Assembly: GCF_002079305.1 (NCBI RefSeq)
Contig: NZ_CP015039.1
Span: 1,757,501 to 1,821,500 of the forward strand
Reading direction: 5' to 3'
Source of the DNA: Rhodovulum sp. P5
GTDB taxonomy: Bacteria; Pseudomonadota; Alphaproteobacteria; Rhodobacterales; Rhodobacteraceae
DNA: 64,000 nucleotides
Shown here: one piece after another, positions 1 to 64,000 of the stretch
Position numbering within the stretch: the first letter of the stretch is position 1
How the letters are laid out: every line of letters starts with the position of its first letter
The notes under the pieces: generated by a model
Told to the model about the DNA's origin: nothing
Seen by the model: the letters and a program-made list of their open reading frames with translations, nothing else
Database searches by the model: none
Made by a program: the position numbers and the translations under genes

Positions 1-245
1 AGCCCGGTGCGCACCGCCTGCGCCACGCAGAATTCGTTGATCACGGGCAGCATGCCGGGCATCGCGGCATCCACGAACGCCACGTTGGAATTGGGCTCCG
101 CCCCGAACGCGGTCGAGGCGCCGGAAAACAGCTTGGAGCGGGAGGAGACCTGCGCATGCACCTCCAGCCCGATGACCAGTTCCCAGTCCTGTTTGGCACC
201 GGCGATGACTTTGGGTTTCGGGGCTTCATAGGTCAGGTCAAGCAT
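1..245 (-). CDS. gatB: Asp/Glu-tRNA amidotransferase subunit B, N-terminal part (cut by window edge)
   Basis: GatB is the subunit of the GatCAB complex that binds and activates mischarged Glu-tRNA(Gln) or Asp-tRNA(Asn) before amidation. Only the first 81 codons are in the window. After a short leader the protein reads [13 protein letters not shown], then [15 protein letters not shown] and [24 protein letters not shown], broken here as [13 protein letters not shown] / [13 protein letters not shown]; these are the diagnostic N-terminal blocks of the GatB cradle domain. The ATG at 245-243 is the natural start, about 20 residues before the conserved WELVIGLE block. The gene continues to the left beyond base 1. 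Identity is clear from the sequence itself; nothing can be said about its 3' neighbours. Confidence 0.93.
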
Positions 246-345
246 GGGGCGACGTCCTTCTCTGGGCGCGGGCATCTTTAGGACAGGGGAGCGGGGCGGG
301 CAAGGGCGCGATGGGGTCTGCGCGCGGGGGGCCGCGCCCTTGGCA

Positions 346-638
346 GGCTGCTGAAAAACCAGAACCCCCGCCGTCGCAAGAGAAGACCGTTTCTTGCAAG
401 CAACGATGCAGCAGGGCAAGCAGGGCCGCGCCCGACCCTGGGTGGGCGCATTGGAACGCTTGTTCGGGTCAGTTTACCTCAAAGTTCCGAACGACTTACG
501 GGATCCGCAGGGCATCGCCAATGCGCCCTCCCGCGGGGAGGGTCGGGCGCGGCACGGGCTGGTCGCCCGGACCAGCTTCGGGACGATGCTCCGAAAGGTT
601 ACGACCGTCGGCGTCGGTCGTGTGCTTTTTCAGCAGCC
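346..638. mobile_element. Small element bounded by 13-bp perfect inverted repeats (MITE-like)
   Basis: GGCTGCTGAAAAA at 346-358 is matched by its exact reverse complement TTTTTCAGCAGCC at 626-638, giving a 293-bp unit in the 480-bp gene-free stretch between gatB and the ABC ATPase. No transposase frame is recognisable inside, and no clear target-site duplication is visible at the outer edges (tggca on the left, ggtcg on the right). An imperfect hairpin lies inside near 376-402. The layout fits a non-autonomous element or a deleted IS, but no family could be assigned. The rest of 246-726 shows only the promoter at 669-696. Confidence 0.4.
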
Positions 639-668
639 GGTCGGGCGCCCCGGCATGCGGACAGGGCA

Positions 669-696
669 TTGCCATTTCGGCCAAAATCCCGATAAT
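669..696 (+). promoter_or_regulatory. Candidate sigma-70 promoter of the ABC ATPase gene
   Basis: TTGCCA (669-674) and GATAAT (691-696) are separated by 16 bases and lie about 30 bases before the TTG start at 727. Both hexamers match the housekeeping consensus in 5 of 6 positions. The promoter begins 31 bases after the right inverted repeat of the 346-638 element. Confidence 0.4.
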
Positions 697-726
697 TTCA
701 ATCGGAATTGACGCGCGAGGCAAGAC

Positions 727-1827
727 TTGACCCCCCCGACCCCCCGGCTGGACATACGCAATATCGTCAAGACATTTCACGGCCGACGGGTGGTCGACGA
801 CGTCTCTTTCCAGGTGATGCCCGGGCAGGTGACCTGCCTTCTGGGGCCGTCGGGCTGCGGAAAATCGACGACGCTGCGCATCATCGCGGGCGTCGACATG
901 CAGGACAGCGGCACCATCCACATCGATGGCAACCTTGTCTGCGACACGGTCTATCGTATCCCGCCAGAGCGGCGCTCGGTCGGGTTGATGTTTCAGGACT
1001 TTGCGCTTTTTCCGCATCTCACCGTGGCCCAGAACGTCGCCTTCGGCCTGAGTGGGCGGAAGGTGGACAAGCGGCGGCGGGTGGAAGAACTGCTGGAACG
1101 GGTGGATCTGCTGAACTACATCGACGACTTCCCGCACCAGTTGTCGGGCGGGGAGCAGCAGCGGGTGGCGCTGGCCCGGGCGCTGGCCCCGCGGCCCAAG
1201 ATCATGCTGATGGACGAACCCTTTTCGGGGCTGGACAACCGCCTGCGCGACGACATCCGCGACGAGACGCTGACCCTGCTGAAGGAGGAAGGCGCCGCGG
1301 TTCTCCTGGTCACCCACGAACCGGACGAAGCGATGCGCATGGCCGACGAGATCGCCCTGATGCGGCGGGGCCGGATCGTGCAGCAGGGCGCACCCTATAA
1401 CATCTACAACGCGCCGGTGGATCGCGCGGCGGCGGCGTTTTTCAGCGATATCAACGTGATCCGCGGCAAGGTCCGAAATTTGCTGACCGACACGCCGTTC
1501 GGCGAGTTCCTGACACCCGCGATGCCCGACGGGTCGGAGGTGGATATCATCATCCGCCCCCAGCATGTGAAGATCGATTTCGACCGCAACGGCCGCGGCC
1601 CCAGCCCCACGCCCGAGGATGGCGTGCCGGCCCGCGCGGTGGTGGAGCGGGCGCGCTTCATGGGGTCGGAAAGCCTGGTGGAGTTCCGGATGGACTATGA
1701 CGGGTCGGTCCTGAAAGCGACGGTTCCGGCGGTGTTCCTGCCCAAGCGCGGCACGCCGATGTGGCTGATGATCCGGCGCGACCGCTGTTTCGTTTTCCCC
1801 GCCGCGGGACATGAGCGGGCGGCGTAA
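727..1827 (+). CDS. ABC transporter ATP-binding protein, ferric-iron/polyamine type
   Basis: This 366-residue protein is an ABC importer ATPase that couples ATP hydrolysis to uptake. It has Walker A GPSGCGKST (40-48), a Q-loop at MFQDFALFPHLTV (about 88-100), signature LSGGEQQR (139-146), Walker B IMLMDEP (159-165) and the switch histidine in LVTHEPDEA (about 195). The C-terminal 130 residues form a regulatory extension like that of FbpC and PotA. The wording LFPHLTVAQNVAFGL favours the FbpC-like ferric group, but the substrate is not proven. The start is a TTG preceded by GAGG at 717-720; no ATG lies between it and the first conserved strand. No permease or binding protein is adjacent, so it is an orphan ATPase that must work with subunits encoded elsewhere. 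Confidence 0.85.
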   Translation: MTPPTPRLDIRNIVKTFHGRRVVDDVSFQVMPGQVTCLLGPSGCGKSTTLRIIAGVDMQDSGTIHIDGNLVCDTVYRIPPERRSVGLMFQDFALFPHLTVAQNVAFGLSGRKVDKRRRVEELLERVDLLNYIDDFPHQLSGGEQQRVALARALAPRPKIMLMDEPFSGLDNRLRDDIRDETLTLLKEEGAAVLLVTHEPDEAMRMADEIALMRRGRIVQQGAPYNIYNAPVDRAAAAFFSDINVIRGKVRNLLTDTPFGEFLTPAMPDGSEVDIIIRPQHVKIDFDRNGRGPSPTPEDGVPARAVVERARFMGSESLVEFRMDYDGSVLKATVPAVFLPKRGTPMWLMIRRDRCFVFPAAGHERAA

Positions 1828-1836
1828 GGCCGCCCG
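1816..1836. terminator. Hairpin at the convergent junction of the ABC ATPase and rhodanese genes
   Basis: CGGGCGGC (1816-1823) pairs perfectly with GCCGCCCG (1829-1836) around a five-base loop that contains the TAA stop of the ABC gene. There is no T-run on either side, so termination efficiency is uncertain. The position between two convergent genes suggests a shared terminator. Confidence 0.35.
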
Positions 1837-1845
1837 TCCCCGGTC

Positions 1846-2226
1846 TTAGGCGTTGTGCACCGACACCGGCGCGCCCGAGGCCATGTCGGTGCCGACATAG
1901 GGCTTGTGCGCCGTCTTCCACGCCGCGAACCCGCCCTGCAGATGCGCCACCCGGTCATGCCCGGCCTTGAGATAGTCATAGGCCACCTTGCGCGACCGCA
2001 CGCCGGAGCCGCAATGGAACACCAGCCGCTTGTCGCCCTCGTCGGGCAGGAAGGACGGATCGAAGGCGGCCATCGGCAGCAGGAGCGACCCGCGGATATA
2101 TTCGAACATGTATTCCTGCGGCGTGCGGACGTCGATCAGGATGACGTTGCCGTCCTGCATGGCCTGTTGCAGGTCGTTCGCATCCCAGTGTTCGAGGGTC
2201 TTGCCGTCAATATCTTCGCTGTGCAT
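1846..2226 (-). CDS. Single-domain rhodanese-like sulfurtransferase
   Basis: This 126-residue cytoplasmic protein is one rhodanese domain. The fold markers IDVRTPQEYMFEYIRGSLLLP (split here: IDVRTPQEY, then GSLLLP) and LQGGFAAW are present. The catalytic Cys72 lies in HCGSGVRSRK, a six-residue loop of the sulfur-transfer type rather than the longer phosphatase type. Proteins of this kind move a persulfide sulfur from a donor such as thiosulfate to an acceptor. The ATG at 2226 is preceded by GGGAGA at a good distance. It stands alone, divergent from tatABC, so the context does not name a pathway. Confidence 0.85.
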   Translation of the reverse strand: MHSEDIDGKTLEHWDANDLQQAMQDGNVILIDVRTPQEYMFEYIRGSLLLPMAAFDPSFLPDEGDKRLVFHCGSGVRSRKVAYDYLKAGHDRVAHLQGGFAAWKTAHKPYVGTDMASGAPVSVHNA

Positions 2227-2444
2227 TCGGATCGTCTCCCTGTGGTCCTACGAAGGACTCGGTGCCTTCATGCGCGACTTTGGGCAAATTTGCTGCGCCG
2301 CGGCAAGGGCGCGGGCCGCAGGATCCCGGCAAATATTCCCGCAATCGCGACTGAATGGGTCTTTGATCTGCGGTGAAGACTCAATAAGTGTGTCGAACAG
2401 ATTCCGAAGCGGGGCGGGGTCCGCCTGCCCGGAGGGAGAAGACA

Positions 2445-2657
2445 ATGCTGAACAATATCGGCCTTCCCGGCCTTCTGCTTATCGCCGTCGTCGTGCTGGT
2501 GCTTTTCGGCCGGGGCAAGATTTCCTCGCTGATGGGCGAGGTCGGCAAGGGCATCACCGCCTTCAAGAAGGGCGTGAAGGAAGAGACCGAAGAGGCCGCC
2601 AAAAGCCTTGAGTCCGCCCGCGACGTGACGCCCGAAGAGGAAAAGGACAAGGCGTAA
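2445..2657 (+). CDS. tatA: Twin-arginine translocase subunit TatA
   Basis: TatA forms the size-flexible pore through which folded proteins cross the inner membrane. The 70-residue protein has one N-terminal membrane helix (about 5-21, LPGLLLIAVVVLVLFG), the conserved hinge FGRGK, an amphipathic helix with MGEVGKGITAFKKG (about 30-43), and an acidic tail. The ATG at 2445 is chosen because GGAGGGAG (2431-2438) lies at the right distance; an upstream in-frame start at 2388 would add a non-conserved hydrophilic leader in front of the membrane helix. It opens a tatA-tatB-tatC-DUF815 gene run with 21 bases to tatB. Confidence 0.93.
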   Translation: MLNNIGLPGLLLIAVVVLVLFGRGKISSLMGEVGKGITAFKKGVKEETEEAAKSLESARDVTPEEEKDKA

Positions 2658-2678
2658 CCCGCCTGTCCGCCTGACCCC

Positions 2679-3125
2679 ATGTTCGACCTTGGCTGGACCG
2701 AACTTCTGCTGATCGGCATCGTGGCACTGATCGTGGTGGGCCCCAAGGACCTGCCCGGCATGTTCCGCACGCTGGGCCGTTTCACCGCAAAGGCCCGCAA
2801 CATGGCGCGGGAGTTTCAGCGCGCGATGGACGACGCCGCCGACCAGGCCGGTGTCAAGGACATGGCCAACGACCTGAGGGACGTGGCCAACCCGCGCAAG
2901 ATGGGGCTCGACAAGCTGAGCGAGGCGGCGGAAAAATTCGAGAAGTGGGAACCGAAGCTGCCCAAGGGCGCCGGCCCCGCCACCGCCGAGATGACCGAGG
3001 AGCGCGCCGAGAAAGCCGCGAAGATGCGCGCGGCCATGGCCGAAAAGGCCGAGGCGCGCCAGGCGGCCGAAGCCGCCGCCGCATCCGAAACCGCGCCGGC
3101 GCCTGAGACCAAGGGCGACGCATGA
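2679..3125 (+). CDS. tatB: Twin-arginine translocase subunit TatB
   Basis: TatB works with TatC to recognise twin-arginine signal peptides. The 148-residue protein begins [27 protein letters not shown], given here as [13 protein letters not shown] and [10 protein letters not shown]: a short periplasmic start, one membrane helix (about 6-21), and the GPKDLP hinge that separates TatB from TatA. An amphipathic helix follows (about 30-60). The C-terminal third is alanine- and glutamate-rich and low in complexity, normal for alphaproteobacterial TatB. The stop codon overlaps the tatC start by four bases (ATGA), which points to translational coupling. Confidence 0.93.
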
Positions 3126-4006
3126 GCACCGACGAAATCGACGACAGTTCCGCGCCCCTGATCGAGCATCTGGCCGAGCTTCGCACCCGGCTGATCTATT
3201 CGCTGGCCGCCTTCGTGGTCGGCATGATCATCTGCTTCGCGATCTGGAACCCGATCTTCAACTTCCTGACCCACCCGATCTGCGGCGCGCTGGCCGAACG
3301 CGGGCAGGATTGTGGGCTCTACCTGATCAAGTTGCAGGAAGGCTTCTTCGTCGCGATCCAGATCTCGCTTCTGGGCGGGTTCGCACTGTCCTTTCCGTTC
3401 ATCGCCTTCCAGATGTGGCGGTTCGTGGCGCCGGGGCTGTACAAGTCGGAAAAGGGCGCGTTCCTGCCCTTCCTGATCGCCTCGCCCTTCATGTTCTTCC
3501 TTGGCGCGGCGTTTGCGTTCTACGTGGTCACGCCGCTGGCCTTCGACTTCTTCTTGGGCTTTCAGCAGGTCGGCTCGCTGAGTGCGGACGGGGCGGATGT
3601 GGCGTCCGAAACGGCGGGCATTACCTTTCACGGCTCCGTGCAGGAGTATCTGGCATTGACCATCAAGTTCATCATCGCGTTTGGCCTGTGCTTCCAGTTG
3701 CCGGTCCTGCTGACGCTGATGGGCAAGGCGGGGCTGGTCTCGGCCAAGGGGCTGGGATCGGTGCGGAAATACGCCGTGGTGGGCATTCTGGTTCTGGCCG
3801 CGCTGGTGACACCGCCCGACGTGATCACGCAGGTGATCCTGTTCGTGGTGGTCTATGGGCTTTATGAAATCTCGATCCTTCTGGTCGGCCGGGTCGAGAG
3901 GAAGCGCGAGAAGGAATTGCGCGAACAGGGCCTGTGGGTCGACGAAGATGACGAAGACGACCCGCTGATGCGCGAGTTCGACGAGGGTGAGGAGCCGGGG
4001 CGGTGA
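3122..4006 (+). CDS. tatC: Twin-arginine translocase subunit TatC
   Basis: TatC is the six-helix membrane core that binds the twin-arginine motif of exported proteins. The 294-residue protein starts with the family motif [16 protein letters not shown] (about 13-28), followed by six hydrophobic spans. It has the conserved [18 protein letters not shown] stretch (seen around 74-91, quoted in part) and [16 protein letters not shown] in the second cytoplasmic loop. The C-terminus is longer than in E. coli and strongly acidic (DEDDEDDP). The ATG overlaps the tatB stop, and the TGA overlaps the GTG start of the next gene, so all four genes of this run are coupled. Confidence 0.95.
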
Positions 4007-4845
4007 CCGCCGCGGCCGACCTGAAACGCATCGCCGACGCGCTGGAGCGGATGCAGCCCGCCCCGGCCGAAGCCCCCGACTATAAAGCGGCAGAGGCCTT
4101 CGTCTGGCATGTCGCCCCCGACCGTCTGGCCTCGGTGTCCGAGGTCAACCGGGTCGACCTGACGCTGTTGCAGGGGATCGACCGGGCGCGCGACACGCTC
4201 TTGGACAACACCCGCCATTTTGCGAAAGGGCTGCCCGCGAACAACGCGCTTTTGTGGGGCGCGCGCGGGATGGGCAAATCGAGCCTTGTGAAGGCCGTGC
4301 ATGCGGCCGTGGTCGCCGAAGGGCACGCCCTGAAAATCGTCGAGGTTCAGCGGGAGGACCTGCCCTCCATCGGCCGGTTGCTGACGCTCTTACGCGCCGC
4401 CGACGAACGCTTCCTGCTGTTCTGCGATGACCTGTCGTTCAGCCATGACGACCAGCACTACAAATCGCTGAAGGCCGTGCTGGATGGCGGGATCGAGGGG
4501 CGACCGGCCAATGTGGTGTTCTACGCCACCTCGAACCGCCGCCACCTGATGCCCCGCGACATGATCGAGAACGAACGGTCGTCGGCGATCAACCCGTCCG
4601 AGGCGGTCGAGGAAAAGGTCTCTCTCTCCGACCGGTTCGGCCTTTGGCTGGGGTTCCACCCGTGCAGCCAGGACGACTACCTTGCGATGATCCGCGGCTA
4701 TTGCGCGGCGCATGGGCTGGAGATCGACGACGAGACGCTGCGCGCCGAAGCGATCGAGTGGCAAGCCACGCGCGGGGCGCGGTCGGGCCGGGTCGCATGG
4801 CAGTTCTTCACCGATCTGGCGGCGCGACGCGGCGTGCGGCTGTAA
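4003..4845 (+). CDS. DUF815 family AAA+ ATPase
   Basis: This 280-residue protein is a predicted P-loop ATPase of the DUF815 family. It has Walker A GARGMGKS (86-93), Walker [10 protein letters not shown] (about 138-146) and a sensor-like block [15 protein letters not shown] (about 170-184). The N-terminal 80 residues carry the family's helical segment. The function of the family is unknown. The GTG start overlaps the tatC stop by three bases, an arrangement that argues for joint expression with tatABC, though a role in protein export is only inference. The start is fixed by this overlap; no other start lies before conserved sequence. Confidence 0.85.
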
Positions 4846-4933
4846 GGCCGCGCCGCGGCGCAGCAATCGGCCCCGGCCCCGCATGACGGCACCCCCGGTC
4901 ATACATGCCCCCTGAACAATCCAGACGCGAAAC

Positions 4934-4968
4934 GGCAGCGGTGCACGCCACCCTGCCCCGGTTTTTTT
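4934..4968 (+). terminator. Rho-independent terminator after the tat gene run
   Basis: A stem of nine base pairs with one bulged C (GGCAG-GGTG, 4934-4943, against CACC-CTGCC, 4949-4957) is followed after four bases by seven consecutive T residues (4962-4968). It lies 90 bases after the DUF815 stop and would end the tatABC transcript. Confidence 0.5.
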
Positions 4969-5103
4969 GGCGTTTTGACGCCCGCGACCGACCGAAGCGA
5001 TTGGCGCCGGGCCTCTTTCACTTGCACCGCTTTGCGTTATGTTCCACTAGGACAGGGCACTCGGAACCGTCGTCCGTACGGACGTCAGAGATACGGATAC
5101 AGG

Positions 5104-6075
5104 ATGAACAGCGTAGTGAAACCCACCGAAGAAATCTCGGTGCGCGACATCTTCGGGATCGACACGGACATGGTGGTCAAGGGATTCGAAGAGAAATCCG
5201 ACCGCGTGCCCGATTTCGATTCCACCTACAAGTTCGATCCCGATACCACGCTGGCCATCCTTGCCGGCTTTTCCCACAATCGCCGCGTGATGATCCAGGG
5301 CTATCACGGCACGGGCAAGTCGACCCATATCGAACAGGTCGCCGCGCGGCTGAACTGGCCCTGCGTGCGGGTGAACCTCGACAGCCATATCAGCCGGATC
5401 GACCTGATCGGGAAAGACGCGATCAAGCTGAAGGACGGCAAGCAGGTGACCGAGTTTCAGGAAGGCATCCTGCCCTGGGCTCTGCGCAACGCCTGCGCGA
5501 TCGTGTTCGACGAATACGATGCGGGCCGGGCCGACGTGATGTTCGTGATCCAGCGCGTGCTGGAGGTTGACGGCAAGCTGACGCTTCTGGACCAGAACGA
5601 GGTGATCACGCCCCACCCCTATTTCCGCCTGTTCGCGACGTCGAACACGGTTGGCCTTGGCGATACGACGGGCCTGTACCATGGCACCCAGCAGATCAAC
5701 CAGGGCCAGATGGACCGCTGGTCGATGGTGGCGACGCTGAACTATCTGTCCCACGACGCCGAAACGGCGATCGTTCTGGCCAAGTGCCCGCATTACAACA
5801 CCGAGAAGGGCCGCAAGACCATCGGCCATATGGTGACGGTCGCCGACCTGACCCGCACGGCGTTCATGAACGGCGATCTGTCGACCGTGATGAGCCCGCG
5901 CACCGTGATCGCATGGGCCCAGAATGCCGAGATCTTCCGCAATGTCGGCTACGCGTTCCGGGTGACCTTCCTCAACAAGTGCGACGAACTGGAACGCCAG
6001 ACGGTGGCGGAGTTCTATCAGCGCCTGTTCGACGAGGAACTGCCCGAAAGCGCCGCCAGCGTCAGCGTCAGCTGA
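5104..6075 (+). CDS. cobS: Aerobic cobaltochelatase ATPase subunit CobS
   Basis: CobS is the AAA+ motor subunit of the ATP-dependent cobaltochelatase CobNST, which inserts cobalt into hydrogenobyrinic acid a,c-diamide in the aerobic vitamin B12 pathway. The 323-residue protein has the usual family length. It shows Walker [10 protein letters not shown] (66-74), Walker [11 protein letters not shown] (about 134-143), sensor motif [10 protein letters not shown] (about 177-186) and a conserved arginine-rich C-terminal region. The ATG at 5104 is the family start ([15 protein letters not shown]); an upstream in-frame start at 4975 would add 43 non-conserved residues. Its partner cobT begins 1.7 kb downstream on the same strand, separated by two unrelated genes. 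Confidence 0.95.
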
Positions 6076-6328
6076 TCTTCTACCGGAGGACGCAGCCAGC
6101 GCTGGCCCCGCATGGCAGCGGGCTGGGGTCGTGCGCGCCATCGCAGCCCCCTGCATGTTTGAACTGATTGCCGGCGGGCGCCGTTGCGGCGCGCGCCATG
6201 CGGCGATTGGCTGACGCGATCCGGGTCAGGGGCGGCGCACAGGAACAATTGCCCGGAAATCGGGCAAAGCGCAGAAACAACTACATCGCGATTACATCAC
6301 ATGTATATACACTATTGACCGGATGCAG

Positions 6329-6357
6329 GCCTGTCATACAGTTGTTACATGACAGGC
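6329..6357 (+). promoter_or_regulatory. 9-bp inverted repeat spanning the start of the secreted-protein gene
   Basis: GCCTGTCAT (6329-6337) and ATGACAGGC (6349-6357) are perfect reverse complements around an 11-base spacer. The right arm holds a possible ATG (6349) and the AGG (6354-6356) that would serve as ribosome site for the better ATG at 6361. A possible promoter, TTGACC (6315-6320) with TACAGT (6337-6342), overlaps the left arm. The repeat could be a protein operator on DNA or, if transcription begins upstream, an mRNA hairpin that hides the ribosome site. Confidence 0.4.
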
Positions 6358-6360
6358 AAA

Positions 6361-6771
6361 ATGACATCACTTCTTGGCGGTGCATTTCTACTGACCGTCA
6401 CGACGACCACAGCAATCGGCGCCCCGGCCATGCCCGGGACACCGTGGAAACAGGCGGAGGTCTTTTCGATCTGTTCGGGCCGCCTTGCCGCGCTGGCCGC
6501 ACGCCAGCAGGCCAATGACGACCCGCAATCGACCCGCACCCTGCGCCAGCGCGACATGTTCGACCTGATGCTGGAGGCGACGCTTCCGGATGCAGTCAGC
6601 TATGGCGTCCCCGAGGATGAGCCGCTCCGCTGGCGCTCCTCCGGCTGGTCGGAAACGGCGATCCTGCTGTCCAACATCTCCTACAGCTTCGATGCCGGCC
6701 GGGTGGAACGCGCGCAGGCGGCGCTGGAACAGCGCATCGCGGATTGTACGGGGCTGCTGTTGGGGGATTAA
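6361..6771 (+). CDS. Small secreted protein of unknown function
   Basis: This 136-residue protein has a signal peptide: a hydrophobic stretch LLGGAFLLTVTTTTAIG ending in AIG-AP, a plausible signal peptidase site near residue 20-21. The mature part has two cysteines (in FSICSGRLAAL and ADCTGLLL) that could form a disulfide in the periplasm, and is mostly helical in character. No family was recognised. ATG 6361 is preferred over ATG 6349 because only the former has an AGG at a usable distance. The gene stands between cobS and the racemase gene, on the cobS strand, and shows no cobalamin link. It may be a lysozyme-inhibitor-sized or periplasmic chaperone-like protein, but that is a guess. Confidence 0.65.
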   Translation: MTSLLGGAFLLTVTTTTAIGAPAMPGTPWKQAEVFSICSGRLAALAARQQANDDPQSTRTLRQRDMFDLMLEATLPDAVSYGVPEDEPLRWRSSGWSETAILLSNISYSFDAGRVERAQAALEQRIADCTGLLLGD

Positions 6772-6873
6772 CAGGCCCTCAGGCGAAGGCGGCAGTTCAT
6801 GTGGGATGCCTTGCTTGCGGGGCCAAACGCGTCTTTGCGCTTTGGCGCCAAGTGGCCGGCTTGACCGCCAGCT

Positions 6874-7596
6874 TCACGATGACAGCGCGAATTCCACCGC
6901 AGCATCGCAATGCAGCTTTGACGTGTTGAACATCGGAAAGTCCGGTGCGTCGTCCTGATCGATCAGCAGGAATATCTCCGTGCATCCCAGGATCAGGCCC
7001 TCCACCCCATCATCGCGCCTCATGCGGGCGGCGATATCAAGGTAACGGCGCTTGGACGCCTCTCTCAGCTCGCCCTTGACCAGTTCATCGAAGATGATCC
7101 GGTCGATGTCCGTCCGTTCCGCTTCGGATGGCGCGACGGTCTCGATCCCGAACCGGTCCTGATAGCGCGCCTTGAGATAATCCATCTCCATCACCGGCCG
7201 CGTGCCGAACAGCGCGACCTTGCGCAGCCCCTGTGCCTTGATCGCAGCGCCCGTGGGATCGGCGATGTGGATCATCGGGATCGGTGCGCCCTCCATCAAG
7301 GCTTCCATCGGTTTGTGCAGCGTGTTGGAGACACACAGGATGACATCCGCGCCGCCCGCGACCAGGCTATCGATCTTCGATTGCATGTACCGGCCGAGAC
7401 CGTCCCAATCATTGTCGCGAATAAAGGCCTCGATATTTCCGAAGTTCATGCCCGCGATCAGTGTCTCGGCAATTTCCCATCCCCCCAGCCGTGCATTCAC
7501 GGCGTCGTTCAGGAACCGATAATATTCGCCCGTCGCCACGTTCGAGCAGCCACCGAGCAAACCGATGGTCTTTTGTTTCAGCGGTCGTGTCGGCAT
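6874..7596 (-). CDS. Aspartate/glutamate-type racemase family protein
   Basis: This 240-residue protein belongs to the PLP-independent Asp/Glu/hydantoin racemase superfamily (aspartate racemase branch). It begins with the family block KTIGLLGGCSN (9-19). Two catalytic positions face each other in this fold: here the first is Ser90 in CVSNTLHK (88-95) and the second is Cys205 in ILGCTEI (202-208). In most members both are cysteine. E. coli YgeA, which has Thr at the first position, is the closest known parallel, so broad or one-directional racemase activity is possible but not proven. ATG 7596 has a strong AGGAG site. It reads against cobS/cobT and splits the pair. Confidence 0.8.
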   Translation of the reverse strand: MPTRPLKQKTIGLLGGCSNVATGEYYRFLNDAVNARLGGWEIAETLIAGMNFGNIEAFIRDNDWDGLGRYMQSKIDSLVAGGADVILCVSNTLHKPMEALMEGAPIPMIHIADPTGAAIKAQGLRKVALFGTRPVMEMDYLKARYQDRFGIETVAPSEAERTDIDRIIFDELVKGELREASKRRYLDIAARMRRDDGVEGLILGCTEIFLLIDQDDAPDFPMFNTSKLHCDAAVEFALSS

Positions 7597-7757
7597 CGGG
7601 TGAATCTCCTCGCAGGTCGGCGCGGGGACCTTGGCCGCGCCGCAGCGCTTTTGCAAGCAGCGGCGCGGCCGGCGGGTGCGCGCGGCACAGCCCACTGGCC
7701 AATCCCCGGCGTTCTCCCTAGATTGGCAGGGTATTCTTACGCGCGGACGTTTCCCTG

Positions 7758-9632
7758 ATGCCCAAACCGACCGACAACCCCGCCGATCCGTTCAAGAAGG
7801 CCCTGGCCGAGGCCACGAAGGTGATGGCCGACGACCCCGATCTCGGCATTTCCTACTCGGTCGATCCGCCGGGCATGGCGGGGGATGCGATGCGCCTGCC
7901 GCAGATCAGCCGCCGGATGAGCCGGGACGAGGTGCTTTTGGCCCGCGGAACGGCGGACGCCTACGCCCTGCGGCACAAGTATCACGACACCGCCACCCAT
8001 GCCCGCTATCGCCCCACCGGGCAGTTGGCGAGCGATCTGTATGAGGCGATGGAAGTCGCCCGGTGCGAGGCGATGGGCGCCCGCACCATGCCGGGCACGG
8101 CCAGCAATATCGACGCCATGATCGCCGCCGAAGCGGGCAAGAAGGGATATGCCGAGGCGCGGGAGGCCAGCGAAGTGCCCCTTGCCGCCGCCGCGGGCTA
8201 TCTGGTCCGGCACCTTGCCACGGGTCGCGACCTGCCCGAGGGCGCGGATAACGTCATGCAGCTTTGGCGCGGCTTCATCGAGGAACAGGCCGGCGGCACG
8301 CTGGAGGACGTGAACGGGGTTCTGGCCGATCAGGCGGCCTTTGCCCGGATGGCGCGGCAGGTGATCAGCGATCTGGGCTATGGCGACCAGCTGGGCGACG
8401 ACCCCGACCTTGAGGACGACGAAAACGAAGAGGACAGCGCCGAAACGGACGAGGAACCGCCCGAGAACTACGGCGAGGAGGAGCAGCAGGACAGCGACGA
8501 GGCCGACGCCAGCGCCGAGCAGGAGCAGGACAGCACGCAGGACATGGCGCAGGCCCATATCAGCCCCGACGAGGCGGCGGATATGGAAATGGGCGAGGAG
8601 ACGGAACTTCCCGACGGGGAGGCCCCGCTGGAACCGCCGCCCCCGCCGCCCCATTCCGAGGCCGACCCCGACTACACCGTCTTCTCCCCCGACTATGATG
8701 AGGAGATCGTGGCGCAGGATCTGGCAGAGCCCGCCGAACTGGAACGGCTGCGCGCCTATCTGGATCAGCAACTGGACCCGTTGAAAGGCGCGGTCGGGCG
8801 GCTGGCCAACAAGTTGCAGCGCCGGCTTCAGGCGCAGCAGAACCGCAGTTGGGAATTCGACCGGGAGGAAGGGATCCTCGATGCCGGGCGGCTGGCCCGC
8901 GTGGTGGCGAATCCCACCACGCCGCTGAGTTTCAAGGTCGAGAAGGATACAGAGTTCCGCGACACGGTGGTGACGCTGCTGCTGGACAATTCCGGATCCA
9001 TGCGGGGGCGGCCGATTTCCATCGCCGCGATCTGCGCCGATGTTCTGGCCCGCACGCTGGAACGATGCGACGTGAAGGTCGAGATCCTCGGCTTTACCAC
9101 CCGCGCGTGGAAAGGCGGGCAAAGCCGCGAGAAATGGCTGGCCGAGGGGCGGCCGCAGCGCCCCGGACGCCTGAACGACCTGCGCCATATCGTGTACAAA
9201 TCGGCGGATGCGCCGTGGCGGCGGTCGCGCGAAAACCTGGGCCTGATGATGAAAGAGGGTCTTCTGAAGGAAAACATCGACGGCGAGGCGCTGGAATGGG
9301 CGCATCGGCGGATGATGGCCCGGCCCGAGGCGCGCAAGATCCTGATGGTGATTTCCGACGGCGCACCGGTGGACGATTCCACCCTGTCGGTGAACGCCGC
9401 CAACTATCTTGAAAAACACCTGCGCGACGTGATCGCGATGGTGGAACGCAAGAAGATCGTCGAACTGATCGCCATCGGCATCGGCCATGACGTGACGCGG
9501 TATTATGACCGGGCGGTCACGATCACCGATGTCGAACAGTTGGCCGGCGCGATGACCGAACAGCTTGCCAGCCTGTTCGACAAGGACCCACGCGCCCGGG
9601 CGCGCATGGTCGGGATCAAGAAGGCGGGATAG
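7758..9632 (+). CDS. cobT: Aerobic cobaltochelatase subunit CobT
   Basis: CobT is the third subunit of CobNST cobaltochelatase; with CobS it forms the AAA+ motor that drives cobalt insertion by CobN. The 624-residue protein has the standard domain order: a helical N-terminal half, a long acidic linker rich in Asp and Glu (about 216-300, including a PPPPPP run), and a C-terminal von Willebrand A domain with a metal-ion site DNSGS (about 410-414) and [12 protein letters not shown] (about 530-541). Length and layout match the family. The first ATG ([14 protein letters not shown]) is the family start, although the ribosome site is weak. It is 1.7 kb from cobS. Confidence 0.95.
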
Positions 9633-9765
9633 CGTGGAGGCGGCGAAGGGCGGGTTTGCGGACGGAGCGATCGTTCGTACACTTGGCTCAAATGGCCGCT
9701 TTGGAAAAAGCTATTTCACGAACAGCGACCATATCGAAACATTGTGACGCATGCGCGCCAACAAT

Positions 9766-10248
9766 TTAGCTCCTACGCAGTATCGCCTTTACGGCTTCCC
9801 CATAATCGAAAGCAAGGCTAGACGGTGGGGACTCCGGCTCCCAGTTAACTTCACCTGTAGCCAAAAGAAGATGAGCTTTGAAAACTGCGAGTTCTGTTGA
9901 GTCTTGAGCACTAGAATCTGAGAAAATTTCCTCAATCGCTCTTCTCCGAATTTCGAAGAGTCGCGCCACTTCTTCGCATTTGAGTTCAGATTTTTGTGTT
10001 CGACCCATGTAATTAAGGGCCCAAAATAGCACCGAAAAAACGCCCAAGACCAGCGCCGAAGCAGCAAATGGAGCAGCCTTGACCAGCTCCAATAAGTCAA
10101 TCGGTTCTTGGGCGACGAGCACGAGCGCGATTATTGAGTATGCTAGAAGAAAAAGCAACATGAAGATAATTGCTGCCGGGTTTCGAAACAGACTCCCATA
10201 AATGTATAAGGCAGCTCTAAGTCCACTGCCGGTTGCGCTTCCTGTCAT
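9766..10248 (-). CDS. Two-helix membrane protein of unknown function, AT-rich island gene
   Basis: This 160-residue protein was not recognised. It has two strong membrane spans (about 24-46 and 56-80, the second starting AAPFAASALVLGVF) followed by a soluble C-terminal half with a helical EEVARLFEIRRRAIEEIF segment. Its base use is unlike its neighbours: the 60 bases from 9841 contain 25 G or C, whereas flanking genes are strongly GC-rich. That points to recent acquisition. It reads towards cobT and lies beside 23-bp tandem repeats (10319-10364), so the whole stretch 9700-10400 looks like a small insertion. A stress or phage-defence accessory role is conceivable, but nothing in the sequence shows it. 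Confidence 0.65.
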   Translation of the reverse strand: MTGSATGSGLRAALYIYGSLFRNPAAIIFMLLFLLAYSIIALVLVAQEPIDLLELVKAAPFAASALVLGVFSVLFWALNYMGRTQKSELKCEEVARLFEIRRRAIEEIFSDSSAQDSTELAVFKAHLLLATGEVNWEPESPPSSLAFDYGEAVKAILRRS

Positions 10249-10318
10249 TTCTCAACCCTGTGCTCTGAGGACATGTGGCATTATTGAAACACGAATCTGC
10301 ACCCGTTCCAAGAGCAAC

Positions 10319-10364
10319 TTTGTCCAATCATGCTATTGGGATTTGTCCAATCATGCTATTGGGA
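10319..10364. repeat. Exact 23-bp tandem repeat with internal CCAAT-N6-ATTGG palindrome
   Basis: Two identical, adjacent copies of TTTGTCCAATCATGCTATTG plus GGA occupy 10319-10341 and 10342-10364. Each contains the inverted repeat CCAAT-N6-ATTGG. A diverged third copy lies inverted at 10391-10409. They stand between divergent genes (the AT-rich membrane protein and the aminopeptidase), as operators for a dimeric regulator would. The remaining gene-free stretch 10249-10551 shows nothing else. Confidence 0.6.
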
Positions 10365-10551
10365 GGCGTGCGAACCAAGGACATTCGCTGCAATGCAGTG
10401 ATTGGGCAATTTGCGCTCCGAGCCGCCGTTCCCGACGGCTCCTGCGCTCAGCGCGCCCTGTCCCACGCGAACCGGACTTGCCGCGGGCGCGGGGGCTGAT
10501 ACGGTTGTTCGAACCGCGCCCCATGGGGCGACTTTCCGCACAAGGTCCCCG

Positions 10552-12357
10552 ATGTTCCAGAACTTCGACAGCCCCACTCAGCCACAGGACGGCCCGCCCC
10601 GGCTGGCGACCCTGCGGGAGGAGATGGCACGGCAGGGCCTGGCCGGTTTCCTCGTGCCCCGCGCCGACGCCCATCAGGGCGAATACGTCGCCCCCCATGA
10701 CGAGCGGCTGGCCTGGCTGACGGGGTTCACCGGGTCGGCGGGGTTTGCCTGCATCCTGACGGACTGCGCGGGGGTCTTCATCGACGGGCGGTATCGGGTG
10801 CAGGTGAAGGCGCAGGTCGATCCCGCGCATTTCACCCCGGTCCCCTGGCCCGAGACGAAACTGGCCGACTGGTTGAAAGAAAAGCTGCCACAGGGCGGCG
10901 CGGTCGGGATCGACCCGATGCTGCACACGCCGGAACAGGTGGAAACATTGCGCACCGCGCTTCAGGGCAGCCAGATATCGTTGCGAGAGGTCGACAACCC
11001 GGTCGATCGTATCTGGCCGGACCAGCCCGCCCCGCCCACCGCCGCGATCACGCCCTACCCCGAGGCGCTGGCCGGCGTGCCCCATGCGGAAAAACGGGCG
11101 CGACTGGCCGCAGACCTGCGCAAGGCGGGGCAACGGGCGGCGGTGCTGACCCTGCCCGATTCCATCGCGTGGCTTCTGAACATCCGGGGCAGCGATATCG
11201 CGCGCAACCCGGTGCCCCATGCCTTTGCGGTGCTGCATGACGACGGGCATGTGACGCTTTTCACCGATCCGGCCAAGGTCTCGGACGCGCTGCGCAGCCA
11301 TCTGGGGCCAGAGGTGACGTTGCGCCCCGACAGTGCCCTGGCCGCGGGGCTGCGCAGCCTTCTGGGCCCGGTGCGCCTTGACCCGGCCAGTGCGCCCCTG
11401 TGGGTGTTGCGGCAGTTGGAAGAGGCCGGGATCGCTGTCGCGCGGGCAGAAGACCCATGCATCCTGCCCAAGGCGCGGAAAACCGACGCCGAACTGGAGG
11501 GCGCGCGGGCCGCGCATCATCGCGACGCCGTGGCGATGGTCGAGTTTCTGGCATGGCTCGATGCCGAGGCGCCCAAGGGCGGCCTGACGGAAATCGACGT
11601 GGTCAAGCAATTGGAAGGCTTCCGCCGCGCCACCGGGCAGTTGCGCGACATCAGTTTCGACACCATCGCCGGGGCCGGCCCCCACGGGGCCATCGTGCAT
11701 TACCGGGTGACCGAGGACACCAACCGCCCGGTGCAGCCGGGGCAGTTGCTGCTGATCGATTCCGGCGGGCAGTATCTGGATGGCACCACCGACATCACCC
11801 GCACCGTCGCCATCGGCGATGCGCCAGAGGACGCCCGCGCCCCCTTTACCCGCGTGTTGCAGGGCATGATCGCGATCTCGCGCGCGCGGTTCCCCAAGGG
11901 GCTGGCGGGGCGCGATCTGGATGCGCTGGCGCGCTATCCGCTTTGGCTGGCCGGGCAGGACTATGACCACGGCACCGGTCACGGGGTCGGCGCCTATCTG
12001 TCGGTGCATGAGGGGCCGCAGCGCCTGTCGCGCCTGTCCACCGTACCGCTGGAACCCGGCATGATACTGTCGAATGAGCCGGGCTATTACCGGGAGGGCG
12101 CCTTTGGCATCCGCACGGAAAACCTGATCGCGGTCACGGCGGCCCCGCCGCTCGACGGCGCCGACGCGCGCGAGATGCTGGCCTTCGAAACGCTGACATG
12201 GGTGCCCATCGACCGCCGGTTGATCGACACCGCGCTGTTGAGCGCAGGGGAGCGGGACTGGCTGAACACCTATCACGCCCGCGTTGCCGAGAAGGTGGGG
12301 CCAGAGGTTTCGCCCACGGCACAGGCGTGGCTGGCCGGGGCGACCGCCCCGATCTGA
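10552..12357 (+). CDS. pepP: Xaa-Pro aminopeptidase, M24B family
   Basis: Aminopeptidase P removes an N-terminal residue that precedes proline. The 601-residue protein has the long three-domain form of the family: two creatinase-like N-terminal domains and a C-terminal pita-bread metallopeptidase. The dinuclear metal ligands are visible: two aspartates in DSGGQYLDGTTD (about 402-413), histidine in TGHGVGAYLSVHEGP (about 472-486), glutamate in NEPGYY (about 508) and glutamate in RTENLIAV (about 522). ATG 10552 (MFQNFDSP) is chosen because the family begins about here; upstream in-frame sequence is low in complexity. No signal peptide is seen, so it acts in the cytoplasm. Confidence 0.9.
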   Translation: MFQNFDSPTQPQDGPPRLATLREEMARQGLAGFLVPRADAHQGEYVAPHDERLAWLTGFTGSAGFACILTDCAGVFIDGRYRVQVKAQVDPAHFTPVPWPETKLADWLKEKLPQGGAVGIDPMLHTPEQVETLRTALQGSQISLREVDNPVDRIWPDQPAPPTAAITPYPEALAGVPHAEKRARLAADLRKAGQRAAVLTLPDSIAWLLNIRGSDIARNPVPHAFAVLHDDGHVTLFTDPAKVSDALRSHLGPEVTLRPDSALAAGLRSLLGPVRLDPASAPLWVLRQLEEAGIAVARAEDPCILPKARKTDAELEGARAAHHRDAVAMVEFLAWLDAEAPKGGLTEIDVVKQLEGFRRATGQLRDISFDTIAGAGPHGAIVHYRVTEDTNRPVQPGQLLLIDSGGQYLDGTTDITRTVAIGDAPEDARAPFTRVLQGMIAISRARFPKGLAGRDLDALARYPLWLAGQDYDHGTGHGVGAYLSVHEGPQRLSRLSTVPLEPGMILSNEPGYYREGAFGIRTENLIAVTAAPPLDGADAREMLAFETLTWVPIDRRLIDTALLSAGERDWLNTYHARVAEKVGPEVSPTAQAWLAGATAPI

Positions 12358-12447
12358 CCTGACACATAACTGGACAAGACGGGCGCCTTGCTGTCTACAG
12401 GGCCACGAAATTTTCTGTCGCTTCAAGCATCCCGGGGGAGGCACGAC

Positions 12448-12789
12448 ATGACCGACGGTATCAAGATTCACAAGGCGGACGGCGCATGGGTTGTCCGGGC
12501 CGGCGGCGCTGTCATCGCCGAAAGCCGCGAGGCGCTTGAACTGCATGAGGGCGAGCGGGAACCGGTGATCTATTTCCCGCGCGAAGACGTCGCCATGGCC
12601 TTTCTCGAACAGACCGACAGCCGGACGAGCTGCCCCCACAAGGGCGAGGCCAGCTATTTCACGATCCATGCAAAAAGCTATGAGATCCCCGATGCCGCGT
12701 GGTCTTATGAAAACCCGACCGAGCCAGCGGCGCGGATCGCGGGCCATCTGGCCTTTTACACCGACAAGGTGACGGTCGAGCAACTGTAA
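12448..12789 (+). CDS. DUF427 domain protein
   Basis: This 113-residue protein is a single DUF427 domain, a small beta-rich fold of unknown function common in alphaproteobacteria and actinobacteria. It shows the family features VRAGGAVIAESREALELHEG (in part, about 14-30), VIYFPREDV, the cysteine-histidine pair in TSCPHKGEASYF (about 64-75), and the terminal AFYTDKVTVE. The ATG at 12448 has GGGAGG at a good distance, which decides the start over an in-frame start at 12388. It follows pepP by 90 bases on the same strand and runs towards the ClC gene. Confidence 0.85.
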   Translation: MTDGIKIHKADGAWVVRAGGAVIAESREALELHEGEREPVIYFPREDVAMAFLEQTDSRTSCPHKGEASYFTIHAKSYEIPDAAWSYENPTEPAARIAGHLAFYTDKVTVEQL

Positions 12790-12805
12790 CCCGGCGAACG
12801 GATCA

Positions 12806-14494
12806 TCAGGAGTGTTCCTCTTGCGCCGTGGTGGCAAGGGCACGGGTATAGGCGCGCAGCGCATCGACGTGGAAAAGCGCGCCCAGAAGCTCCGGCTCGC
12901 GCCCCTCGGCGGCGGGCTTGACCACCGGAATGAAGGAATGGCCCCATTTCTCGAACACCGGCAGCGCCTCGGCCAGCGTGGCCTCGGGCGAGAGCATGAT
13001 CCCCGCCGAGATGAGTTCGCGACAGGCCCCTTCTGACGCGCCGGCCGGGCTGTCCATCCCCCGCATCAGGATCGCCGCGGAATAGACCGACAGCAGATAG
13101 GCCTGCGGCCCCGCCGCGATCCGCCGCCCCCGCCGTTCCAGTTGCGTCAGGAAGAACGACCGGTCCACCAGCCGGCTGGCCAGCGCGGTGGACATCGACA
13201 CCGCCACCATCACGCCCAGCGCCGTCTGCCAGTCGCCGGTCAGTTCGAACACGATCAGCGTGGTGGAGATCGGCGCCCCCAGAACCGCCGCGGTCACCGC
13301 CCCCATCCCCGCAAGGGCATAAAGCGTCTCGGCGCCAGAGACCGCGGGAAAGGTCGAGGTCGCGACGATCCCGTAGGCCAGACCGGTCAGCGCCCCCACC
13401 ATGAGAGAGGGAGAGAACATCCCGCCACCCATCCGCCCCGCCATGGTCAGCGCGACCGCCATGCATTTGACGATGGCAAACAGCATCGCCTCGTGAAACA
13501 GAAGCGACCCGGTCAGCGCGGCCGACGTCGTTTCGTACCCCACACCGATGATATGGGGAAAGAAGATCGCCATCACGCCCAGCCCGAAGCCCGCCACGCC
13601 CGGCCGCATCCATCGCGGCATGCGGGTGCTGCGCTGCACCTCGGTCGCGATGTCGTCGGCCCAGAAGATGCCGCGCATCAGAAGCACCGCGACGAGCCCG
13701 CAGACCAGCCCCAGCAGAAGAAAGGCCGGCAACTCGATATAGAAATCGAAGCGCCCGTCTTGCGGCAGGCTGAACTCTGTCACGCCGCCGAATTCCATCC
13801 GGTTGATCACCGTGCCCGCCACCGCGGCGATGGTGATGGGGGCGAAGGCGTGCACCGCAAAATGGCGCAACACGACCTCCAGCGCGAAAAGCGCCCCGGC
13901 AATCGGCGCGTTGAACGAGGCCGAGACAGCCCCGGCCACCGCGCATCCCAGAAGGTCGCGCCCGGTGATCCCGTCGGCCTTGATGCGGTTGGATACCCAG
14001 GTCGCGATCACCCCGGCCATGTGGACGACGGGCCCTTCCCGCCCGCTGGACCCGCCCGAGGACAGGGTGATGAGCGACGCCAGAGCAGAGGCGAGCCCCG
14101 CCTTCTGTTCCACCCGCCCCTCGTTCAGCGCCGCGCCCTCGATCACCTCGGCCACGGAGCGGACGCGCCCGTCAGGAGTGAACCGGTGCAGGATCACGCC
14201 CACGGTCAGCCCGCCCGCCACCGGGATCAGCAATATCCAGTACCAGGCGAGCGTTTCGGCGAAGGAATGCAACAGATGCGGGTCATCGACCCCGTAAAGC
14301 ACCCGCTGAAGCGTATCGATGGCCAGACGAAAGCACAGTGCCGCGAATCCGGCCGCGGTTCCGATGAACAGCGCGAGGAACCAGAACTGGATCTGCGACG
14401 GACCGCGCAGCCGCAAGATACCCCAAGCGTTGCGCAGCGTTACATAGATACGATCAATAGTTGCGATGGTGCCTCTATTCGACCAGACTGGCAC
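12806..14494 (-). CDS. ClC-family chloride channel/antiporter with C-terminal CBS segment
   Basis: ClC proteins move chloride, often in exchange for protons. The 562-residue protein has about ten to twelve hydrophobic segments, the second selectivity motif with the gating glutamate (GREGP, 151-155, Glu153) and the third motif GGMFSP. The first motif, GSGIP in most members, is replaced by GRVRSVAEV (109-117), as in a divergent bacterial branch. The C-terminal 75 residues resemble a CBS regulatory domain (AGIMLSPEATLAEALPVFEK). The GTG at 14494 is the assumed start; the frame stays open upstream into the divergent dehydrogenase gene, so the true start is uncertain. Whether it is a channel or exchanger cannot be told. 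Confidence 0.85.
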   Translation of the reverse strand: MPVWSNRGTIATIDRIYVTLRNAWGILRLRGPSQIQFWFLALFIGTAAGFAALCFRLAIDTLQRVLYGVDDPHLLHSFAETLAWYWILLIPVAGGLTVGVILHRFTPDGRVRSVAEVIEGAALNEGRVEQKAGLASALASLITLSSGGSSGREGPVVHMAGVIATWVSNRIKADGITGRDLLGCAVAGAVSASFNAPIAGALFALEVVLRHFAVHAFAPITIAAVAGTVINRMEFGGVTEFSLPQDGRFDFYIELPAFLLLGLVCGLVAVLLMRGIFWADDIATEVQRSTRMPRWMRPGVAGFGLGVMAIFFPHIIGVGYETTSAALTGSLLFHEAMLFAIVKCMAVALTMAGRMGGGMFSPSLMVGALTGLAYGIVATSTFPAVSGAETLYALAGMGAVTAAVLGAPISTTLIVFELTGDWQTALGVMVAVSMSTALASRLVDRSFFLTQLERRGRRIAAGPQAYLLSVYSAAILMRGMDSPAGASEGACRELISAGIMLSPEATLAEALPVFEKWGHSFIPVVKPAAEGREPELLGALFHVDALRAYTRALATTAQEEHS

Positions 14495-14597
14495 GCCAAA
14501 TTCGCCTCTTTTTCCGCCTGTCGACGCGGCGGGCTTCCCCCCGACCGCGGTCTCGCCTAGGTTTCCCGCCGGTGCATTCGCTGCAAGGAGGACTTCG

Positions 14598-15971
14598 ATG
14601 CCCATCCCCGAAGCCCTGACCGCGCTTGAGAAAATCCTAGGGGATCGGCTGAGCCGGTCCAAGTCCGATCTCGACTTGCACGGGCGCAACGAAACCTATT
14701 TCCCGGTGATGCCGCCCGATGCGGTCGCGTACCCCGAAAACACCGGCGAAGTGGCCGAACTGGTACGGATCTGCGCGGCAGAGGGCTGCCCGGTGACGGG
14801 ATGGGGGGCGGGGACCTCTCTGGAAGGGCATGCGCTGGCGGTTCGGGGCGGGATCAGCGTCGATTTTCGCCTGATGAACAAGGTTCTGGCGATCCACCCC
14901 GAGGATATGGACGTGATCGTGCAACCGGGCCTGACGCGCGAGGCGCTGAACCGGGAACTTCGGGCAACGGGCCTGTTCTTCCCCGTCGATCCCGGCGCCA
15001 ATGCCACGCTGGGGGGGATGGCGGCCACGCGCGCCTCGGGCACGACGGCGGTGCGCTATGGCACGATGCGCGACAATGTATTGGGGATGGAGGTCGTGCT
15101 GGCCGATGGCCGCGTGATCCGTACCGGCACCCGCGCGCGCAAATCGGCCGCAGGCTATGACCTGACGGGTCTGTTCGTGGGGGCCGAGGGCACGCTTGGG
15201 CTGACCACGGAACTGACGCTGAAACTGCATGGTCAGCCAGAGGCGATCTCCTCTGCGGTCTGTGCCTTCGATGAGATCGGTCCCGCGGTGGATACGGTGA
15301 TCGAGACGATCCAGATGGGCATCCCGATGGCGCGGATCGAATTCGTCGATGCCGCGACCGCCGCCGCCTTCAACGCCTATGCGGGTGCGGATATGCCGGA
15401 AAAGCCGCATCTGCTGGTGGAGTTCCACGGCTCCCGCCGCGGCGTGGCCGAACAGGCGCAAAGTTTCGGCGAGATCGTGAACGACAACGAAGGCGTCGGG
15501 TTCGAATGGTCGTCCCGCCCCGAGGAACGCACCGCGCTCTGGACGATGCGGCACAACGCCTATTACGCCTGTCTGGGCCTGCGCCCCGGCGCAACGGCCC
15601 TTGTGACCGACATGTGCGTCCCGATCTCGCGACTGGCCGAGGCGGTGGAGGCGACGCGCGCCGATATCGAGGCCGCCTCGATCCCCGGGCCGATCCTTGG
15701 GCATGTGGGCGACGGCAATTTCCACGCGATCCTTCTGGTCGAACCGGGCAACCATGCGGAGCTGGAAGAGGCCAAGTGGCTGTCCCACCGGATGGTGGAA
15801 CGCGCGCTGCGCCTGGGCGGGACGGTGACGGGCGAACACGGCATCGGCATGGGCAAGCTGGACTACATGGCGGCCGAACACGGGCCCGCCTGGGACGTGA
15901 TGGGACAGATCAAGCATGCGCTTGATCCGCAGGGGATCATGAACCCCGGCAAGATGGTGCGCGGCAACTGA
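14598..15971 (+). CDS. FAD-linked D-lactate dehydrogenase / glycolate oxidase-type enzyme
   Basis: This 457-residue flavoprotein oxidises a 2-hydroxy acid, most likely D-lactate, and passes electrons to the respiratory chain. The N-terminal half is an FAD-binding PCMH domain (YPENTGEVAELVRIC, then VTGWGAGTSLEGHA, about 61-70 in the flavin loop, and ATRASGTTAVRYGTM). The C-terminal half is an FAD-oxidase domain with GHVGDGNFHAI (about 372-382) and TGEHGIGMGK (about 412-421), which hold the substrate-binding histidines. Length and motifs match the cytochrome-type D-lactate dehydrogenases; GlcD is the main alternative. ATG 14598 follows AAGGAGGA. It diverges from the ClC gene. Confidence 0.88.
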   Translation: MPIPEALTALEKILGDRLSRSKSDLDLHGRNETYFPVMPPDAVAYPENTGEVAELVRICAAEGCPVTGWGAGTSLEGHALAVRGGISVDFRLMNKVLAIHPEDMDVIVQPGLTREALNRELRATGLFFPVDPGANATLGGMAATRASGTTAVRYGTMRDNVLGMEVVLADGRVIRTGTRARKSAAGYDLTGLFVGAEGTLGLTTELTLKLHGQPEAISSAVCAFDEIGPAVDTVIETIQMGIPMARIEFVDAATAAAFNAYAGADMPEKPHLLVEFHGSRRGVAEQAQSFGEIVNDNEGVGFEWSSRPEERTALWTMRHNAYYACLGLRPGATALVTDMCVPISRLAEAVEATRADIEAASIPGPILGHVGDGNFHAILLVEPGNHAELEEAKWLSHRMVERALRLGGTVTGEHGIGMGKLDYMAAEHGPAWDVMGQIKHALDPQGIMNPGKMVRGN

Positions 15972-15977
15972 GGGCGG

Positions 15978-16364
15978 CTATCGGCGCAGGGCCGGAAAGG
16001 CCGCAAATGCAAGCTGACCGGCGAACCCAAGCGCCCCCGACAAGGTCGCAAGATGCGCCAGATGTGCGTACAGGCTGCGCCCCATCAGATCGAGAGCGAC
16101 CCAGAGATCGGCCACCATCAATAGCCCAAAGGCCACAGCCCCCATCACAAGACGCGGCCACAAGCCGGGCACCAGCGGGATGCGCCGCAGGATCAGACCC
16201 GCCGAGACCCAGCAGATGACCAGCATCAACGGCAGTTCCAGCACGACCGCGCGCCCTTCGCCGATCGCGGGGGCGACCGCAAGCGTTCGGAGCGTGCCGA
16301 GGATAAACCCCGCCAGAAAGACCAGGGCGAAATAGGCCACACCGGCACGCACGGCGCGGACCAC
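15978..16364 (-). CDS. Four-helix integral membrane protein of unknown function
   Basis: This 128-residue protein consists almost wholly of four hydrophobic helices (AYFALVFLAGFILGTL, VLELPLMLVICWVSAGLIL, MGAVAFGLLMVADLWVAL, and a final ATLSGALGFAGQLAFAAF). No family was recognised. The GTG at 16364 lies five bases after the recN stop, and GGCGGA at the end of recN can serve as ribosome site, so it is the third gene of bamD-recN-this gene. Starting further upstream would place its leader inside recN. A role with recN or BamD is not supported beyond co-location. Confidence 0.65.
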   Translation of the reverse strand: MVRAVRAGVAYFALVFLAGFILGTLRTLAVAPAIGEGRAVVLELPLMLVICWVSAGLILRRIPLVPGLWPRLVMGAVAFGLLMVADLWVALDLMGRSLYAHLAHLATLSGALGFAGQLAFAAFPALRR

Positions 16365-16368
16365 GATG

Positions 16369-18021
16369 CTATCCGCCCAACAAGGCACGGGCGGCGGCGC
16401 GGGCCTCGTCCGTGATCGTGTCGCCCGCGACCATGCGGGCGATCTCATCCACCCGCGCAAGCGGATCGAGCGGCGCGACGGTGGAGAAGGTCGCCCCGTC
16501 TTCCACCCGCTTTTCGACGCGCCAGTGATGCGCCCCCCGCGCAGCTACCTGCGGTGAGTGGGTGACGACCAGAACCTGCGCGGTCTGGCTGAGCGCGGCC
16601 AGCCGCCGCCCGACGGCATCAGCGGTGGCGCCGCCCACGCCGCGGTCGATTTCGTCGAAGATCAGGGTCAGCGGGCTTGCGCCGTGGGCCAGGCAGACCT
16701 TCAGCGCCAGCAGGAAGCGCGACAACTCCCCGCCCGAGGCGATCTTGTTCAGCGGTCCGGCGGGCGCGCCTGGGTTGGTGGCGACGGTGAAGGCGACGGC
16801 GTCGCAACCCTCGGGCCCCGGCGGGCCTTCGGACAGGTTCGTGGCGAATTGCGCGCGTTCCAGTTTCAGGGGGGCCAGTTCCCGGGCCATGGCCGCATCC
16901 AGCCGCGTGGCGGCCGCCCGCCGGGTGTCGGTCAACTCCTGCGCGGCCCGGTCATAGGCGGCCTGCGCCGAAGTGGCGGCATCGCGCAGGGTGGCAAGGT
17001 CCCCCTCGCCGGCGTCCAGCGCGTCCAGCCGGGTGCGCAGATCGCCGGCCAGACCGGCAAGGTCGTCGGGCAGCACCCCATGCTTGCGGGCCAGCGCACG
17101 GATCGCGAAGAGCCGCTCCTCGGCCGCCTCCAGCGCGCCGGGGTCGAAATCGAGCGCCTCGATGCAGTCTTCCACCGCCTGCACGGCCTCTCCCAGTTCG
17201 ACAAGCGCCCGGGACAGCGCTGCAATCGCGGGGTCAAGCCGGTCCTCCGCCCGGTCGGCAGCCCCTTCCAGCCAGCGCAGCGCATCGCCCATGCGCCCCT
17301 CTGCCCCCTCCCCGGGGCCAAGGGCGGCATGGGCGCGCGCGATATCTTCGCGGATACGGTCAGCCGCCTGCATCGCGCGGCGGCGGGCATCAAGCTCTGC
17401 CTCTTCCCCGGGCTGCGGGTCCAGCCGGTCGAGTTCCGCAACCGCGTGGCGCAGGAAATCCTCTTCCGCACCAAGGGCGGCAAGCGCCTCTTCCGCCTCT
17501 GCCAACGCCTTTTCCGCCCGTGCGCGCTCCCGCCATGCCTGCCGGACGGCGGCGACCCGCGGTTCGAGACCACCGAATTCATCCAGCAGCTTGCGGTGGA
17601 TGCGCGGGTTCAGAAGACCCCGGTCATCCTGCTGGCCATGCAGTTCGACCAGCGTGTCCGACAGCGCGCGCAGGACCTCTCCGCTCACCCGGCGGTCATT
17701 GACCCAGCCGGTCTTGCGGCCCTCGGGCGTGTTCACGCGGCGCAGGATCAACTCGTCCTCTGCCGGCAGTCCGGCCTCCTCCAGCACCGCGCGCGCGGCG
17801 TGACCGGGGGGCAGGTCGAACACCGCGACCACCTCTCCCTGCGCGGCGCCGGGGCGCACCAGTTCCGCGCGCCCGCGCCAGCCCAGAACGAAGCCCAGCG
17901 CATCGAGAAGGATCGATTTGCCCGCGCCGGTTTCGCCGGTCAGCACGTTCAGACCCGGCTGGAAGGCAAGATCCAGCCGGTCGATAATCAGCATGTCCCG
18001 GATGTCGAGACTGCGCAGCAT
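16369..18021 (-). CDS. recN: DNA repair protein RecN
   Basis: RecN is an SMC-like ATPase that helps repair DNA double-strand breaks. The 550-residue protein has an N-terminal ATPase half with Walker A GETGAGKS (29-36), a central coiled coil rich in Ala, Glu and Arg (about 155-370), and a C-terminal half with the ABC-type signature ASGGELSRFLLALK and Walker B LTLIFDEIDRGVGG. Length is typical. Q-loop sequence ELHGQQD is present. It follows bamD by 20 bases in the same direction, the order seen in related Rhodobacterales, and is probably co-transcribed. Confidence 0.95.
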   Translation of the reverse strand: MLRSLDIRDMLIIDRLDLAFQPGLNVLTGETGAGKSILLDALGFVLGWRGRAELVRPGAAQGEVVAVFDLPPGHAARAVLEEAGLPAEDELILRRVNTPEGRKTGWVNDRRVSGEVLRALSDTLVELHGQQDDRGLLNPRIHRKLLDEFGGLEPRVAAVRQAWRERARAEKALAEAEEALAALGAEEDFLRHAVAELDRLDPQPGEEAELDARRRAMQAADRIREDIARAHAALGPGEGAEGRMGDALRWLEGAADRAEDRLDPAIAALSRALVELGEAVQAVEDCIEALDFDPGALEAAEERLFAIRALARKHGVLPDDLAGLAGDLRTRLDALDAGEGDLATLRDAATSAQAAYDRAAQELTDTRRAAATRLDAAMARELAPLKLERAQFATNLSEGPPGPEGCDAVAFTVATNPGAPAGPLNKIASGGELSRFLLALKVCLAHGASPLTLIFDEIDRGVGGATADAVGRRLAALSQTAQVLVVTHSPQVAARGAHHWRVEKRVEDGATFSTVAPLDPLARVDEIARMVAGDTITDEARAAARALLGG

Positions 18022-18041
18022 GGCACCCCTTTACGGTCAGG

Positions 18042-18881
18042 CTAGAGCCATTCGCCCTTGATCATCTGGCGATAGACCTTGCGCAGCCAGCCCGTTCCCT
18101 TGGCTTCGGGGGCCAGCCCCTCCCCCTTCAGCAGGTTATAGGCGTCCTCGTACCACTGCGTCCCCTGGAAATTGTGACCGAGGATCGCACCCGCCGTCTG
18201 CGCCTCGTCATCGAGGCCCAGCGCCAGATAGGCCTCGACCAAGCGGTACAGCGCCTCGGCAGTGTGGGTGGTGGTCTGGAAATCCTCGACCACGACGCGG
18301 AAGCGATTGATCGACGCGGTGTAATGCCCACGCTTGAGGTAATAGCGCCCGACTTCCATCTCTTTCGCGGCGAGGTGATTGAAGGCAAGGTCGAATTTCA
18401 GGATGGCGGACTGGGCGTATTCGCTGTCGGGATAGCGTTCGATCACGGTGCGAAGCGCCTGCAACGCCTGATAGGTCAGCCCTTGGTCGCGCCCGACCTC
18501 ATCTATCTGGTCGTAATAGGACAGGGCCAGCAAATACTGCGCATAGGCCGCGTCTTCCTGTGCGGGGTAGAAGTCGATATAGCGCTGCGCCGTGATCCGC
18601 GCGTTTTCATAGTCGCGGCTGCGGTGGTAGGAATAGGCCTGCATGATCAGCGCCCGCCGGGCCCATTCGGAATAGGGATAAAGCCGTTCGACCTCGCCAA
18701 ACAGGCGGGCGGCCTCTTCCGGCTCCCGGTTCTGTTCCAGTTCGAATTCGGCCTTGTTGTAGATCTGGCGGGCGGTCAGGCTTTCCAGCGGGGCTTCCTT
18801 GGTGCCGCCACCACAGGATGCGAGAAGCACCACCGCAAGACCAGCCCCGAACGCCCGGATGCGCATGCTTCTTTTCGTCAT
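18042..18881 (-). CDS. bamD: Outer membrane assembly lipoprotein BamD
   Basis: BamD is the essential lipoprotein partner of BamA in the machine that inserts beta-barrel proteins into the outer membrane. The 279-residue protein has a lipoprotein signal with lipobox LLASC (Cys23) and then tetratricopeptide repeats, with family blocks YNKAEFELEQ, FGEVERLYPYSEWARRA, YPDSEYAQSA, and MEVGRYYLKRGHY. The ATG at 18881 places the lipobox normally; ATG 18866 is a close alternative with AAGAAG before it. It follows lpxC by 120 bases. Both contribute to outer membrane biogenesis. Confidence 0.93.
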   Translation of the reverse strand: MTKRSMRIRAFGAGLAVVLLASCGGGTKEAPLESLTARQIYNKAEFELEQNREPEEAARLFGEVERLYPYSEWARRALIMQAYSYHRSRDYENARITAQRYIDFYPAQEDAAYAQYLLALSYYDQIDEVGRDQGLTYQALQALRTVIERYPDSEYAQSAILKFDLAFNHLAAKEMEVGRYYLKRGHYTASINRFRVVVEDFQTTTHTAEALYRLVEAYLALGLDDEAQTAGAILGHNFQGTQWYEDAYNLLKGEGLAPEAKGTGWLRKVYRQMIKGEWL

Positions 18882-19004
18882 TCGCCTGTTACCCCGTCCT
18901 TGCGACGCTGCGCGAAACCCCAACACGCCAAGCGTATCGGATCGAGGTTCGTCCTAGCATAGAAAATTGGGGGGCAAAACGCCTTTGGCCGCGATTTGCG
19001 ACGC

Positions 19005-19922
19005 TTACGCCACGGCCTTCAGATCCACGACGTTCAGCCCCGCCCCGGGAAGACGCGCGCATTGCGCGGGCGAGCAGACCTCCATCCGGAAGGCGCCCGG
19101 CCGTGCGAAGAGGGCCCGCAACAGACGGTTGGTCAGCGCATGGCCGGCGCGGATGCCGGTATAGCGGCCAAGGATCGGCGTTCCGGCCAGATACAGATCG
19201 CCCAGCGCGTCCAGCATCTTGTGGCGCACCGGTTCGTCATCATGGCGCAGCCCGTCGGGGTTCAGCACGATGTCCCCGTCGAACACCACCGCGTTGTCCA
19301 GCGATCCGCCAAGGGCCAGCCCGTTGGCGCGCATCGCTTCCACGTCCGCATTGCGGCAGAATGTCCGGCTGTCGCACAGTTCTCTCACGAAGCTGCCATT
19401 GGCCATGGACAGCGTCTTTTCCTGCCGGCCGATCGCGCCCTCGGCAAAGTCGATGGCGAAATCGATTTCAAGGTTGTTGGCCGGGGACAAGGCGGCACGG
19501 GCCTCTCCCTCAGTGACCTCGACGGTTTCGAGAATACGCACCGCCCGCACCGGCGCATCAAGACGGCGCAGCCCGCGGGCAAGGATACCCTCGACAAAGG
19601 GCGCTGCGCTGCCGTCCATAACGGGCACTTCGGGGCCGTCGATTTCGATCAGCGCGTTGTGGACACCGCATCCGGCAAGGGCGGCCATCAGGTGTTCGAC
19701 TGTCGAGACCTCGGCATTTCCGTTCGACACCATCGTGCACAGGCGCGACGGCACCACGGCATCCCAGCGCGCCGGGATCAGCGCATCGCGCCCTTCAAGA
19801 TCGGTGCGGCGGAACCAGACGCCGTATTCGGCCGAGGCTGGATGGATCGTGACCTGAACTGCACGACCGGAATGCAATCCGGTTCCGGAAAAGGATATCG
19901 GCGCTTTCAATGTCGTTTGCAC
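19005..19922 (-). CDS. lpxC: UDP-3-O-acyl-N-acetylglucosamine deacetylase LpxC
   Basis: LpxC carries out the first committed step of lipid A synthesis, removing acetate from UDP-3-O-acyl-GlcNAc. The 305-residue protein has both LpxC repeats and the zinc ligands His77 (STVEHLMAAL), His234 and Asp238 (HKMLDALGDLYLAG), plus catalytic His261 (AGHALTNRLLRA). The FSGTGLHSG opening block is present. The start is GTG at 19922 with AGGTGA before it; no ATG fits. It follows ftsZ in the same direction, as in many proteobacteria, but a strong terminator after ftsZ (20194-20217) and a 321-base gap imply its own promoter. Confidence 0.96.
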   Translation of the reverse strand: MQTTLKAPISFSGTGLHSGRAVQVTIHPASAEYGVWFRRTDLEGRDALIPARWDAVVPSRLCTMVSNGNAEVSTVEHLMAALAGCGVHNALIEIDGPEVPVMDGSAAPFVEGILARGLRRLDAPVRAVRILETVEVTEGEARAALSPANNLEIDFAIDFAEGAIGRQEKTLSMANGSFVRELCDSRTFCRNADVEAMRANGLALGGSLDNAVVFDGDIVLNPDGLRHDDEPVRHKMLDALGDLYLAGTPILGRYTGIRAGHALTNRLLRALFARPGAFRMEVCSPAQCARLPGAGLNVVDLKAVA

Positions 19923-20243
19923 GGGTCACCTGCTCATCTGCATCCAAGCTTCGGCGGCTTGTTACAAGTTAACTAAGGCTGCGACCATTTGTTCACAATT
20001 CAATCTTTGCAACCTTTTGAAACATGGCACCCGTTCGCCAAGCGGATTTTCGCCAATGCAGCAAGAGCATGAAACTTATCGATAATTTTCTTCGCGCGCG
20101 CAGCAATCATCGGATCCGTCCTCACGCAATGCGCAGCATTGTTTCTCGGCCCGCACAAGCGTGGCAGTGCCCTGCCGACACCCGAAAACATGAAAGGGGC
20201 CGACGATGCGGCCCCTTCCGGTAAACTCGTTGTGCCTGGTGGC
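19923..20243. other. Gene-free stretch between ftsZ and lpxC
   Basis: This 321-base stretch holds the ftsZ terminator at its right end and an AT-rich part (about 19960-20100) that should contain the lpxC promoter. No hexamer pair stands out enough to call. A 63-codon open frame on the minus strand (20000-20191) has no ribosome site and is not called. Confidence 0.4.
20194..20217 (-). terminator. Rho-independent terminator of ftsZ
   Basis: AAGGGGCCG (20194-20202) and CGGCCCCTT (20209-20217) form a nine-pair perfect stem with a six-base loop, 27 bases after the ftsZ stop. On the minus strand it is followed by TTCATGTTTT. Confidence 0.65.
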
Positions 20244-21833
20244 TCAGTTCGCCTGGCGCCGCAGGAAGGCCGGAACCTCGATCCCGTCGCGATCCATGTC
20301 GTAGTCTTCGTCTTCCTGGTACATGGTCGCGCTGCGGGAATGCAGCGGCGGCTGTTGCCGCAGGGGCTGGGCGCCGCGCTCGGGCGCCTCGGGGCCGTGG
20401 CCCGACATGCGGTTGATCAGAACGCCGATACCGAAGCGGCCCTTTTCGGTCCGCGGCTCTTCCATGGTCGCGGCGGGCGCGGCCTGCGGCGGAACCTTGT
20501 TCACCGCCGCGCGCAGACGTTCCATCGCCTCGGGCGTCGGGGTTCCGGGCGCACGCGGTTGCGGCGCGACGACGACCTCCGGCTCGGGCTCTGCGATCAT
20601 GTGCGGTTCTTCGACCGGACGATAGGCGGGGGGCGGCAGATCGTCGGCCGCGGTCTCGGCAAAGGTGTCGTCCCCCTGCCCCGCAAGCGCCGGGTCGAAC
20701 CCGCTGAAGAGCGTCGGCTCTTCAACCTGCTGTTCCGCGACGACCTGCGCAACCGCCGGCGCGGGCTCGGCCGCCGTCTCCGGCGCCGCATCCTCGAACA
20801 GCGGCTCGGGCCGGTGCAGGGGTTCCCGCATCGGGCGGCGCGGCAGCGGAATGTCGCGGCGCACCTCGCCCACATCGATCCCGGTGGCAACGACGGACAC
20901 GCGCATCGTGCCGTCCATATCCGGGTCGAGGGTGGAGCCCACGATGATGTTCGCATCGGCATCGACCACGTCGCGAATGCGGTTCGCGGCCTCGTCCAGT
21001 TCGAACAGGGTCAGGTCGTAACCGCCGGTCACGTTGATCAGAACGCCGCGTGCGCCATTCAGGCTGATCTCGTCCAGCAGCGGGTTGGCGATGGCCTTCT
21101 CGGCCGCCTGGATCGCGCGGTCTTCGCCGTTGGCCTCTCCGGTGCCCATCATCGCCTTGCCCATTTCGTCCATCACGGCGCGGACATCGGCAAAGTCGAG
21201 GTTGATCAGGCCCGGGCGGACCATCAGGTCGGTCACGCCCTTGACGCCCTGGTAAAGCACATCGTCCGCCATCAGGAACGCCTCGGTAAAGGTCGTCTTT
21301 TCATTGGCGAGACGGAACAGGTTCTGGTTGGGGATGATGATCAGCGTATCGACCACCTTTTGCAGGCTTTCGACGCCGTCCTCGGCCTGCCGCATCCGCT
21401 TGGTGCCTTCGAACTGGAACGGCTTGGTCACCACGCCGACGGTCAGAACGCCAAGCTCGCGCGCGGCCTGCGCGATGATCGGCGCCGCCCCTGTACCGGT
21501 GCCGCCGCCCATGCCCGCGGTGATGAAGCACATATGCGCCCCGGCAAGGTGATCGACGATCTGTTCGATGCTTTCCTCGGCCGCCGCGGCGCCGACGGTC
21601 GGACGCGCCCCAGCGCCCAGCCCTTCGGTGACTTTCACACCCATCTGGATGCGCGCCTGGGCGTTGGATTGCTGCAACGCCTGCGCATCGGTGTTGGCCA
21701 CGACGAATTCCACGCCTTCCAGCCGCTTTTCGATCATGTTGTTCACTGCGTTGCCGCCAGCGCCGCCGACGCCGAACACCGTGATCCGGGGTTTGAGCTC
21801 TTCCTGCTCAGGCATGGTGAGGTTCAGTGCCAT
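20244..21833 (-). CDS. ftsZ: Cell division protein FtsZ, long C-terminal linker form
   Basis: FtsZ is the tubulin-like GTPase that forms the division ring. The 529-residue protein has the GTPase domain with [10 protein letters not shown] (about 20-29), tubulin signature [10 protein letters not shown] (about 108-117) and T7-loop [11 protein letters not shown] (about 209-219). The linker after residue 320 is about 195 residues and rich in Pro, Glu and Ala, much longer than in E. coli but usual in alphaproteobacteria. It ends with the conserved tail [12 protein letters not shown], which binds FtsA and other partners. ATG 21833 ([10 protein letters not shown]) has GGAGA before it. Unusually, two surface-protein genes separate it from ftsA. 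Confidence 0.96.
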
Positions 21834-22318
21834 GTTGTCTCCGCCTGTTTTTGCCGCCCTGTTCCCGGGCGGCTCTCTGCCATGTCCCCTTTGGCCCTGC
21901 TCGCCCCGGGAACCCGCGTCTTTTCGGGCAGCATACCGAAATGCAAGCCCTGCGTCACCAAAAAACCGCAATTTCGCCACAAAATGTGGTTAAGGACTTG
22001 ACGGAATCTTAGCATCTATGGGTGTTCGCACAGCATCTGGTAGAGAAGTGCGGACACGCCAATAGGGCCCGCGGAAACGGTGTTCCACACGGGGCCGCAC
22101 CCCATGGACATGGGCGCATTTACATATCTGTCGGGCGGCTGCTCTGCCTGCCGGTTTCGGGCGTTTGCCCGCTTGTTATTACGTCCACCATACACCGGCA
22201 GGCGTGGAAGCGCCAGCGCAATAACCGCTGGCCGGACGGATGGCAGGACCATGACAAAGGGGCCGCGCAACAGCGCAGCCCCTTTCCGAAACTCTACGAA
22301 TGGACGTGCCCCAGGCGA
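21834..22318. promoter_or_regulatory. ftsZ upstream region: leader hairpin and GANTC-containing promoter candidate
   Basis: This 485-base gene-free stretch contains, on the minus strand, a 9-bp perfect inverted repeat in the ftsZ leader (GTTCCCGGG 21861-21869, CCCGGGAAC 21905-21913), 28-80 bases before the start. Further upstream is an extended -10 candidate, TGC-TAAGAT, followed by TC so that a GATTC (GANTC) CcrM methylation site at 22004-22008 overlaps it. The -35 is weak. A TTAACC half-site, as used by CtrA, follows at about 21985-21993. At the far end lies the terminator of the surface-protein gene (22256-22285). Confidence 0.35.
22256..22285 (-). terminator. Terminator-like hairpin after the second VPLPA-CTERM gene
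   Basis: AAAGGGGC plus GCGC (22256-22268, one unpaired C) pairs with GCGC plus GCCCCTTT (22273-22285, one unpaired A) around an AACA loop. It lies 34 bases after the stop of the 22319-22900 gene and would separate it from ftsZ. The T-run is short (TTTGTC). Confidence 0.5.
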
Positions 22319-22900
22319 TTATCCGCGTTTGGCACGCATCCCAAGAGCGCCCAGCAGCGCAAAGGCCCCGATCATCAGCGGGGCCCCGGCCGGCAGCGGC
22401 ACCGCGGGGGTAGCAGCCACATCGGCGGTGACCGTGACGGTGGCGCGGAACGACCCCGGCCCACCGAGGTCGACCGCCTCGTAAGACAGCACATTCAGGC
22501 CCGGCAGGAAATAGCTGGCTTCGGCCGTGCCGTAGCTGACCAGGGACGTGAAACCGGAATGGCTGAAGAACTCATTCCCGTTCAGGTAGACGGTCACGGT
22601 GTTGTCGACGCCGATAAGCCCCGCCAGAGAAGCGGTCGAAACATCATAGCCCGTCAGGTCGAACTCGAAGCTGAAATCGACCTCATCGACACTATAGGCA
22701 TCGCCTTCCCACACCCATTCGGACTCGGGCGTCGTGGTGCCCTGCCAATAGGTGGCATAGTTGGCATAGATCGAAACGGCGGTGCCGGTCACGTTGATGC
22801 CGCCGGCATCGTCGCGCAGTGTCGCACCGGAGGCAACGGTCGCCGCGTCCGCCGTGGCAGGCAGCGCAGCCGCAAGAATGAGAGCGGGAAGAATACGCAT
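22319..22900 (-). CDS. VPLPA-CTERM sorting domain surface protein, copy 1
   Basis: This 193-residue exported protein has a signal peptide (MRILPALILAAALPATADA, cleavage after ADA) and a C-terminal sorting tail: VPLPAG, a hydrophobic helix LMIGAFALLGALGM and a short basic end RAKRG. This is the VPLPA-CTERM signal, cut by a dedicated exosortase in Rhodobacterales. The mature domain is beta-rich, with FEFDLTGYDVSTASLAGL and VTVYLNGNEF, resembling galactose-binding-like sandwiches. It is a paralogue of the next gene (shared PxSEWVW, FDxTGYDxSTASL, GVDN, VYLNG, FTSL, YGT, FRAxV, VTAD). ATG 22900 is chosen for its GGAG. Its role at the surface or in the matrix is unknown. Confidence 0.85.
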   Translation of the reverse strand: MRILPALILAAALPATADAATVASGATLRDDAGGINVTGTAVSIYANYATYWQGTTTPESEWVWEGDAYSVDEVDFSFEFDLTGYDVSTASLAGLIGVDNTVTVYLNGNEFFSHSGFTSLVSYGTAEASYFLPGLNVLSYEAVDLGGPGSFRATVTVTADVAATPAVPLPAGAPLMIGAFALLGALGMRAKRG

Positions 22901-23009
22901 ATCTATACTCCAAGTTTTCATGTGCGGGCACGGTACGCCGCCCCGCCCGCCAGTCAAGGTGAAAGAAAATCAGGCATTACGCCTGTCAGTTGTTCCTCGT
23001 GCGCCGCCT

Positions 23010-23621
23010 TTAACGGGCCCTGCGTTCTGCGCCATAGGCCGCCAGAACACCCAGCCCCGCCAGCAAGAGCACGCCACCGGCCGGCAGCGGGACATCCCCC
23101 GAAACCGGGTCAGCCGTCACCACGACCGCCGCTCGAAAGCCCATATGCCCGCCGTCATCCGTCGCCACAAAGCGCAGGATGTTCGCCCCGGCATTGAACA
23201 GGCTTGCGTCGCTGGTGCCATAGTCATGCAAGCTGGTGAAATTCGACGTCAGCAGACTGGGCAATGCGCCGATTTCTGTCCCGTTGAGATAGACCCAGGC
23301 ATAGTTGTCCACGCCCCAAAGGCCGGACAGGGACGCCGTCGAGAGGTCATACCCGGTCATGTCGAATTCGAATTCGTAGTAGACGCTGGCCCCGCTCCAC
23401 CATGCGCCGGCCCAGACCCACTCCGACACCGGGTCGGTGACCTCGGCCGAATAGCTGCTTGCCGGATTGCTGTAAGATACGAACGGACCGTCAGGATTGG
23501 ACCCGCCCACGGCGTTGATCCCACCGACATCGCCCACACGGGTCGCGCCGCTTACCACGGTTTCGGCCTGCGCGACCGCGGGCAACAGGGCACAGGCGAC
23601 GGCACACATCATCTTGTGCAT
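23010..23621 (-). CDS. VPLPA-CTERM sorting domain surface protein, copy 2
   Basis: This 203-residue protein has the same build as its neighbour at 22319-22900: a signal peptide (MHKMMCAVACALLPAVAQA), a beta-rich domain with SEWVWAGAWW, FEFDMTGYDLSTASLSGL and WVYLNGTEIG, and a VPLPA-CTERM tail (VPLPAGG, helix LLLAGLGVLAAYG, basic ERRAR). The two clearly arose by duplication but have diverged. ATG 23621 is preceded by GGTGGAG; a GTG nine bases upstream is less likely. It follows ftsA by 79 bases in the same direction, so read-through from the division operon is possible. No exosortase gene is in the window. Confidence 0.85.
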   Translation of the reverse strand: MHKMMCAVACALLPAVAQAETVVSGATRVGDVGGINAVGGSNPDGPFVSYSNPASSYSAEVTDPVSEWVWAGAWWSGASVYYEFEFDMTGYDLSTASLSGLWGVDNYAWVYLNGTEIGALPSLLTSNFTSLHDYGTSDASLFNAGANILRFVATDDGGHMGFRAAVVVTADPVSGDVPLPAGGVLLLAGLGVLAAYGAERRAR

Positions 23622-23700
23622 CGTAAACACTCCACCAAACGCGCGCGTCCACGGGAACAGTTTACCATCCGTTTACGATTCGAGGAAGATCGACCGCCGC

Positions 23701-25035
23701 TTACCAGTTGTCGCGGAACCAGCGCACCGCGCGCTTCAGCGACCGGGCCGGATAGCGTTCGATGGGCATTTCGAAATCCCACCATTCATCCTGCGGATGC
23801 GCCGCGAACAGGCACAACCCGACAGAGGCCGCAAATCCCGGGCCCGTTGCCGATTGCGGCAGACCTTGCACGCGCAGGGGGCCGCCCGGCCGAACCTGGT
23901 TTCCGAGGATGCGGCCGGCCAGCCCGTCAAGACCGGGGATCTGGCTGCCGCCGCCGGTCAGCACGATCCGCTGGCTTGGCAGATGCTCGAACCCGGCCGC
24001 GTCTAGGCGCGCGCGCACCTCTTCCAGAATCTCTTCGACCCGCGGGCGCATGATGCCGATCAGTTCCGCGCGGCTGATGGTCCGGGTGTCACGCTCGAAA
24101 TCGCCGCTGTTGCCGCCAAGGTCGATCATCTCGCGATCATCCATGCCGGTCGCGACGACGCCGCCGAACAGGGTCTTGATCCGCTCGGCCATCGACATCG
24201 GCACCTGCAACCCGTGCGAGATATCGGCGGTCACATGGTCGCCGCCGATGCGCACGCTGTCAGCAAAGATCATGTGCTTTTTCAGGAAGATCGAGATACC
24301 CGTGGCGCCGCCGCCAAGATCGATGCAGGCCGCGCCCAGCTCCTGTTCATCCTCCACCAGCGCGGAAATCCCCGCCACATAGGCCGAGTTCGCCAGCCCC
24401 GCCAGTTCAAGGTCGCAGCGGCGGATGCAATGGGCAAGGTTCTGAAGCGCGCCCTCGCCCACGGTCAGAAGATGCATGTCGCAGGCCAGTTGCCGCCCCA
24501 TCTGCCCGCGCGGGTCGATCAGGCCCGACCGGTCGTCGAGCGCGAAGTTGACCGGCTGGGCGTGCAGGACCTCGCGCCCCGGTCCGATCTCGGGCATGTC
24601 GCAGGCGGCCAGAACGCGGGCGACGTCGGACTCGGTCACCATCCGGTCGGCAACATCCACCGTCCCGTCCAGCCCATAGGACCGCGGCGCACCGCCCGAC
24701 AGGCAGGCAATCACGTGGTCGACACGCACCTGCGCCATCTTCTGCGCGGCCTGAACAACGGTGCGGATGGCGCGTTCGGCCTCGTGCATGGCGTGGATTT
24801 CACCAAAGCGCACCCCGCGCGACCGGGTCGTTGCCGCACCGATGACCCGGAACCGGGACTGCCCGGCCAGCGCGCCGATCTGTTCCACGCCGCCCCGCGG
24901 CTCGATCGGGTCGAAACGCAGCACAAGGCAGGTGATCTTGGAACTGCCCACGTCGAGTATGGCGATCACGCCGCGATCCATGGCCTGCTGCCGCATGCGC
25001 CGCATCGCCCGCTGGGCCTGGTAAAGGTCGGTCAT
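23701..25035 (-). CDS. ftsA: Cell division protein FtsA
   Basis: FtsA is the actin-like protein that ties FtsZ filaments to the membrane. The 444-residue protein has the actin-family phosphate loop AILDVGSSKITCLV (about 25-38), the inserted 1C domain, the second phosphate motif CIDLGGGATGISIF (about 225-238) and the adenosine motif VLTGGGSQIPGL (about 357-368). It ends in RAVRWFRDNW, the amphipathic membrane-targeting helix. The ATG overlaps the ftsQ stop by four bases. Normally ftsZ follows directly; here two surface-protein genes intervene. Confidence 0.95.
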   Translation of the reverse strand: MTDLYQAQRAMRRMRQQAMDRGVIAILDVGSSKITCLVLRFDPIEPRGGVEQIGALAGQSRFRVIGAATTRSRGVRFGEIHAMHEAERAIRTVVQAAQKMAQVRVDHVIACLSGGAPRSYGLDGTVDVADRMVTESDVARVLAACDMPEIGPGREVLHAQPVNFALDDRSGLIDPRGQMGRQLACDMHLLTVGEGALQNLAHCIRRCDLELAGLANSAYVAGISALVEDEQELGAACIDLGGGATGISIFLKKHMIFADSVRIGGDHVTADISHGLQVPMSMAERIKTLFGGVVATGMDDREMIDLGGNSGDFERDTRTISRAELIGIMRPRVEEILEEVRARLDAAGFEHLPSQRIVLTGGGSQIPGLDGLAGRILGNQVRPGGPLRVQGLPQSATGPGFAASVGLCLFAAHPQDEWWDFEMPIERYPARSLKRAVRWFRDNW

Positions 25036-25901
25036 CCGTCGCGTGCTCCTGACTGAAGTCTTCTTATGCGCCTGAGGTCCTCGACCGCATCCGGGGCCAG
25101 GCGCACCGTCGGGCGCGCCGGGTTCCGCATGTCCACCACCGATATGTCGCGCGCCAGCATGTCCGACAGCTTGTCCAGCGCGATCACCCGTTCCAAAGCC
25201 GCGACAGGCCTGTCTTCGGGCAGAAGGATGCGCTGGTCGCGGTCCAACACAACGTCCCAGCGCCGTTCGCCCTGCCGGACCAGCCCGCGGATACGCCCCT
25301 GAAGCGGCCCGGTCGCCGCGATCAGACCCAACGCCTCATCCACCTTCCGGTCGGCCCCCTGCCCGGCGATCAGCGGCAGATCCGCCCGCGTCGCGCGCGT
25401 TGTCACGGCCGCAACCCGGCGCCCGGTTTCGTCCAGCAGGAACAGGCCGGTTCCGTCGCGCCAGACGACGGCCGGAACACGCTCCACCAGCTTCAGTTCC
25501 AGTATCCCGCCCGGCCGCACATGCAATTCGGCGGTCTTCACGACATCAAGGTCGGCGACCATGTCCCGCAGGGCCTTCAGATCGAGATCGAAGGACGACA
25601 TCGGAAAGTCGAGCGGCAGCATCTCGCGGATCTCGGCATCCACGGCGGGCGAGGCACCCTCGATCGCCAGAAGCCGCACCATGAATTCCGGCCGCGTCTC
25701 GATCTGGCGCCACAGGCTCTCGGCCTCTTCCTTCAGGATCAGGCGCCGGTCGGCATCGGCCAGCCAGATCAGCGGCACCGACAGCGCAATCGCCAGCGGC
25801 AGGCCGCGCAGCACCGCGCTGCGAACGGCCGGGGTCAACCACAACCGCTGCGCCCGGTACGCCCAGCGCGAGGGCGCCGGATCGCGCGCCGGATTGCTCA
25901 T
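25032..25901 (-). CDS. ftsQ: Cell division protein FtsQ
   Basis: FtsQ is a bitopic membrane protein that links early and late division proteins through FtsB/FtsL. The 289-residue protein has a cytoplasmic N-terminus, one membrane span (about 37-53, [16 protein letters not shown]), a POTRA domain ([19 protein letters not shown] region) and the FtsQ domain with [28 protein letters not shown] (quoted in part as [12 protein letters not shown]). ATG 25901 is chosen because it overlaps the ddl stop as ATGA; an ATG at 25910 is possible. The coupled order ddl-ftsQ-ftsA is standard. Confidence 0.93.
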
Positions 25902-26821
25902 CGCGCACATGAGGCGTCCTCCACCATCCAGCGGCACAGCGCCCCGAAGGACACGCCGCAATGGGCCGCCTGTTCCGGCGCCAGCGATGTGGGCGTCATG
26001 CCCGGCTGGGTGTTGGTTTCCAGAAGGATCAGCCCGTCAAGGCCCCGCGTCTCGTCCCAGCGGAAATCGGTGCGGCTGACGCCGCGACAGCCCAGCGCCC
26101 GATGCGCCCGCAGGGCATAGTCGAGACAGGCATCGAAGATCTCGGCCGGCAGGTTCGCCGGCAGAACATGGCGCGACCCGCCGGGGGCGTATTTCGCGTC
26201 GTAGTCATACCAGCCGTCGGTCAGGATGTCGGTGACCGTCAGCGCCCTGTCGCCCATCACGGTCGTCGTCAACTCTCGCCCCGGGGCGTAGGTTTCCACC
26301 ATCACGACCTCGGGCATCTCCGCATCCAGGTGCGGCGGGGCATTCGCGGCCTCGTGGACGATGTGGATTCCGACCGACGACCCCTCGTTGTTGGGCTTCA
26401 CGACATAGGGCGGGTCGATGACGTGGCGGGCAGACACCTCTGCCTTGCAGGCCAGGCGGCTCTCGACCACCGGCAGCCCTGCGGCGCGGTAGGCCTCTTT
26501 CGATCGCTGCTTGTCCATCGCAAGGGCCGAGGCCAGAACGCCCGAATGGGTATAGGGAATCCGCAGCCACTCCAGCAGGCCCTGAACGCAGCCGTCCTCT
26601 CCCCACCGGCCATGCAGCGCGTTGAAGACGACATCAGGCGCACACCCGACAAGCTGCGCGGGCAGGTCCTGCCCGGCATCCAGTTCGATCACCTCGAACC
26701 CTTCCCCACGCAGGGCGGCGGCGCATTCACGCCCCGATGACAAGGACACCTCGCGCTCTGCCGAGGGTCCGCCCATCAATACCGCCACTCTGGGGGCTGT
26801 CCTGCTCGACTCGCCCGCCAC
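25898..26821 (-). CDS. ddl: D-alanine--D-alanine ligase
   Basis: Ddl joins two D-alanines for the peptidoglycan stem peptide. The 307-residue ATP-grasp enzyme has [19 protein letters not shown] (in part, about 12-29), [11 protein letters not shown] (about 67-77, with the catalytic HG(R)xGEDG loop), [11 protein letters not shown] (about 144-154) and the metal ligands in [11 protein letters not shown] (about 270-280). Length matches the family. The start is a GTG at 26821 with a GAGG site. It lies between murB and ftsQ, and its stop overlaps ftsQ. Confidence 0.95.
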
Positions 26822-26860
26822 CTGTGCCTCATCTCACGGGGCGTTCTTCGGCCCCGTCTG

Positions 26861-27790
26861 TCAGTCTTTTTCCGGGGCCGGTTCGCCGACCCTCATGATT
26901 TCCCAGTCTAGCTGAATCCCGGAATTTTGGAAAACGCTTTTTCGGACATCCTCGCCCAGCCTTTCCAGATCGGCCGCCGTCGCGCCGCCGGTGTTGATCA
27001 GGAAGTTGGAGTGCTTTTCCGACATCTGCGCGCCCCCCCGCCGGGCCCCACGCATCCCGGCCTCGTCGATCAGCTTCCACGCCTTCAAGTCTTGGCTGTC
27101 ATCGGCCCGCCCGGTGGAACTGAACCCCGCCGGATTGCGGAAGGTAGAGCCTGCACTCCGCTCCTTCGTCGGCTGGGTCGCGTCGCGCTTGGCGATCTGC
27201 TCCTCCATCGCGGCCTCCAGCGCCGCGGGGTCGCCCATGGGCCCCTCCAACAGCGCCTCGACGATCACGCAGCCCTCGGGCAGGTCGGTCTGACGGTAGC
27301 GGAAATTCAGGTCTTCGGGGCCAAGGATCAACCGCTCACCGCTGCGGCTGACGGCCTTGGCCCGGACGAACACATCGGCCATGTACCGGCCGTAACAGCC
27401 CGCATTCATCCGCACCGCGCCGCCGATGGCGCCGGGGATGGTGCGCAGGAAGGTCAGGTCGATGCCCGCCGCCGCCGCCTTGCGCGCGACATGGCCGTCC
27501 AGCGCGGCGGCCCCGGCGGTGACCCTTTGCCCTTCCACCGCGATCCCGTTGAAACCCCGGCCAAGTCGGATCACCACGCCGCGCAGCCCCCCATCCCGCA
27601 CGATCAGGTTGGAGCCGACGCCCATCGGGAACACCGGCACATCGCCGGGCAGCGCGCGCAGAAAATCCGCCAAGTCCTCTGCATCCGCGGGTTGGAACAG
27701 CCAGTCCGCCGGGCCGCCCACGCGCAGCCATGTCAGATCGCTCAGCGCCTTTTTCGGGGTCAGGGCGCCGCGCACCGGGGGCAGGTCCAT
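26861..27790 (-). CDS. murB: UDP-N-acetylenolpyruvoylglucosamine reductase MurB
   Basis: MurB uses FAD and NADPH to reduce UDP-GlcNAc-enolpyruvate to UDP-MurNAc. The 309-residue protein has the FAD-binding motif [11 protein letters not shown] (about 57-67), [18 protein letters not shown] (about 118-135), the catalytic serine in SAGSTFRNP (about 220-228) and the terminal catalytic glutamate block [11 protein letters not shown] (about 255-265). It is a type II-like short MurB. ATG 27790 shares its A with the stop of the gene before it (TGATG), indicating coupling to the small membrane-protein genes. Confidence 0.95.
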
Positions 27791-28077
27791 CACTCGCCCC
27801 CCCCGATCCGGGCGCCCACGGCGAACAGCACCAGCGACAGAACCATCACACCGGCCCACGGGCCCAGCACGGACAAGGGCGCGACGGTGGCGTAGGGCGC
27901 GCCGTCGACCTCGACCCGCAGCGCCGCCCAGACCAGCCACACCGCGGCGGAATAAAGCGCAAGCAGCAACCCGAACCCCCGGGGCGAGCGGCGAAGCCCC
28001 AGTTCCAGCGCGGCATAGGCGACCAGCGGCGCCGCCGCCCAGCTTGCATAGGCCAGAAGAACCGACAGCCCCGTCAT
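27790..28077 (-). CDS. Small three-helix membrane protein upstream of murB
   Basis: This 95-residue protein is mostly hydrophobic, with three predicted spans ([36 protein letters not shown], and [17 protein letters not shown]). It was not recognised. Its ATG overlaps the DUF2484 stop (ATGA) and its TGA overlaps the murB ATG (TGATG), so it is locked into the cell wall operon on both sides. Conservation of that position in relatives would suggest a link to precursor synthesis or division, but the sequence gives no mechanism. Confidence 0.7.
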
Positions 28078-28328
28078 TCCCCGCCCCGCCCCCGCGGGCG
28101 GATCAGCCAGCGCCCAAAATGAAGGATCGGCCAACGCAGGACAGAGACCCCCGCCGCCAGCGCAATCAACCCCCAGACCGGCCCGTTCTGATAGGTGACA
28201 TACCCCACCAAGGGAATCCCCGTGGCGATCAGCCCATAGGCCGCGGGCCAGTGGATGCGTTCGGGCATCGCGGCGATGACGCTGGCCACCACGACCCAGA
28301 CACAGGCGAGGATAAGGGAGAGGGTCAT
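28074..28328 (-). CDS. DUF2484 family membrane protein
   Basis: This 84-residue protein matches my memory of DUF2484, a short membrane family found next to murB in Rhodobacterales. It has an N-terminal span ([19 protein letters not shown]), a second around [19 protein letters not shown], a third around [14 protein letters not shown], and a basic end ([12 protein letters not shown]). ATG 28328 ([11 protein letters not shown]) begins the first span; the in-frame sequence upstream is hydrophilic and unconserved. It overlaps the following membrane-protein gene by four bases. Function unknown; the fixed position in the mur operon suggests a wall-related role. Confidence 0.8.
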
Positions 28329-28359
28329 CGGGGGTGGCCTTGTGTAACTGTGCCGTCCA

Positions 28360-29994
28360 TCATGACACCGTTCCGCCTGCATCCAGAAACGCCTGAAGCG
28401 CATCATAAATATCGCTGGCCGTCTTCACACGCTTGTACTGCTTGATGGCGCGGTCCATCTCCTTGCCTGCATGCCCGGCAGCCCCGGACGCAGTTTCCCA
28501 GAACCGCGCGAAGGCGAGGCCGGTGCTGCCAAAACTTTCGGCAAAACGGTCTTCCATGATGGCCCGGAACGCCTCGGTCGTGGCTGCGGCGATGGTGGCG
28601 CGGAATTCCCGCACCTCGCGCAGCATGTCGCGGAACACGGCCATGCCGTCCGCGTCGAGCGCGACGAGGGCGTTGGAGGGCAGGGCCTCCATCCGGGCGA
28701 TCATCTGGTCAAACAACTCGACCACCGCGTCCTGATCGACATGGTCCAGCGACAGGTCGGCCAAGGGCGCAAGGGCGGTGTAGGATGGGCCAAAGTGCTT
28801 TCGCGTGACCGCCTGCATCAACGCAATCGAGTCGTCGACCATCCTGCTCAGCGTTTCACCCAGATCGGCCCTCGCCTTTTCCTCCTTGGAAAAGGCTTCA
28901 AGCTGCCCGCACAGGCGCACGAGGTGGCGCGCGCGCAAGTGGGTCATGTCTTCCGTGCGCTGCAATTCGTCCAGCACGTTTTTCGAGGCGCGGTGCAGAA
29001 CCCCGGCGAAGTTCCCGCCGCCTTTCAGGTCAAACGCGAAATCGTTGAAGTTTCGCAGCGTATCCCGCAGTTCCTCGCAATCGTCGAGGAAGGCCTGCAC
29101 CACGGCCGGGTCGCGCAGATGGGCAGTGTCGTCGTCAATGCCCACCATCCGCATGACGCGCAGCAGGGAATCGAAGGTGAAATCGACGGGGTAGGCTTTG
29201 GCGAGCGGCGTGCGCTCGTCTTCCTGCAACCGCCTGATCGCCTCGGCCACGCGCTCGGGGTCATCCCAGAACGCCTTGCCGTTCTCCTTCTCCCCGTCCA
29301 GCAGCGCGATCTGGCACAGCAGGTCCCAGTCTTGTGCCCCGCCGTCGAGTGCGCGCTGATACCAGCCGGTCCAGAAACCCCAGACCGGATGGGTGGGCGG
29401 GTAGGTGTCGCGCAGCAGCAACCAGCGGTCCTCGAAAGGGGGCTTTTCGTCGTGCCAAAGCGCACAGGCCATTAGGTGAGGCAGGTCGTCAACCTCCGCG
29501 CAATCGCTGCGGAGCGCCGTCCAAGCATGATCCGCACAGGCGATATCGCGATTGACTGAAAGTGCGGCGAAGTACGCAGGGTCGGTGGCTGTAGTGTAGG
29601 CAACTGCAGCATGTTGAACTGCGTAAGAGGTAGCTTCGGCGGCAGCGCCGAAATCCTCGGCTGCGGAGGCCGAAATAGCGCCAGCAACGGCGGCGAAGGC
29701 GCCGGTGGCAACGATAGTCGCCATCACAGCAGCGTCTGCGGCAAGCCGGTCTTTGACATCGGCAAGCCCTGCGCCCCCAAACAAGGCACTTGTCACTAGT
29801 GGACGAAAGGCCGTCAGCACCGTCAAATCGCGTTGATGTGCCCAGACTGCAGTTTCAAATTCATCCCAGGACAGCGGCAGAACTCGCATCGCGGCGCGAT
29901 GGGCCAGCGCGACCATGGCCTCTTGCGGCAGGTCTTCCTGCCTCAGCCAAGCCTGGAAGCTCTGCCCGTCAACGATCTCCGCGATCTCGACCAT
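28360..29994 (-). CDS. Uncharacterised 544-residue protein inserted between murC and murB
   Basis: This large protein was not assigned to a family. The N-terminal 200 residues include an alanine-rich stretch (AVMATIVATGAFAAVAGAIS, about 88-107) that might be membrane-associated, then a Trp/Pro-rich core (TYPPTHPVWGFWTGWYQRAL, about 206-225, followed by DWDLLCQIALLDG) that I have the impression of having seen in hypothetical proteins of rhizobia and roseobacters. The C-terminal half is helical. The base composition of its 5' end (29560-29800) is lower in GC than the mur genes. It follows murC by 13 bases in the same direction but is foreign to the normal cluster, so it is likely cargo. Confidence 0.7.
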   Translation of the reverse strand: MVEIAEIVDGQSFQAWLRQEDLPQEAMVALAHRAAMRVLPLSWDEFETAVWAHQRDLTVLTAFRPLVTSALFGGAGLADVKDRLAADAAVMATIVATGAFAAVAGAISASAAEDFGAAAEATSYAVQHAAVAYTTATDPAYFAALSVNRDIACADHAWTALRSDCAEVDDLPHLMACALWHDEKPPFEDRWLLLRDTYPPTHPVWGFWTGWYQRALDGGAQDWDLLCQIALLDGEKENGKAFWDDPERVAEAIRRLQEDERTPLAKAYPVDFTFDSLLRVMRMVGIDDDTAHLRDPAVVQAFLDDCEELRDTLRNFNDFAFDLKGGGNFAGVLHRASKNVLDELQRTEDMTHLRARHLVRLCGQLEAFSKEEKARADLGETLSRMVDDSIALMQAVTRKHFGPSYTALAPLADLSLDHVDQDAVVELFDQMIARMEALPSNALVALDADGMAVFRDMLREVREFRATIAAATTEAFRAIMEDRFAESFGSTGLAFARFWETASGAAGHAGKEMDRAIKQYKRVKTASDIYDALQAFLDAGGTVS

Positions 29995-30007
29995 CGCCCC
30001 GTGGCCC

Positions 30008-31405
30008 CTATGCCTCCAGCCGTTTCGGCAGACCGTTCGCCCAGGCGCTGATCGTGCCGGCGCCGAGGCAGACCACCATGTCGCCCGGGCCCGCCTGTTC
30101 GCGGACCAGCCGTTCCAGATCGTCCTCGCAGAGTATCGCGCGGGCGTGGCGGTGGCCGTGGCGGATCAGCCCGGCGACCAGATCGTCGCGGTTTGCGCCC
30201 GGGATCGGGTCTTCGCCGGCGGCATAGACCTCGGCAATGCCAACCACATCGGCCTCATTGAAGCAGGTGCAGAAATCTTCGAACAGCGAGGCGAGGCGGG
30301 AATAGCGGTGGGGCTGGTGCACGGCGATCACGCGCCCCTCTGTCGCCTGCCGCGCGGCCTTCAGCACCGCGGCGATTTCCACCGGGTGGTGGCCGTAATC
30401 GTCGATGATGGTGATCCCGTTCACCTCTCCCACCTTCGTAAAGCGGCGGTTGACGCCCCCGAAGGCGGCCAGCGCGGTGCGGATCTCATCGGCCTTCATG
30501 CCCAGATGGCGGGCCACGGCGACGGCGGCCAGCGCGTTCGACACGTTATGGTCCCCCGGCATCGGCAGGGTGCAGCCCTCGATCACCATGTCGTCCGCCC
30601 GCAGCACGATGTCGAAATGCGCGGTGCCGGCCTTGTAGGTCAGGTTCACCGCCCGCACATCCGCCTGCGCGTTGAAACCGAAGGTCACCACCTTGCGGTC
30701 CGTCACGCGGCCGACCAGCGCCTGAACCTCCGGATGGTCGGTGCAGCAGACGGCGAGGCCATAGAACGGGATGTTCGACACGAAGTCGTAGAAGCCTTTG
30801 CGCAGCGCATCGAAATCGCCCCAATGCTCCATATGCTCGGGGTCGATATTGGTGACGATGGCAATGGTCGCGGGCAGGCGGGTGAAGGTGCCGTCGCTCT
30901 CATCGGCCTCGACCACCATCCACTCACCCTCCCCCATCCGGGCGTTCGAGCCATAGGCGTGGATGATGCCGCCATTGATCACGGTGGGATCGATCCCACC
31001 CGCATCCAGCAGCGTCGCGACCATCGTGGTGGTCGTCGTCTTGCCGTGGGTGCCGGCCACCGCGACGTTCGATTTCAGGCGCATCAGTTCGGCCAGCATC
31101 TCTGCCCGCCGCACCACCGGCAAACCCTGCATCCGGGCCGCGTCAAGTTCGGGGTTGCCGGGCTTGATCGCCGAGGAGATCACCACGACCTGGGCGGTTT
31201 CAAGATTCTCGGCGCGCTGGCCCTCGAAAATCGTGGCGCCCAGTTTCTTCAGCCGGTCGGTGATCTTCGTCGCCTTCAGATCAGACCCCTGCACCCGGTA
31301 GCCGAGGTTGAGCAACACCTCTGCAATGCCCGACATGCCGATTCCGCCGATCCCCACGAAATGGATCGGGCCCACATCGGTCGGCAGCTTGGTCACCGCG
31401 TTCAT
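30008..31405 (-). CDS. murC: UDP-N-acetylmuramate--L-alanine ligase MurC
   Basis: MurC adds L-alanine to UDP-MurNAc, the first amino acid of the stem peptide. The 465-residue protein has the nucleotide-sugar loop [16 protein letters not shown] (about 14-29), the ATP loop GTHGKTTTT (about 111-119), [11 protein letters not shown] (about 168-178), the central-domain [16 protein letters not shown] block (here [11 protein letters not shown]), and the C-terminal [13 protein letters not shown] 31405 (MNAVTKLP) is the usual family start with GGAG-rich sequence before it; ATG 31432, two bases after murG, would add nine residues and is a real alternative. Confidence 0.95.
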
Positions 31406-31434
31406 CCACTCACCACTCCGTGCAAGGTTCATTC

Positions 31435-32529
31435 TCAGGCTTCCTTTCCCGAAAGCGCTTCTACCATCTCGACAAGCCGTTCCGTCGCGTCCGGCCGCCC
31501 GCAGGACAGCGCCGCATGGGCCATCTGCACCGCGCCCCGCGGCTGACCCAGAACCGTCGCGATTTGCGTGGAAAGCCTGGCCGCGTCAAGGGCGGATTCG
31601 GGGATCAGGATCGCGCCGCCGGCCTCGACCAGCCCGCGGGCGTTGGCGGACTGGTGGTCGCCCGTGGCAAAGGGATAGGGGATCAGGATCGCCGGCCGCC
31701 CGATGACCGAGATATCGGCGATGGAGGACGCGCCCGCCCGGCTGATCACCAGTTGCGCCTCTGCCAGACGGGTGGGGATGTCGTCGAAGAAGGGGCGCAC
31801 CTCGGCCTCCACCCCGGCCGCGGCGTAGACCGCGATGACGCGCTCGGCATCCTCTGCCCGCGCCTGATGGGCCACGCGCAGGTGGCGGCGCATGGGTTCG
31901 GGCAGGGCGGCCACGGCGGCGGGCACGGTATCGGACAGCGCCCGCGCCCCCTGGCTGCCGCCGATGGCCAGAAGGCTCATCGGGTAGTCACCGGGCGGGA
32001 TATAGGGGGCAGCGGCGCGTTCCAGCACCGCGGCGCGCACCGGGTTGCCGGTGTGCCAGCCCTCTATCCCTTCGGGCAGGTCGGTCGGCCATGTGCCACA
32101 GGCCACGGCATGCACGCGTTTGGCATACAGACGATTGACCTTGCCCAGCACGCCGTTCTGTTCGTGGATCATCCGCGGCAGCTTCAGCGCAATCGCCGCC
32201 GACAAGGCCGGAAAGGAAGGGTAGCCGCCGAACCCGGCCACGACCGAAGGCCGGTCGCCCAGCATGCCCGTGACGGAGGATACGACCCCCGCGGTCAGGC
32301 GAAACGGCGCGACGGCCCGTTCCACGACCCCGCCGCGGGCAAGGCTGTCGGCCGCGATCCGTTCGATCTGCACCTCTGCCGGGAAGCCGCCCGCATAGCG
32401 CGCGCCGCGCGCGTCCGTCGACAGCTTTACCCGCCAGCCGCGGGCCAGCATCGCCTCGGCCAGCGCCTGCGCCGGGAACATGTGCCCGCCGGTGCCGCCC
32501 GCCGCGATGACCAGAAGCGGCGCCATCAT
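31435..32529 (-). CDS. murG: Lipid II synthase MurG
   Basis: MurG transfers GlcNAc from UDP-GlcNAc to lipid I at the inner face of the membrane, making lipid II. The 364-residue glycosyltransferase has the glycine loops [10 protein letters not shown] (11-20) and [11 protein letters not shown] (about 186-196), the mid-domain [11 protein letters not shown] (about 98-108), [12 protein letters not shown] (about 121-132) and the C-terminal donor motif [22 protein letters not shown] (quoted as [11 protein letters not shown] and [11 protein letters not shown]). Its ATG overlaps the ftsW stop. The order ftsW-murG-murC is conserved. Confidence 0.96.
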
Positions 32530-33692
32530 ACCCCCTTCCGCCGAAGCAGGTCGCCGATTTCACCCTGCGGGCGGGTCCGCGTCAGCGCCAGCAACATGCC
32601 CACGGTGATGCCCGCCGCGATCAGGGACGACCCGCCATAGCTGACGAACGGCAGCGTCATGCCCTTGGCCGGCAACAGCTTGACCGCGACCCCCATGTTG
32701 ATCAGTGCCTGCACGCCGAAGACGCAGGCGAGCCCCGTTCCGGCCAGCCGGATGAAGGTGTCCCGCTCTCGCATCAGGCGGAAGAGAGAGCGCAGCACGA
32801 TGGTGCAGTAAAGCGCGATGATCCCGACGACGAGGACCAGCCCGTATTCCTCGGCCGCCACGGCGATGATGAAATCCGTATGGGCATCGGGCAGCGACCA
32901 TTTCACCTGCCCCTCCCCCACGCCGACCCCGAAGAAGCCGCCCTCCTGAATGGCGTTGGTGGCGTATCCGATCTGGGTGCGGGGGTCGATCTCGGGGCTG
33001 AGGAACCCGTCGATCCGCCGCGCGAAATGTTCGGAGTTCTGGTAGGCGACGACGCCCATGAACACCACGCCGCCCGCCATGCCGACGAGCAGCAGGAAGG
33101 GCGCACCGGCCACGAACCAGATCACGCCCCAGCCAAAGAGAACCAGCGCCGCCTGCCCGAAATCCGGCTGCAGGGCGAGGAAGGCAACGACGATCATCGC
33201 AATGGCAAAGGACATCGTGCGCCCCGGCGGGCCGTTCACCTCTTGCGCGGCGGCCATCATCCATGCGGCCAGCACGATGAAGCCGGGTTTCAGGAATTCC
33301 GACGGCTGCACGCTGGCAAAGCCCAGCGAATACCAGCGCACCGCCCCCTTGCCGAAATCGGTGCCCAGAAGGGGGAGAAGCATCAGCGCCACGAAGGCCG
33401 CGAAGAAGCCGATCACCCCCAGACGGCGCACCAGATCGGGCGGCATCATCGACAGGACCAGCATCACCACCATACCCATGCCGCCGAAAACCGCCTGACG
33501 CTGAACATAATGGAAGGCGTCCAACCCGTTCTTGGCGGCCAAGGGCGGCGACGCCGCAAGCCCCAGCAAAAGCCCCAGACCGAACAGCATCAGGATGCAG
33601 GACAAGGTCCACTTGTCCACGGTGCGCCACCAACGCGGCAAGACCGGCTCGCCCGCGCGAATGGGCGCGGTGCCATAGACCATCTCCGTCAT
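32526..33692 (-). CDS. ftsW: Septal peptidoglycan polymerase FtsW
   Basis: FtsW is the SEDS-family glycosyltransferase that polymerises septal peptidoglycan together with FtsI. The 388-residue protein has ten membrane spans and the SEDS blocks [17 protein letters not shown] (quoted in part), [10 protein letters not shown] (containing the catalytic-region Asp), and [10 protein letters not shown] near the C-terminus. ATG 33692 (MTEMVYG) is the start used in relatives, though the ribosome site is weak; sequence upstream is not hydrophobic or conserved. It diverges from the DUF2235 gene across a 177-base gap and begins the second block of the dcw cluster, so it probably has its own promoter there. 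Confidence 0.94.
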
Positions 33693-33869
33693 GGGGCCAC
33701 TGCCACGATTGCCTCTGCTCAGCCCGTTTTCCGGGTCTGCCGTCAGGATAGCGGAATCCGCGCTTTCGTGCCAGCGCAAAGCGACCAACCGGCACGACCA
33801 CGCGATCTCGGCGCTTACCCTGCCCGGTCACAAGTGCTACGCTTACCCCAAAGCGCAGGGAGAACCCCG

Positions 33870-35021
33870 ATGAAACGCATTGCGATTTTCTGCGACGGCA
33901 CCTGGAATCGCGCCGATGCCCCGCACGGCACCAACGTTGTCAAGCTGGCCCAGGCGCTGGAGCCGGTGGCCGATGACGGCATCTTTCAGGAACTCTTCTA
34001 CGTTCAGGGCGTGGGCACCGGCCGCGGCAGCGGGGCCTTTACCCGGCTCATCGACCGGTTGGGGGGCGGCGCCTTCGGCTGGGGCCTGACCGAGAATGTG
34101 GAAGAAGCCTATCGCCACCTCACCTTTTCCCACCGTCCGGGGGATGAGATCTTCATCTTCGGCTTTTCCCGCGGCGCCTATACGGCGCGGTCGCTGGCCG
34201 GGCTCATCCGCGCGTCGTCGATCCCGCCGGCGGGATGCACCGACAAGATCCCGCAGGCGATCGACCGCTATCGCTCCCGGCTCAAATCCACCCATCCCGA
34301 CCATGTCGAAAGCTTCAAGTTCCGCCACCGCCTCAACCCCGCGCTGACCACCAGCGAGAAAGAGGAAGAGTGGCGTCGCGACAACGGCCTTGAACCGGGC
34401 ACGCCGATCAAGATCCGCTATCTGGGGGTCTGGGACACGGTTGGGGCGCTTGGGCTGCCGGGGCATTACGGCATGCTCGCCCGGATGGTGAACGCGAAAT
34501 ACGATTTCCACGACACCGACCTGTCCCGCCTCGTGCTGTCGGCCCGCCATGCGGTGGCCGTTGACGAACGGCGCGCGACATTCCCGCCGGCGCTTTGGGA
34601 CAATCTCGACAGCCTGAACGACAGGCGGGCCGACCGCGACACGCCCGCCCCCTATCGGCAGGAATGGTTTCCGGGCACGCATGGATCGGTGGGCGGCGGC
34701 GGCGACATTTGTGTCCTGTCGAATGCCGCGCTGACCTGGATCGCCGAAGGGGCCACCGACGCCGGCCTGAAATTCGAGCCCGACGCCATGGCGACCTATG
34801 CGCAGGATCAGGACCCCTCTGGCCCGCTTGACAACAAGTCGGTCAAGCAGGCGGGGGTCTTCTCTTCGATCATGACGCTGAACGAACGTGACCGCGCCGG
34901 GCCGGACCGCGCCGACCGCGTGCATGCCTCGACCAGGGCGCGGTGGTGCGCCCTGCCCGGGTATCGGCCCAAGACCTTGCGCAAGGTCGCGGACGATTTG
35001 ACGAAGGGTTGCGGGGGCTGA
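33870..35021 (+). CDS. DUF2235 (Tle1-like) alpha/beta hydrolase, opposed to the dcw cluster
   Basis: This 383-residue protein has the DUF2235 alpha/beta-hydrolase domain, also found in type VI secreted phospholipase effectors (Tle1). The opening KRIAIFCDGTWN (2-13) is diagnostic. The nucleophile Ser100 lies in GFSRGAYTAR (98-107), and the likely catalytic histidine is in FPGTHGSVGGGG. No signal peptide and no type VI genes are nearby, so it is probably a cytoplasmic or membrane-peripheral hydrolase rather than an effector. ATG 33870 has GCAGGGAG before it. It is the only plus-strand gene inside the 19-48 kb cell wall cluster, convergent with the decarboxylase gene nine bases away. Confidence 0.85.
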   Translation: MKRIAIFCDGTWNRADAPHGTNVVKLAQALEPVADDGIFQELFYVQGVGTGRGSGAFTRLIDRLGGGAFGWGLTENVEEAYRHLTFSHRPGDEIFIFGFSRGAYTARSLAGLIRASSIPPAGCTDKIPQAIDRYRSRLKSTHPDHVESFKFRHRLNPALTTSEKEEEWRRDNGLEPGTPIKIRYLGVWDTVGALGLPGHYGMLARMVNAKYDFHDTDLSRLVLSARHAVAVDERRATFPPALWDNLDSLNDRRADRDTPAPYRQEWFPGTHGSVGGGGDICVLSNAALTWIAEGATDAGLKFEPDAMATYAQDQDPSGPLDNKSVKQAGVFSSIMTLNERDRAGPDRADRVHASTRARWCALPGYRPKTLRKVADDLTKGCGG

Positions 35022-35030
35022 AACGCCCCC

Positions 35031-36203
35031 TCAGATCACCACGACATCCAGCGGCGGGAAGCCGTTGAACCCGACCGAGGCATAGGTCGAGGTATAGGCC
35101 CCGCAGCTGCGGATGATCACCCGGTCGCCGGCGCACAGGCCCAGCGGCAGTTGCACCGGGCGGTTCTCATACAGCACATCGGCACTGTCGCAGGACGGCC
35201 CGGCAAGGATGCAGGGGCCCGTCGCTTCGTCGTCCCGGTCGGTGAGGAACTGATAGCGGATCGCCTCGTCAATGGTTTCGGCCAGCCCGGAAAACTTGCC
35301 GATGTCCAGATAGACCCAGCGATGGGTATCGGTTTCGGACTTGCGCGCAACCAGCAACACCTCGGCCGCGATGGCCCCGGCCTCGGCCACAAGACCGCGG
35401 CCCGGTTCTGCCATCACGCGCGGCACGTCGCCGAAGCGTTCGCCCACAAGGCGCATCACCTCGGCCGCATAGAATGCGGGGGGTTCGATGTCTTCGCCAT
35501 AGAAGGCGGGGAAACCGCCACCGATGTTCAGAAGCTCCAGATCGAACCCGGCCTCGCGCGCGGCATGCCAGATCTCGGCCACCTCGTTCAGGACCGGCAC
35601 CCACATCGCGGCCCGGCGCGTCTGGCTGCCCACATGGAAGGACAGGCCGACAGGGGACAGACCGGCATCGGTCGCGCGGGCCAGGAGCGCGTGCACCTTG
35701 TCGGGCGCGCAGCCGAACTTGCGGCTCAGAGGCCAGTCTGCCTCGCTCGCCGTCACGACGATACGGATATAGACCTCGGCGCCCGGGGCATGGGCGGCGA
35801 TCTTGTCGATCTCTTCCTCGGAATCCGCGGCAAACAGAACGATCCCGGCGCGATGCGCAAAGGCGATGTCAGTCGCCCGCTTGACCGTGTTGCCGAAGGA
35901 AATCGCCCGGGCGGGCGCGCCAAGGCCAAGGCAAAGCTCGATCTCCGCACGCGAGGCCGCATCGAAATGGCACCCCAGATCGATCAGCCGCTCGATGATT
36001 TCGGGCGCAGGGTTGGCCTTTACGGCATAATGGATATCGGCATGGCCCAGCCCAGCGCGCAGCGCATGGAACCGGTCGGCCACCACATCGGTGTCCAGAA
36101 CCAGGGTCGGACGCTCAAATTCGTTGGCACGGATGTACTCCTCGACACGCGAGGGCACAGAGACAGAGCGTCGGCCGACGAAATCGGCTTGCGTAGCGAA
36201 CAT
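35031..36203 (-). CDS. Ornithine/lysine decarboxylase-type enzyme, PLP fold type III
   Basis: This 390-residue enzyme belongs to the alanine-racemase-fold decarboxylases (eukaryote-like ornithine decarboxylase group), which make putrescine or cadaverine. The PLP lysine is Lys62 in HYAVKANP. LSFHVGSQ, the phosphate-binding NIGGGFP and EPGRGLV, and the catalytic cysteine region GPSCDSADVL are all present, as is the terminal YTSTYASVGFNGF. ATG 36203 (MFATQADF) is chosen because GGAG stands six bases before it; an ATG six bases upstream overlaps that site. Substrate (ornithine, lysine or both) cannot be read from the sequence. It sits between murD and ftsW, where such a gene does not normally belong. 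Confidence 0.9.
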   Translation of the reverse strand: MFATQADFVGRRSVSVPSRVEEYIRANEFERPTLVLDTDVVADRFHALRAGLGHADIHYAVKANPAPEIIERLIDLGCHFDAASRAEIELCLGLGAPARAISFGNTVKRATDIAFAHRAGIVLFAADSEEEIDKIAAHAPGAEVYIRIVVTASEADWPLSRKFGCAPDKVHALLARATDAGLSPVGLSFHVGSQTRRAAMWVPVLNEVAEIWHAAREAGFDLELLNIGGGFPAFYGEDIEPPAFYAAEVMRLVGERFGDVPRVMAEPGRGLVAEAGAIAAEVLLVARKSETDTHRWVYLDIGKFSGLAETIDEAIRYQFLTDRDDEATGPCILAGPSCDSADVLYENRPVQLPLGLCAGDRVIIRSCGAYTSTYASVGFNGFPPLDVVVI

Positions 36204-36268
36204 GGTCATCTCCAATAGACCCGGCCATATATGACCGCTCAGTTCCAAGGGAGACGTTACCGTCGCTA

Positions 36269-36286
36269 CTTAACCCAATCGTTAAG
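36269..36286 (-). promoter_or_regulatory. Palindromic site CTTAAC-N6-GTTAAG upstream of the decarboxylase gene
   Basis: CTTAAC (36269-36274) and GTTAAG (36281-36286) are perfect inverted arms 66 bases before the decarboxylase start. The site also reads TTAA-N8-TTAA, one base longer than the CtrA consensus spacing. It may bind a dimeric regulator. The rest of the 229-base gap up to murD shows nothing clear. Confidence 0.4.
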
Positions 36287-36432
36287 AGGGACAGAGGCGC
36301 GTGCGTTGGCGTCTTTCGCGCGGCAGATAGGGCCGAAACTGAGTCGGTGCAAGAAGAATTCCGGCCCCGCGCACAAGTTGACTGTTTTTTCCCGCAGACG
36401 TGATCGGCGTGCCGTCCTTGCGTCTTGCCCGG

Positions 36433-37857
36433 TCAGGGGCGCGCACCCTCTGCCTGTGCCGTTGTCCACGCCGCGACCCGGGCGATGAAGTCCTCGCCCC
36501 GGCGTTCGAAGTTGTCGTACTGGTCGAAACTGGCGGCCGCAGGCGCCAGCAGCACCACGTCCCCCGGCTCCGCCTCCGCCGCGGCGCGGGCGACGGCGGC
36601 GTCCATCGTCGTGCAGACCTCGTGCGGGATGTCCTTCAGGTGCAGGGCGAAGGCCGCGGCCTCGCGCCCGATGACATAGGCCTTGGCGACATGGCAGAAC
36701 TGGGGCACCAGCTCACCCAACCCGCCTTCCTTTTCCAGCCCGCCGCAGATCCAGCGGATACGCGGAAAGGCGGCAAGCGCCCGGGCCGCGCTGGCGGCGT
36801 TGGTGGCCTTGGAGTCGTTGACAAAGCGCACCCCGCCGACCTCTGCCACCGTCTGGCTGCGATGGGGCAGCCCCTGAAAGCCGTGGAAGGCCTGTTCAAC
36901 CTGGCGCGGCCCGATCCCAAGACAGCGCACCGCGGCATAGGCGGCGCAGGCGTTCTGGTGGTTGTGGGCGCCGGGCAGGCCCGCGACGGCCCGCAGATCG
37001 ATGCTGCCCACCTGTCGCCCCTTGCGCCATTCCGCCAGAAACCCTTTCCGCGCGAAGACCGACCAGCCGGGGCCTGACAGCTTCGCCGCGGCGGATGTAC
37101 GGATCACCCGGTCGTCGCCCGGCCCTTCGGCCAGTTGATTGGCCAGAAACCGCCCCTCGGCCTCATCCACGCCGATGATGGCCCGGTCCGGCCCACCCTC
37201 GGCGAAAAGCCTGCGTTTGGCCGCGAAATAGCCCCCCAGCCCGCCATGCCGGTCAAGGTGGTCGGGCGACAGGTTCGTGAAGACGGCGATATCGGGGGTC
37301 AGCGCGCGGGCGAGTTCCGTCTGATAGCTGGAAAGCTCCAGCACCACGACCCCGCCATCGCCAGGCGGATCGATATCCAGAACGCCCCGCCCGATATTAC
37401 CCGCAAGCTGGCTTTCCCGGCCAGAGGCCGTCAGAACATGGTGGATCAGCGCCGCCGTGGTCGATTTGCCGTTGGAGCCCGTCACGGCGATCACCCGCGG
37501 GGTGGTGTCGTATTCCTCCCACCGCTCGATGGCGAGGGAGCGGAAGAAGAGGCCGATATCGTTGTCGACCGGCACGCCTGCGGCCCATGCGGCGGCGACC
37601 ACCGGGTTGGGCGCGGGGTAGAAATGCGGGATGCCGGGGCTAACGATCAGCGCGGCCACGTTGTCGAACGCGCCGGGTTTCGACAGGTCGACGGGTTCGA
37701 ACCCCTCGGCCCGGGCGGCCTCCCGCGCGGCTTCATAGTCGTCCCAGGGCAGAACCTCGGCCCCGCCCGCGCGCAAGGCCCGCGCCGCCGACAGGCCCGA
37801 CCGCCCCAAGCCCAGCACCGCCACCCGCGCCCCCGTCACACCCCGTACCGGAATCAT
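36433..37857 (-). CDS. murD: UDP-N-acetylmuramoyl-L-alanine--D-glutamate ligase MurD
   Basis: MurD adds D-glutamate to UDP-MurNAc-L-Ala. The 474-residue protein has the N-terminal Rossmann loop [17 protein letters not shown] (in part, about 13-28), the ATP loop [14 protein letters not shown] (about 127-140), [11 protein letters not shown] (about 173-183), [12 protein letters not shown] (about 194-205) and the C-terminal FVNDSKATN (about 331-339). Length is in the family range. It follows the TPR gene by 61 bases, so in this genome it is separated from mraY by three extra genes. Confidence 0.95.
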
Positions 37858-37918
37858 GCCTCACCCCTTCATGGTCGCCGCGACGATGCCCGCGCCGGCG
37901 GGGCGGTGCAAGCGGTGG

Positions 37919-39889
37919 TCAGGGGGTGGGGCGGTTGGCGAGGAAGGTTTCGAGGTTGCCGCGCACCTGCTGCGTGCTCGGATGGTCTGGGCCAAGGGCG
38001 GCTTCCAGGACAGCCACCGCCTCGCGGTAAAGCGGCTCCGCCTCCTCATACCGCCCGGTCGCGCGGAGCAATTCGGCGAGGTTATTGAGCGAAGTCGCAG
38101 TGGCCGGATGCGCCTTGCCCAGCGCCCGCTCCCGAACCGCCAGCGCTTCGCGGAAAAGCGGCTCTGCCTCCTCATACCGCCCGGTCGCGTGGAGCAATCC
38201 GGCGAGGTTGTTGAGCGCGGTCGCCGTGTCCGGATGCGCCTTGCCAAGCGCCCGCTCCACCACCGCCACCGCCTCGCGGTAGAGCGGCTCCGCCTCCTCA
38301 TACCGCCCGGTCGCGCGGAGCAATTCGGCGAGGTTGTTGAGCGAACCCGCCGTGTCCGGATGCGCCTTGCCAAGCACCCGCTCCCGAACCGCCAAAGCCT
38401 CGCGGTACAGCGGCTCTGCCTCCGCAGACCGCCCGGTCGCGTAGAGCAACGCGGCGAGGTTGTTGAGCGCGGTCGCCGTGTCCGGATGCACCTTGCCAAG
38501 CGCCCGCTCCCGAACCGCCAAAGCCTCGCGGAAAAGCGGCTCCGCCTCCTCATACCGCCCGGTCGCGTCGAGCAACAGGGCGAGACTGTTGAGCGCGACC
38601 GCCGTGTTCGTATGCGCCTTGCCAAGCGCCCGCTCCAAGACCTCCAAAGCCTCGCGGTAAAGCGGCTCCGCCTCCTCATACCGCCCGGTCGCGGAGAGCA
38701 ACAGGGCGAGATTGTTGAGCGCGGCCGCCGTGTTCGTATGCGCCTTGCCAAGCGCCCGCTCCAAGACCTCCAAAGCCTCGCGGTAAAGCGGCTCCGCCTC
38801 CTCATACCGCCCGGTCGCGGAGAGCAACAGGGCGAGGTTGTTGAGAGAGGTGGCCGTGTCCGGATGCGCCTTGCCAAGCGCCTGCTCCGTGACCTCCAAC
38901 GCCTCGCGGAAAAGCGGCTCTGCCTCCGCATACCGCCCGGTCGCGTAGAGCAATTCGGCGAGGTTGTTGAGCGAGGTGGCCGTGTCCGGATGCGCCTTGC
39001 CAAGTGCCTGCTCCCGAGCCGCCAGCGACGCGCGGTAAAGCGGCTCCGCCTCCTCATACCGCCCGGTCTCACCGAGCAACCCGGCGAGGTTGCTGAGGGA
39101 ACCCGCCGTGTCCGGATGCGCCTTGCCAAGTGCCTGCTCCCGAACCGCCAGCGCCGCGCGGTAAAGCGGCTCCGCCCGCGCGAAATCGCCCGCATCGTGA
39201 TAGCTCCCTGCAAGGTTATCTACGGCCTCCGCCGTGCGGGCATCCTCCGGGCCGAAAATGGCCCGGCAGAGCGCGACCGCCGCGTCCTGATGCCGGATGG
39301 CCTCCCGATACCGCCCCATGCGCCAGAGGAATTCACCTGCTTTCCCGAGCGTCTCATCGGTCGGATCCAGCCGCGCGGCCTTTTCGAAATGCGCGGCCGC
39401 CTCGGACCAGCGCACCTGTTCCTCGGCGATCAGCCCGCGGCCAAAGGCGGCCTCGGCCGCGCGTTTGACGGCCGCGGCCTCCTGCTCTTCCACCTCGGCG
39501 AAAATCTCGTCGGCCTTGCTGAAATCCCCCGCCGCCATCGCCGCCTGCGCATCGCGGATGCGGTTTTCCCCGATCTCGGCGGGGGAGTCTTCCAGCAGCT
39601 TTTCCAGTTCGGCAATCTTGGCCTTGTATTCCGCAAAGGATGCTTCGGCATCGCGCAGGCGGGCACGGTCCGTGTCGATCTGCTCGCGCAATATGGCGAT
39701 CTGGCTGCGCTGTTCGGCCTGCACCGCTTCGCTCGCCGAAAGCTGGGCATCAAACAGCTCGCGAAGCTCCGCCTCCCGTTTCTCGACCCGGCGGGTGACA
39801 TGCGCCTCATACGATGCAATATCATTGATCGCGACCGAGATATTCTCGGACCGGTTGATCTCGACCTTATGCGTCGGTTTCCCGGTCAC
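37919..39889 (-). CDS. Tetratricopeptide (kinesin-light-chain type) repeat protein
   Basis: This 656-residue protein has an N-terminal helical part with a likely coiled coil (about 33-105), a mixed TPR region (105-252), then nine almost identical 42-residue TPRs (253-630) of the kinesin-light-chain type, each built on the pattern ALGKAHPDTATSLNNLAELL, ATGRYEEAEPLYREALAVRE. It ends with a short degenerate repeat. Such arrays are protein-binding scaffolds; the partner is unknown. There is no signal peptide, so it is cytoplasmic. Its start overlaps the preceding small membrane-protein gene by 23 bases, suggesting that the two form an anchored unit. The near-identity of repeats 4 and 5 at DNA level shows recent expansion. 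Confidence 0.88.
   Translation of the reverse strand: MTGKPTHKVEINRSENISVAINDIASYEAHVTRRVEKREAELRELFDAQLSASEAVQAEQRSQIAILREQIDTDRARLRDAEASFAEYKAKIAELEKLLEDSPAEIGENRIRDAQAAMAAGDFSKADEIFAEVEEQEAAAVKRAAEAAFGRGLIAEEQVRWSEAAAHFEKAARLDPTDETLGKAGEFLWRMGRYREAIRHQDAAVALCRAIFGPEDARTAEAVDNLAGSYHDAGDFARAEPLYRAALAVREQALGKAHPDTAGSLSNLAGLLGETGRYEEAEPLYRASLAAREQALGKAHPDTATSLNNLAELLYATGRYAEAEPLFREALEVTEQALGKAHPDTATSLNNLALLLSATGRYEEAEPLYREALEVLERALGKAHTNTAAALNNLALLLSATGRYEEAEPLYREALEVLERALGKAHTNTAVALNSLALLLDATGRYEEAEPLFREALAVRERALGKVHPDTATALNNLAALLYATGRSAEAEPLYREALAVRERVLGKAHPDTAGSLNNLAELLRATGRYEEAEPLYREAVAVVERALGKAHPDTATALNNLAGLLHATGRYEEAEPLFREALAVRERALGKAHPATATSLNNLAELLRATGRYEEAEPLYREAVAVLEAALGPDHPSTQQVRGNLETFLANRPTP
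38000..39133 (-). repeat. Nine tandem 126-bp DNA repeats encoding identical-length TPRs
   Basis: The coding DNA for residues 253-630 of the TPR protein is a perfect-register array of nine 126-bp units with no length variation. Two neighbouring units (within about 38634-38860) are nearly identical base for base. Copy number is likely to change by recombination, always in frame because 126 is divisible by three. Confidence 0.9.
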
Positions 39890-40115
39890 CGCCGATCCGA
39901 ACCTTCACGTCCTTGCTGCGCCCGATGCGGATATCCGTTTCGGATTTGTCCGTCGCGGCCACATCGACTCTGTCCGAGCGATGGATTTTCAACCCGAGCC
40001 GCCTGCGAACCGCAGGATACCGCAAACCTAAGACCGTCGCGATCAATGTCGCGGCGGCCAAAGCTATCATGATCACCGCTTGGTTCTGGTTCACCCAATC
40101 CAGCGCAGCCTGCAT
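39867..40115 (-). CDS. Small single-span membrane protein paired with the TPR protein
   Basis: This 82-residue protein has one membrane helix near the N-terminus (about 12-32, AVIMIALAAATLIATVLGL) and a charged, beta-prone cytoplasmic tail (HRSDRVDVAATDKSETDIRIG, quoted in part) ending in GGDRETDA. It was not recognised. ATG 40115 has GGGAGG before it. Its last 23 bases overlap the TPR gene, which implies translational coupling; the likely role is to anchor or signal to the TPR scaffold at the membrane. That pairing is inference from position. Confidence 0.7.
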   Translation of the reverse strand: MQAALDWVNQNQAVIMIALAAATLIATVLGLRYPAVRRRLGLKIHRSDRVDVAATDKSETDIRIGRSKDVKVRIGGDRETDA

Positions 40116-40177
40116 CGCACACCTCCCCACTCACCCTCCGGCAGTCTACCGGGGATTGCGAAAAAGGAAGACGTCCC

Positions 40178-40582
40178 TCAGAAGATCACCTTCCAGCCGA
40201 GGATCAGCGGCGGCAGCACCGTCACGGCCAGCGCGAAGGCGAGGCCGGTTGCGCGGTTGCCGCCCATCCGGCGCACCGCGCCGCCGATGGCCGGGGCCAG
40301 CACGATGCCGGCCAGCGCCACGGGGGCGATCTTTTCAAACAGCGGCGCGCAGTTTTGCGGGCGGGCAAAGTTTGCCTCGCAATAGGGGACGACCTGGCCA
40401 GAGAACAGCACCGCCAGCGCCAGCAGGTAGCCGAAGAACGCCCAGACCGCATAGGGCGGCACGCCGTCCCAGGCCTTGAGGTTGACGTTCGGCGTGACCG
40501 CGTGGAACGGCTTGTCGGCGGCCTTGGCCGGCTTGTCCGCGGAGAAGGATTCATCCACCAGTTTCATCTGCATTTCTTGCAT
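40178..40582 (-). CDS. Membrane protein of unknown function downstream of mraY
   Basis: This 134-residue protein has a hydrophilic N-terminus (ESFSADKPAKAADKPFHAV) and three hydrophobic segments (AVWAFFGYLLALAVLFSGQVV in part, IAPVALAGIVLAPAIGGAV, GLAFALAVTVLPPLILGW). Two cysteines lie in the loop PYCEANFARPQNCAP, which would face the periplasm and could be bonded. It was not recognised. The ATG at 40582 has GAGGGA close before it. It follows mraY by 24 bases and may be co-transcribed with it. Confidence 0.65.
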   Translation of the reverse strand: MQEMQMKLVDESFSADKPAKAADKPFHAVTPNVNLKAWDGVPPYAVWAFFGYLLALAVLFSGQVVPYCEANFARPQNCAPLFEKIAPVALAGIVLAPAIGGAVRRMGGNRATGLAFALAVTVLPPLILGWKVIF

Positions 40583-40606
40583 GTCCCTCGACTCCTACCG
40601 GGTCCT

Positions 40607-41691
<1,085 letters not shown>

Positions 41692-41692
<1 letters not shown>

Positions 41693-43140
41693 CAGGAACT
41701 CTCCTCGTCGTCGCGCGGCACGCCTTGTCCCAGTTTCTTCAGCGCGTCAACGACGATCGACACGCGGCTGCCCTTGGACCCCTTGACCAGCACGACATCG
41801 CCGGCATCGACAAGGTGGTGGACCTTCTGCGCCAGGGGCGCGGCCTCGTCGAACCACTGCCCGCGCTTTTTCAGCGGCAACCCGAAATAGAGCGCCCGCA
41901 TGCGCGGACCCACGCAATGCACCAGATCGACCCGCCCCATGGCGGGCAGATCGGCCAGCGCGGCGTGCATGGCGGATTCCTCGGCCCCCAGTTCCAACAT
42001 GTCGCCAAGGATCGCGATGCGCCGGCCACGGGCGACGCGGCCGACATCGTCCTTTGGCTCAGCGACCGCCAGAACCTCCAGCGCGGCGGCCATCGAGGCG
42101 GGGTTGGCGTTGAACGCGTCGTCGATCAGTTCAAACGCCATCCGGTCGTCGACGATATCAAGCGAAACGGTCAGCCGCGCGCCGCGCCCATCGGGCGGCA
42201 CCCATGCGGCCAGATCGCAGGCGGCGACGGCCCGGTCGATGCCCAGCGCCTCTGCCACCGCAAGAACGCCCAGCGCATTGGTCGCGAAATGCCGCCCGGC
42301 CGACTGGATCTTGAACAGCAGATCCTCGCCGAAGGCCTGTGCCTCGACCACGGTCGAGCTTCGGTGGATGTCGATCCTCGACAGCCGGAAATCGCAGCCC
42401 TTCTGCGCGCCGAAGGTTATCGTCCGCGCGGCACGTTTGGCGGCCTGTTTCAGCAACAGGGGGCTGACCTCCAGATCGCCGGGACAGACCGCGGCCCCGT
42501 CGCTTTCAAGCCCCTCGAAAATCGCGGCCTTCTCGCGGGCGATGGCGTCCAGATCCTCGAACGCCTCAAGATGGGCCGCGGCAATCGTGGTGATCAGGGC
42601 GACATGCGGACGGGCCATCGCCGTCAGCGGGGCGATCTCACCCGGATGGTTCATGCCGATTTCGATCACCGCGAAATCCATATCCGCCGGCATCCGCGCC
42701 AGTGTCAGCGGCACGCCCCAATGGTTGTTGAAACTCGCCTCGGCCGCATGAACACGGCCCTGCCCCGCCAGCACCGCGCGCAGCATCTCCTTGGTGGAGG
42801 TCTTGCCGACCGACCCGGTGACCCCGACGACCCGCGCCCGGCTGCGCGCCCGCCCGGCCCGGCCCAGCGCGCCCAACGCCGCCAGCACATCCGGCACGAT
42901 CAGCAGAGGAGCGTCCTGCGCCACGCCCTCGGGGATACGAGACACCAGCGCCGCGGCCGCGCCCTTGGCCAGCGCATCGGCGACGAAGTCGTGCCCGTCG
43001 CGCTGGTCCTTCAGTGCCACGAACAGATCGCCTGGTTGCAGGCTTCGGGTATCGATGGACACACCCCTTGCCGCCCAGTCGCCCGAGGTCTGCCCACCGG
43101 TCGCCGCCGCGGCCTCTGCCGCTGTCCACAGCACGCTCAT
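41692..43140 (-). CDS. murF: UDP-N-acetylmuramoyl-tripeptide--D-alanyl-D-alanine ligase MurF
   Basis: MurF attaches the D-Ala-D-Ala made by Ddl to the UDP-MurNAc-tripeptide. The 482-residue protein shows the ATP loop [15 protein letters not shown] (about 108-122), [15 protein letters not shown] (about 142-156), [10 protein letters not shown] (about 164-173) and [11 protein letters not shown] (about 333-343) in the C-terminal domain. The start overlaps the murE stop by four bases and the stop overlaps mraY by one, so murE-murF-mraY are one coupled set. Confidence 0.96.
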
Positions 43141-44624
43141 GACACCCGCCCGTCCAGCGCGGCCACCGCAACGCTGGCCTGTTCCACGTCGTCGAAGGGA
43201 TAGACCGTGTCGCCCACAACCTGCCCGGTCTCATGCCCCTTGCCGGCGATCAGCAGCGCATCGCCCGGCCCCAACGCGTCGACCCCGCGCAGGATCGCCT
43301 CGGCCCGGTCGCCAACCTCGATACCCTCGGGGCAGCCTTCCAGAACGGCGGCGCGAATATCGGCGGGCTCTTCCGAGCGCGGGTTGTCGTCGGTGACATA
43401 GGCCACATCGGCATGGGCGGCCGCGGCCTGCCCCATCAGCGGGCGCTTGCCCCGGTCGCGGTCGCCGCCCGCGCCGAAGACGACGACGATCCGGCCCATC
43501 ACATGGGGGCGCAGCGCCCGTAGCGCGGTGGCCAGCGCGTCGGGGGTGTGGGCGTAATCGACGAACACCGCCGCACCGTTGTCACGGGTGGCGGCCAGTT
43601 GCATCCGGCCGCGCACGCCCTGCAGATCGCCAAGGCAGTCGAAGACCTGCGCAGGGTCCTCTCCGCAGGCGATTGCCAGCCCCGCAGCCAGCGCCACGTT
43701 CTGCGCCTGAAATCCGCCGATCAGGTCCAGCCGCACCTGCCGGGCTTGCCCCTTCCAGTCGAACCGAACCTCCTGCCCCGTCGCGTCGAAGCGCTGCCCG
43801 GCGATGCGCAGATCAGCCGCGTCATCGGTGCCGACGGTGATCACGGCCTGGCCCCGCGCCTCGGCCCGGGCCTGCAAGACCGCGCCCTTGGGATCATCGA
43901 TATTCAGGACCGCGGTGCCATCGTCCGAAAGGACCCGGTCGAACAACCCGGCCTTGGCCGCGAAATAGGCGTCGAAATCGGCGTGGTAGTCGAGGTGGTC
44001 CTGCGTGAAATTCGTGAACCCCGCCGCGGTCAGCATCACGCCGTCCAGCCGCGCCTGCGCCAACCCGTGGCTGGAGGCTTCCATGATCGCGTGGGTCACG
44101 CCCTCCCCCGCCATGTCGGCCAGAAGCCGGTGAAGCGTCAGGGCATCAGGCGTGGTATGGGCCAACGGTGCCTCGAACGCGCCCTCGACCCCGGTGGTGC
44201 CAAGGCTGACGGCGCTGTGGTCCAGCAAGGCCCAGATCTGCCGGGTGAAATGCGCCACCGAGGTCTTGCCATTGGTCCCCGTGACCGCCGCCATGGTTTC
44301 AGGCTGCGCCCCGAACCAGAGCGCCGCGGCCCCGGCAAAGGCGGCGCGCGGGTCTTCGGACAGGATCACCGCCACGTCGCTTTCGGCCAGCACGTCCGCG
44401 GCAATGCGCGCGCCCTCGGCATCGGTCAGGATGGCCGCGGCATCCATGCGCAGCGCGAACTGGATGAACTCCGCCCCGTGCACCCGGCTGCCGGGAAAGG
44501 CCGCGAACAGGAAACCGGGCTTTACCTCGCGGCTGTCCAGCGCCAGCCCCGTGATCGACGCCTCGCGGCCGCCCTTGGCCCTGAGCCCCAAGTCCGCCAG
44601 CGATGCCCGTCTGCGCCCTGTCAT
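43137..44624 (-). CDS. murE: UDP-N-acetylmuramoyl-tripeptide synthetase MurE, meso-DAP type
   Basis: MurE adds the third stem residue. The 495-residue protein has the ATP loop VTGTNGKTSVAHF (about 109-121), TTGVEGAFEAPLAHTTPD (in part), MEASSHGLAQ (about 171-180), NFTQDHLDYH (about 195-204) and VTDDNPRSEEP (about 413-423). The DNPR motif selects meso-diaminopimelate rather than lysine, so the wall is A1-gamma type. It follows ftsI by eight bases. Its stop overlaps murF. Confidence 0.96.
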   Translation of the reverse strand: MTGRRRASLADLGLRAKGGREASITGLALDSREVKPGFLFAAFPGSRVHGAEFIQFALRMDAAAILTDAEGARIAADVLAESDVAVILSEDPRAAFAGAAALWFGAQPETMAAVTGTNGKTSVAHFTRQIWALLDHSAVSLGTTGVEGAFEAPLAHTTPDALTLHRLLADMAGEGVTHAIMEASSHGLAQARLDGVMLTAAGFTNFTQDHLDYHADFDAYFAAKAGLFDRVLSDDGTAVLNIDDPKGAVLQARAEARGQAVITVGTDDAADLRIAGQRFDATGQEVRFDWKGQARQVRLDLIGGFQAQNVALAAGLAIACGEDPAQVFDCLGDLQGVRGRMQLAATRDNGAAVFVDYAHTPDALATALRALRPHVMGRIVVVFGAGGDRDRGKRPLMGQAAAAHADVAYVTDDNPRSEEPADIRAAVLEGCPEGIEVGDRAEAILRGVDALGPGDALLIAGKGHETGQVVGDTVYPFDDVEQASVAVAALDGRVS

Positions 44625-44632
44625 CGATTCTT

Positions 44633-46417
44633 CTACCCCCGGTTGCCAGAGAGGGTTAGCGCGAGCGACGGGTCGGGTTCAATCTCCGGCCGCAACCCAA
44701 GAAGGGGGGCCACGCGGCGGATCACCTCGGCCGCGACGGGCACCGCCGTCCAGCCCGCGGTGCGCCGCGGCTTCGGCCCGGTCAGATCCTCCGGCTCATC
44801 CAGCGTGACGACCAGCACATATTCGGGGTCATCCGCGGGGAAGATGCTGGCAAAGGTCGCGATCACCTTGTCCTTGTAGTAGCCGCCCGTCGGCTTGGGC
44901 TTGTCGGCCGTCCCGGTCTTGCCGCCGACGCGATAGCCCGGAACCTCGCCCAGAGAGGCCGTGCCTTCCTCCACCACGGCGCGCAGCATCTCGCGCATGG
45001 CGCTGGCCGTCTGTTCCGACATCACGCGTTCGCCGCGCGCGCCGCGCCCGGCGATCAGCGTGGGCCGCACCCGGTAGCCGCCATTGGCGATCGCGGCATA
45101 TCCCGCGGCCAGGTGCAGCGGACTGGCCGACAGCCCGTGCCCATAGGAAATCGTCATGGTCGAGATCTCGGACCAATTGGCCGGGACCAACGGCTTGCCG
45201 CCCGCGGCCTCCAGAATTTCAAGCGGTGTGGGTTCCAGAAAGCCGAGACTGTCCAGAAATTCCCGCTGCCGTGCCGCCCCGATCCGTTGGGCAATCCGCG
45301 CCGTCCCGATGTTGGAGCTTTTCACCAGAACCTTTCGCACGGACAACTGCGGGCCGTAGTTGTGGAAATCCCGGATGCGGTACTTGCCCCAGACCAGCGG
45401 GCCCTTGGTGTCGATCATCGTCTCGGGCCGCACCAACCCCTCCTCGATCGCCTGCGCAAGCGTGAAGGCCTTGAAGGTGGAGCCGAGTTCATAAACCCCC
45501 TGAACCGCCCGGTTGAACAGCGGGCTGTCGGAGGCGTCGCCTTCGGTCAGCGGTGCGGGCCGCTCGTTCGGATCGAAATCGGGCAGCGAGACGAGTGAGA
45601 TCACCTCTCCGGTCTGCGCATCCATCAGGATCGCCGCGGCGCCCTTGGCGTTCATCAGCTTCATGCCGCCGGCCAGCACACGCTCCACCGCCGCCTGCAC
45701 GGTCAAATCCAGCGACAGCCGCAGGGGCGCCCCGCCATTGGCCGGGTCGCGCAGATAGGCATCGAAGGTCTTTTCCACGCCCGCCACGCCGATCACCTCG
45801 GCCGAATTCACGGCCTCGCGCCCGAAACCCGACCCACCCAGAACGTGAGAGGCAAGCCGCCCGTTGGGATAAAGCCGCATCTCGCGCGGGCCGAACAGAA
45901 GCCCCGGATCGCCGATGTCGTGCACCTGCTGCATCTGCTCGGGGCTGATCCGGCGCTTGATCCAGACGAATTTCCGCTTGCCGGTAAAGTCCTTCAGCAG
46001 CCGCGCCCCATCGAGATCGGGAAAGATCTCCGCCAGTTGCCGGGCCGCATGTTCGGGGTCCACCATCAACGGCGGTTGGGCATACAGGGAATGCGTCGCA
46101 AGGTTGGTGGCAAGGATATTGCCGTTGCGGTCCGTGATGTCGGCCCGCTGCGCCACGATGGATGGGCCGGAGCGGACCGACCGCGGCTCTGACGGGTGGG
46201 AGGCGGCCAGCGTGCCCATGCGCCCGCCAACGGCTGCGAAGGCCGCCAGGAACATCACGCCCAGCACCAGAAGACGCCCCTCGGCCCTCAGCCGCGCCTT
46301 GTCCCGCATCTGTTCGTGGCGCAAGCGCAGGTTTTCGCGTTCGATGGCGTCCGGGTTTTCGCCCCGTGCCCGCGCCTGCAGGATCCGGGCCAATGGACGA
46401 AGCGGTTTGCGGATCAT
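44633..46417 (-). CDS. ftsI: Septal peptidoglycan transpeptidase FtsI (PBP3)
   Basis: FtsI cross-links septal peptidoglycan and works with FtsW. The 594-residue class B penicillin-binding protein has an N-terminal cytoplasmic part, one membrane span (about 51-68, LVLGVMFLAAFAAVGGRM), a dimerisation domain (RADITDRNGNILATNL) and the transpeptidase with the active-site STFK (serine near 311), KSSN (near 366) and KTGT (near 497). ATG 46417 is set by its four-base overlap with the ftsL stop; the open frame upstream lies antisense-like within ftsL in another frame. Its cytoplasmic tail is longer than in E. coli. Confidence 0.95.
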   Translation of the reverse strand: MIRKPLRPLARILQARARGENPDAIERENLRLRHEQMRDKARLRAEGRLLVLGVMFLAAFAAVGGRMGTLAASHPSEPRSVRSGPSIVAQRADITDRNGNILATNLATHSLYAQPPLMVDPEHAARQLAEIFPDLDGARLLKDFTGKRKFVWIKRRISPEQMQQVHDIGDPGLLFGPREMRLYPNGRLASHVLGGSGFGREAVNSAEVIGVAGVEKTFDAYLRDPANGGAPLRLSLDLTVQAAVERVLAGGMKLMNAKGAAAILMDAQTGEVISLVSLPDFDPNERPAPLTEGDASDSPLFNRAVQGVYELGSTFKAFTLAQAIEEGLVRPETMIDTKGPLVWGKYRIRDFHNYGPQLSVRKVLVKSSNIGTARIAQRIGAARQREFLDSLGFLEPTPLEILEAAGGKPLVPANWSEISTMTISYGHGLSASPLHLAAGYAAIANGGYRVRPTLIAGRGARGERVMSEQTASAMREMLRAVVEEGTASLGEVPGYRVGGKTGTADKPKPTGGYYKDKVIATFASIFPADDPEYVLVVTLDEPEDLTGPKPRRTAGWTAVPVAAEVIRRVAPLLGLRPEIEPDPSLALTLSGNRG

Positions 46418-46746
46418 GGCAACGTCTCTCCGGTGTCTTCCCCGACGAGGGCTTCTTCTGCCACCGGATAGGCGACCTGCTCGATATCCACGAACTGATC
46501 TGCCGTCAGCGGCAAAAGCTCCAGCCGGGCAAAGTTGATCTCGGCCAGCGCGCGCAGGCGGTCGGGACGGTTGAGATAGGCCCATTCGGCATTCAGGATG
46601 GCAAGGCTTTCGCGCAACTGGCCGATTTCGAGGTTCAGCGCCTCGACCTCGTCCAGTGCCTGCTGTGTCAGGTAGTTTTCCCGGTAAGCCCAGAAGGCCA
46701 GTGCCATCACACAAAGCGCGGTCAGAGCGTAGAAAAGGCTGCGCAT
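46414..46746 (-). CDS. ftsL: Cell division protein FtsL
   Basis: FtsL is a bitopic membrane protein that, with FtsB and FtsQ, activates FtsWI. The 110-residue protein has a membrane span (about 3-20, SLFYALTALCVMALAFW) and a periplasmic coiled coil with leucine heptads (about 28-65, LDEVEALNLEIGQLRESLAI), then an acidic tail. It abuts rsmH directly (stop at 46747) and overlaps ftsI. It is a divergent family, so the position in the cluster is the main support along with the span-plus-coil layout. Confidence 0.9.
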   Translation of the reverse strand: MRSLFYALTALCVMALAFWAYRENYLTQQALDEVEALNLEIGQLRESLAILNAEWAYLNRPDRLRALAEINFARLELLPLTADQFVDIEQVAYPVAEEALVGEDTGETLP

Positions 46747-47745
46747 CTATCCCGTCTCCATGATCTTGGGCAGGCCGAGTTTGCCACGGTCGGCCGGACC
46801 CGCCGGCGCCTCCGTCCGGCGGGCAACCCGAAGCTTGGCAGACCGCGCCCGGGGGTTCGTTGCCGTTTCATCCTGATCCGGGCCAACCGCACGGCGTGTC
46901 ATCAGCGTGAAGCGCGGCGCATCCTGCCGGATTTCCGGCGCATGGCGGCTGCCGCCCGCGCTGGTGGCAGAGCGAAGTTGGAGGAAGCGTTTGACGATCC
47001 GGTCCTCCAGCGAGTGGAAGGTCACGACGGCCAGTTTGCCCCCCGGCGCCAACGCGCGTTCCGCGGCCTCCAGACCGGCGACAAGTTCGCCAAGTTCGTC
47101 GTTCACCGCGATGCGGATGGCCTGAAAACTGCGCGTTGCCGGATGGATTTGCCCCGGGCGGGGGCGCGGCAAGCAGCCGGCGACAATCTCCGCCAGGTGT
47201 ATCGTCGTCGTGATCGGGGCAAGGGCACGGGCGGCGACAATGGCGCGGGCAATCCGCCGCGCGGCCCGTTCCTCGCCATAATAGTGCAGAATATCGGCCA
47301 GCGCGCTTTCGGGCAGATCGTTGACCAGATCGGCGGCCGTCGGGCCATCCGCCCCCATGCGCATGTCGAGCGGGCCGTCCTTGGCAAAGGAAAACCCCCG
47401 CTCCGCCTGATCGAGTTGCATCGATGACACGCCGAGGTCGAGCACCACGCCGTCAAGCGCGGTGTCGGTATAGGTATCCATCCCCGAGAACGTACCTTCG
47501 ACCATGGTCAGCCGGTCGCCGAACCCCGCGGCCCAGCCCTGCGCCATGTCGAACACCATCGGGTCGCGATCGACCGCGATCACCCGGTCGGCCCCGGCCT
47601 CCAACAGGCCGCGGCTATAGCCCCCGGCGCCAAAGGTTCCATCCAGCCAGACCCCGCTGACCGGCGCCACGGCCTCCAGCAGCGGGCGCAGCAGGACGGG
47701 GATATGAGGCGGCGCGTCGGGGGTCGGGCGGTCCGCGGCGGGCAT
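46747..47745 (-). CDS. rsmH: 16S rRNA (cytosine-1402-N4)-methyltransferase RsmH (MraW)
   Basis: RsmH methylates N4 of C1402 in 16S rRNA at the decoding centre. The 332-residue enzyme opens with [15 protein letters not shown] and has the S-adenosylmethionine loop [15 protein letters not shown] (about 35-49), VIAVDRDP (about 55-62), [19 protein letters not shown] (about 101-119), [14 protein letters not shown] (about 211-224) and the terminal [14 protein letters not shown] (about 247-260). It starts two bases after the mraZ stop, and both head the dcw transcript. Confidence 0.97.
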
Positions 47746-47747
47746 CG

Positions 47748-48251
47748 TCAGCCCCCTTCGGCCTGATCGAGAAGGGTCAGCGGATCGAAATCGTCGGGCT
47801 GGTCGTCAAGCCAGGCCTCGGTCTTGGCCAGTTCCTCGGACTCGAAGGTCTCTGGCTTCCAGATCTGGAAGGTCTCGCCGGCCCCCAGAAACAGCGCCTC
47901 GCCCTCCAGCCCGATCTTTTCCCGCAGCTTCTGCGGCAGGACAAGGCGGCCATCATTATCGACCTCGGTGGGATAGGACTGGGTCTGGAACAGGCGCTCC
48001 AGCAGGCGCCGTTCCTGCGACCCGCGGGGCATAGTGGAGATCTTGTCGTCAACCGCCTCGATCTCTTCCATGCTGTAGCATTCGAGGTATTTCCGGCGGT
48101 GGTCGCCATAGACGATGACGAGTTGCGGGCGCAGGCCGTCCGTCCAGTCGGGGTCGCGGGCTTCCAGCACGCGGCGAAACAGGGCGGGGATCGAGACCCG
48201 CCCCTTTGCATCCACCTTGTGGTGGCTTTCGCCTCTGAACCTGCGCGCCAC
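47748..48251 (-). CDS. mraZ: Transcriptional regulator MraZ
   Basis: MraZ is a ring-forming DNA-binding protein that represses the dcw operon in E. coli. The 167-residue protein has two AbrB-like halves: [14 protein letters not shown] (about 13-26) and [19 protein letters not shown] (about 97-115), each with the conserved DxxGR(V/L). The start is GTG at 48251, preceded by AAAGGAG. It is the first gene of the cluster, after a leader of about 350 bases that contains a premature terminator (see the ncRNA at 48292-48600). TGGG-type MraZ boxes could not be placed with confidence. Confidence 0.95.
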
Positions 48252-48291
48252 CGGATCGACGCTCCTTTTGCCTCACCATCCGCCGGGTACG

Positions 48292-48331
48292 AAAACGGCG
48301 GATTGAGCTGCTGCCAGTGCCCAATCCGCCG
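48292..48331 (-). terminator. Premature terminator in the mraZ leader
   Basis: On the minus strand CGGCGGATTG (48331-48322 read in reverse) pairs with CAATCCGCCG (48305-48296) over ten perfect pairs, with a 16-base loop, followed by TTTT (48295-48292). It would end most transcripts before mraZ and so set the level of dcw expression. Confidence 0.6.
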
Positions 48332-48600
48332 CCCTCGTCCCGTTTCGGGATGTCCGACTGCGCGTGTCACCTTGGGGGGATCTGCTCGTCAGCGCGCCGG
48401 ATCTTCTTTGGTCGAAAACGGCGGGGGCCTGTATGAAACCTGACTTACCGCGGGGTCTTGGTGCCCCTGTTGATCACTGCCCGTCGTCATCCGATGACTC
48501 AGGGATGCCACGGGAATTCATGGAAATCAACTGATTTTGCCTTAACAAAGCCGTTTTCAGGTCGGAATGCGACCGCTCCGCCCACCAAGAGCGGTCCGAA
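48292..48600 (-). ncRNA. UpsM-like leader RNA of the dcw cluster
   Basis: In Rhodobacter sphaeroides the mraZ leader yields an abundant RNA, UpsM, cut off by a premature terminator and RNase E. This window shows the same design: on the minus strand an extended -10 (48612-48607), a 5' hairpin of eight pairs (GACCGCTC 48571-48578, GAGCGGTC 48589-48596), about 240 bases with no gene, and a terminator 41 bases before mraZ. The predicted length (about 309) is longer than I recall for UpsM, and primary sequence identity was not testable, so the call rests on position and structure. The ends are estimates. Confidence 0.5.
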
Positions 48601-48827
48601 CTTGCCAATCTAGCACAACCTGTGTGGCACCAATCGCCTGAATCGTCAAAATCTTGCGCAGATGACCATACACGCTTGGGTTCCATGAATTCCCAGATAC
48701 TCATCGGATTCAACCCAACACTCTCCGGCCACCCGCATCAAACCATCCGCGGAGCGCGATTTTCGCGTGCCAGAGCGCACGAATCGGAACGGGGCAGCCT
48801 TTCAGCCACCCCGTGCCATGAATTCCC
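48512..48827. repeat. Three copies of a 12-bp CCATGAATTCCC motif between mrp and mraZ
   Basis: The 12-mer occurs at 48512-48523 (minus), 48683-48694 (plus) and 48816-48827 (plus). The first two also share a nearby TCATCGGAT on the same side, making a loose inverted repeat. The 585-base gene-free stretch 48252-48836 is less GC-rich than its neighbours. The third copy abuts the end of mrp. Confidence 0.55.
48607..48633 (-). promoter_or_regulatory. Candidate promoter of the UpsM-like RNA and dcw cluster
   Basis: On the minus strand TTGGTG (48633-48628) and an extended -10, TGC-TAGATT (-10 at 48612-48607), are 15 bases apart. Transcription would begin near 48600, just before the 5' hairpin. Spacing is short but the extended -10 compensates. 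Confidence 0.35.
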
Positions 48828-48836
48828 ATGCCGGGT

Positions 48837-49913
48837 TCAGGCCATTCCGCCGCCGATCAGCCGATCCGCAATCTGGCCATAGGCATCCGCGACGGGGCCC
48901 TCGCCCAGCGCGACCGGCGTGCCGGAATCGCCCGCAAGCCGCACGTCCAGCGCAAGGGGCAGCGCGCCAAGGAACGGCACGTCCATCTTCTCTGCCTCGG
49001 CGGCGACCCCGCCATGGCCGAAGATATGCGCCTCATGCCCGCAATTGGGGCAGACATAGGTGGACATGTTCTCGATCAGCCCCAGGATCGGCGTCTTGAG
49101 CTTGCCGAACATGTCGATGGCCTTGCGCGCATCCAGAAGCGCCACGTCCTGCGGTGTGGATACCACGATGGCGCCGGTCATCTTCGTGCGCTGGCACAGC
49201 GTCAGTTGCACATCGCCGGTCCCCGGCGGCAGATCGACGATCAGCACATCAAGCTCGCCCCAGTTCACCTGCCCCAGAAGCTGTTGCAGCGCGCCCATCA
49301 GCATCGGCCCCCGCCAGATCAGCGCGGCGTCCTCTGGCAGCATCAGCCCGATGGACATCATCGTCACCCCGTGCAGCTTCAGCGGATCGATCCGCTTGCC
49401 ATCGGGCGAGGACGCCGGACGCGTGGCGCCCATCATCCGCGGCTGGGACGGCCCGTAGATATCGGCATCCAGCAGACCGACCCGCCGGCCCTTGCGCGCC
49501 AGGGCCACGGCGAGGTTGCTGGCCACCGTCGATTTTCCGACGCCGCCCTTGCCGGAGGCAATCGCGAGGATGCGGTCGATCCCCGCCGGGTTCTCCGGCC
49601 CGGCCTCGGGCGTGGGGTGTTGCCCGATCTTCAGGTTCGGGGGATCCTTGGGCGGCGTCTGCCCGCCGCCATGGGCAGTCAGCACGACCGACGCCTTGGT
49701 GACACCCGCAAGCGCCTCTACCGCCGCCTGTGCCGCGGCCCGCACAGACCCCATCTGGGCCGCCACCCCCGCATCCGGCGCCTCGATCACGAACTTGACG
49801 ACGTCGCCCTCGACCGAAAGCGCCCGGATCATGTCGCGCGCCACGGGATCCCCCCCGTCGGGCAGCGCGATTCGGGACAGGGCGGCCAGAACATCTTCGC
49901 GAGAAACGGGCAT
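48837..49913 (-). CDS. mrp: Mrp/ApbC-type iron-sulfur cluster carrier ATPase
   Basis: Mrp proteins carry Fe-S clusters to apoproteins in an ATP-dependent way. The 358-residue protein has an N-terminal DUF59-like domain (about 1-80, [20 protein letters not shown]), then a deviant-Walker P-loop [11 protein letters not shown] (about 121-131), [27 protein letters not shown], and the cluster-binding CPNC within [17 protein letters not shown] 49913 has AAGGAAG before it; the in-frame sequence upstream is not conserved. It points towards mraZ, so its transcript may run into the UpsM region; no terminator was seen between. Confidence 0.93.
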
Positions 49914-50221
49914 GGGGCTTCCTTTTCTTAACCAATCCGTCATGGGAATTACTTGGCCAGCCCCGGAAAAAGGGCAAGGGCGTTTCACGCCTGCACGATC
50001 TTGCAGCAGCGCCCCGCAAAGCGCCCACAGAAATGTCAGCAACACTTATGCATCTTCCGCATGGCGGCATTTACCCCGCAAGCCATTGTGCAAGCGCAGC
50101 ATAAGCGTATCTTCAGATCAACGGCGGCGGGACGGGCTGCCAACGGGAAACGGTTGAAATCTACTGGTCTGACGCTGACGGGACAGAAGGTCCGGTCAAG
50201 ACATCGGCCGCACGAACGATC
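49914..50221. other. Gene-free stretch upstream of the tandem small RNAs
   Basis: These 308 bases should hold the divergent promoters of mrp (minus) and the small RNAs (plus). A TTGAAA at 50154-50159 could be a -35 of the heat-shock sigma type, but no convincing -10 follows. No DUF1127 (CcaF1-like) gene, which precedes CcsR RNAs in Rhodobacter sphaeroides, is present. Confidence 0.35.
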
Positions 50222-50297
50222 GGGAAACCCCTCCTCCTCCCTGGGTTTCCTCATCTCGCGGCGACACCTACCTCCTCCCAGGTGTCGCCGCTTTTTT
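50222..50297 (+). ncRNA. CcsR/'cuckoo' family small RNA, copy 1
   Basis: Two hairpins stand in series. The first is GGAAACCC (50223-50230) with GGGTTTCC (50243-50250), its loop carrying CCTCCTCCC (50233-50241). The second is a perfect 12-pair stem (50258-50269 with 50280-50291), its loop carrying CCTCCTCCC (50271-50279), followed by six T residues (50292-50297), so it is also the terminator. Two hairpins each with a loop-exposed CCUCCUCCC is the definition of the CcsR/cuckoo RNAs, stress-induced in Rhodobacter sphaeroides. The loop motif is complementary to ribosome-binding sites. The 5' end is estimated. Confidence 0.8.
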
Positions 50298-50333
50298 ACG
50301 ATACGGGGTGCAGACCTTGCATCCTATCCGAAT

Positions 50334-50419
50334 ACGGCGGGACGTCTCCTCCTCCCTGACTGTCCGCCGTTGACAAGACGGCGGCGCCTCCTCCTCCCTG
50401 GCGTCGCCGTTCCTTTTTT
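50334..50419 (+). ncRNA. CcsR/'cuckoo' family small RNA, copy 2
   Basis: The second copy has the same design. Hairpin one is ACGGCGG (50334-50340) with CCGCCGT (50364-50370), inner GTC/GAC pairs, and CCTCCTCCC in the loop (50348-50356). Hairpin two is an eleven-pair stem with one wobble (50378-50388 with 50400-50410), CCTCCTCCC in the loop (50390-50398) and TTTTTT at 50414-50419. Stem sequences differ from copy 1 while the loops are identical, as expected for functional loops. It lies 157 bases before the diguanylate cyclase gene. Confidence 0.8.
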
Positions 50420-50575
50420 CCAAGGACATGCCGGTCAGGCCGCGCGCCCAATACGCCGCCAAGGCGCAGGTATCCAAGCGAAAAAACGCTTTCTGGGTTT
50501 TCTGTAACTTATTCTAAAGCACGTTCGTCAATACTCCTTCGCAAGCGGTCAGGACGACCGTTCGGGGAGGATCCG

Positions 50576-52006
50576 ATGCACAAGCGCCTCAACACCGGAA
50601 AACCGGTCCATCTGAATCACCGCACTGTCGCCGCCTTGACGATCTTCTCGATCGTGGGGGCGGGTCTTCTGTGCAGTGTGACGAGGGCAGATAACGGCTG
50701 GGGCCCCTACCTGCACCCGATCTCGGCCGCGGGGTATTTCGTTCTCGGCCTCGGCCTTCTGTGCGACAACCGGCACACCGCGCGGACCTGTCTGGTCGCC
50801 GGACTGCATGCCGCGATTGCGCTGATCTCGCTCCAACGCCTTGCAGAGGCGTTGGTGCCGGGTTGGTTCGTGCTTCTGAAGGCCCCGGTCTTTCTGAACG
50901 TTCAGGACCAGATGGGGATCAATGGCAATTTCTCGGTCGAAGCCGCGATTTCCCTGATCCTTCTCAACCTCGCCTTTCTCTCAAGACGCATGGACCACCG
51001 GGTTTCGCTGACCCTGACCGTCGGCGCATGGGGCGCGGCGACCATGTTCCTGCTGCAGGCGGTGTTCGGCCTTGTCCTATGGCATACCGAATTCTCCGTC
51101 TTCTCGCTGTCCTGCACCGTGGTCGCGACGATGGCCCATACCTACACGCTGCGCGACATGCCGCTGCTGCGGCCGATCTTTTCCCACAGCAACCACGGCG
51201 CGATCATCCGCGGCCTGCTGGTGGGCGCGCTTGTCATCCCCTGGCTTGCCGGGTTCATCTACTTCAATCTCGCCGAGATCTCGCGCATCGACCACCACGC
51301 GCTGCAACTCGTCTTCGGCCTGATCGGCTGGTCGATGATGGGGCTGGTGCTGTTCACCGGCCAGCTTCTTGAAACGGCAAGCGAGGCGATGCGCTTTGCC
51401 GCCGACCATGACTTCCTGACCGGCATCATGAACCGAAGCGGTCTGACCCGTGCCGTTGCCGCAGGCCGGTCGGGGGTCGGGATCATCATGTTCGACCTCG
51501 ACAACTTCAAGCGGCTGAACGACAGGTTCGGCCACGAATTCGGGGACCGGGCGCTGCGAACGGTCGCCGATACGGTCAAACCCCAGTTGCAGCAGGGCGA
51601 CCTGTTCGCGCGCTGGGGGGGCGAGGAATATCTGATCGTTGCCGATTGCGACGACGAGACGACCCTGGTCGCTATTGCCGAGCGTCTGCGCAGCAGTATC
51701 GAGGAGGACGTTGGCCAGTCGCTCGACCAGCTGCGCTTCCCGATCACGGCGTCCTTTGGTGTCAGCGTCCTGCAGCCGGGCGAACCCGGCCTCGAACCCG
51801 CGATGGAGCGGGCGGACCAGGCACTTTATCTGGCCAAGCGCCTTGGGCGGAATCGCGTTTGCGCGTCGTCGGCCCTGATCACCCTGTCGGCCTTTCCGGG
51901 CCACGCCTCCGGGGCCGGCCTTCCGCGGCCGGTCGCCCAAGACAGTTGCATCGCGACAAGCATCATCGAAACCCCGACGTCACCGGCGCTGGCCCACAGT
52001 CGCTGA
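50576..52006 (+). CDS. Membrane-bound diguanylate cyclase (GGDEF), no I-site
   Basis: This 476-residue protein makes the second messenger c-di-GMP. The N-terminal 275 residues form about seven to eight membrane spans, a sensor part with no named family. The GGDEF domain follows, with DFLTGIMNRSGL, FDLDNFKRLNDRFGHEFGD (quoted in part) and an intact active-site GGEEY (about 347-351). The inhibitory RxxD site five residues before it reads QQGD, so the arginine is missing and product inhibition is not expected. A 60-residue tail of low complexity ends the protein. ATG 50576 has GGGGAGG. It lies downstream of the two CcsR-like RNAs. Confidence 0.92.
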   Translation: MHKRLNTGKPVHLNHRTVAALTIFSIVGAGLLCSVTRADNGWGPYLHPISAAGYFVLGLGLLCDNRHTARTCLVAGLHAAIALISLQRLAEALVPGWFVLLKAPVFLNVQDQMGINGNFSVEAAISLILLNLAFLSRRMDHRVSLTLTVGAWGAATMFLLQAVFGLVLWHTEFSVFSLSCTVVATMAHTYTLRDMPLLRPIFSHSNHGAIIRGLLVGALVIPWLAGFIYFNLAEISRIDHHALQLVFGLIGWSMMGLVLFTGQLLETASEAMRFAADHDFLTGIMNRSGLTRAVAAGRSGVGIIMFDLDNFKRLNDRFGHEFGDRALRTVADTVKPQLQQGDLFARWGGEEYLIVADCDDETTLVAIAERLRSSIEEDVGQSLDQLRFPITASFGVSVLQPGEPGLEPAMERADQALYLAKRLGRNRVCASSALITLSAFPGHASGAGLPRPVAQDSCIATSIIETPTSPALAHSR

Positions 52007-52022
52007 AACCGGCCCGCGGGCG

Positions 52023-54386
52023 TCAGAACGGCACGTCGTCGACGTTACCCGCGGCGACCACAAAGCGGGCGACCACCTTCTTCGGCCCTGACGTGTCAAA
52101 GTCGATGTCCAGCTTGTCCCCCTCGATCCCCGTGACGATGCCATAGCCGAATTTCTGGTGGAACACGCGCTCCCCCGTGGCGAAGGCGGCAATAGCCTCC
52201 GCGTCGATGACGACCGTACGGCTTTCGCGCGGTTGGGAGACGGGCCGCGACGCGCTTCGGCTTTGCAGCCGCCGCCAGCCCGGCGAATTGTAGACATCGG
52301 CCCGCGCCGCGGCCTCCTCCACCGTCGATTGCGCCGGCGCGGCGGCGCCGTAGCCGCCCCCGTAAAGGCCCGGGGGGGTGAGCACATCCACATGCGCAGA
52401 CGGCAGTTCATCGATGAACCGCGAGGGCAGCGCCGACTGCCACTGGCCATAGACCCGGCGGTTCGCGGCAAAGGACACCGTGCAGACCTCCTCGGCCCGG
52501 GTCAGGCCGACATAGGCAAGGCGGCGCTCTTCCTCTAGCGCGGTCAGCCCGTTTTCGTCCATCGCACGCTGGCTGGGAAACAGCCCATCCTCCCAGCCCG
52601 GCAGGAACACGACGGGAAACTCCAGCCCCTTGGCGGCGTGCAGCGTCATGACCGAGATCTTCGCGCCGTGGTCTTCGGATTCATTGTCCATGATCAGCGC
52701 CACATGTTCGAGGAACCCTTGCAGGTTGTCGAACCCCTCCAGCGCCTTGACCAGTTCCTTGAGGTTTTCCAGCCGCCCCGGTGCCTCTGGCGTCTTGTCG
52801 TTCTGCCAATGGGCGGTATAGCCGGAGTCGTCGAGGATACGCTCGGCCAGTTCGATATGGCTTTCGGTGGCGTCCAGCGCCGCACCATGCCAGCGCCCGA
52901 TCCCCTGCAACAGCGCCGCCAGTTCCTTCGCGCCCTTGCCCGTGATCCCCTTGGTTTCCAGCAGCAGCCGCGCGCCCTCCACCAGCGGCACGCCATTGGC
53001 CCGCGCCATGGTCTGGATCTTCTGCTGCGCCTTGTCGCCAAGGCCGCGCTTGGGCGTATTCACGATCCGCTCGAATGCCAGATCGTCATCGGGGCTGACG
53101 GCGAGGCGGAAATAGGCCATCGCGTCGCGGATCTCCATCCGCTCATAGAACCGGGGCCCGCCGATCACGCGATAGGGCAGGCCGATGGTCAGGAACCGGT
53201 CTTCGAACGCCCGCATCTGGTGCGACGCACGGACGAGGATCGCCATCTCGTCCAGCGAATAGGGGCGCAGCCCACGGGAGCCGCCCTGCATCGCCTCGGC
53301 CTCTTCGCCGATCCAGCGGGCCTCTTCCTCCCCATCCCAATGACCGATCAGGCGGACCTTCTCGCCCCCCTCGGCCTCGGTCCAGAGTGTCTTGCCCAAC
53401 CGGCCCTTGTTGGCTGCGATCAGGCCGCTGGCCGCCGCAAGAATATGGGGTGTGGAGCGGTAGTTCTGCTCCAGCCGGATCACCTGCGCGCCGGGAAAGT
53501 CCTTCTCGAACCGCAGGATGTTGCCGACCTCTGCGCCCCGCCAGCCATAGATCGACTGGTCGTCGTCGCCCACGCAGCAGATGTTGTGATGACCGCCCGC
53601 CAGAAGCCGCAGCCACAGATACTGCGCGACGTTGGTGTCCTGGTATTCGTCCACAAGGATGTAGCGGAACCAGCGGCGATATTGCGCCAGCACATCCGGC
53701 TGGGCCTGAAAGATCGTGACCATGTGCAGAAGCAGATCACCGAAATCGACCGCGTTCAGCGTTTTCAGGCGGGCCTGATACTCCGCGTAAAGCTCCACCC
53801 CGCGGCTGTTGAAGGCCGAAGCTTCGGCCACCGGCACGGCATCTGGCACCCAGGCGCGGTTCTTCCACCGGTCGATGATCCCGGCCAGCTGCCGCGCGGG
53901 CCAGCGCTTTTCATCGATATTGGCCGCGACGATCAGCTGTTTCATCAGCCGGATCTGGTCGTCGGTATCTAGAATCGTGAAATTCGACTTCAGCCCCGCC
54001 AGTTCCGCATGGCGGCGCAAAAGCTTCACGCAGATCGCGTGGAAGGTGCCCATCCACTTTAGTGGCTCATACAAATGGAAAGGCGTCTTTGACAGCCGCT
54101 CCTTCATCTCGCGCGCCGCCTTGTTGGTGAAGGTCACTGCGAGGATCTCATTTGGCCTTGCCCGCCCTTGCATGATCAAATGAGCGATCCTAGCCATAAG
54201 CGCCTTGGTCTTTCCCGTACCGGCGCCCGCCAGCATTAGCACTGGCCCTTCCAGCGTCTCGACCGCGGCCCGCTGGGCGGCGTTGAGATCGTCAAGATAG
54301 GGCGCAGGCCGCGCGGCCATGGCTCGGGCGGAAAGCGGGACGGGATCGTCGGCCTCGAAGGCCTCTGCATCATCAATCGGCGACAT
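52023..54386 (-). CDS. uvrD: ATP-dependent DNA helicase UvrD/PcrA
   Basis: UvrD/PcrA unwinds DNA 3' to 5' in mismatch and excision repair. The 787-residue SF1A helicase has the Q motif LNAAQRAAVE (34-43), Walker A AGAGTGKT (53-60), AVTFTNKAAREMKERL (motif Ia), VDEYQDTN (motif II, near 245), DDDQSIYGWRGAE (motif III), LEQNYRST (motif IV) and VMTLHAAKGLEF (motif V). The C-terminal FGYGIVTGIEGDKLDIDF matches the Tudor-like domain by which PcrA/UvrD binds RNA polymerase. Length is a little above typical. It is convergent with the diguanylate cyclase gene (16 bases). Confidence 0.95.
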   Translation of the reverse strand: MSPIDDAEAFEADDPVPLSARAMAARPAPYLDDLNAAQRAAVETLEGPVLMLAGAGTGKTKALMARIAHLIMQGRARPNEILAVTFTNKAAREMKERLSKTPFHLYEPLKWMGTFHAICVKLLRRHAELAGLKSNFTILDTDDQIRLMKQLIVAANIDEKRWPARQLAGIIDRWKNRAWVPDAVPVAEASAFNSRGVELYAEYQARLKTLNAVDFGDLLLHMVTIFQAQPDVLAQYRRWFRYILVDEYQDTNVAQYLWLRLLAGGHHNICCVGDDDQSIYGWRGAEVGNILRFEKDFPGAQVIRLEQNYRSTPHILAAASGLIAANKGRLGKTLWTEAEGGEKVRLIGHWDGEEEARWIGEEAEAMQGGSRGLRPYSLDEMAILVRASHQMRAFEDRFLTIGLPYRVIGGPRFYERMEIRDAMAYFRLAVSPDDDLAFERIVNTPKRGLGDKAQQKIQTMARANGVPLVEGARLLLETKGITGKGAKELAALLQGIGRWHGAALDATESHIELAERILDDSGYTAHWQNDKTPEAPGRLENLKELVKALEGFDNLQGFLEHVALIMDNESEDHGAKISVMTLHAAKGLEFPVVFLPGWEDGLFPSQRAMDENGLTALEEERRLAYVGLTRAEEVCTVSFAANRRVYGQWQSALPSRFIDELPSAHVDVLTPPGLYGGGYGAAAPAQSTVEEAAARADVYNSPGWRRLQSRSASRPVSQPRESRTVVIDAEAIAAFATGERVFHQKFGYGIVTGIEGDKLDIDFDTSGPKKVVARFVVAAGNVDDVPF

Positions 54387-54478
54387 GGGGCAGAGTGTAG
54401 CGCGGTGACCCGATGAAGAAAAGCGGTGTTCCCACTATGTTCGCATGCGCTGTGCGGAGGCCCGGCACGGGCGGCACC

Positions 54479-55162
54479 TCACTCCCCGATCTGGAAGACC
54501 ATCGTCACCGATGCCGAGATCGTCACCTCTCCCGGCGCCACGGGAACCGCATCCGAGGCCGCGCGCATGCCTTCCAGCATCATCGGGCGCGGGGTCTGCA
54601 CGCCCCCTTCCTCGATCAGCAGAATTGGGCCAAGGGCCACGCCGGCCGCATCGGCATAGAGCTTCGCCTTCGCCCTCGCATCTTGTACGGCCGCCCGGCG
54701 CGCGGCATCCAGAATCGGATCGCGATCCTGCACGCCAAAGCTCAGGCCGCGAAAGCCGTTCGCGCCATCGGCGATCACCTCGTCCAACAACACCCCCAGC
54801 CGGTCCAGTTCGCGCAGCCGGGCCGTTACCGTGCTTGAGGCGACGAAACCGGTTATTTCGCGCCGTTGCCCCGACCCGTAGCTCGACCAGACCGGCGACA
54901 GGTCCAGACCGCTTGTCTGAAGGTCGGTGTCTGCAATCCCGGCCGACCGCAACCCGTCCAGCACCGCCGACAGATCGTCGGAAACGGCGGCCATCGCGCG
55001 GTCGGCGGTTCTCGCTTCATGTGTCACGCCAAGCGTCACGGTCGCCATGTCGGGGATGACGTCGACCGCGCCGTAGCCCGAAACGGTCAACTGCCCCGCG
55101 CTTAGCGCAGGCAGCGGACTGGCTAGACCGGCACATACAAGAAGCAGCGAGATGAGGCGCAT
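54479..55162 (-). CDS. SIMPL (DUF541) domain periplasmic protein
   Basis: This 227-residue protein has a signal peptide (MRLISLLLVCAGLASPLPALSA, cleavage near ALSA-GQ) and a SIMPL/DUF541 domain. The family marks are LTVSGYGAVDVIPDMATVTLGV, in part, at the N-terminus, DLQTSGLDLSPVWSS, VASSTVTARLRELDRLG, and AKAKLYADAAGVALG. Members such as E. coli YggE and Brucella BP26 form periplasmic rings and are linked to stress resistance; the activity is unknown. It lies 92 bases after uvrD's start on the same strand and diverges from the next gene. Confidence 0.88.
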   Translation of the reverse strand: MRLISLLLVCAGLASPLPALSAGQLTVSGYGAVDVIPDMATVTLGVTHEARTADRAMAAVSDDLSAVLDGLRSAGIADTDLQTSGLDLSPVWSSYGSGQRREITGFVASSTVTARLRELDRLGVLLDEVIADGANGFRGLSFGVQDRDPILDAARRAAVQDARAKAKLYADAAGVALGPILLIEEGGVQTPRPMMLEGMRAASDAVPVAPGEVTISASVTMVFQIGE

Positions 55163-55320
55163 TGTCAGGCTCCGTTCCCAGGACGCGGGACCTCAGACTG
55201 GGGCGCGTGGGGCGGCATGGCAAGGAATTCCGCCCGGCCCCTTCTGCCCCGTGGCGATTTCCTGCTATATTCCACCCGCTATGCGTTGGGACCGGCGAAA
55301 AACCGGTGTAGAGGTCAGGA

Positions 55321-57540
55321 ATGAAACCGAGTTTTGCGCTGACGCTGTCCGACGACGGGATCGGGCTCTTGCATCATGGCAAGGGGGGGTGGACGCGCCT
55401 TGGCGGGGCATCCCCGTCCGACCCCGACCTCGACACCACCCTCAGGGCGCTGCGGGACAAGACAGAGCCGCTGCGCGACGGGCCGCTGCTGACCAAGCTG
55501 GTCATTCCCGACAGCCTGATCCTTTACACCACGCTTCCCTGCACCGGCGCGAACCGGGCCGAGAAAGAGGAAGGGTTGCGGCGCGGTCTTGACGGGCTGA
55601 CTCCCTATGCGCTGGAGGAGTTGGCCTTCGACTGGGTCGAGGCTGGCGACACCGCCCGCGTCGCCGCCGTTGCGTGCGAGACGCTGGAGGAGGCCGAGGC
55701 CTTTGCGCGTCAGCACGCGTTCAACCCCGTCTGTTTCGTCGCCGCCCCGCCGGAGGGCACCTTCCCGAGGGAGCCGCTTTTCGGCCCGACCTCGATCGCC
55801 GCGGACCTGTTGCCCGCCGATGTCGTGCCGGAGCGGGAGGCGAAGGCCGTGCCCCCGCTCGTCAAACCCGCGGGTGCAGCGGGGTCGCAACCGTCCAAGC
55901 GGGCCGCAACGCCGCCACCCGAAAAGCCGGTCGAACCGAAAAAACCGGCCGGTGCGGCCCCGACGCCAGAGTCAGCGTCCGCCGCCGCGACACCTGCGCC
56001 TGTCGCGGCGCGGCGCCCCACGGCCAAAGGGGCGGTCAAGCGCGGGCGGCGCATCCCCGTCGGCCTAGTGGCTGCGGCGGGGGCGGTGATGGCCATCGGC
56101 CTTGGCGCCATCATGATGACCGGCGGGGATGAGACGACCGAACCGCCCCGCGAGACCGAGCTTGCCGCCCTGCCCGAGCGACCGGCCCCAACTGTTCCAG
56201 CCCCCGTTGCCGACGAGGCCCCCGAGGCCGATACGCCGACCGCAGCCGCCGAACTCCCCCCGGCACCCGACGCACCGGCCCCGCCGGTGTCTGCCGAGAT
56301 CGCCGCGGAAACACCCCCACCCGCCGCCAAGCCCGCAGAGCCGGAGGAACCCACGGCAGAGGAACCGGCCCCGGTCTTTCCCGCAACGCTCGACATCGCG
56401 TGGCAAACGGCCCCGGACCAGCCCAGCCCGCCCCGGCAGGACCGGATCGAGGACTTGTACGTCGCCGCACTCGGCCCCTCTATCCGTCCGCCCCAATCGG
56501 TCACGCTGCCCGCCCCGGCAGCGGTCATGGCCACGGACGCCCCCTTGCCCGTTCAGCGCCCGCCCGGCCTTCAGGCGCAACCTGTCCCGCCCGAACCCGT
56601 CGATCTTGTCCGGGCGACGCCGGAGGGCGTGCTGACACCGGACGGGATCACCGTCATCGCGGGCCGCCCGGATCTGTTGCCGCGCCCCCGCCCCTTTGAA
56701 ATCGCGGTGGAGCCGGAACCAGCAGCGGAGCCAGAACCGCCCGAGGCCGTTCCCGAGCCGCCCGCGCGCGCCAACGAAGGCTCCGTCGTGGTCGCTGTGA
56801 TCAGCGGCCAGCCCGAGCGAACCCCACCGGCCCGGCCGCAGGACGCCCCCGGGGCCGACCCCACCGCAGAGGAACAAGTCGAGATAACGGTCACGACCTC
56901 TCGGCCCCCCGCCGTTCCGCCGCCGCGCCCGGCGGGCCGCGCCGACGACCCGGCCGCGGTCGAGGGCACCGCCCCCGATCCCGACGACGAAGCCGCCGCC
57001 CCCCAGGCGGTGCCCCTGCCCGAGACCGCCGTTCTTGTCGCGAGCGCCGAGGCGGCGGCGCGGCTTGCCGGGTTTCGCCCCAAGTTCCGCCCGCCGGGCC
57101 GCGTACCCGCCGCCCTGAGCCCCGAGGCAGACCCGCCGGCGACCGACACCGCTGATTCAGCCGATGACACGGACGTGTCAGAGCAGATGCGCACCACCTC
57201 GCTCCGCCCCGCGGCGCGGCCGTCCGATTTCGCCGAAAAGGCCCAGGCGCGCACCGCCCCCGCCACGGCCGAGGCACGCGCGCCGAAGATCCCCACCAAG
57301 GCGTCGGTGGCCAAACAGGCGACCTTGCGGAACGCCATCAACCTGAACGCCGTGAACCTGATCGGCGTCTACGGGTCGTCCAGCGACCGTCGGGCCCTCG
57401 TCCGCCTGCCATCGGGGCGGTATCTCAAGGTCAAGGTCGGGGACCGGATCGACGGCGGCCGCGTCGCGGCCATCGGCGACGACCGTGTGCGCTATGTCAA
57501 GAATGGCCGGAATATCGTCCTCGATCTGCCGGGCGATTGA
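55321..57540 (+). CDS. Large protein with GspL/PilM-like N-terminus and PilP-like C-terminus
   Basis: This 739-residue protein has three parts. Residues 1-160 resemble the cytoplasmic actin-like domain of GspL/PilM (FALTLSDDGIGLLHH, LVIPDSLILYTTLPC, LDGLTPYALEELAFDWV in part). A single membrane span lies at about 244-266, followed by some 380 residues of Pro/Ala/Glu-rich periplasmic linker. The C-terminal 75 residues form a PilP/GspC-type beta domain (NLIGVYGSSSDRRALVRLP, YLKVKVGDRIDGGRVAAIGD). The layout suggests a one-protein link between cytoplasmic machinery and outer membrane secretin of a pilus or type II system, but no other pilus gene is in the window. The linker's base composition often causes it to be named wrongly as an initiation factor. 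Confidence 0.75.
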   Translation: MKPSFALTLSDDGIGLLHHGKGGWTRLGGASPSDPDLDTTLRALRDKTEPLRDGPLLTKLVIPDSLILYTTLPCTGANRAEKEEGLRRGLDGLTPYALEELAFDWVEAGDTARVAAVACETLEEAEAFARQHAFNPVCFVAAPPEGTFPREPLFGPTSIAADLLPADVVPEREAKAVPPLVKPAGAAGSQPSKRAATPPPEKPVEPKKPAGAAPTPESASAAATPAPVAARRPTAKGAVKRGRRIPVGLVAAAGAVMAIGLGAIMMTGGDETTEPPRETELAALPERPAPTVPAPVADEAPEADTPTAAAELPPAPDAPAPPVSAEIAAETPPPAAKPAEPEEPTAEEPAPVFPATLDIAWQTAPDQPSPPRQDRIEDLYVAALGPSIRPPQSVTLPAPAAVMATDAPLPVQRPPGLQAQPVPPEPVDLVRATPEGVLTPDGITVIAGRPDLLPRPRPFEIAVEPEPAAEPEPPEAVPEPPARANEGSVVVAVISGQPERTPPARPQDAPGADPTAEEQVEITVTTSRPPAVPPPRPAGRADDPAAVEGTAPDPDDEAAAPQAVPLPETAVLVASAEAAARLAGFRPKFRPPGRVPAALSPEADPPATDTADSADDTDVSEQMRTTSLRPAARPSDFAEKAQARTAPATAEARAPKIPTKASVAKQATLRNAINLNAVNLIGVYGSSSDRRALVRLPSGRYLKVKVGDRIDGGRVAAIGDDRVRYVKNGRNIVLDLPGD

Positions 57541-57647
57541 TCAGCCGCATCACGACAGGCCCGGTGCGGCCTTGTTCAGCTTGGGCTTGCCCGCAAGGCC
57601 GCCTATGCTCGCTTCGGTTCCAACATTGAGCAAAGGACTGCCCCGCC

Positions 57648-59534
57648 ATGGATGGGTTCTTCCTTCAGGCCCTGATCTACCTGACTGCGGCGGTCATCGC
57701 CGTACCGATCGCCACGCGGCTTGGGCTTGGCTCGGTCCTTGGCTACCTGTCCGCGGGCATCGTGATCGGCCCCGTTCTGGGGCTGGTCGGGTCCGAAACC
57801 GCCAACCTGCAACATTTCGCCGAGTTCGGCGTGGTCCTGATGCTGTTCCTGATCGGGCTGGAACTGGAACCGAAAAGCCTGTGGCAGATGCGCGGGCGGC
57901 TTCTGGGCCTCGGCGGGCTTCAGGTCGCGCTGACCACGGCGGCGATCATGGCCACGGCGCTGGCCTTCGGCCTTGTCTGGCAGCAGGCGCTGGCCATCGG
58001 CATGGTGCTGGCCCTGTCCTCGACCGCCATCGTCCTGCAAACCCTCAACGAAAAGGGCCTGATGCCGACGGTGGGCGGACGGGCGAGTTTCTCGGTCCTG
58101 CTGACGCAGGACATCGCGGTGATCCCGATGCTGGTCGTTCTGCCGCTGCTGGCCAATGGCCCAAAGGCGAGCTTTGCCCCCGACGGATCGGTGATCCGCC
58201 ATTCGGTCGAGGCTGCCAAGGCGCATGGGCTGTCGCTGGTCGACGGCCTGCCCGGCTGGGGCGTGGCGCTGGTGACGCTGGGGGCGGTGGCCTTCGTCAT
58301 CCTTCTGGGCCACTACCTGATCCGGCCGCTGTTCCGCTTCGTCCACATGGCCCATCTGCGCGAGATGTATACCGCCGTGGCGCTCTTGCTGATGATCGGC
58401 ATCGCCGTTCTGATGAGCATGGTGGGCCTGTCGCCGGCGCTTGGCACCTTCCTTGCGGGCGTGGTTCTGGCCGACTCCGAATTCCGCCACGACCTTGAAA
58501 GCAATATCGAGCATTTCAAGGGCCTGCTCCTCGGTCTCTTCTTCATTACCGTGGGCGCAGGCATCGATTTCGAATTGCTGCTGGCCGATCCCGGTCTTCT
58601 GGTCACGCTCGCCCTGCTGGTGATGGCGATCAAGGCGGTGATCCTGTTGATCGTCGCGCGGATCTTCCGCCTGAAGGGGCAGGATCGGTGGCTCTTTACA
58701 CTGGGCCTTGCGCAAGCGGGGGAGTTCGGCTTCGTCCTGGTGGGCGTCGCGTTGCAGCAGCGGATCTTCCCCGAAGATACCGGCCAGACGCTGCTTCTGG
58801 TGATCGCGCTGTCGATGCTGCTGACGCCGCTGGCCTTCATCGCGCACAAGCTGCTGTCCGAACGGCTGGCCCGGTCCGGGCAGTCGGCCCAGCACAGCCC
58901 CGACGAGATCGACGAACGCCACCCGATCATCATCGCCGGGATCGGGCGGTTCGGGCAGGTGGTCCAACGCATGCTGCAGATGTCGGGCTATCGTGCCACG
59001 GTGATCGACGACGACCTGCAGACGATCAACCTGATGCGGCGCTTTGGCGTCAAGTCGTTCTTCGGCGACCCGACCCGGCCCGAAACCCTGCGCGCCGCCG
59101 GGCTGGATACGGCGCGGGTCCTCGTAGTGGCGCTGGACGATCCGGAGCAGACGACAGAACTTGTCACCTATGCCCGCCGGGTGCGCCCCGATCTGCGGAT
59201 CATCGCGCGGGCCCGCGACCGAGGGCATGTCTATCACCTCTACCGGGCGGGGGCGTCCAACATCGTGCGGGAACTCTTCGACAGTTCGCTGCGCGTCGGT
59301 CGCTACGTTCTGGAGGAAATGGGCCTGTCCGACTTCGAGGCACGCGAACTGGAAAGCGCCTTTTTCGATTTCGACCGCCACGCGGTGCGCGAACTGGCAC
59401 AAGTCTGGAAACCCGGCGTACCGGCCCACAAGAACGAGGCTTATGTCAAACGCGCCCGGGAATTGAATGCCGGGCTGGAAACCGCGCTGCTTGGCCGCCT
59501 GCGCCGCGACGATGCCGCAAGCAGCGAGGAATAG
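57648..59534 (+). CDS. Kef-type (CPA2) monovalent cation/proton antiporter with RCK domain
   Basis: This 628-residue protein has twelve or so membrane spans (1-400) of the CPA2 family, with GSVLGYLSAGIVIGP, LALSSTAIVLQTLNEKG and GLSPALGTFLAGVVLADSEFRHD in part. A RCK-N domain follows (about 424-540), starting HPIIIAGIGRFGQVVQRML with its NAD-binding glycine loop. This is the KefB/KefC layout, glutathione-gated potassium efflux in E. coli, though the glutathione-binding residues cannot be checked here. ATG 57648 (MDGFFLQAL) begins directly before the first span. It converges with carD, separated by a terminator. Confidence 0.92.
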   Translation: MDGFFLQALIYLTAAVIAVPIATRLGLGSVLGYLSAGIVIGPVLGLVGSETANLQHFAEFGVVLMLFLIGLELEPKSLWQMRGRLLGLGGLQVALTTAAIMATALAFGLVWQQALAIGMVLALSSTAIVLQTLNEKGLMPTVGGRASFSVLLTQDIAVIPMLVVLPLLANGPKASFAPDGSVIRHSVEAAKAHGLSLVDGLPGWGVALVTLGAVAFVILLGHYLIRPLFRFVHMAHLREMYTAVALLLMIGIAVLMSMVGLSPALGTFLAGVVLADSEFRHDLESNIEHFKGLLLGLFFITVGAGIDFELLLADPGLLVTLALLVMAIKAVILLIVARIFRLKGQDRWLFTLGLAQAGEFGFVLVGVALQQRIFPEDTGQTLLLVIALSMLLTPLAFIAHKLLSERLARSGQSAQHSPDEIDERHPIIIAGIGRFGQVVQRMLQMSGYRATVIDDDLQTINLMRRFGVKSFFGDPTRPETLRAAGLDTARVLVVALDDPEQTTELVTYARRVRPDLRIIARARDRGHVYHLYRAGASNIVRELFDSSLRVGRYVLEEMGLSDFEARELESAFFDFDRHAVRELAQVWKPGVPAHKNEAYVKRARELNAGLETALLGRLRRDDAASSEE

Positions 59535-59548
59535 AACGTAGCGGGCAC

Positions 59549-59575
59549 GAAAAAACCGCGGCCCGAGGGCCGCGG
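59549..59575 (-). terminator. Terminator of carD, at the junction with the antiporter gene
   Basis: CCGCGGCCC (59556-59564) and GGGCCGCGG (59567-59575) form a strong stem. On the minus strand it is followed by seven consecutive T residues (59555-59549, with the A-run on the plus strand), 30 bases after the carD stop. Confidence 0.7.
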
Positions 59576-59604
59576 CATAGACTTCTGGATCAAATTCAGA
59601 CCGC

Positions 59605-60114
59605 TCAGGCCGCGCGGGAGACGAGAACCTCTCCAACCTTTTTCTGCGCGCCGGCCTCATCCACACCGGAGACGGCCGCCACTTCGCGGGTCAGACGCTC
59701 TAGCGCGGCTTCGTACAACTGACGTTCGGAATAGCTCTGCTCCCGCTGATCGTCGGCACGGTGCAGGTCACGCACCACCTCGGCAATCGAGATCAGGTCG
59801 CCCGAGTTGATCTTCTGTTCGTATTCCTGGGCCCGGCGGGACCACATCGCGCGCTTGACCTTGGCCTTGCCCTTCAGCACGGTCATCGCCTTCGACACGA
59901 CGTCGGGCGTGGAGAGCGAGCGCATGCCCACCTCGGTCGCCTTGTTCGTCGGCACCCGCAACGTCATCTTGTCCTTCTCGAACGAGATCACGAAGAGCTC
60001 AAGCGGGATGCCCGCGATCTCCTGTTCCTCGATCGACATGATCTGACCCACACCATGGGCCGGGTACACAACATAGTCGTTGGGGCGGAATTCAGACTTC
60101 TTGGTTTTGGACAT
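59605..60114 (-). CDS. carD: CarD-family RNA polymerase-binding regulator
   Basis: CarD proteins bind RNA polymerase beta subunit and stabilise open complexes at promoters lacking a good -7 T, which is important in Rhodobacter. The 169-residue protein has the N-terminal Tudor-like RNA polymerase interaction domain (NDYVVYPAHGVGQIMSIEEQ in part, FVISFEKDKMTLRVP) and a helical C-terminal DNA-binding domain with the conserved tryptophan in KRAMWSRRAQEYEQKI. Length matches the family. It follows fdxA, separated by a terminator, so it has its own promoter in 60115-60280. Confidence 0.95.
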   Translation of the reverse strand: MSKTKKSEFRPNDYVVYPAHGVGQIMSIEEQEIAGIPLELFVISFEKDKMTLRVPTNKATEVGMRSLSTPDVVSKAMTVLKGKAKVKRAMWSRRAQEYEQKINSGDLISIAEVVRDLHRADDQREQSYSERQLYEAALERLTREVAAVSGVDEAGAQKKVGEVLVSRAA

Positions 60115-60282
60115 TCAGTGCTTCCTCACATGGACCCCTGTGAATTCGAGACAGCGCCGACGTCCGGAAAGAGTGATTCCGGCCACTAGGATCCCTCTGG
60201 CGCTGAAAAAACACACCGCAGAACGGAGCGCTGCGAGTGGATATCAGGAGTCGGTCAGCCATTTGTTCAAGCAATGTAACAG

Positions 60283-60309
60283 AAAAACGCAGCGAAGAAA
60301 AGCGCTGCG
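60283..60309 (-). terminator. Terminator of fdxA
   Basis: CGCAGCG (60288-60294) pairs with CGCTGCG (60303-60309); on the minus strand the stem is followed by TTTTTCT (60287-60281). It lies about 80 bases after the fdxA stop and before the carD promoter region. A second hairpin nearer to fdxA (60351-60371) lacks a T-run. Confidence 0.55.
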
Positions 60310-60387
60310 CTGCAGGATGGCAGCCAACTCATTGATACAAATTGTGATTTCCCGCCCAAACCATGGGCGGGAACTGCGAATCAATCC

Positions 60388-60726
<339 letters not shown>

Positions 60727-60778
60727 GTGCAGAACCTCGGTTTACAGATCGGGGGACGACGTAAACCACTGACGCGCA

Positions 60779-61156
60779 TCATTCAAGCGGCCCTTTTCGG
60801 CTTTGCTCAAACATGCGGCGATCTTTCTTCGTGGGACGTCCGCGCCCTTCGTATCTAGGCGCCTTGGCCGGCATTTCCTTGATCGGGGTCAAGTCTTCGT
60901 AAAGCGCCTGCGCCTCGGGGGCCGGGCCGCGGCGCTCTCCGGGCGCGATGATGCGCACGACGCGGATGTCGTGCCCCTGTGGAAAGGTCAGCGTGTCGCC
61001 GGGCCCGACCTTGCGGGCGGGTTTGTCGGTCTTGGCGGCATTCACACGAACATGCCCGCCCGCAACGAGTTTCGCGGCCAGCGTGCGCGTCTTGAAGAAA
61101 CGCGCATGCCAAAGCCACTTGTCCAACCGTATTTGCGGGCGCGGCGCGTCCGTCAC
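60779..61156 (-). CDS. S4-domain RNA-binding heat shock protein (HslR/Hsp15-like)
   Basis: This 125-residue protein has an N-terminal S4 RNA-binding domain (IRLDKWLWHARFFKTRTLAA, in part about 9-27, and GGHVRVNAAKTDKPARKV) and a basic tail (YEGRGRPTKKDRRMFEQ). E. coli Hsp15 binds stalled 50S subunits carrying nascent chains and helps to recycle them. The start is GTG at 61156, three bases after the helicase stop. It is coupled to the SUV3-like helicase, so both likely act in RNA or ribosome quality control. Confidence 0.88.
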   Translation of the reverse strand: MTDAPRPQIRLDKWLWHARFFKTRTLAAKLVAGGHVRVNAAKTDKPARKVGPGDTLTFPQGHDIRVVRIIAPGERRGPAPEAQALYEDLTPIKEMPAKAPRYEGRGRPTKKDRRMFEQSRKGPLE

Positions 61157-61159
61157 GGG

Positions 61160-64000
61160 CTATTTCTTGTCCTTCAACCCCATCAGCGCGGCGGCGAACG
61201 GGTTATCGGGATCGATGGGCTTTTCCTTCCGCGGCGGGCGCGCCTCAAAGCTCTTGGGCTTGTCGCCGCGCGGGCCGCCGCCCTTGCCCTTGGGTTTGCC
61301 GCCCGGCTTGCCGCCGCCACGGGGCTTGCCCTTGCCCTGGGGCCGGTCGCCCCGCTCTCCGCGCGGGCCGCCACGCCGGCGGGGCGCCCATGCGAAGGTG
61401 TAGAACACCTCGATCTCGGGCACGCCATCGGCGGTCTCTTCGGCGGAGTCGGCTGCGTCCGCAGGCGCGGCGTCCGCGTCGACCTCGGTCGCGGGGGGCA
61501 CCTCCTCGGGCGCTGTCTCGACAGGCGCCGCCTCGGGCGCAGCCGCTTCGACCGCTGCCGCCTCGGCCTCGGACGATGCAGCGGGCGTCTCTTCGGCTGT
61601 GGCCTCTGCCACATCGGCGGGCTGCTCCCCGGCAGGCTGTTCCGCCGGGGCCGGTTTGACCTTGGGCCGCTCGCCGCGTTCCGCCTTGTACCCAAGGCCC
61701 TGCATCAGGTCCGCGAACTGTTCCAGCGTCGTGCCGGTGATCGACAGCATGTCGGGCTTGGCCTCGAATCCGCCACGGGTGTCCTCGACCCGCAGCAAGT
61801 CGGCCAGACGCTCCAGCATGTCGATCCGAATCGCCCGGCTGCCCGCGGCGCGATAGCCCGCCAGGGTGTGATGCTCTGCCGGCGTGCCCTCGGCGACGGG
61901 AATGGTGACCAGACCCGGCGGCGGGCTTTCGGGAAACTCGTCCAGCCCCTTGTGCAGCGACCAAAGCACCAGCCGCAGCCGCGTCGGCGCGGGTTTCAGC
62001 AACAGCGGCATGAAGATCGTGAACTGACCAAAGCGCAGCCCGTGCTTGCGCAGCGCACCGCGCGCATCCTGATCCAACGCCTTGACGTCATCGGCAACCC
62101 GATCGCGCGGCAGGATGCCCAACGCCTCGACCATCTGGAACGCAAAGCCCCGGGGAAGCCCGGTCAGCGTTTCGTCCCGTTGCAGGTTCAGAAGCGGCTC
62201 GAACAGGGTGGCGATGCGGCGGTCGATGAAATGCTGCAACCGGCGGCGCACCTTTTCAACGATCTCGGCCCCGGCCTCTTCATCGACGAAGGCCTCGACC
62301 ATGGGTTTCAGCGGATCGGCACCCGCAACCAGCTTGCCGACCGCATGTTCGCCCCACATCAGGCCGCCCTGCTCGGTGAAATCAAGCTCGGTATCGGGCG
62401 CGTTGTAGAACCGGTCGGCGCGCAGGTGGAATTCCGGAGCCAGCGCCGCCAGAGCGGCCTGGCGCAGCGTTCGGGCCTCATCCGGGCTCGACGTCGAATC
62501 CTGTCGGAAGCGGCACCCCTCCAGCCGGCCGACGAATTCTCCCTCGACCGTCACCTCACCCTTGTCGTTCACCTCGGCCACAAGGCCCTCCTTCTGCTTC
62601 AACCGGCGGAGCAGCACGCTGGTCCGCCGGTCAACAAATCTTTGCGTCAATGCGCCGTGCAGCGCGTCGGACAGGCGGTCTTCTACAGCGCGGGTAAGCT
62701 CACGCCAATGTGATTCATCACTCACCCAGCCGGAGCGCTGCGCGACAAACGTCCAGGTGCGGATATACGCCAGTCGTTTCGACAGTGTGTCAATGTCGCC
62801 ATCTGTCCGGTCGATCCGCCTGATCTGACCGGCCAGCCAGTCGTCGGGCACCCGCCCGCCGCCCTGCAGAAACCCGAAGATGCTTTCCAGCATTCCGGTA
62901 TGCTCTGCCGTTGAAATCCCGCGAAAATCCGGTATCCGGCAGACATCCCACAGCAGTTTCACATCGCGACCGTCACGCACGCGATCCCGGATTTCGGGCA
63001 ATGCCGACAGGGTCTTCAGCGCATGCAGGTCGTCGACTTCCCGCGCACGGGAAAGCCAGTCATTGCTGGTCCGCGTCTCAAGCGCGGCAATCAGCCGCTC
63101 CGGGCTGCCGAAGTCCAGACGCGAACTGCGCCATTGCAGCTTGCGCACCGGATCGAACCGGTTCTCGACGATGGCCTCGACAACCTCCTCGTCCAGCGGG
63201 CGCGCCTCTCCGGTCACGCCGAAGGTGCCGCTCTGGGTGTGCCGCCCGGCGCGGCCCGCGATCTGCGCCAGTTCGTTCGGCCAGAGCGGGCGCATCCGCC
63301 GCCCGTCGAACTTGGCTAGCGCCGAGAACGCGACATGCTTGATGTCGAGGTTCAGCCCCATCCCGATGGCATCGGTCGCCACCAGGTAATCCACGTCGCC
63401 ATTCTGATAGAGCGCGACCTGCGCGTTCCGTGTCCGCGGGCTGAGCGCCCCCATCACCACGGCGCAGCCGCCCTTTTGCCGACGGATCAGCTCCGCGATG
63501 GCATAGACGTTTTCAACCGAGAAGCCGACGATGGCCGCCCGGGGTGGCATCCGGCTGATCTTTTTCGACCCGGAATAGGACAGGTCGGAAAACCGCTCCC
63601 GCCGCATGAACTGCGCCCGCGGCACCAGCGCGGCAATCGCCCCGCGCATCGTCTCGGCCCCGAGAAACAGCGTCTCGTGCTGGCCGCGGGCGTTCAGCAG
63701 CCGGTCGGTGAAGACATGGCCACGCTCGGGGTCGGCGCAAAGCTGGATTTCATCGACGGCCAGGAAATCGGCGCCGGTGCCGGTCGGCATCGCCTCCACC
63801 GTGCAGACCCAGTATTGCGCCCGGTCGGGCACGATCCGCTCTTCCCCGGTGACCAGCGCCACGCAGGACGGGCCGCGCAGCGCGACGATCCGGTCATAGA
63901 CCTCGCGCGCCAGCAGGCGCAGCGGCAGGCCGATAACCCCCGTCCGGTGGGCCAGCATCCGCTCGATCGCATAGTGGGTCTTACCGGTGTTCGTGGGCCC
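61160..64000 (-). CDS. SUV3-like DEAD/DEAH-type RNA helicase with RGG/Lys-rich tail (start beyond the edge)
   Basis: At least 946 residues of a superfamily 2 helicase are in the window; the N-terminus lies beyond base 64000. The visible part opens with Walker A GPTNTGKT (63980-64000), followed by FLAVDEIQLCADPERGHVF (motif II, DEIQ), LVATDAIGMGLNLDI and QIAGRAGRHTQSGTFG (motif VI). DEIQ and the AGRAGR block are the marks of SUV3, the mitochondrial RNA degradosome helicase, whose bacterial relatives are mostly alphaproteobacterial. The last 180 residues are Ala/Glu/Pro-rich and then Gly/Lys/Arg-rich with RGG-like boxes (GGPRGERGDRPQGKGKPRGG), likely an RNA-binding tail. It heads the hslR-fdxA-carD group. 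Confidence 0.9.
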   Translation of the reverse strand, partial: GPTNTGKTHYAIERMLAHRTGVIGLPLRLLAREVYDRIVALRGPSCVALVTGEERIVPDRAQYWVCTVEAMPTGTGADFLAVDEIQLCADPERGHVFTDRLLNARGQHETLFLGAETMRGAIAALVPRAQFMRRERFSDLSYSGSKKISRMPPRAAIVGFSVENVYAIAELIRRQKGGCAVVMGALSPRTRNAQVALYQNGDVDYLVATDAIGMGLNLDIKHVAFSALAKFDGRRMRPLWPNELAQIAGRAGRHTQSGTFGVTGEARPLDEEVVEAIVENRFDPVRKLQWRSSRLDFGSPERLIAALETRTSNDWLSRAREVDDLHALKTLSALPEIRDRVRDGRDVKLLWDVCRIPDFRGISTAEHTGMLESIFGFLQGGGRVPDDWLAGQIRRIDRTDGDIDTLSKRLAYIRTWTFVAQRSGWVSDESHWRELTRAVEDRLSDALHGALTQRFVDRRTSVLLRRLKQKEGLVAEVNDKGEVTVEGEFVGRLEGCRFRQDSTSSPDEARTLRQAALAALAPEFHLRADRFYNAPDTELDFTEQGGLMWGEHAVGKLVAGADPLKPMVEAFVDEEAGAEIVEKVRRRLQHFIDRRIATLFEPLLNLQRDETLTGLPRGFAFQMVEALGILPRDRVADDVKALDQDARGALRKHGLRFGQFTIFMPLLLKPAPTRLRLVLWSLHKGLDEFPESPPPGLVTIPVAEGTPAEHHTLAGYRAAGSRAIRIDMLERLADLLRVEDTRGGFEAKPDMLSITGTTLEQFADLMQGLGYKAERGERPKVKPAPAEQPAGEQPADVAEATAEETPAASSEAEAAAVEAAAPEAAPVETAPEEVPPATEVDADAAPADAADSAEETADGVPEIEVFYTFAWAPRRRGGPRGERGDRPQGKGKPRGGGKPGGKPKGKGGGPRGDKPKSFEARPPRKEKPIDPDNPFAAALMGLKDKK

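Follow-up and report, generated by a model that had tools for sequence, protein, structure and literature searches.

The question raised by this locus is why a tandem pair of CcsR/cuckoo-like RNAs in Rhodovulum sp. P5 lies between mrp and a diguanylate cyclase gene with no DUF1127 gene in front of it. The window, that is, the whole 64,000-nucleotide stretch analyzed here (C1:1757501-1821500), belongs to a 4.47 Mb genome of five contigs, and an initial annotation made from its sequence had considered the location unusual and the cyclase a possible target of the RNAs. Our analysis indicates, with a probability that we place at roughly 75%, that the locus is the Rhodovulum form of the DUF1127-CcsR (CIN1-type) locus of Rhodobacteraceae, which lost its DUF1127 gene, holds two RNA units and would be transcribed from the old ccaF1-type promoter as far as hairpin 4, yielding RNAs that would block ribosome sites in trans. 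The pair is of a known kind and stands at a common address, and is set apart by the lineage-specific loss of the neighboring protein gene and by an unexpected operator resemblance.

Table 1. Features of the mrp-uvrD region in Rhodovulum sp. P5 (positions in the window)
Feature	Position	Strand	Basis and remarks
mrp (Fe-S carrier P-loop ATPase), divergent, locus anchor	48837-49913	-	Pfam PF10609, PF01883
Box 1, TGCATCTTCCGCATGGCGGCATTT	50049-50072	+	Alignment; PhaR-like operator CTGC-N3-GCAG, degenerate in this genome
Putative core promoter	50086-50113	+	-35 TTGTGC 50086-50091; -10 TATCTT 50108-50113; predicted start near 50120
Box 2, TTGTGCA-N3-GCAGCA	overlaps -35	+	Alignment
Unit 1, hairpin 1 (H1)	50218-50255	+	Loop CCTCCTCCC 50233-50241; fold and motif
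Unit 1, hairpin 2 (H2)	50258-50291	+	Loop 50271-50279; T6 tract 50292-50297; fold and motif
Unit 2, hairpin 3 (H3)	50334-50370	+	Loop 50348-50356; fold and motif
Unit 2, hairpin 4 (H4)	50377-50411	+	Loop 50390-50398; with terminator tract to 50419
Cyclase start site GGGGAGG	50564-50570		
GGDEF diguanylate cyclase, between RNA pair and uvrD	50576-52006	+	Pfam PF00990
uvrD/pcrA-type helicase frame, convergent	52023-54386	-	Name from sequence, not from Pfam scan

The nonamer CCTCCTCCC occurs four times in the window, always on the forward strand and within 166 bases, compared with an expectation of 0.84 copies per window (sd 0.85) and none of 100 shuffles reaching four. Each copy lies in the loop of a predicted stable hairpin (Table 1), with separate folding energies of -15.3, -24.4, -16.5, and -23.8 kcal/mol for H1 to H4. 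H2 runs into TTTTTT and H4 into TTCCTTTTTT, tracts that would allow either hairpin to end transcription in this genome, and the exact loops, the fold and these tracts confirm the initial description of four hairpins with identical loops, two of them terminators. Across the genus, at least six T within 10 nt behind H4 are found in 15 of 16 Rhodovulum genomes (five in genome G013), while a T run of at least five behind H2 is present in only 5/16, and H2 is therefore not a conserved terminator. The nonamer alone is not diagnostic, since exact copies were found at 50 places in the genome versus 41 for the reversed control.

Cuckoo RNAs consist of two to four adjacent hairpins, each with the loop CCUCCUCCC, whose stems are variable. 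Part of this definition is given in section 2.7 of PMC3927594 (excerpt), and the locus conforms to it, with four hairpins in two units, kept loops and covarying stems. A permissive Rfam scan of positions 49900-50700 returned CcsR1 (RF02791) twice, with 53.4 bits (E = 3.7e-12) and 43.9 bits (E = 2.3e-9), both units matching the model over its full length (positions 1-83 of 83) and both missing the gathering threshold of 65.3 bits; a scan of the whole window at gathering threshold gave no match. The second best family, alpha-r14/NfeR1 (RF02344), scored 51.7 and 43.5 bits, under its gathering score of 58.8. The proposed CcsR/cuckoo identity is thus supported by the E-values, the loop motif and the covariation described below, although both units, matched over their full length, score below gathering. 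Overall, these results support the assignment of the pair to two CcsR/cuckoo units despite the missed Rfam score.

The search with RF02791 was extended to 41 genomes, of which 25 had matches at E ≤ 0.01 and none reached the gathering score, and two adjacent units were found in all 16 Rhodovulum genomes. A single-unit model built from 24 units of 12 of these 16 genomes recovered the pair in 16/16, 12 of them matching by construction. When the pairs of all 16 Rhodovulum genomes were aligned over 42 named base pairs, 97.0% of the alignment cells were paired versus 92.8% (sd 0.4) in shuffles, a figure on which the structure is favored because it was drawn from the fold of this genome. Moreover, 15 of the 42 pairs had changed on both sides, versus 5.4 (sd 1.5) in shuffles, a value matched by none of 500 shuffles, and slid registers of the structure all scored far lower. 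The core stem of H1 is paired in 16/16 with one of its eight pairs varying, H4 has 100% of its cells paired, and all 10 counted pairs of H3 vary, both partners having changed in eight of them. None of the 16 genomes shows variation in loops 1 and 3, and exact CCTCCTCCC is present in loop 2 of 14/16 and loop 4 of 9/16. Of the 64 loops, 63 preserve TCCTCCC (UCCUCCC), and only loop 2 of G008 departs from it. What was observed is thus the opposite of loops being lost on preserved stems, since the loops are kept and the stems change with compensation. These observations also bear on the reading of the hairpins as mere terminators or spacers of the mrp-uvrD interval, whose common loops would be a by-product of shared descent. 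H4, and H2 in this genome, do resemble intrinsic terminators, and the end of the convergent uvrD lies 50-210 bases from the last loop in 5/16 genomes; however, H1 and H3 lack a T-tract in this genome and yet carry loops invariant in 16 genomes, and the H3 stem changes freely with compensation, which makes this reading highly improbable.

The location regarded as unusual proved to be one that such RNAs commonly occupy in related genomes. Scanning with Mrp yielded 52 named loci, and in these and in further relatives the common order upstream of mrp is a divergent mrp, a DUF1127 gene and the cuckoo hairpins; uvrD runs convergently wherever a match to it lay within reach. A profile built from the loci themselves was used to look for a DUF1127 frame ahead of the first loop. 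Of the 45 named non-Rhodovulum loci with at least one exact loop, 42 have such a frame between mrp and that loop. The three without it, Psychromarinibacter sediminicola (L074), an uncultured Rhodobacteraceae (L095), and Actibacterium mucosum (L121), indicate that the loss is not confined to Rhodovulum. Outside the 45 stand L086 (with 189 upstream bases only), L107 (DUF1127 and no exact loop), L109 and L120 (neither), as well as L072, L077, and L078, which are Rhodovulum loci from the same genomes as G007, G008, and G006. Five further loci outside the genus all have the gene (5/5). One of the loci (L075, CP059262.1) is titled Exiguobacterium profundum (MAG) and shows a typical Rhodobacteraceae mrp-DUF1127-cuckoo-uvrD arrangement, and its name is probably wrong.

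Within Rhodovulum, all 15 congeners have a relative of the uvrD frame downstream of the RNA pair, and DUF1127 is present at the locus in 2/16 genomes (G002 and G009, both fragments scoring as DUF1127 in Pfam); the mrp-RNA interval of this genome and of the 13 other congeners holds no DUF1127 match. The absence noted in the initial annotation therefore stands (there is no match in the window, and the four DUF1127 matches of this genome lie elsewhere on C1), and the peculiarity of the locus is the gene loss and not its position. All 16 Rhodovulum genomes retain between one and five DUF1127 genes in total. In a search for a DUF1127 remnant in the leader, neither this genome nor G010 rose above the level of shuffles, and the positive control, G009 versus G002, stood out. 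Relocation of the locus gene was considered and set aside: against the G002 and G009 locus proteins, none of the four DUF1127 proteins of this genome scores above 26.6 bits, compared with 53.5 bits between these two; however, one of the four (L039) reaches 31.2 bits with the locus protein of 'Rhodobacter lobularis', as high as some true locus proteins, so that sequence alone is not decisive on this point. The tree on which a count of the DUF1127 losses would rest is poorly supported.

Pfam confirmed mrp and a diguanylate cyclase as the neighbors of the pair, and the start site GGGGAGG of the cyclase was found as initially described. Nevertheless, no cyclase match was found in the RNA-uvrD gap of the 15 congeners, this genome being the only one of the 16 to carry it there. 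The gap (window 50420-52020) varies from species to species: no frame of at least 90 residues separates the last loop from uvrD in G001, G006, G009, G010, G011, and G015, a cupin-like frame is found in G002, and a minus-strand frame of 271-363 residues is found in six genomes (names by eye), with the contents of G013 and G014 not assigned to a class. The cyclase is probably a late arrival at the locus, and a role for it in the function of the RNAs is therefore unlikely. The suggestion of control over the neighboring cyclase, exerted by the RNAs through read-through or loop pairing with its GGGGAGGA start site, draws on its adjacency and on a predicted pairing of -14.9 kcal/mol between a loop decamer and the cyclase leader, but is weak: besides the restricted occurrence of the cyclase, the terminator-like H4 stands before it, stronger pairing is predicted for the starts of a formate-THF ligase and a FadL-like protein (-21.3 and -19.9 kcal/mol), and this genome holds 152 copies of GGGAGGA-N3..11-ATG versus 15 of the reversed pattern, so that the cyclase start is not special. 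We consider this form of control quite unlikely.

The same abundance of strong Shine-Dalgarno sequences makes target predictions weak. Four of the 50 exact motif places are the pair itself and the 46 others were assessed mainly opposite ATG; three of them provide a full 9-nt complement ahead of the ATG of a long frame. The candidates are a formate-THF ligase (PF01268; GGGAGGA in 11/16 Rhodovulum, this genome included), a FadL-like protein (PF03349; GGGAGGA in 9/16) and an FAD oxidoreductase-like frame named from its appearance. CcsR RNAs modulate C1 metabolism in Rhodobacter sphaeroides (excerpt of PMC8625941), with which the putative formate-THF ligase target would fit, although it is only a lead.

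Aligned from the mrp start codon, the 16 Rhodovulum genomes, with or without DUF1127, share one strongly conserved block. Most positions of box 1 are invariant, and ATTGTGCA (50085-50092), GCAGCA (50096-50101), TAT (50108), and CAAC (50119-50122) are invariant in 16/16, these promoter elements being shared by G002 and G009, which retain the gene. The same block with and without the gene indicates that the loss of DUF1127 left the promoter in place, with the RNAs next to it. Additionally, 59 of 69 loci (56/66 without the duplicates of three genomes counted twice) have an exact TGCA-N6-GCAT (box 1 and/or 2) in the stretch from mrp to the first loop, versus 0.7% of shuffles. An LsrB box lies at the position matching box 1 in NfeR1 of Sinorhizobium meliloti (excerpt of PMC10746234). 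LsrB was considered as the regulator here because the box and its distance agree with NfeR1. It was set aside because an excerpt of PMC11975290 reports it as confined to Rhizobiales and because the VtlR consensus GCAT-N3-TG-N3-T shows no fit by eye.

As a family, the promoters of the cuckoo loci fit PhaR better than LsrB, judging from sequence resemblance. In each of six Rhodovulum genomes, the phasin promoter holds two TGCTGC-N3-GCRGC boxes, one before and one behind the -35 element, and a PhaR matrix was derived from these 12 boxes. Applied to the mrp-cuckoo interval, the matrix gave a median of 13.6 bits in the 69 loci, which share descent, versus -0.5 in 340 flanking segments (95% level, 7.6; 99% level, 11.6 bits), with 49/69 loci (47/66 without the double-counted genomes) and 8/16 Rhodovulum above the 99% level. 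The spacer of the box varies (ATA, ATG, GTT, AGG, GCT) around a preserved palindrome, in line with CTGC-N3-GCAG, the PhaR site published for R. sphaeroides and given there as CTGCNNNGCAG (excerpt of PMC12542648). In G024, a relative of another genus and one of four genomes picked for good boxes in which exact patterns were searched, the exact TGCTGCNNNGCRGCA occurs six times: twice ahead of phaP, once at the cuckoo locus, and three times elsewhere.

A phasin gene is also accompanied by a cuckoo hairpin. In this genome, a single hairpin with terminator lies in the phasin 3'UTR within the phaP-phaR gap (inside C1:3820048-3820121; 27.9 bits, E = 0.02), and it recurs with different stems and the same TCCTCCTCCCT loop in G003, G005, G007, G011, and G012, that is, in 6/16 Rhodovulum genomes in total; a weak match in G008 lacks this loop and was not counted. 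A similar hairpin is found in this gap in G024 and none in G021.

The promoter might therefore be under the PHB-sensing repressor PhaR, whereby the RNAs would follow the carbon-storage state besides general stress, as the matrix scores, the published site, the G024 pattern and the hairpin behind phaP suggest. The proposal is tentative: this genome reaches 7.0 bits at best (box 2), below the 95% control level, half of the Rhodovulum genomes do not exceed the 99% level, the observed median is reached by 3/340 flanking segments, the loci share descent and the exact-pattern genomes were chosen for good boxes. Besides, RpoHI/RpoHII control has been published for R. sphaeroides (excerpt of PMC10253847), and the same bases could also be read as a LysR-type T-N11-A motif by comparison with NfeR1 (excerpt of PMC10746234). 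More speculative still, and rather doubtful as a whole, is the wider model in which the Rhodobacteraceae cuckoo/CcsR locus would be a member of the PhaR regulon. PHB build-up would remove PhaR from the DNA, so that phasin and anti-Shine-Dalgarno RNAs would be made together, with the phasin-3'UTR hairpin adding to them, and carbon storage would be linked to a brake on the translation of uptake and C1 genes; the local DUF1127 protein would have been removed from this circuit in most Rhodovulum, and the operator would be decaying in some, as here.

Other cuckoo-like copies were also detected. A second two-hairpin RNA with terminator lies on contig C2 (151 kb; 53254-53337, minus strand, 49.7 bits, loops with CTCCTCCC), directly behind parA-parB-like frames and before a Phd-like antitoxin frame (names by eye), and an extra two-hairpin match is found at G013:C1:2308265. 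On the Paracoccus jeotgali plasmid pCBA4604-01 (L168), an annotated DUF1127 gene has a cuckoo-like match about 300 bases behind it, and further matches were seen on plasmids of Sulfitobacter sp. THAF37 and Qingshengfaniella alkalisoli, with no DUF1127 gene listed nearby. One distant DUF1127 gene of this genome (L042, G000:C1:3398654) has CCGC-N3-GCAG within 200 bases upstream, like the PhaR-like boxes.

Returning to the preferred reading of a DUF1127-CcsR locus that lost its protein gene, the following course can be proposed. The DUF1127 gene between promoter and RNAs would have been lost, with the cluster standing at two units. RNA polymerase would start near 50120, at the promoter that precedes DUF1127 and the RNAs in relatives, and would produce a leader of about 100 nt followed by the four hairpins, stopping mainly at H4 and, in this species, partially at H2. 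The transcript may be trimmed by RNase E, as we infer from R. sphaeroides, and the single-stranded CCUCCUCCC loops would pair with the G-rich Shine-Dalgarno sites of several mRNAs and block their translation in trans. Such action on ribosome sites is plausible and agrees with the published action of the sibling RNA NfeR1, which has the same loops and silences ntrB at its ribosome site (excerpt of PMC10746234). With the local DUF1127 protein gone, maturation and turnover would have to proceed unaided by it or rely on a distant DUF1127 paralogue. Rhodovulum thus offers a natural experiment, with CcsR-type RNAs standing without an adjoining DUF1127 gene in 14 of 16 genomes (one per species), which allows testing what CcaF1 is needed for. 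Besides, the likeness of the operator to the phasin promoter makes it cheap to test whether carbon storage feeds into a known stress RNA.

The cuckoo RNA family and the CIN1 locus were reportedly described by Reinkensmeier and Giegerich in 2015. A literature search, whose scope lay outside the core cuckoo, CcsR, and CcaF1 papers, returned no report of the Rhodovulum pair or of a link between PhaR and CcsR. The locus resembles CIN1 in its adjacent hairpins with a common loop and variable stems, in its orthologous position beside mrp (and uvrD), and in a neighborhood like that of the DUF1127-cuckoo loci of 42 named relatives, and it differs in the absence of the DUF1127 member, which would be expected as a co-directional gene directly upstream of the RNAs. 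The CcsR1-4 RNAs of R. sphaeroides derive from the 3'UTR of ccaF1, and RNase E and CcaF1 take part in their maturation (excerpts of PMC8625941 and PMC10253847). As a functional class, CcsR RNAs are characterized by induction under stress, processing by RNase E and action on mRNAs. The compared loci included three other species named Rhodobacter (L112, L114, and L117) in place of R. sphaeroides itself, and these show the order mrp, DUF1127, RNAs. The present pair shares with CcsR1-4 the tandem two-hairpin units with CCUCCUCCC loops and the full-length Rfam match, but has two units instead of four, no DUF1127 gene in front, and scores below gathering. Finally, alpha-r14/NfeR1 of S. meliloti has the same anti-Shine-Dalgarno loops and places its TGCA-N6-GCAT box at -72 to -60, compared with -71 to -58 from the predicted start here, whereas it has three hairpins and is activated by LsrB according to the excerpted account (PMC10746234).
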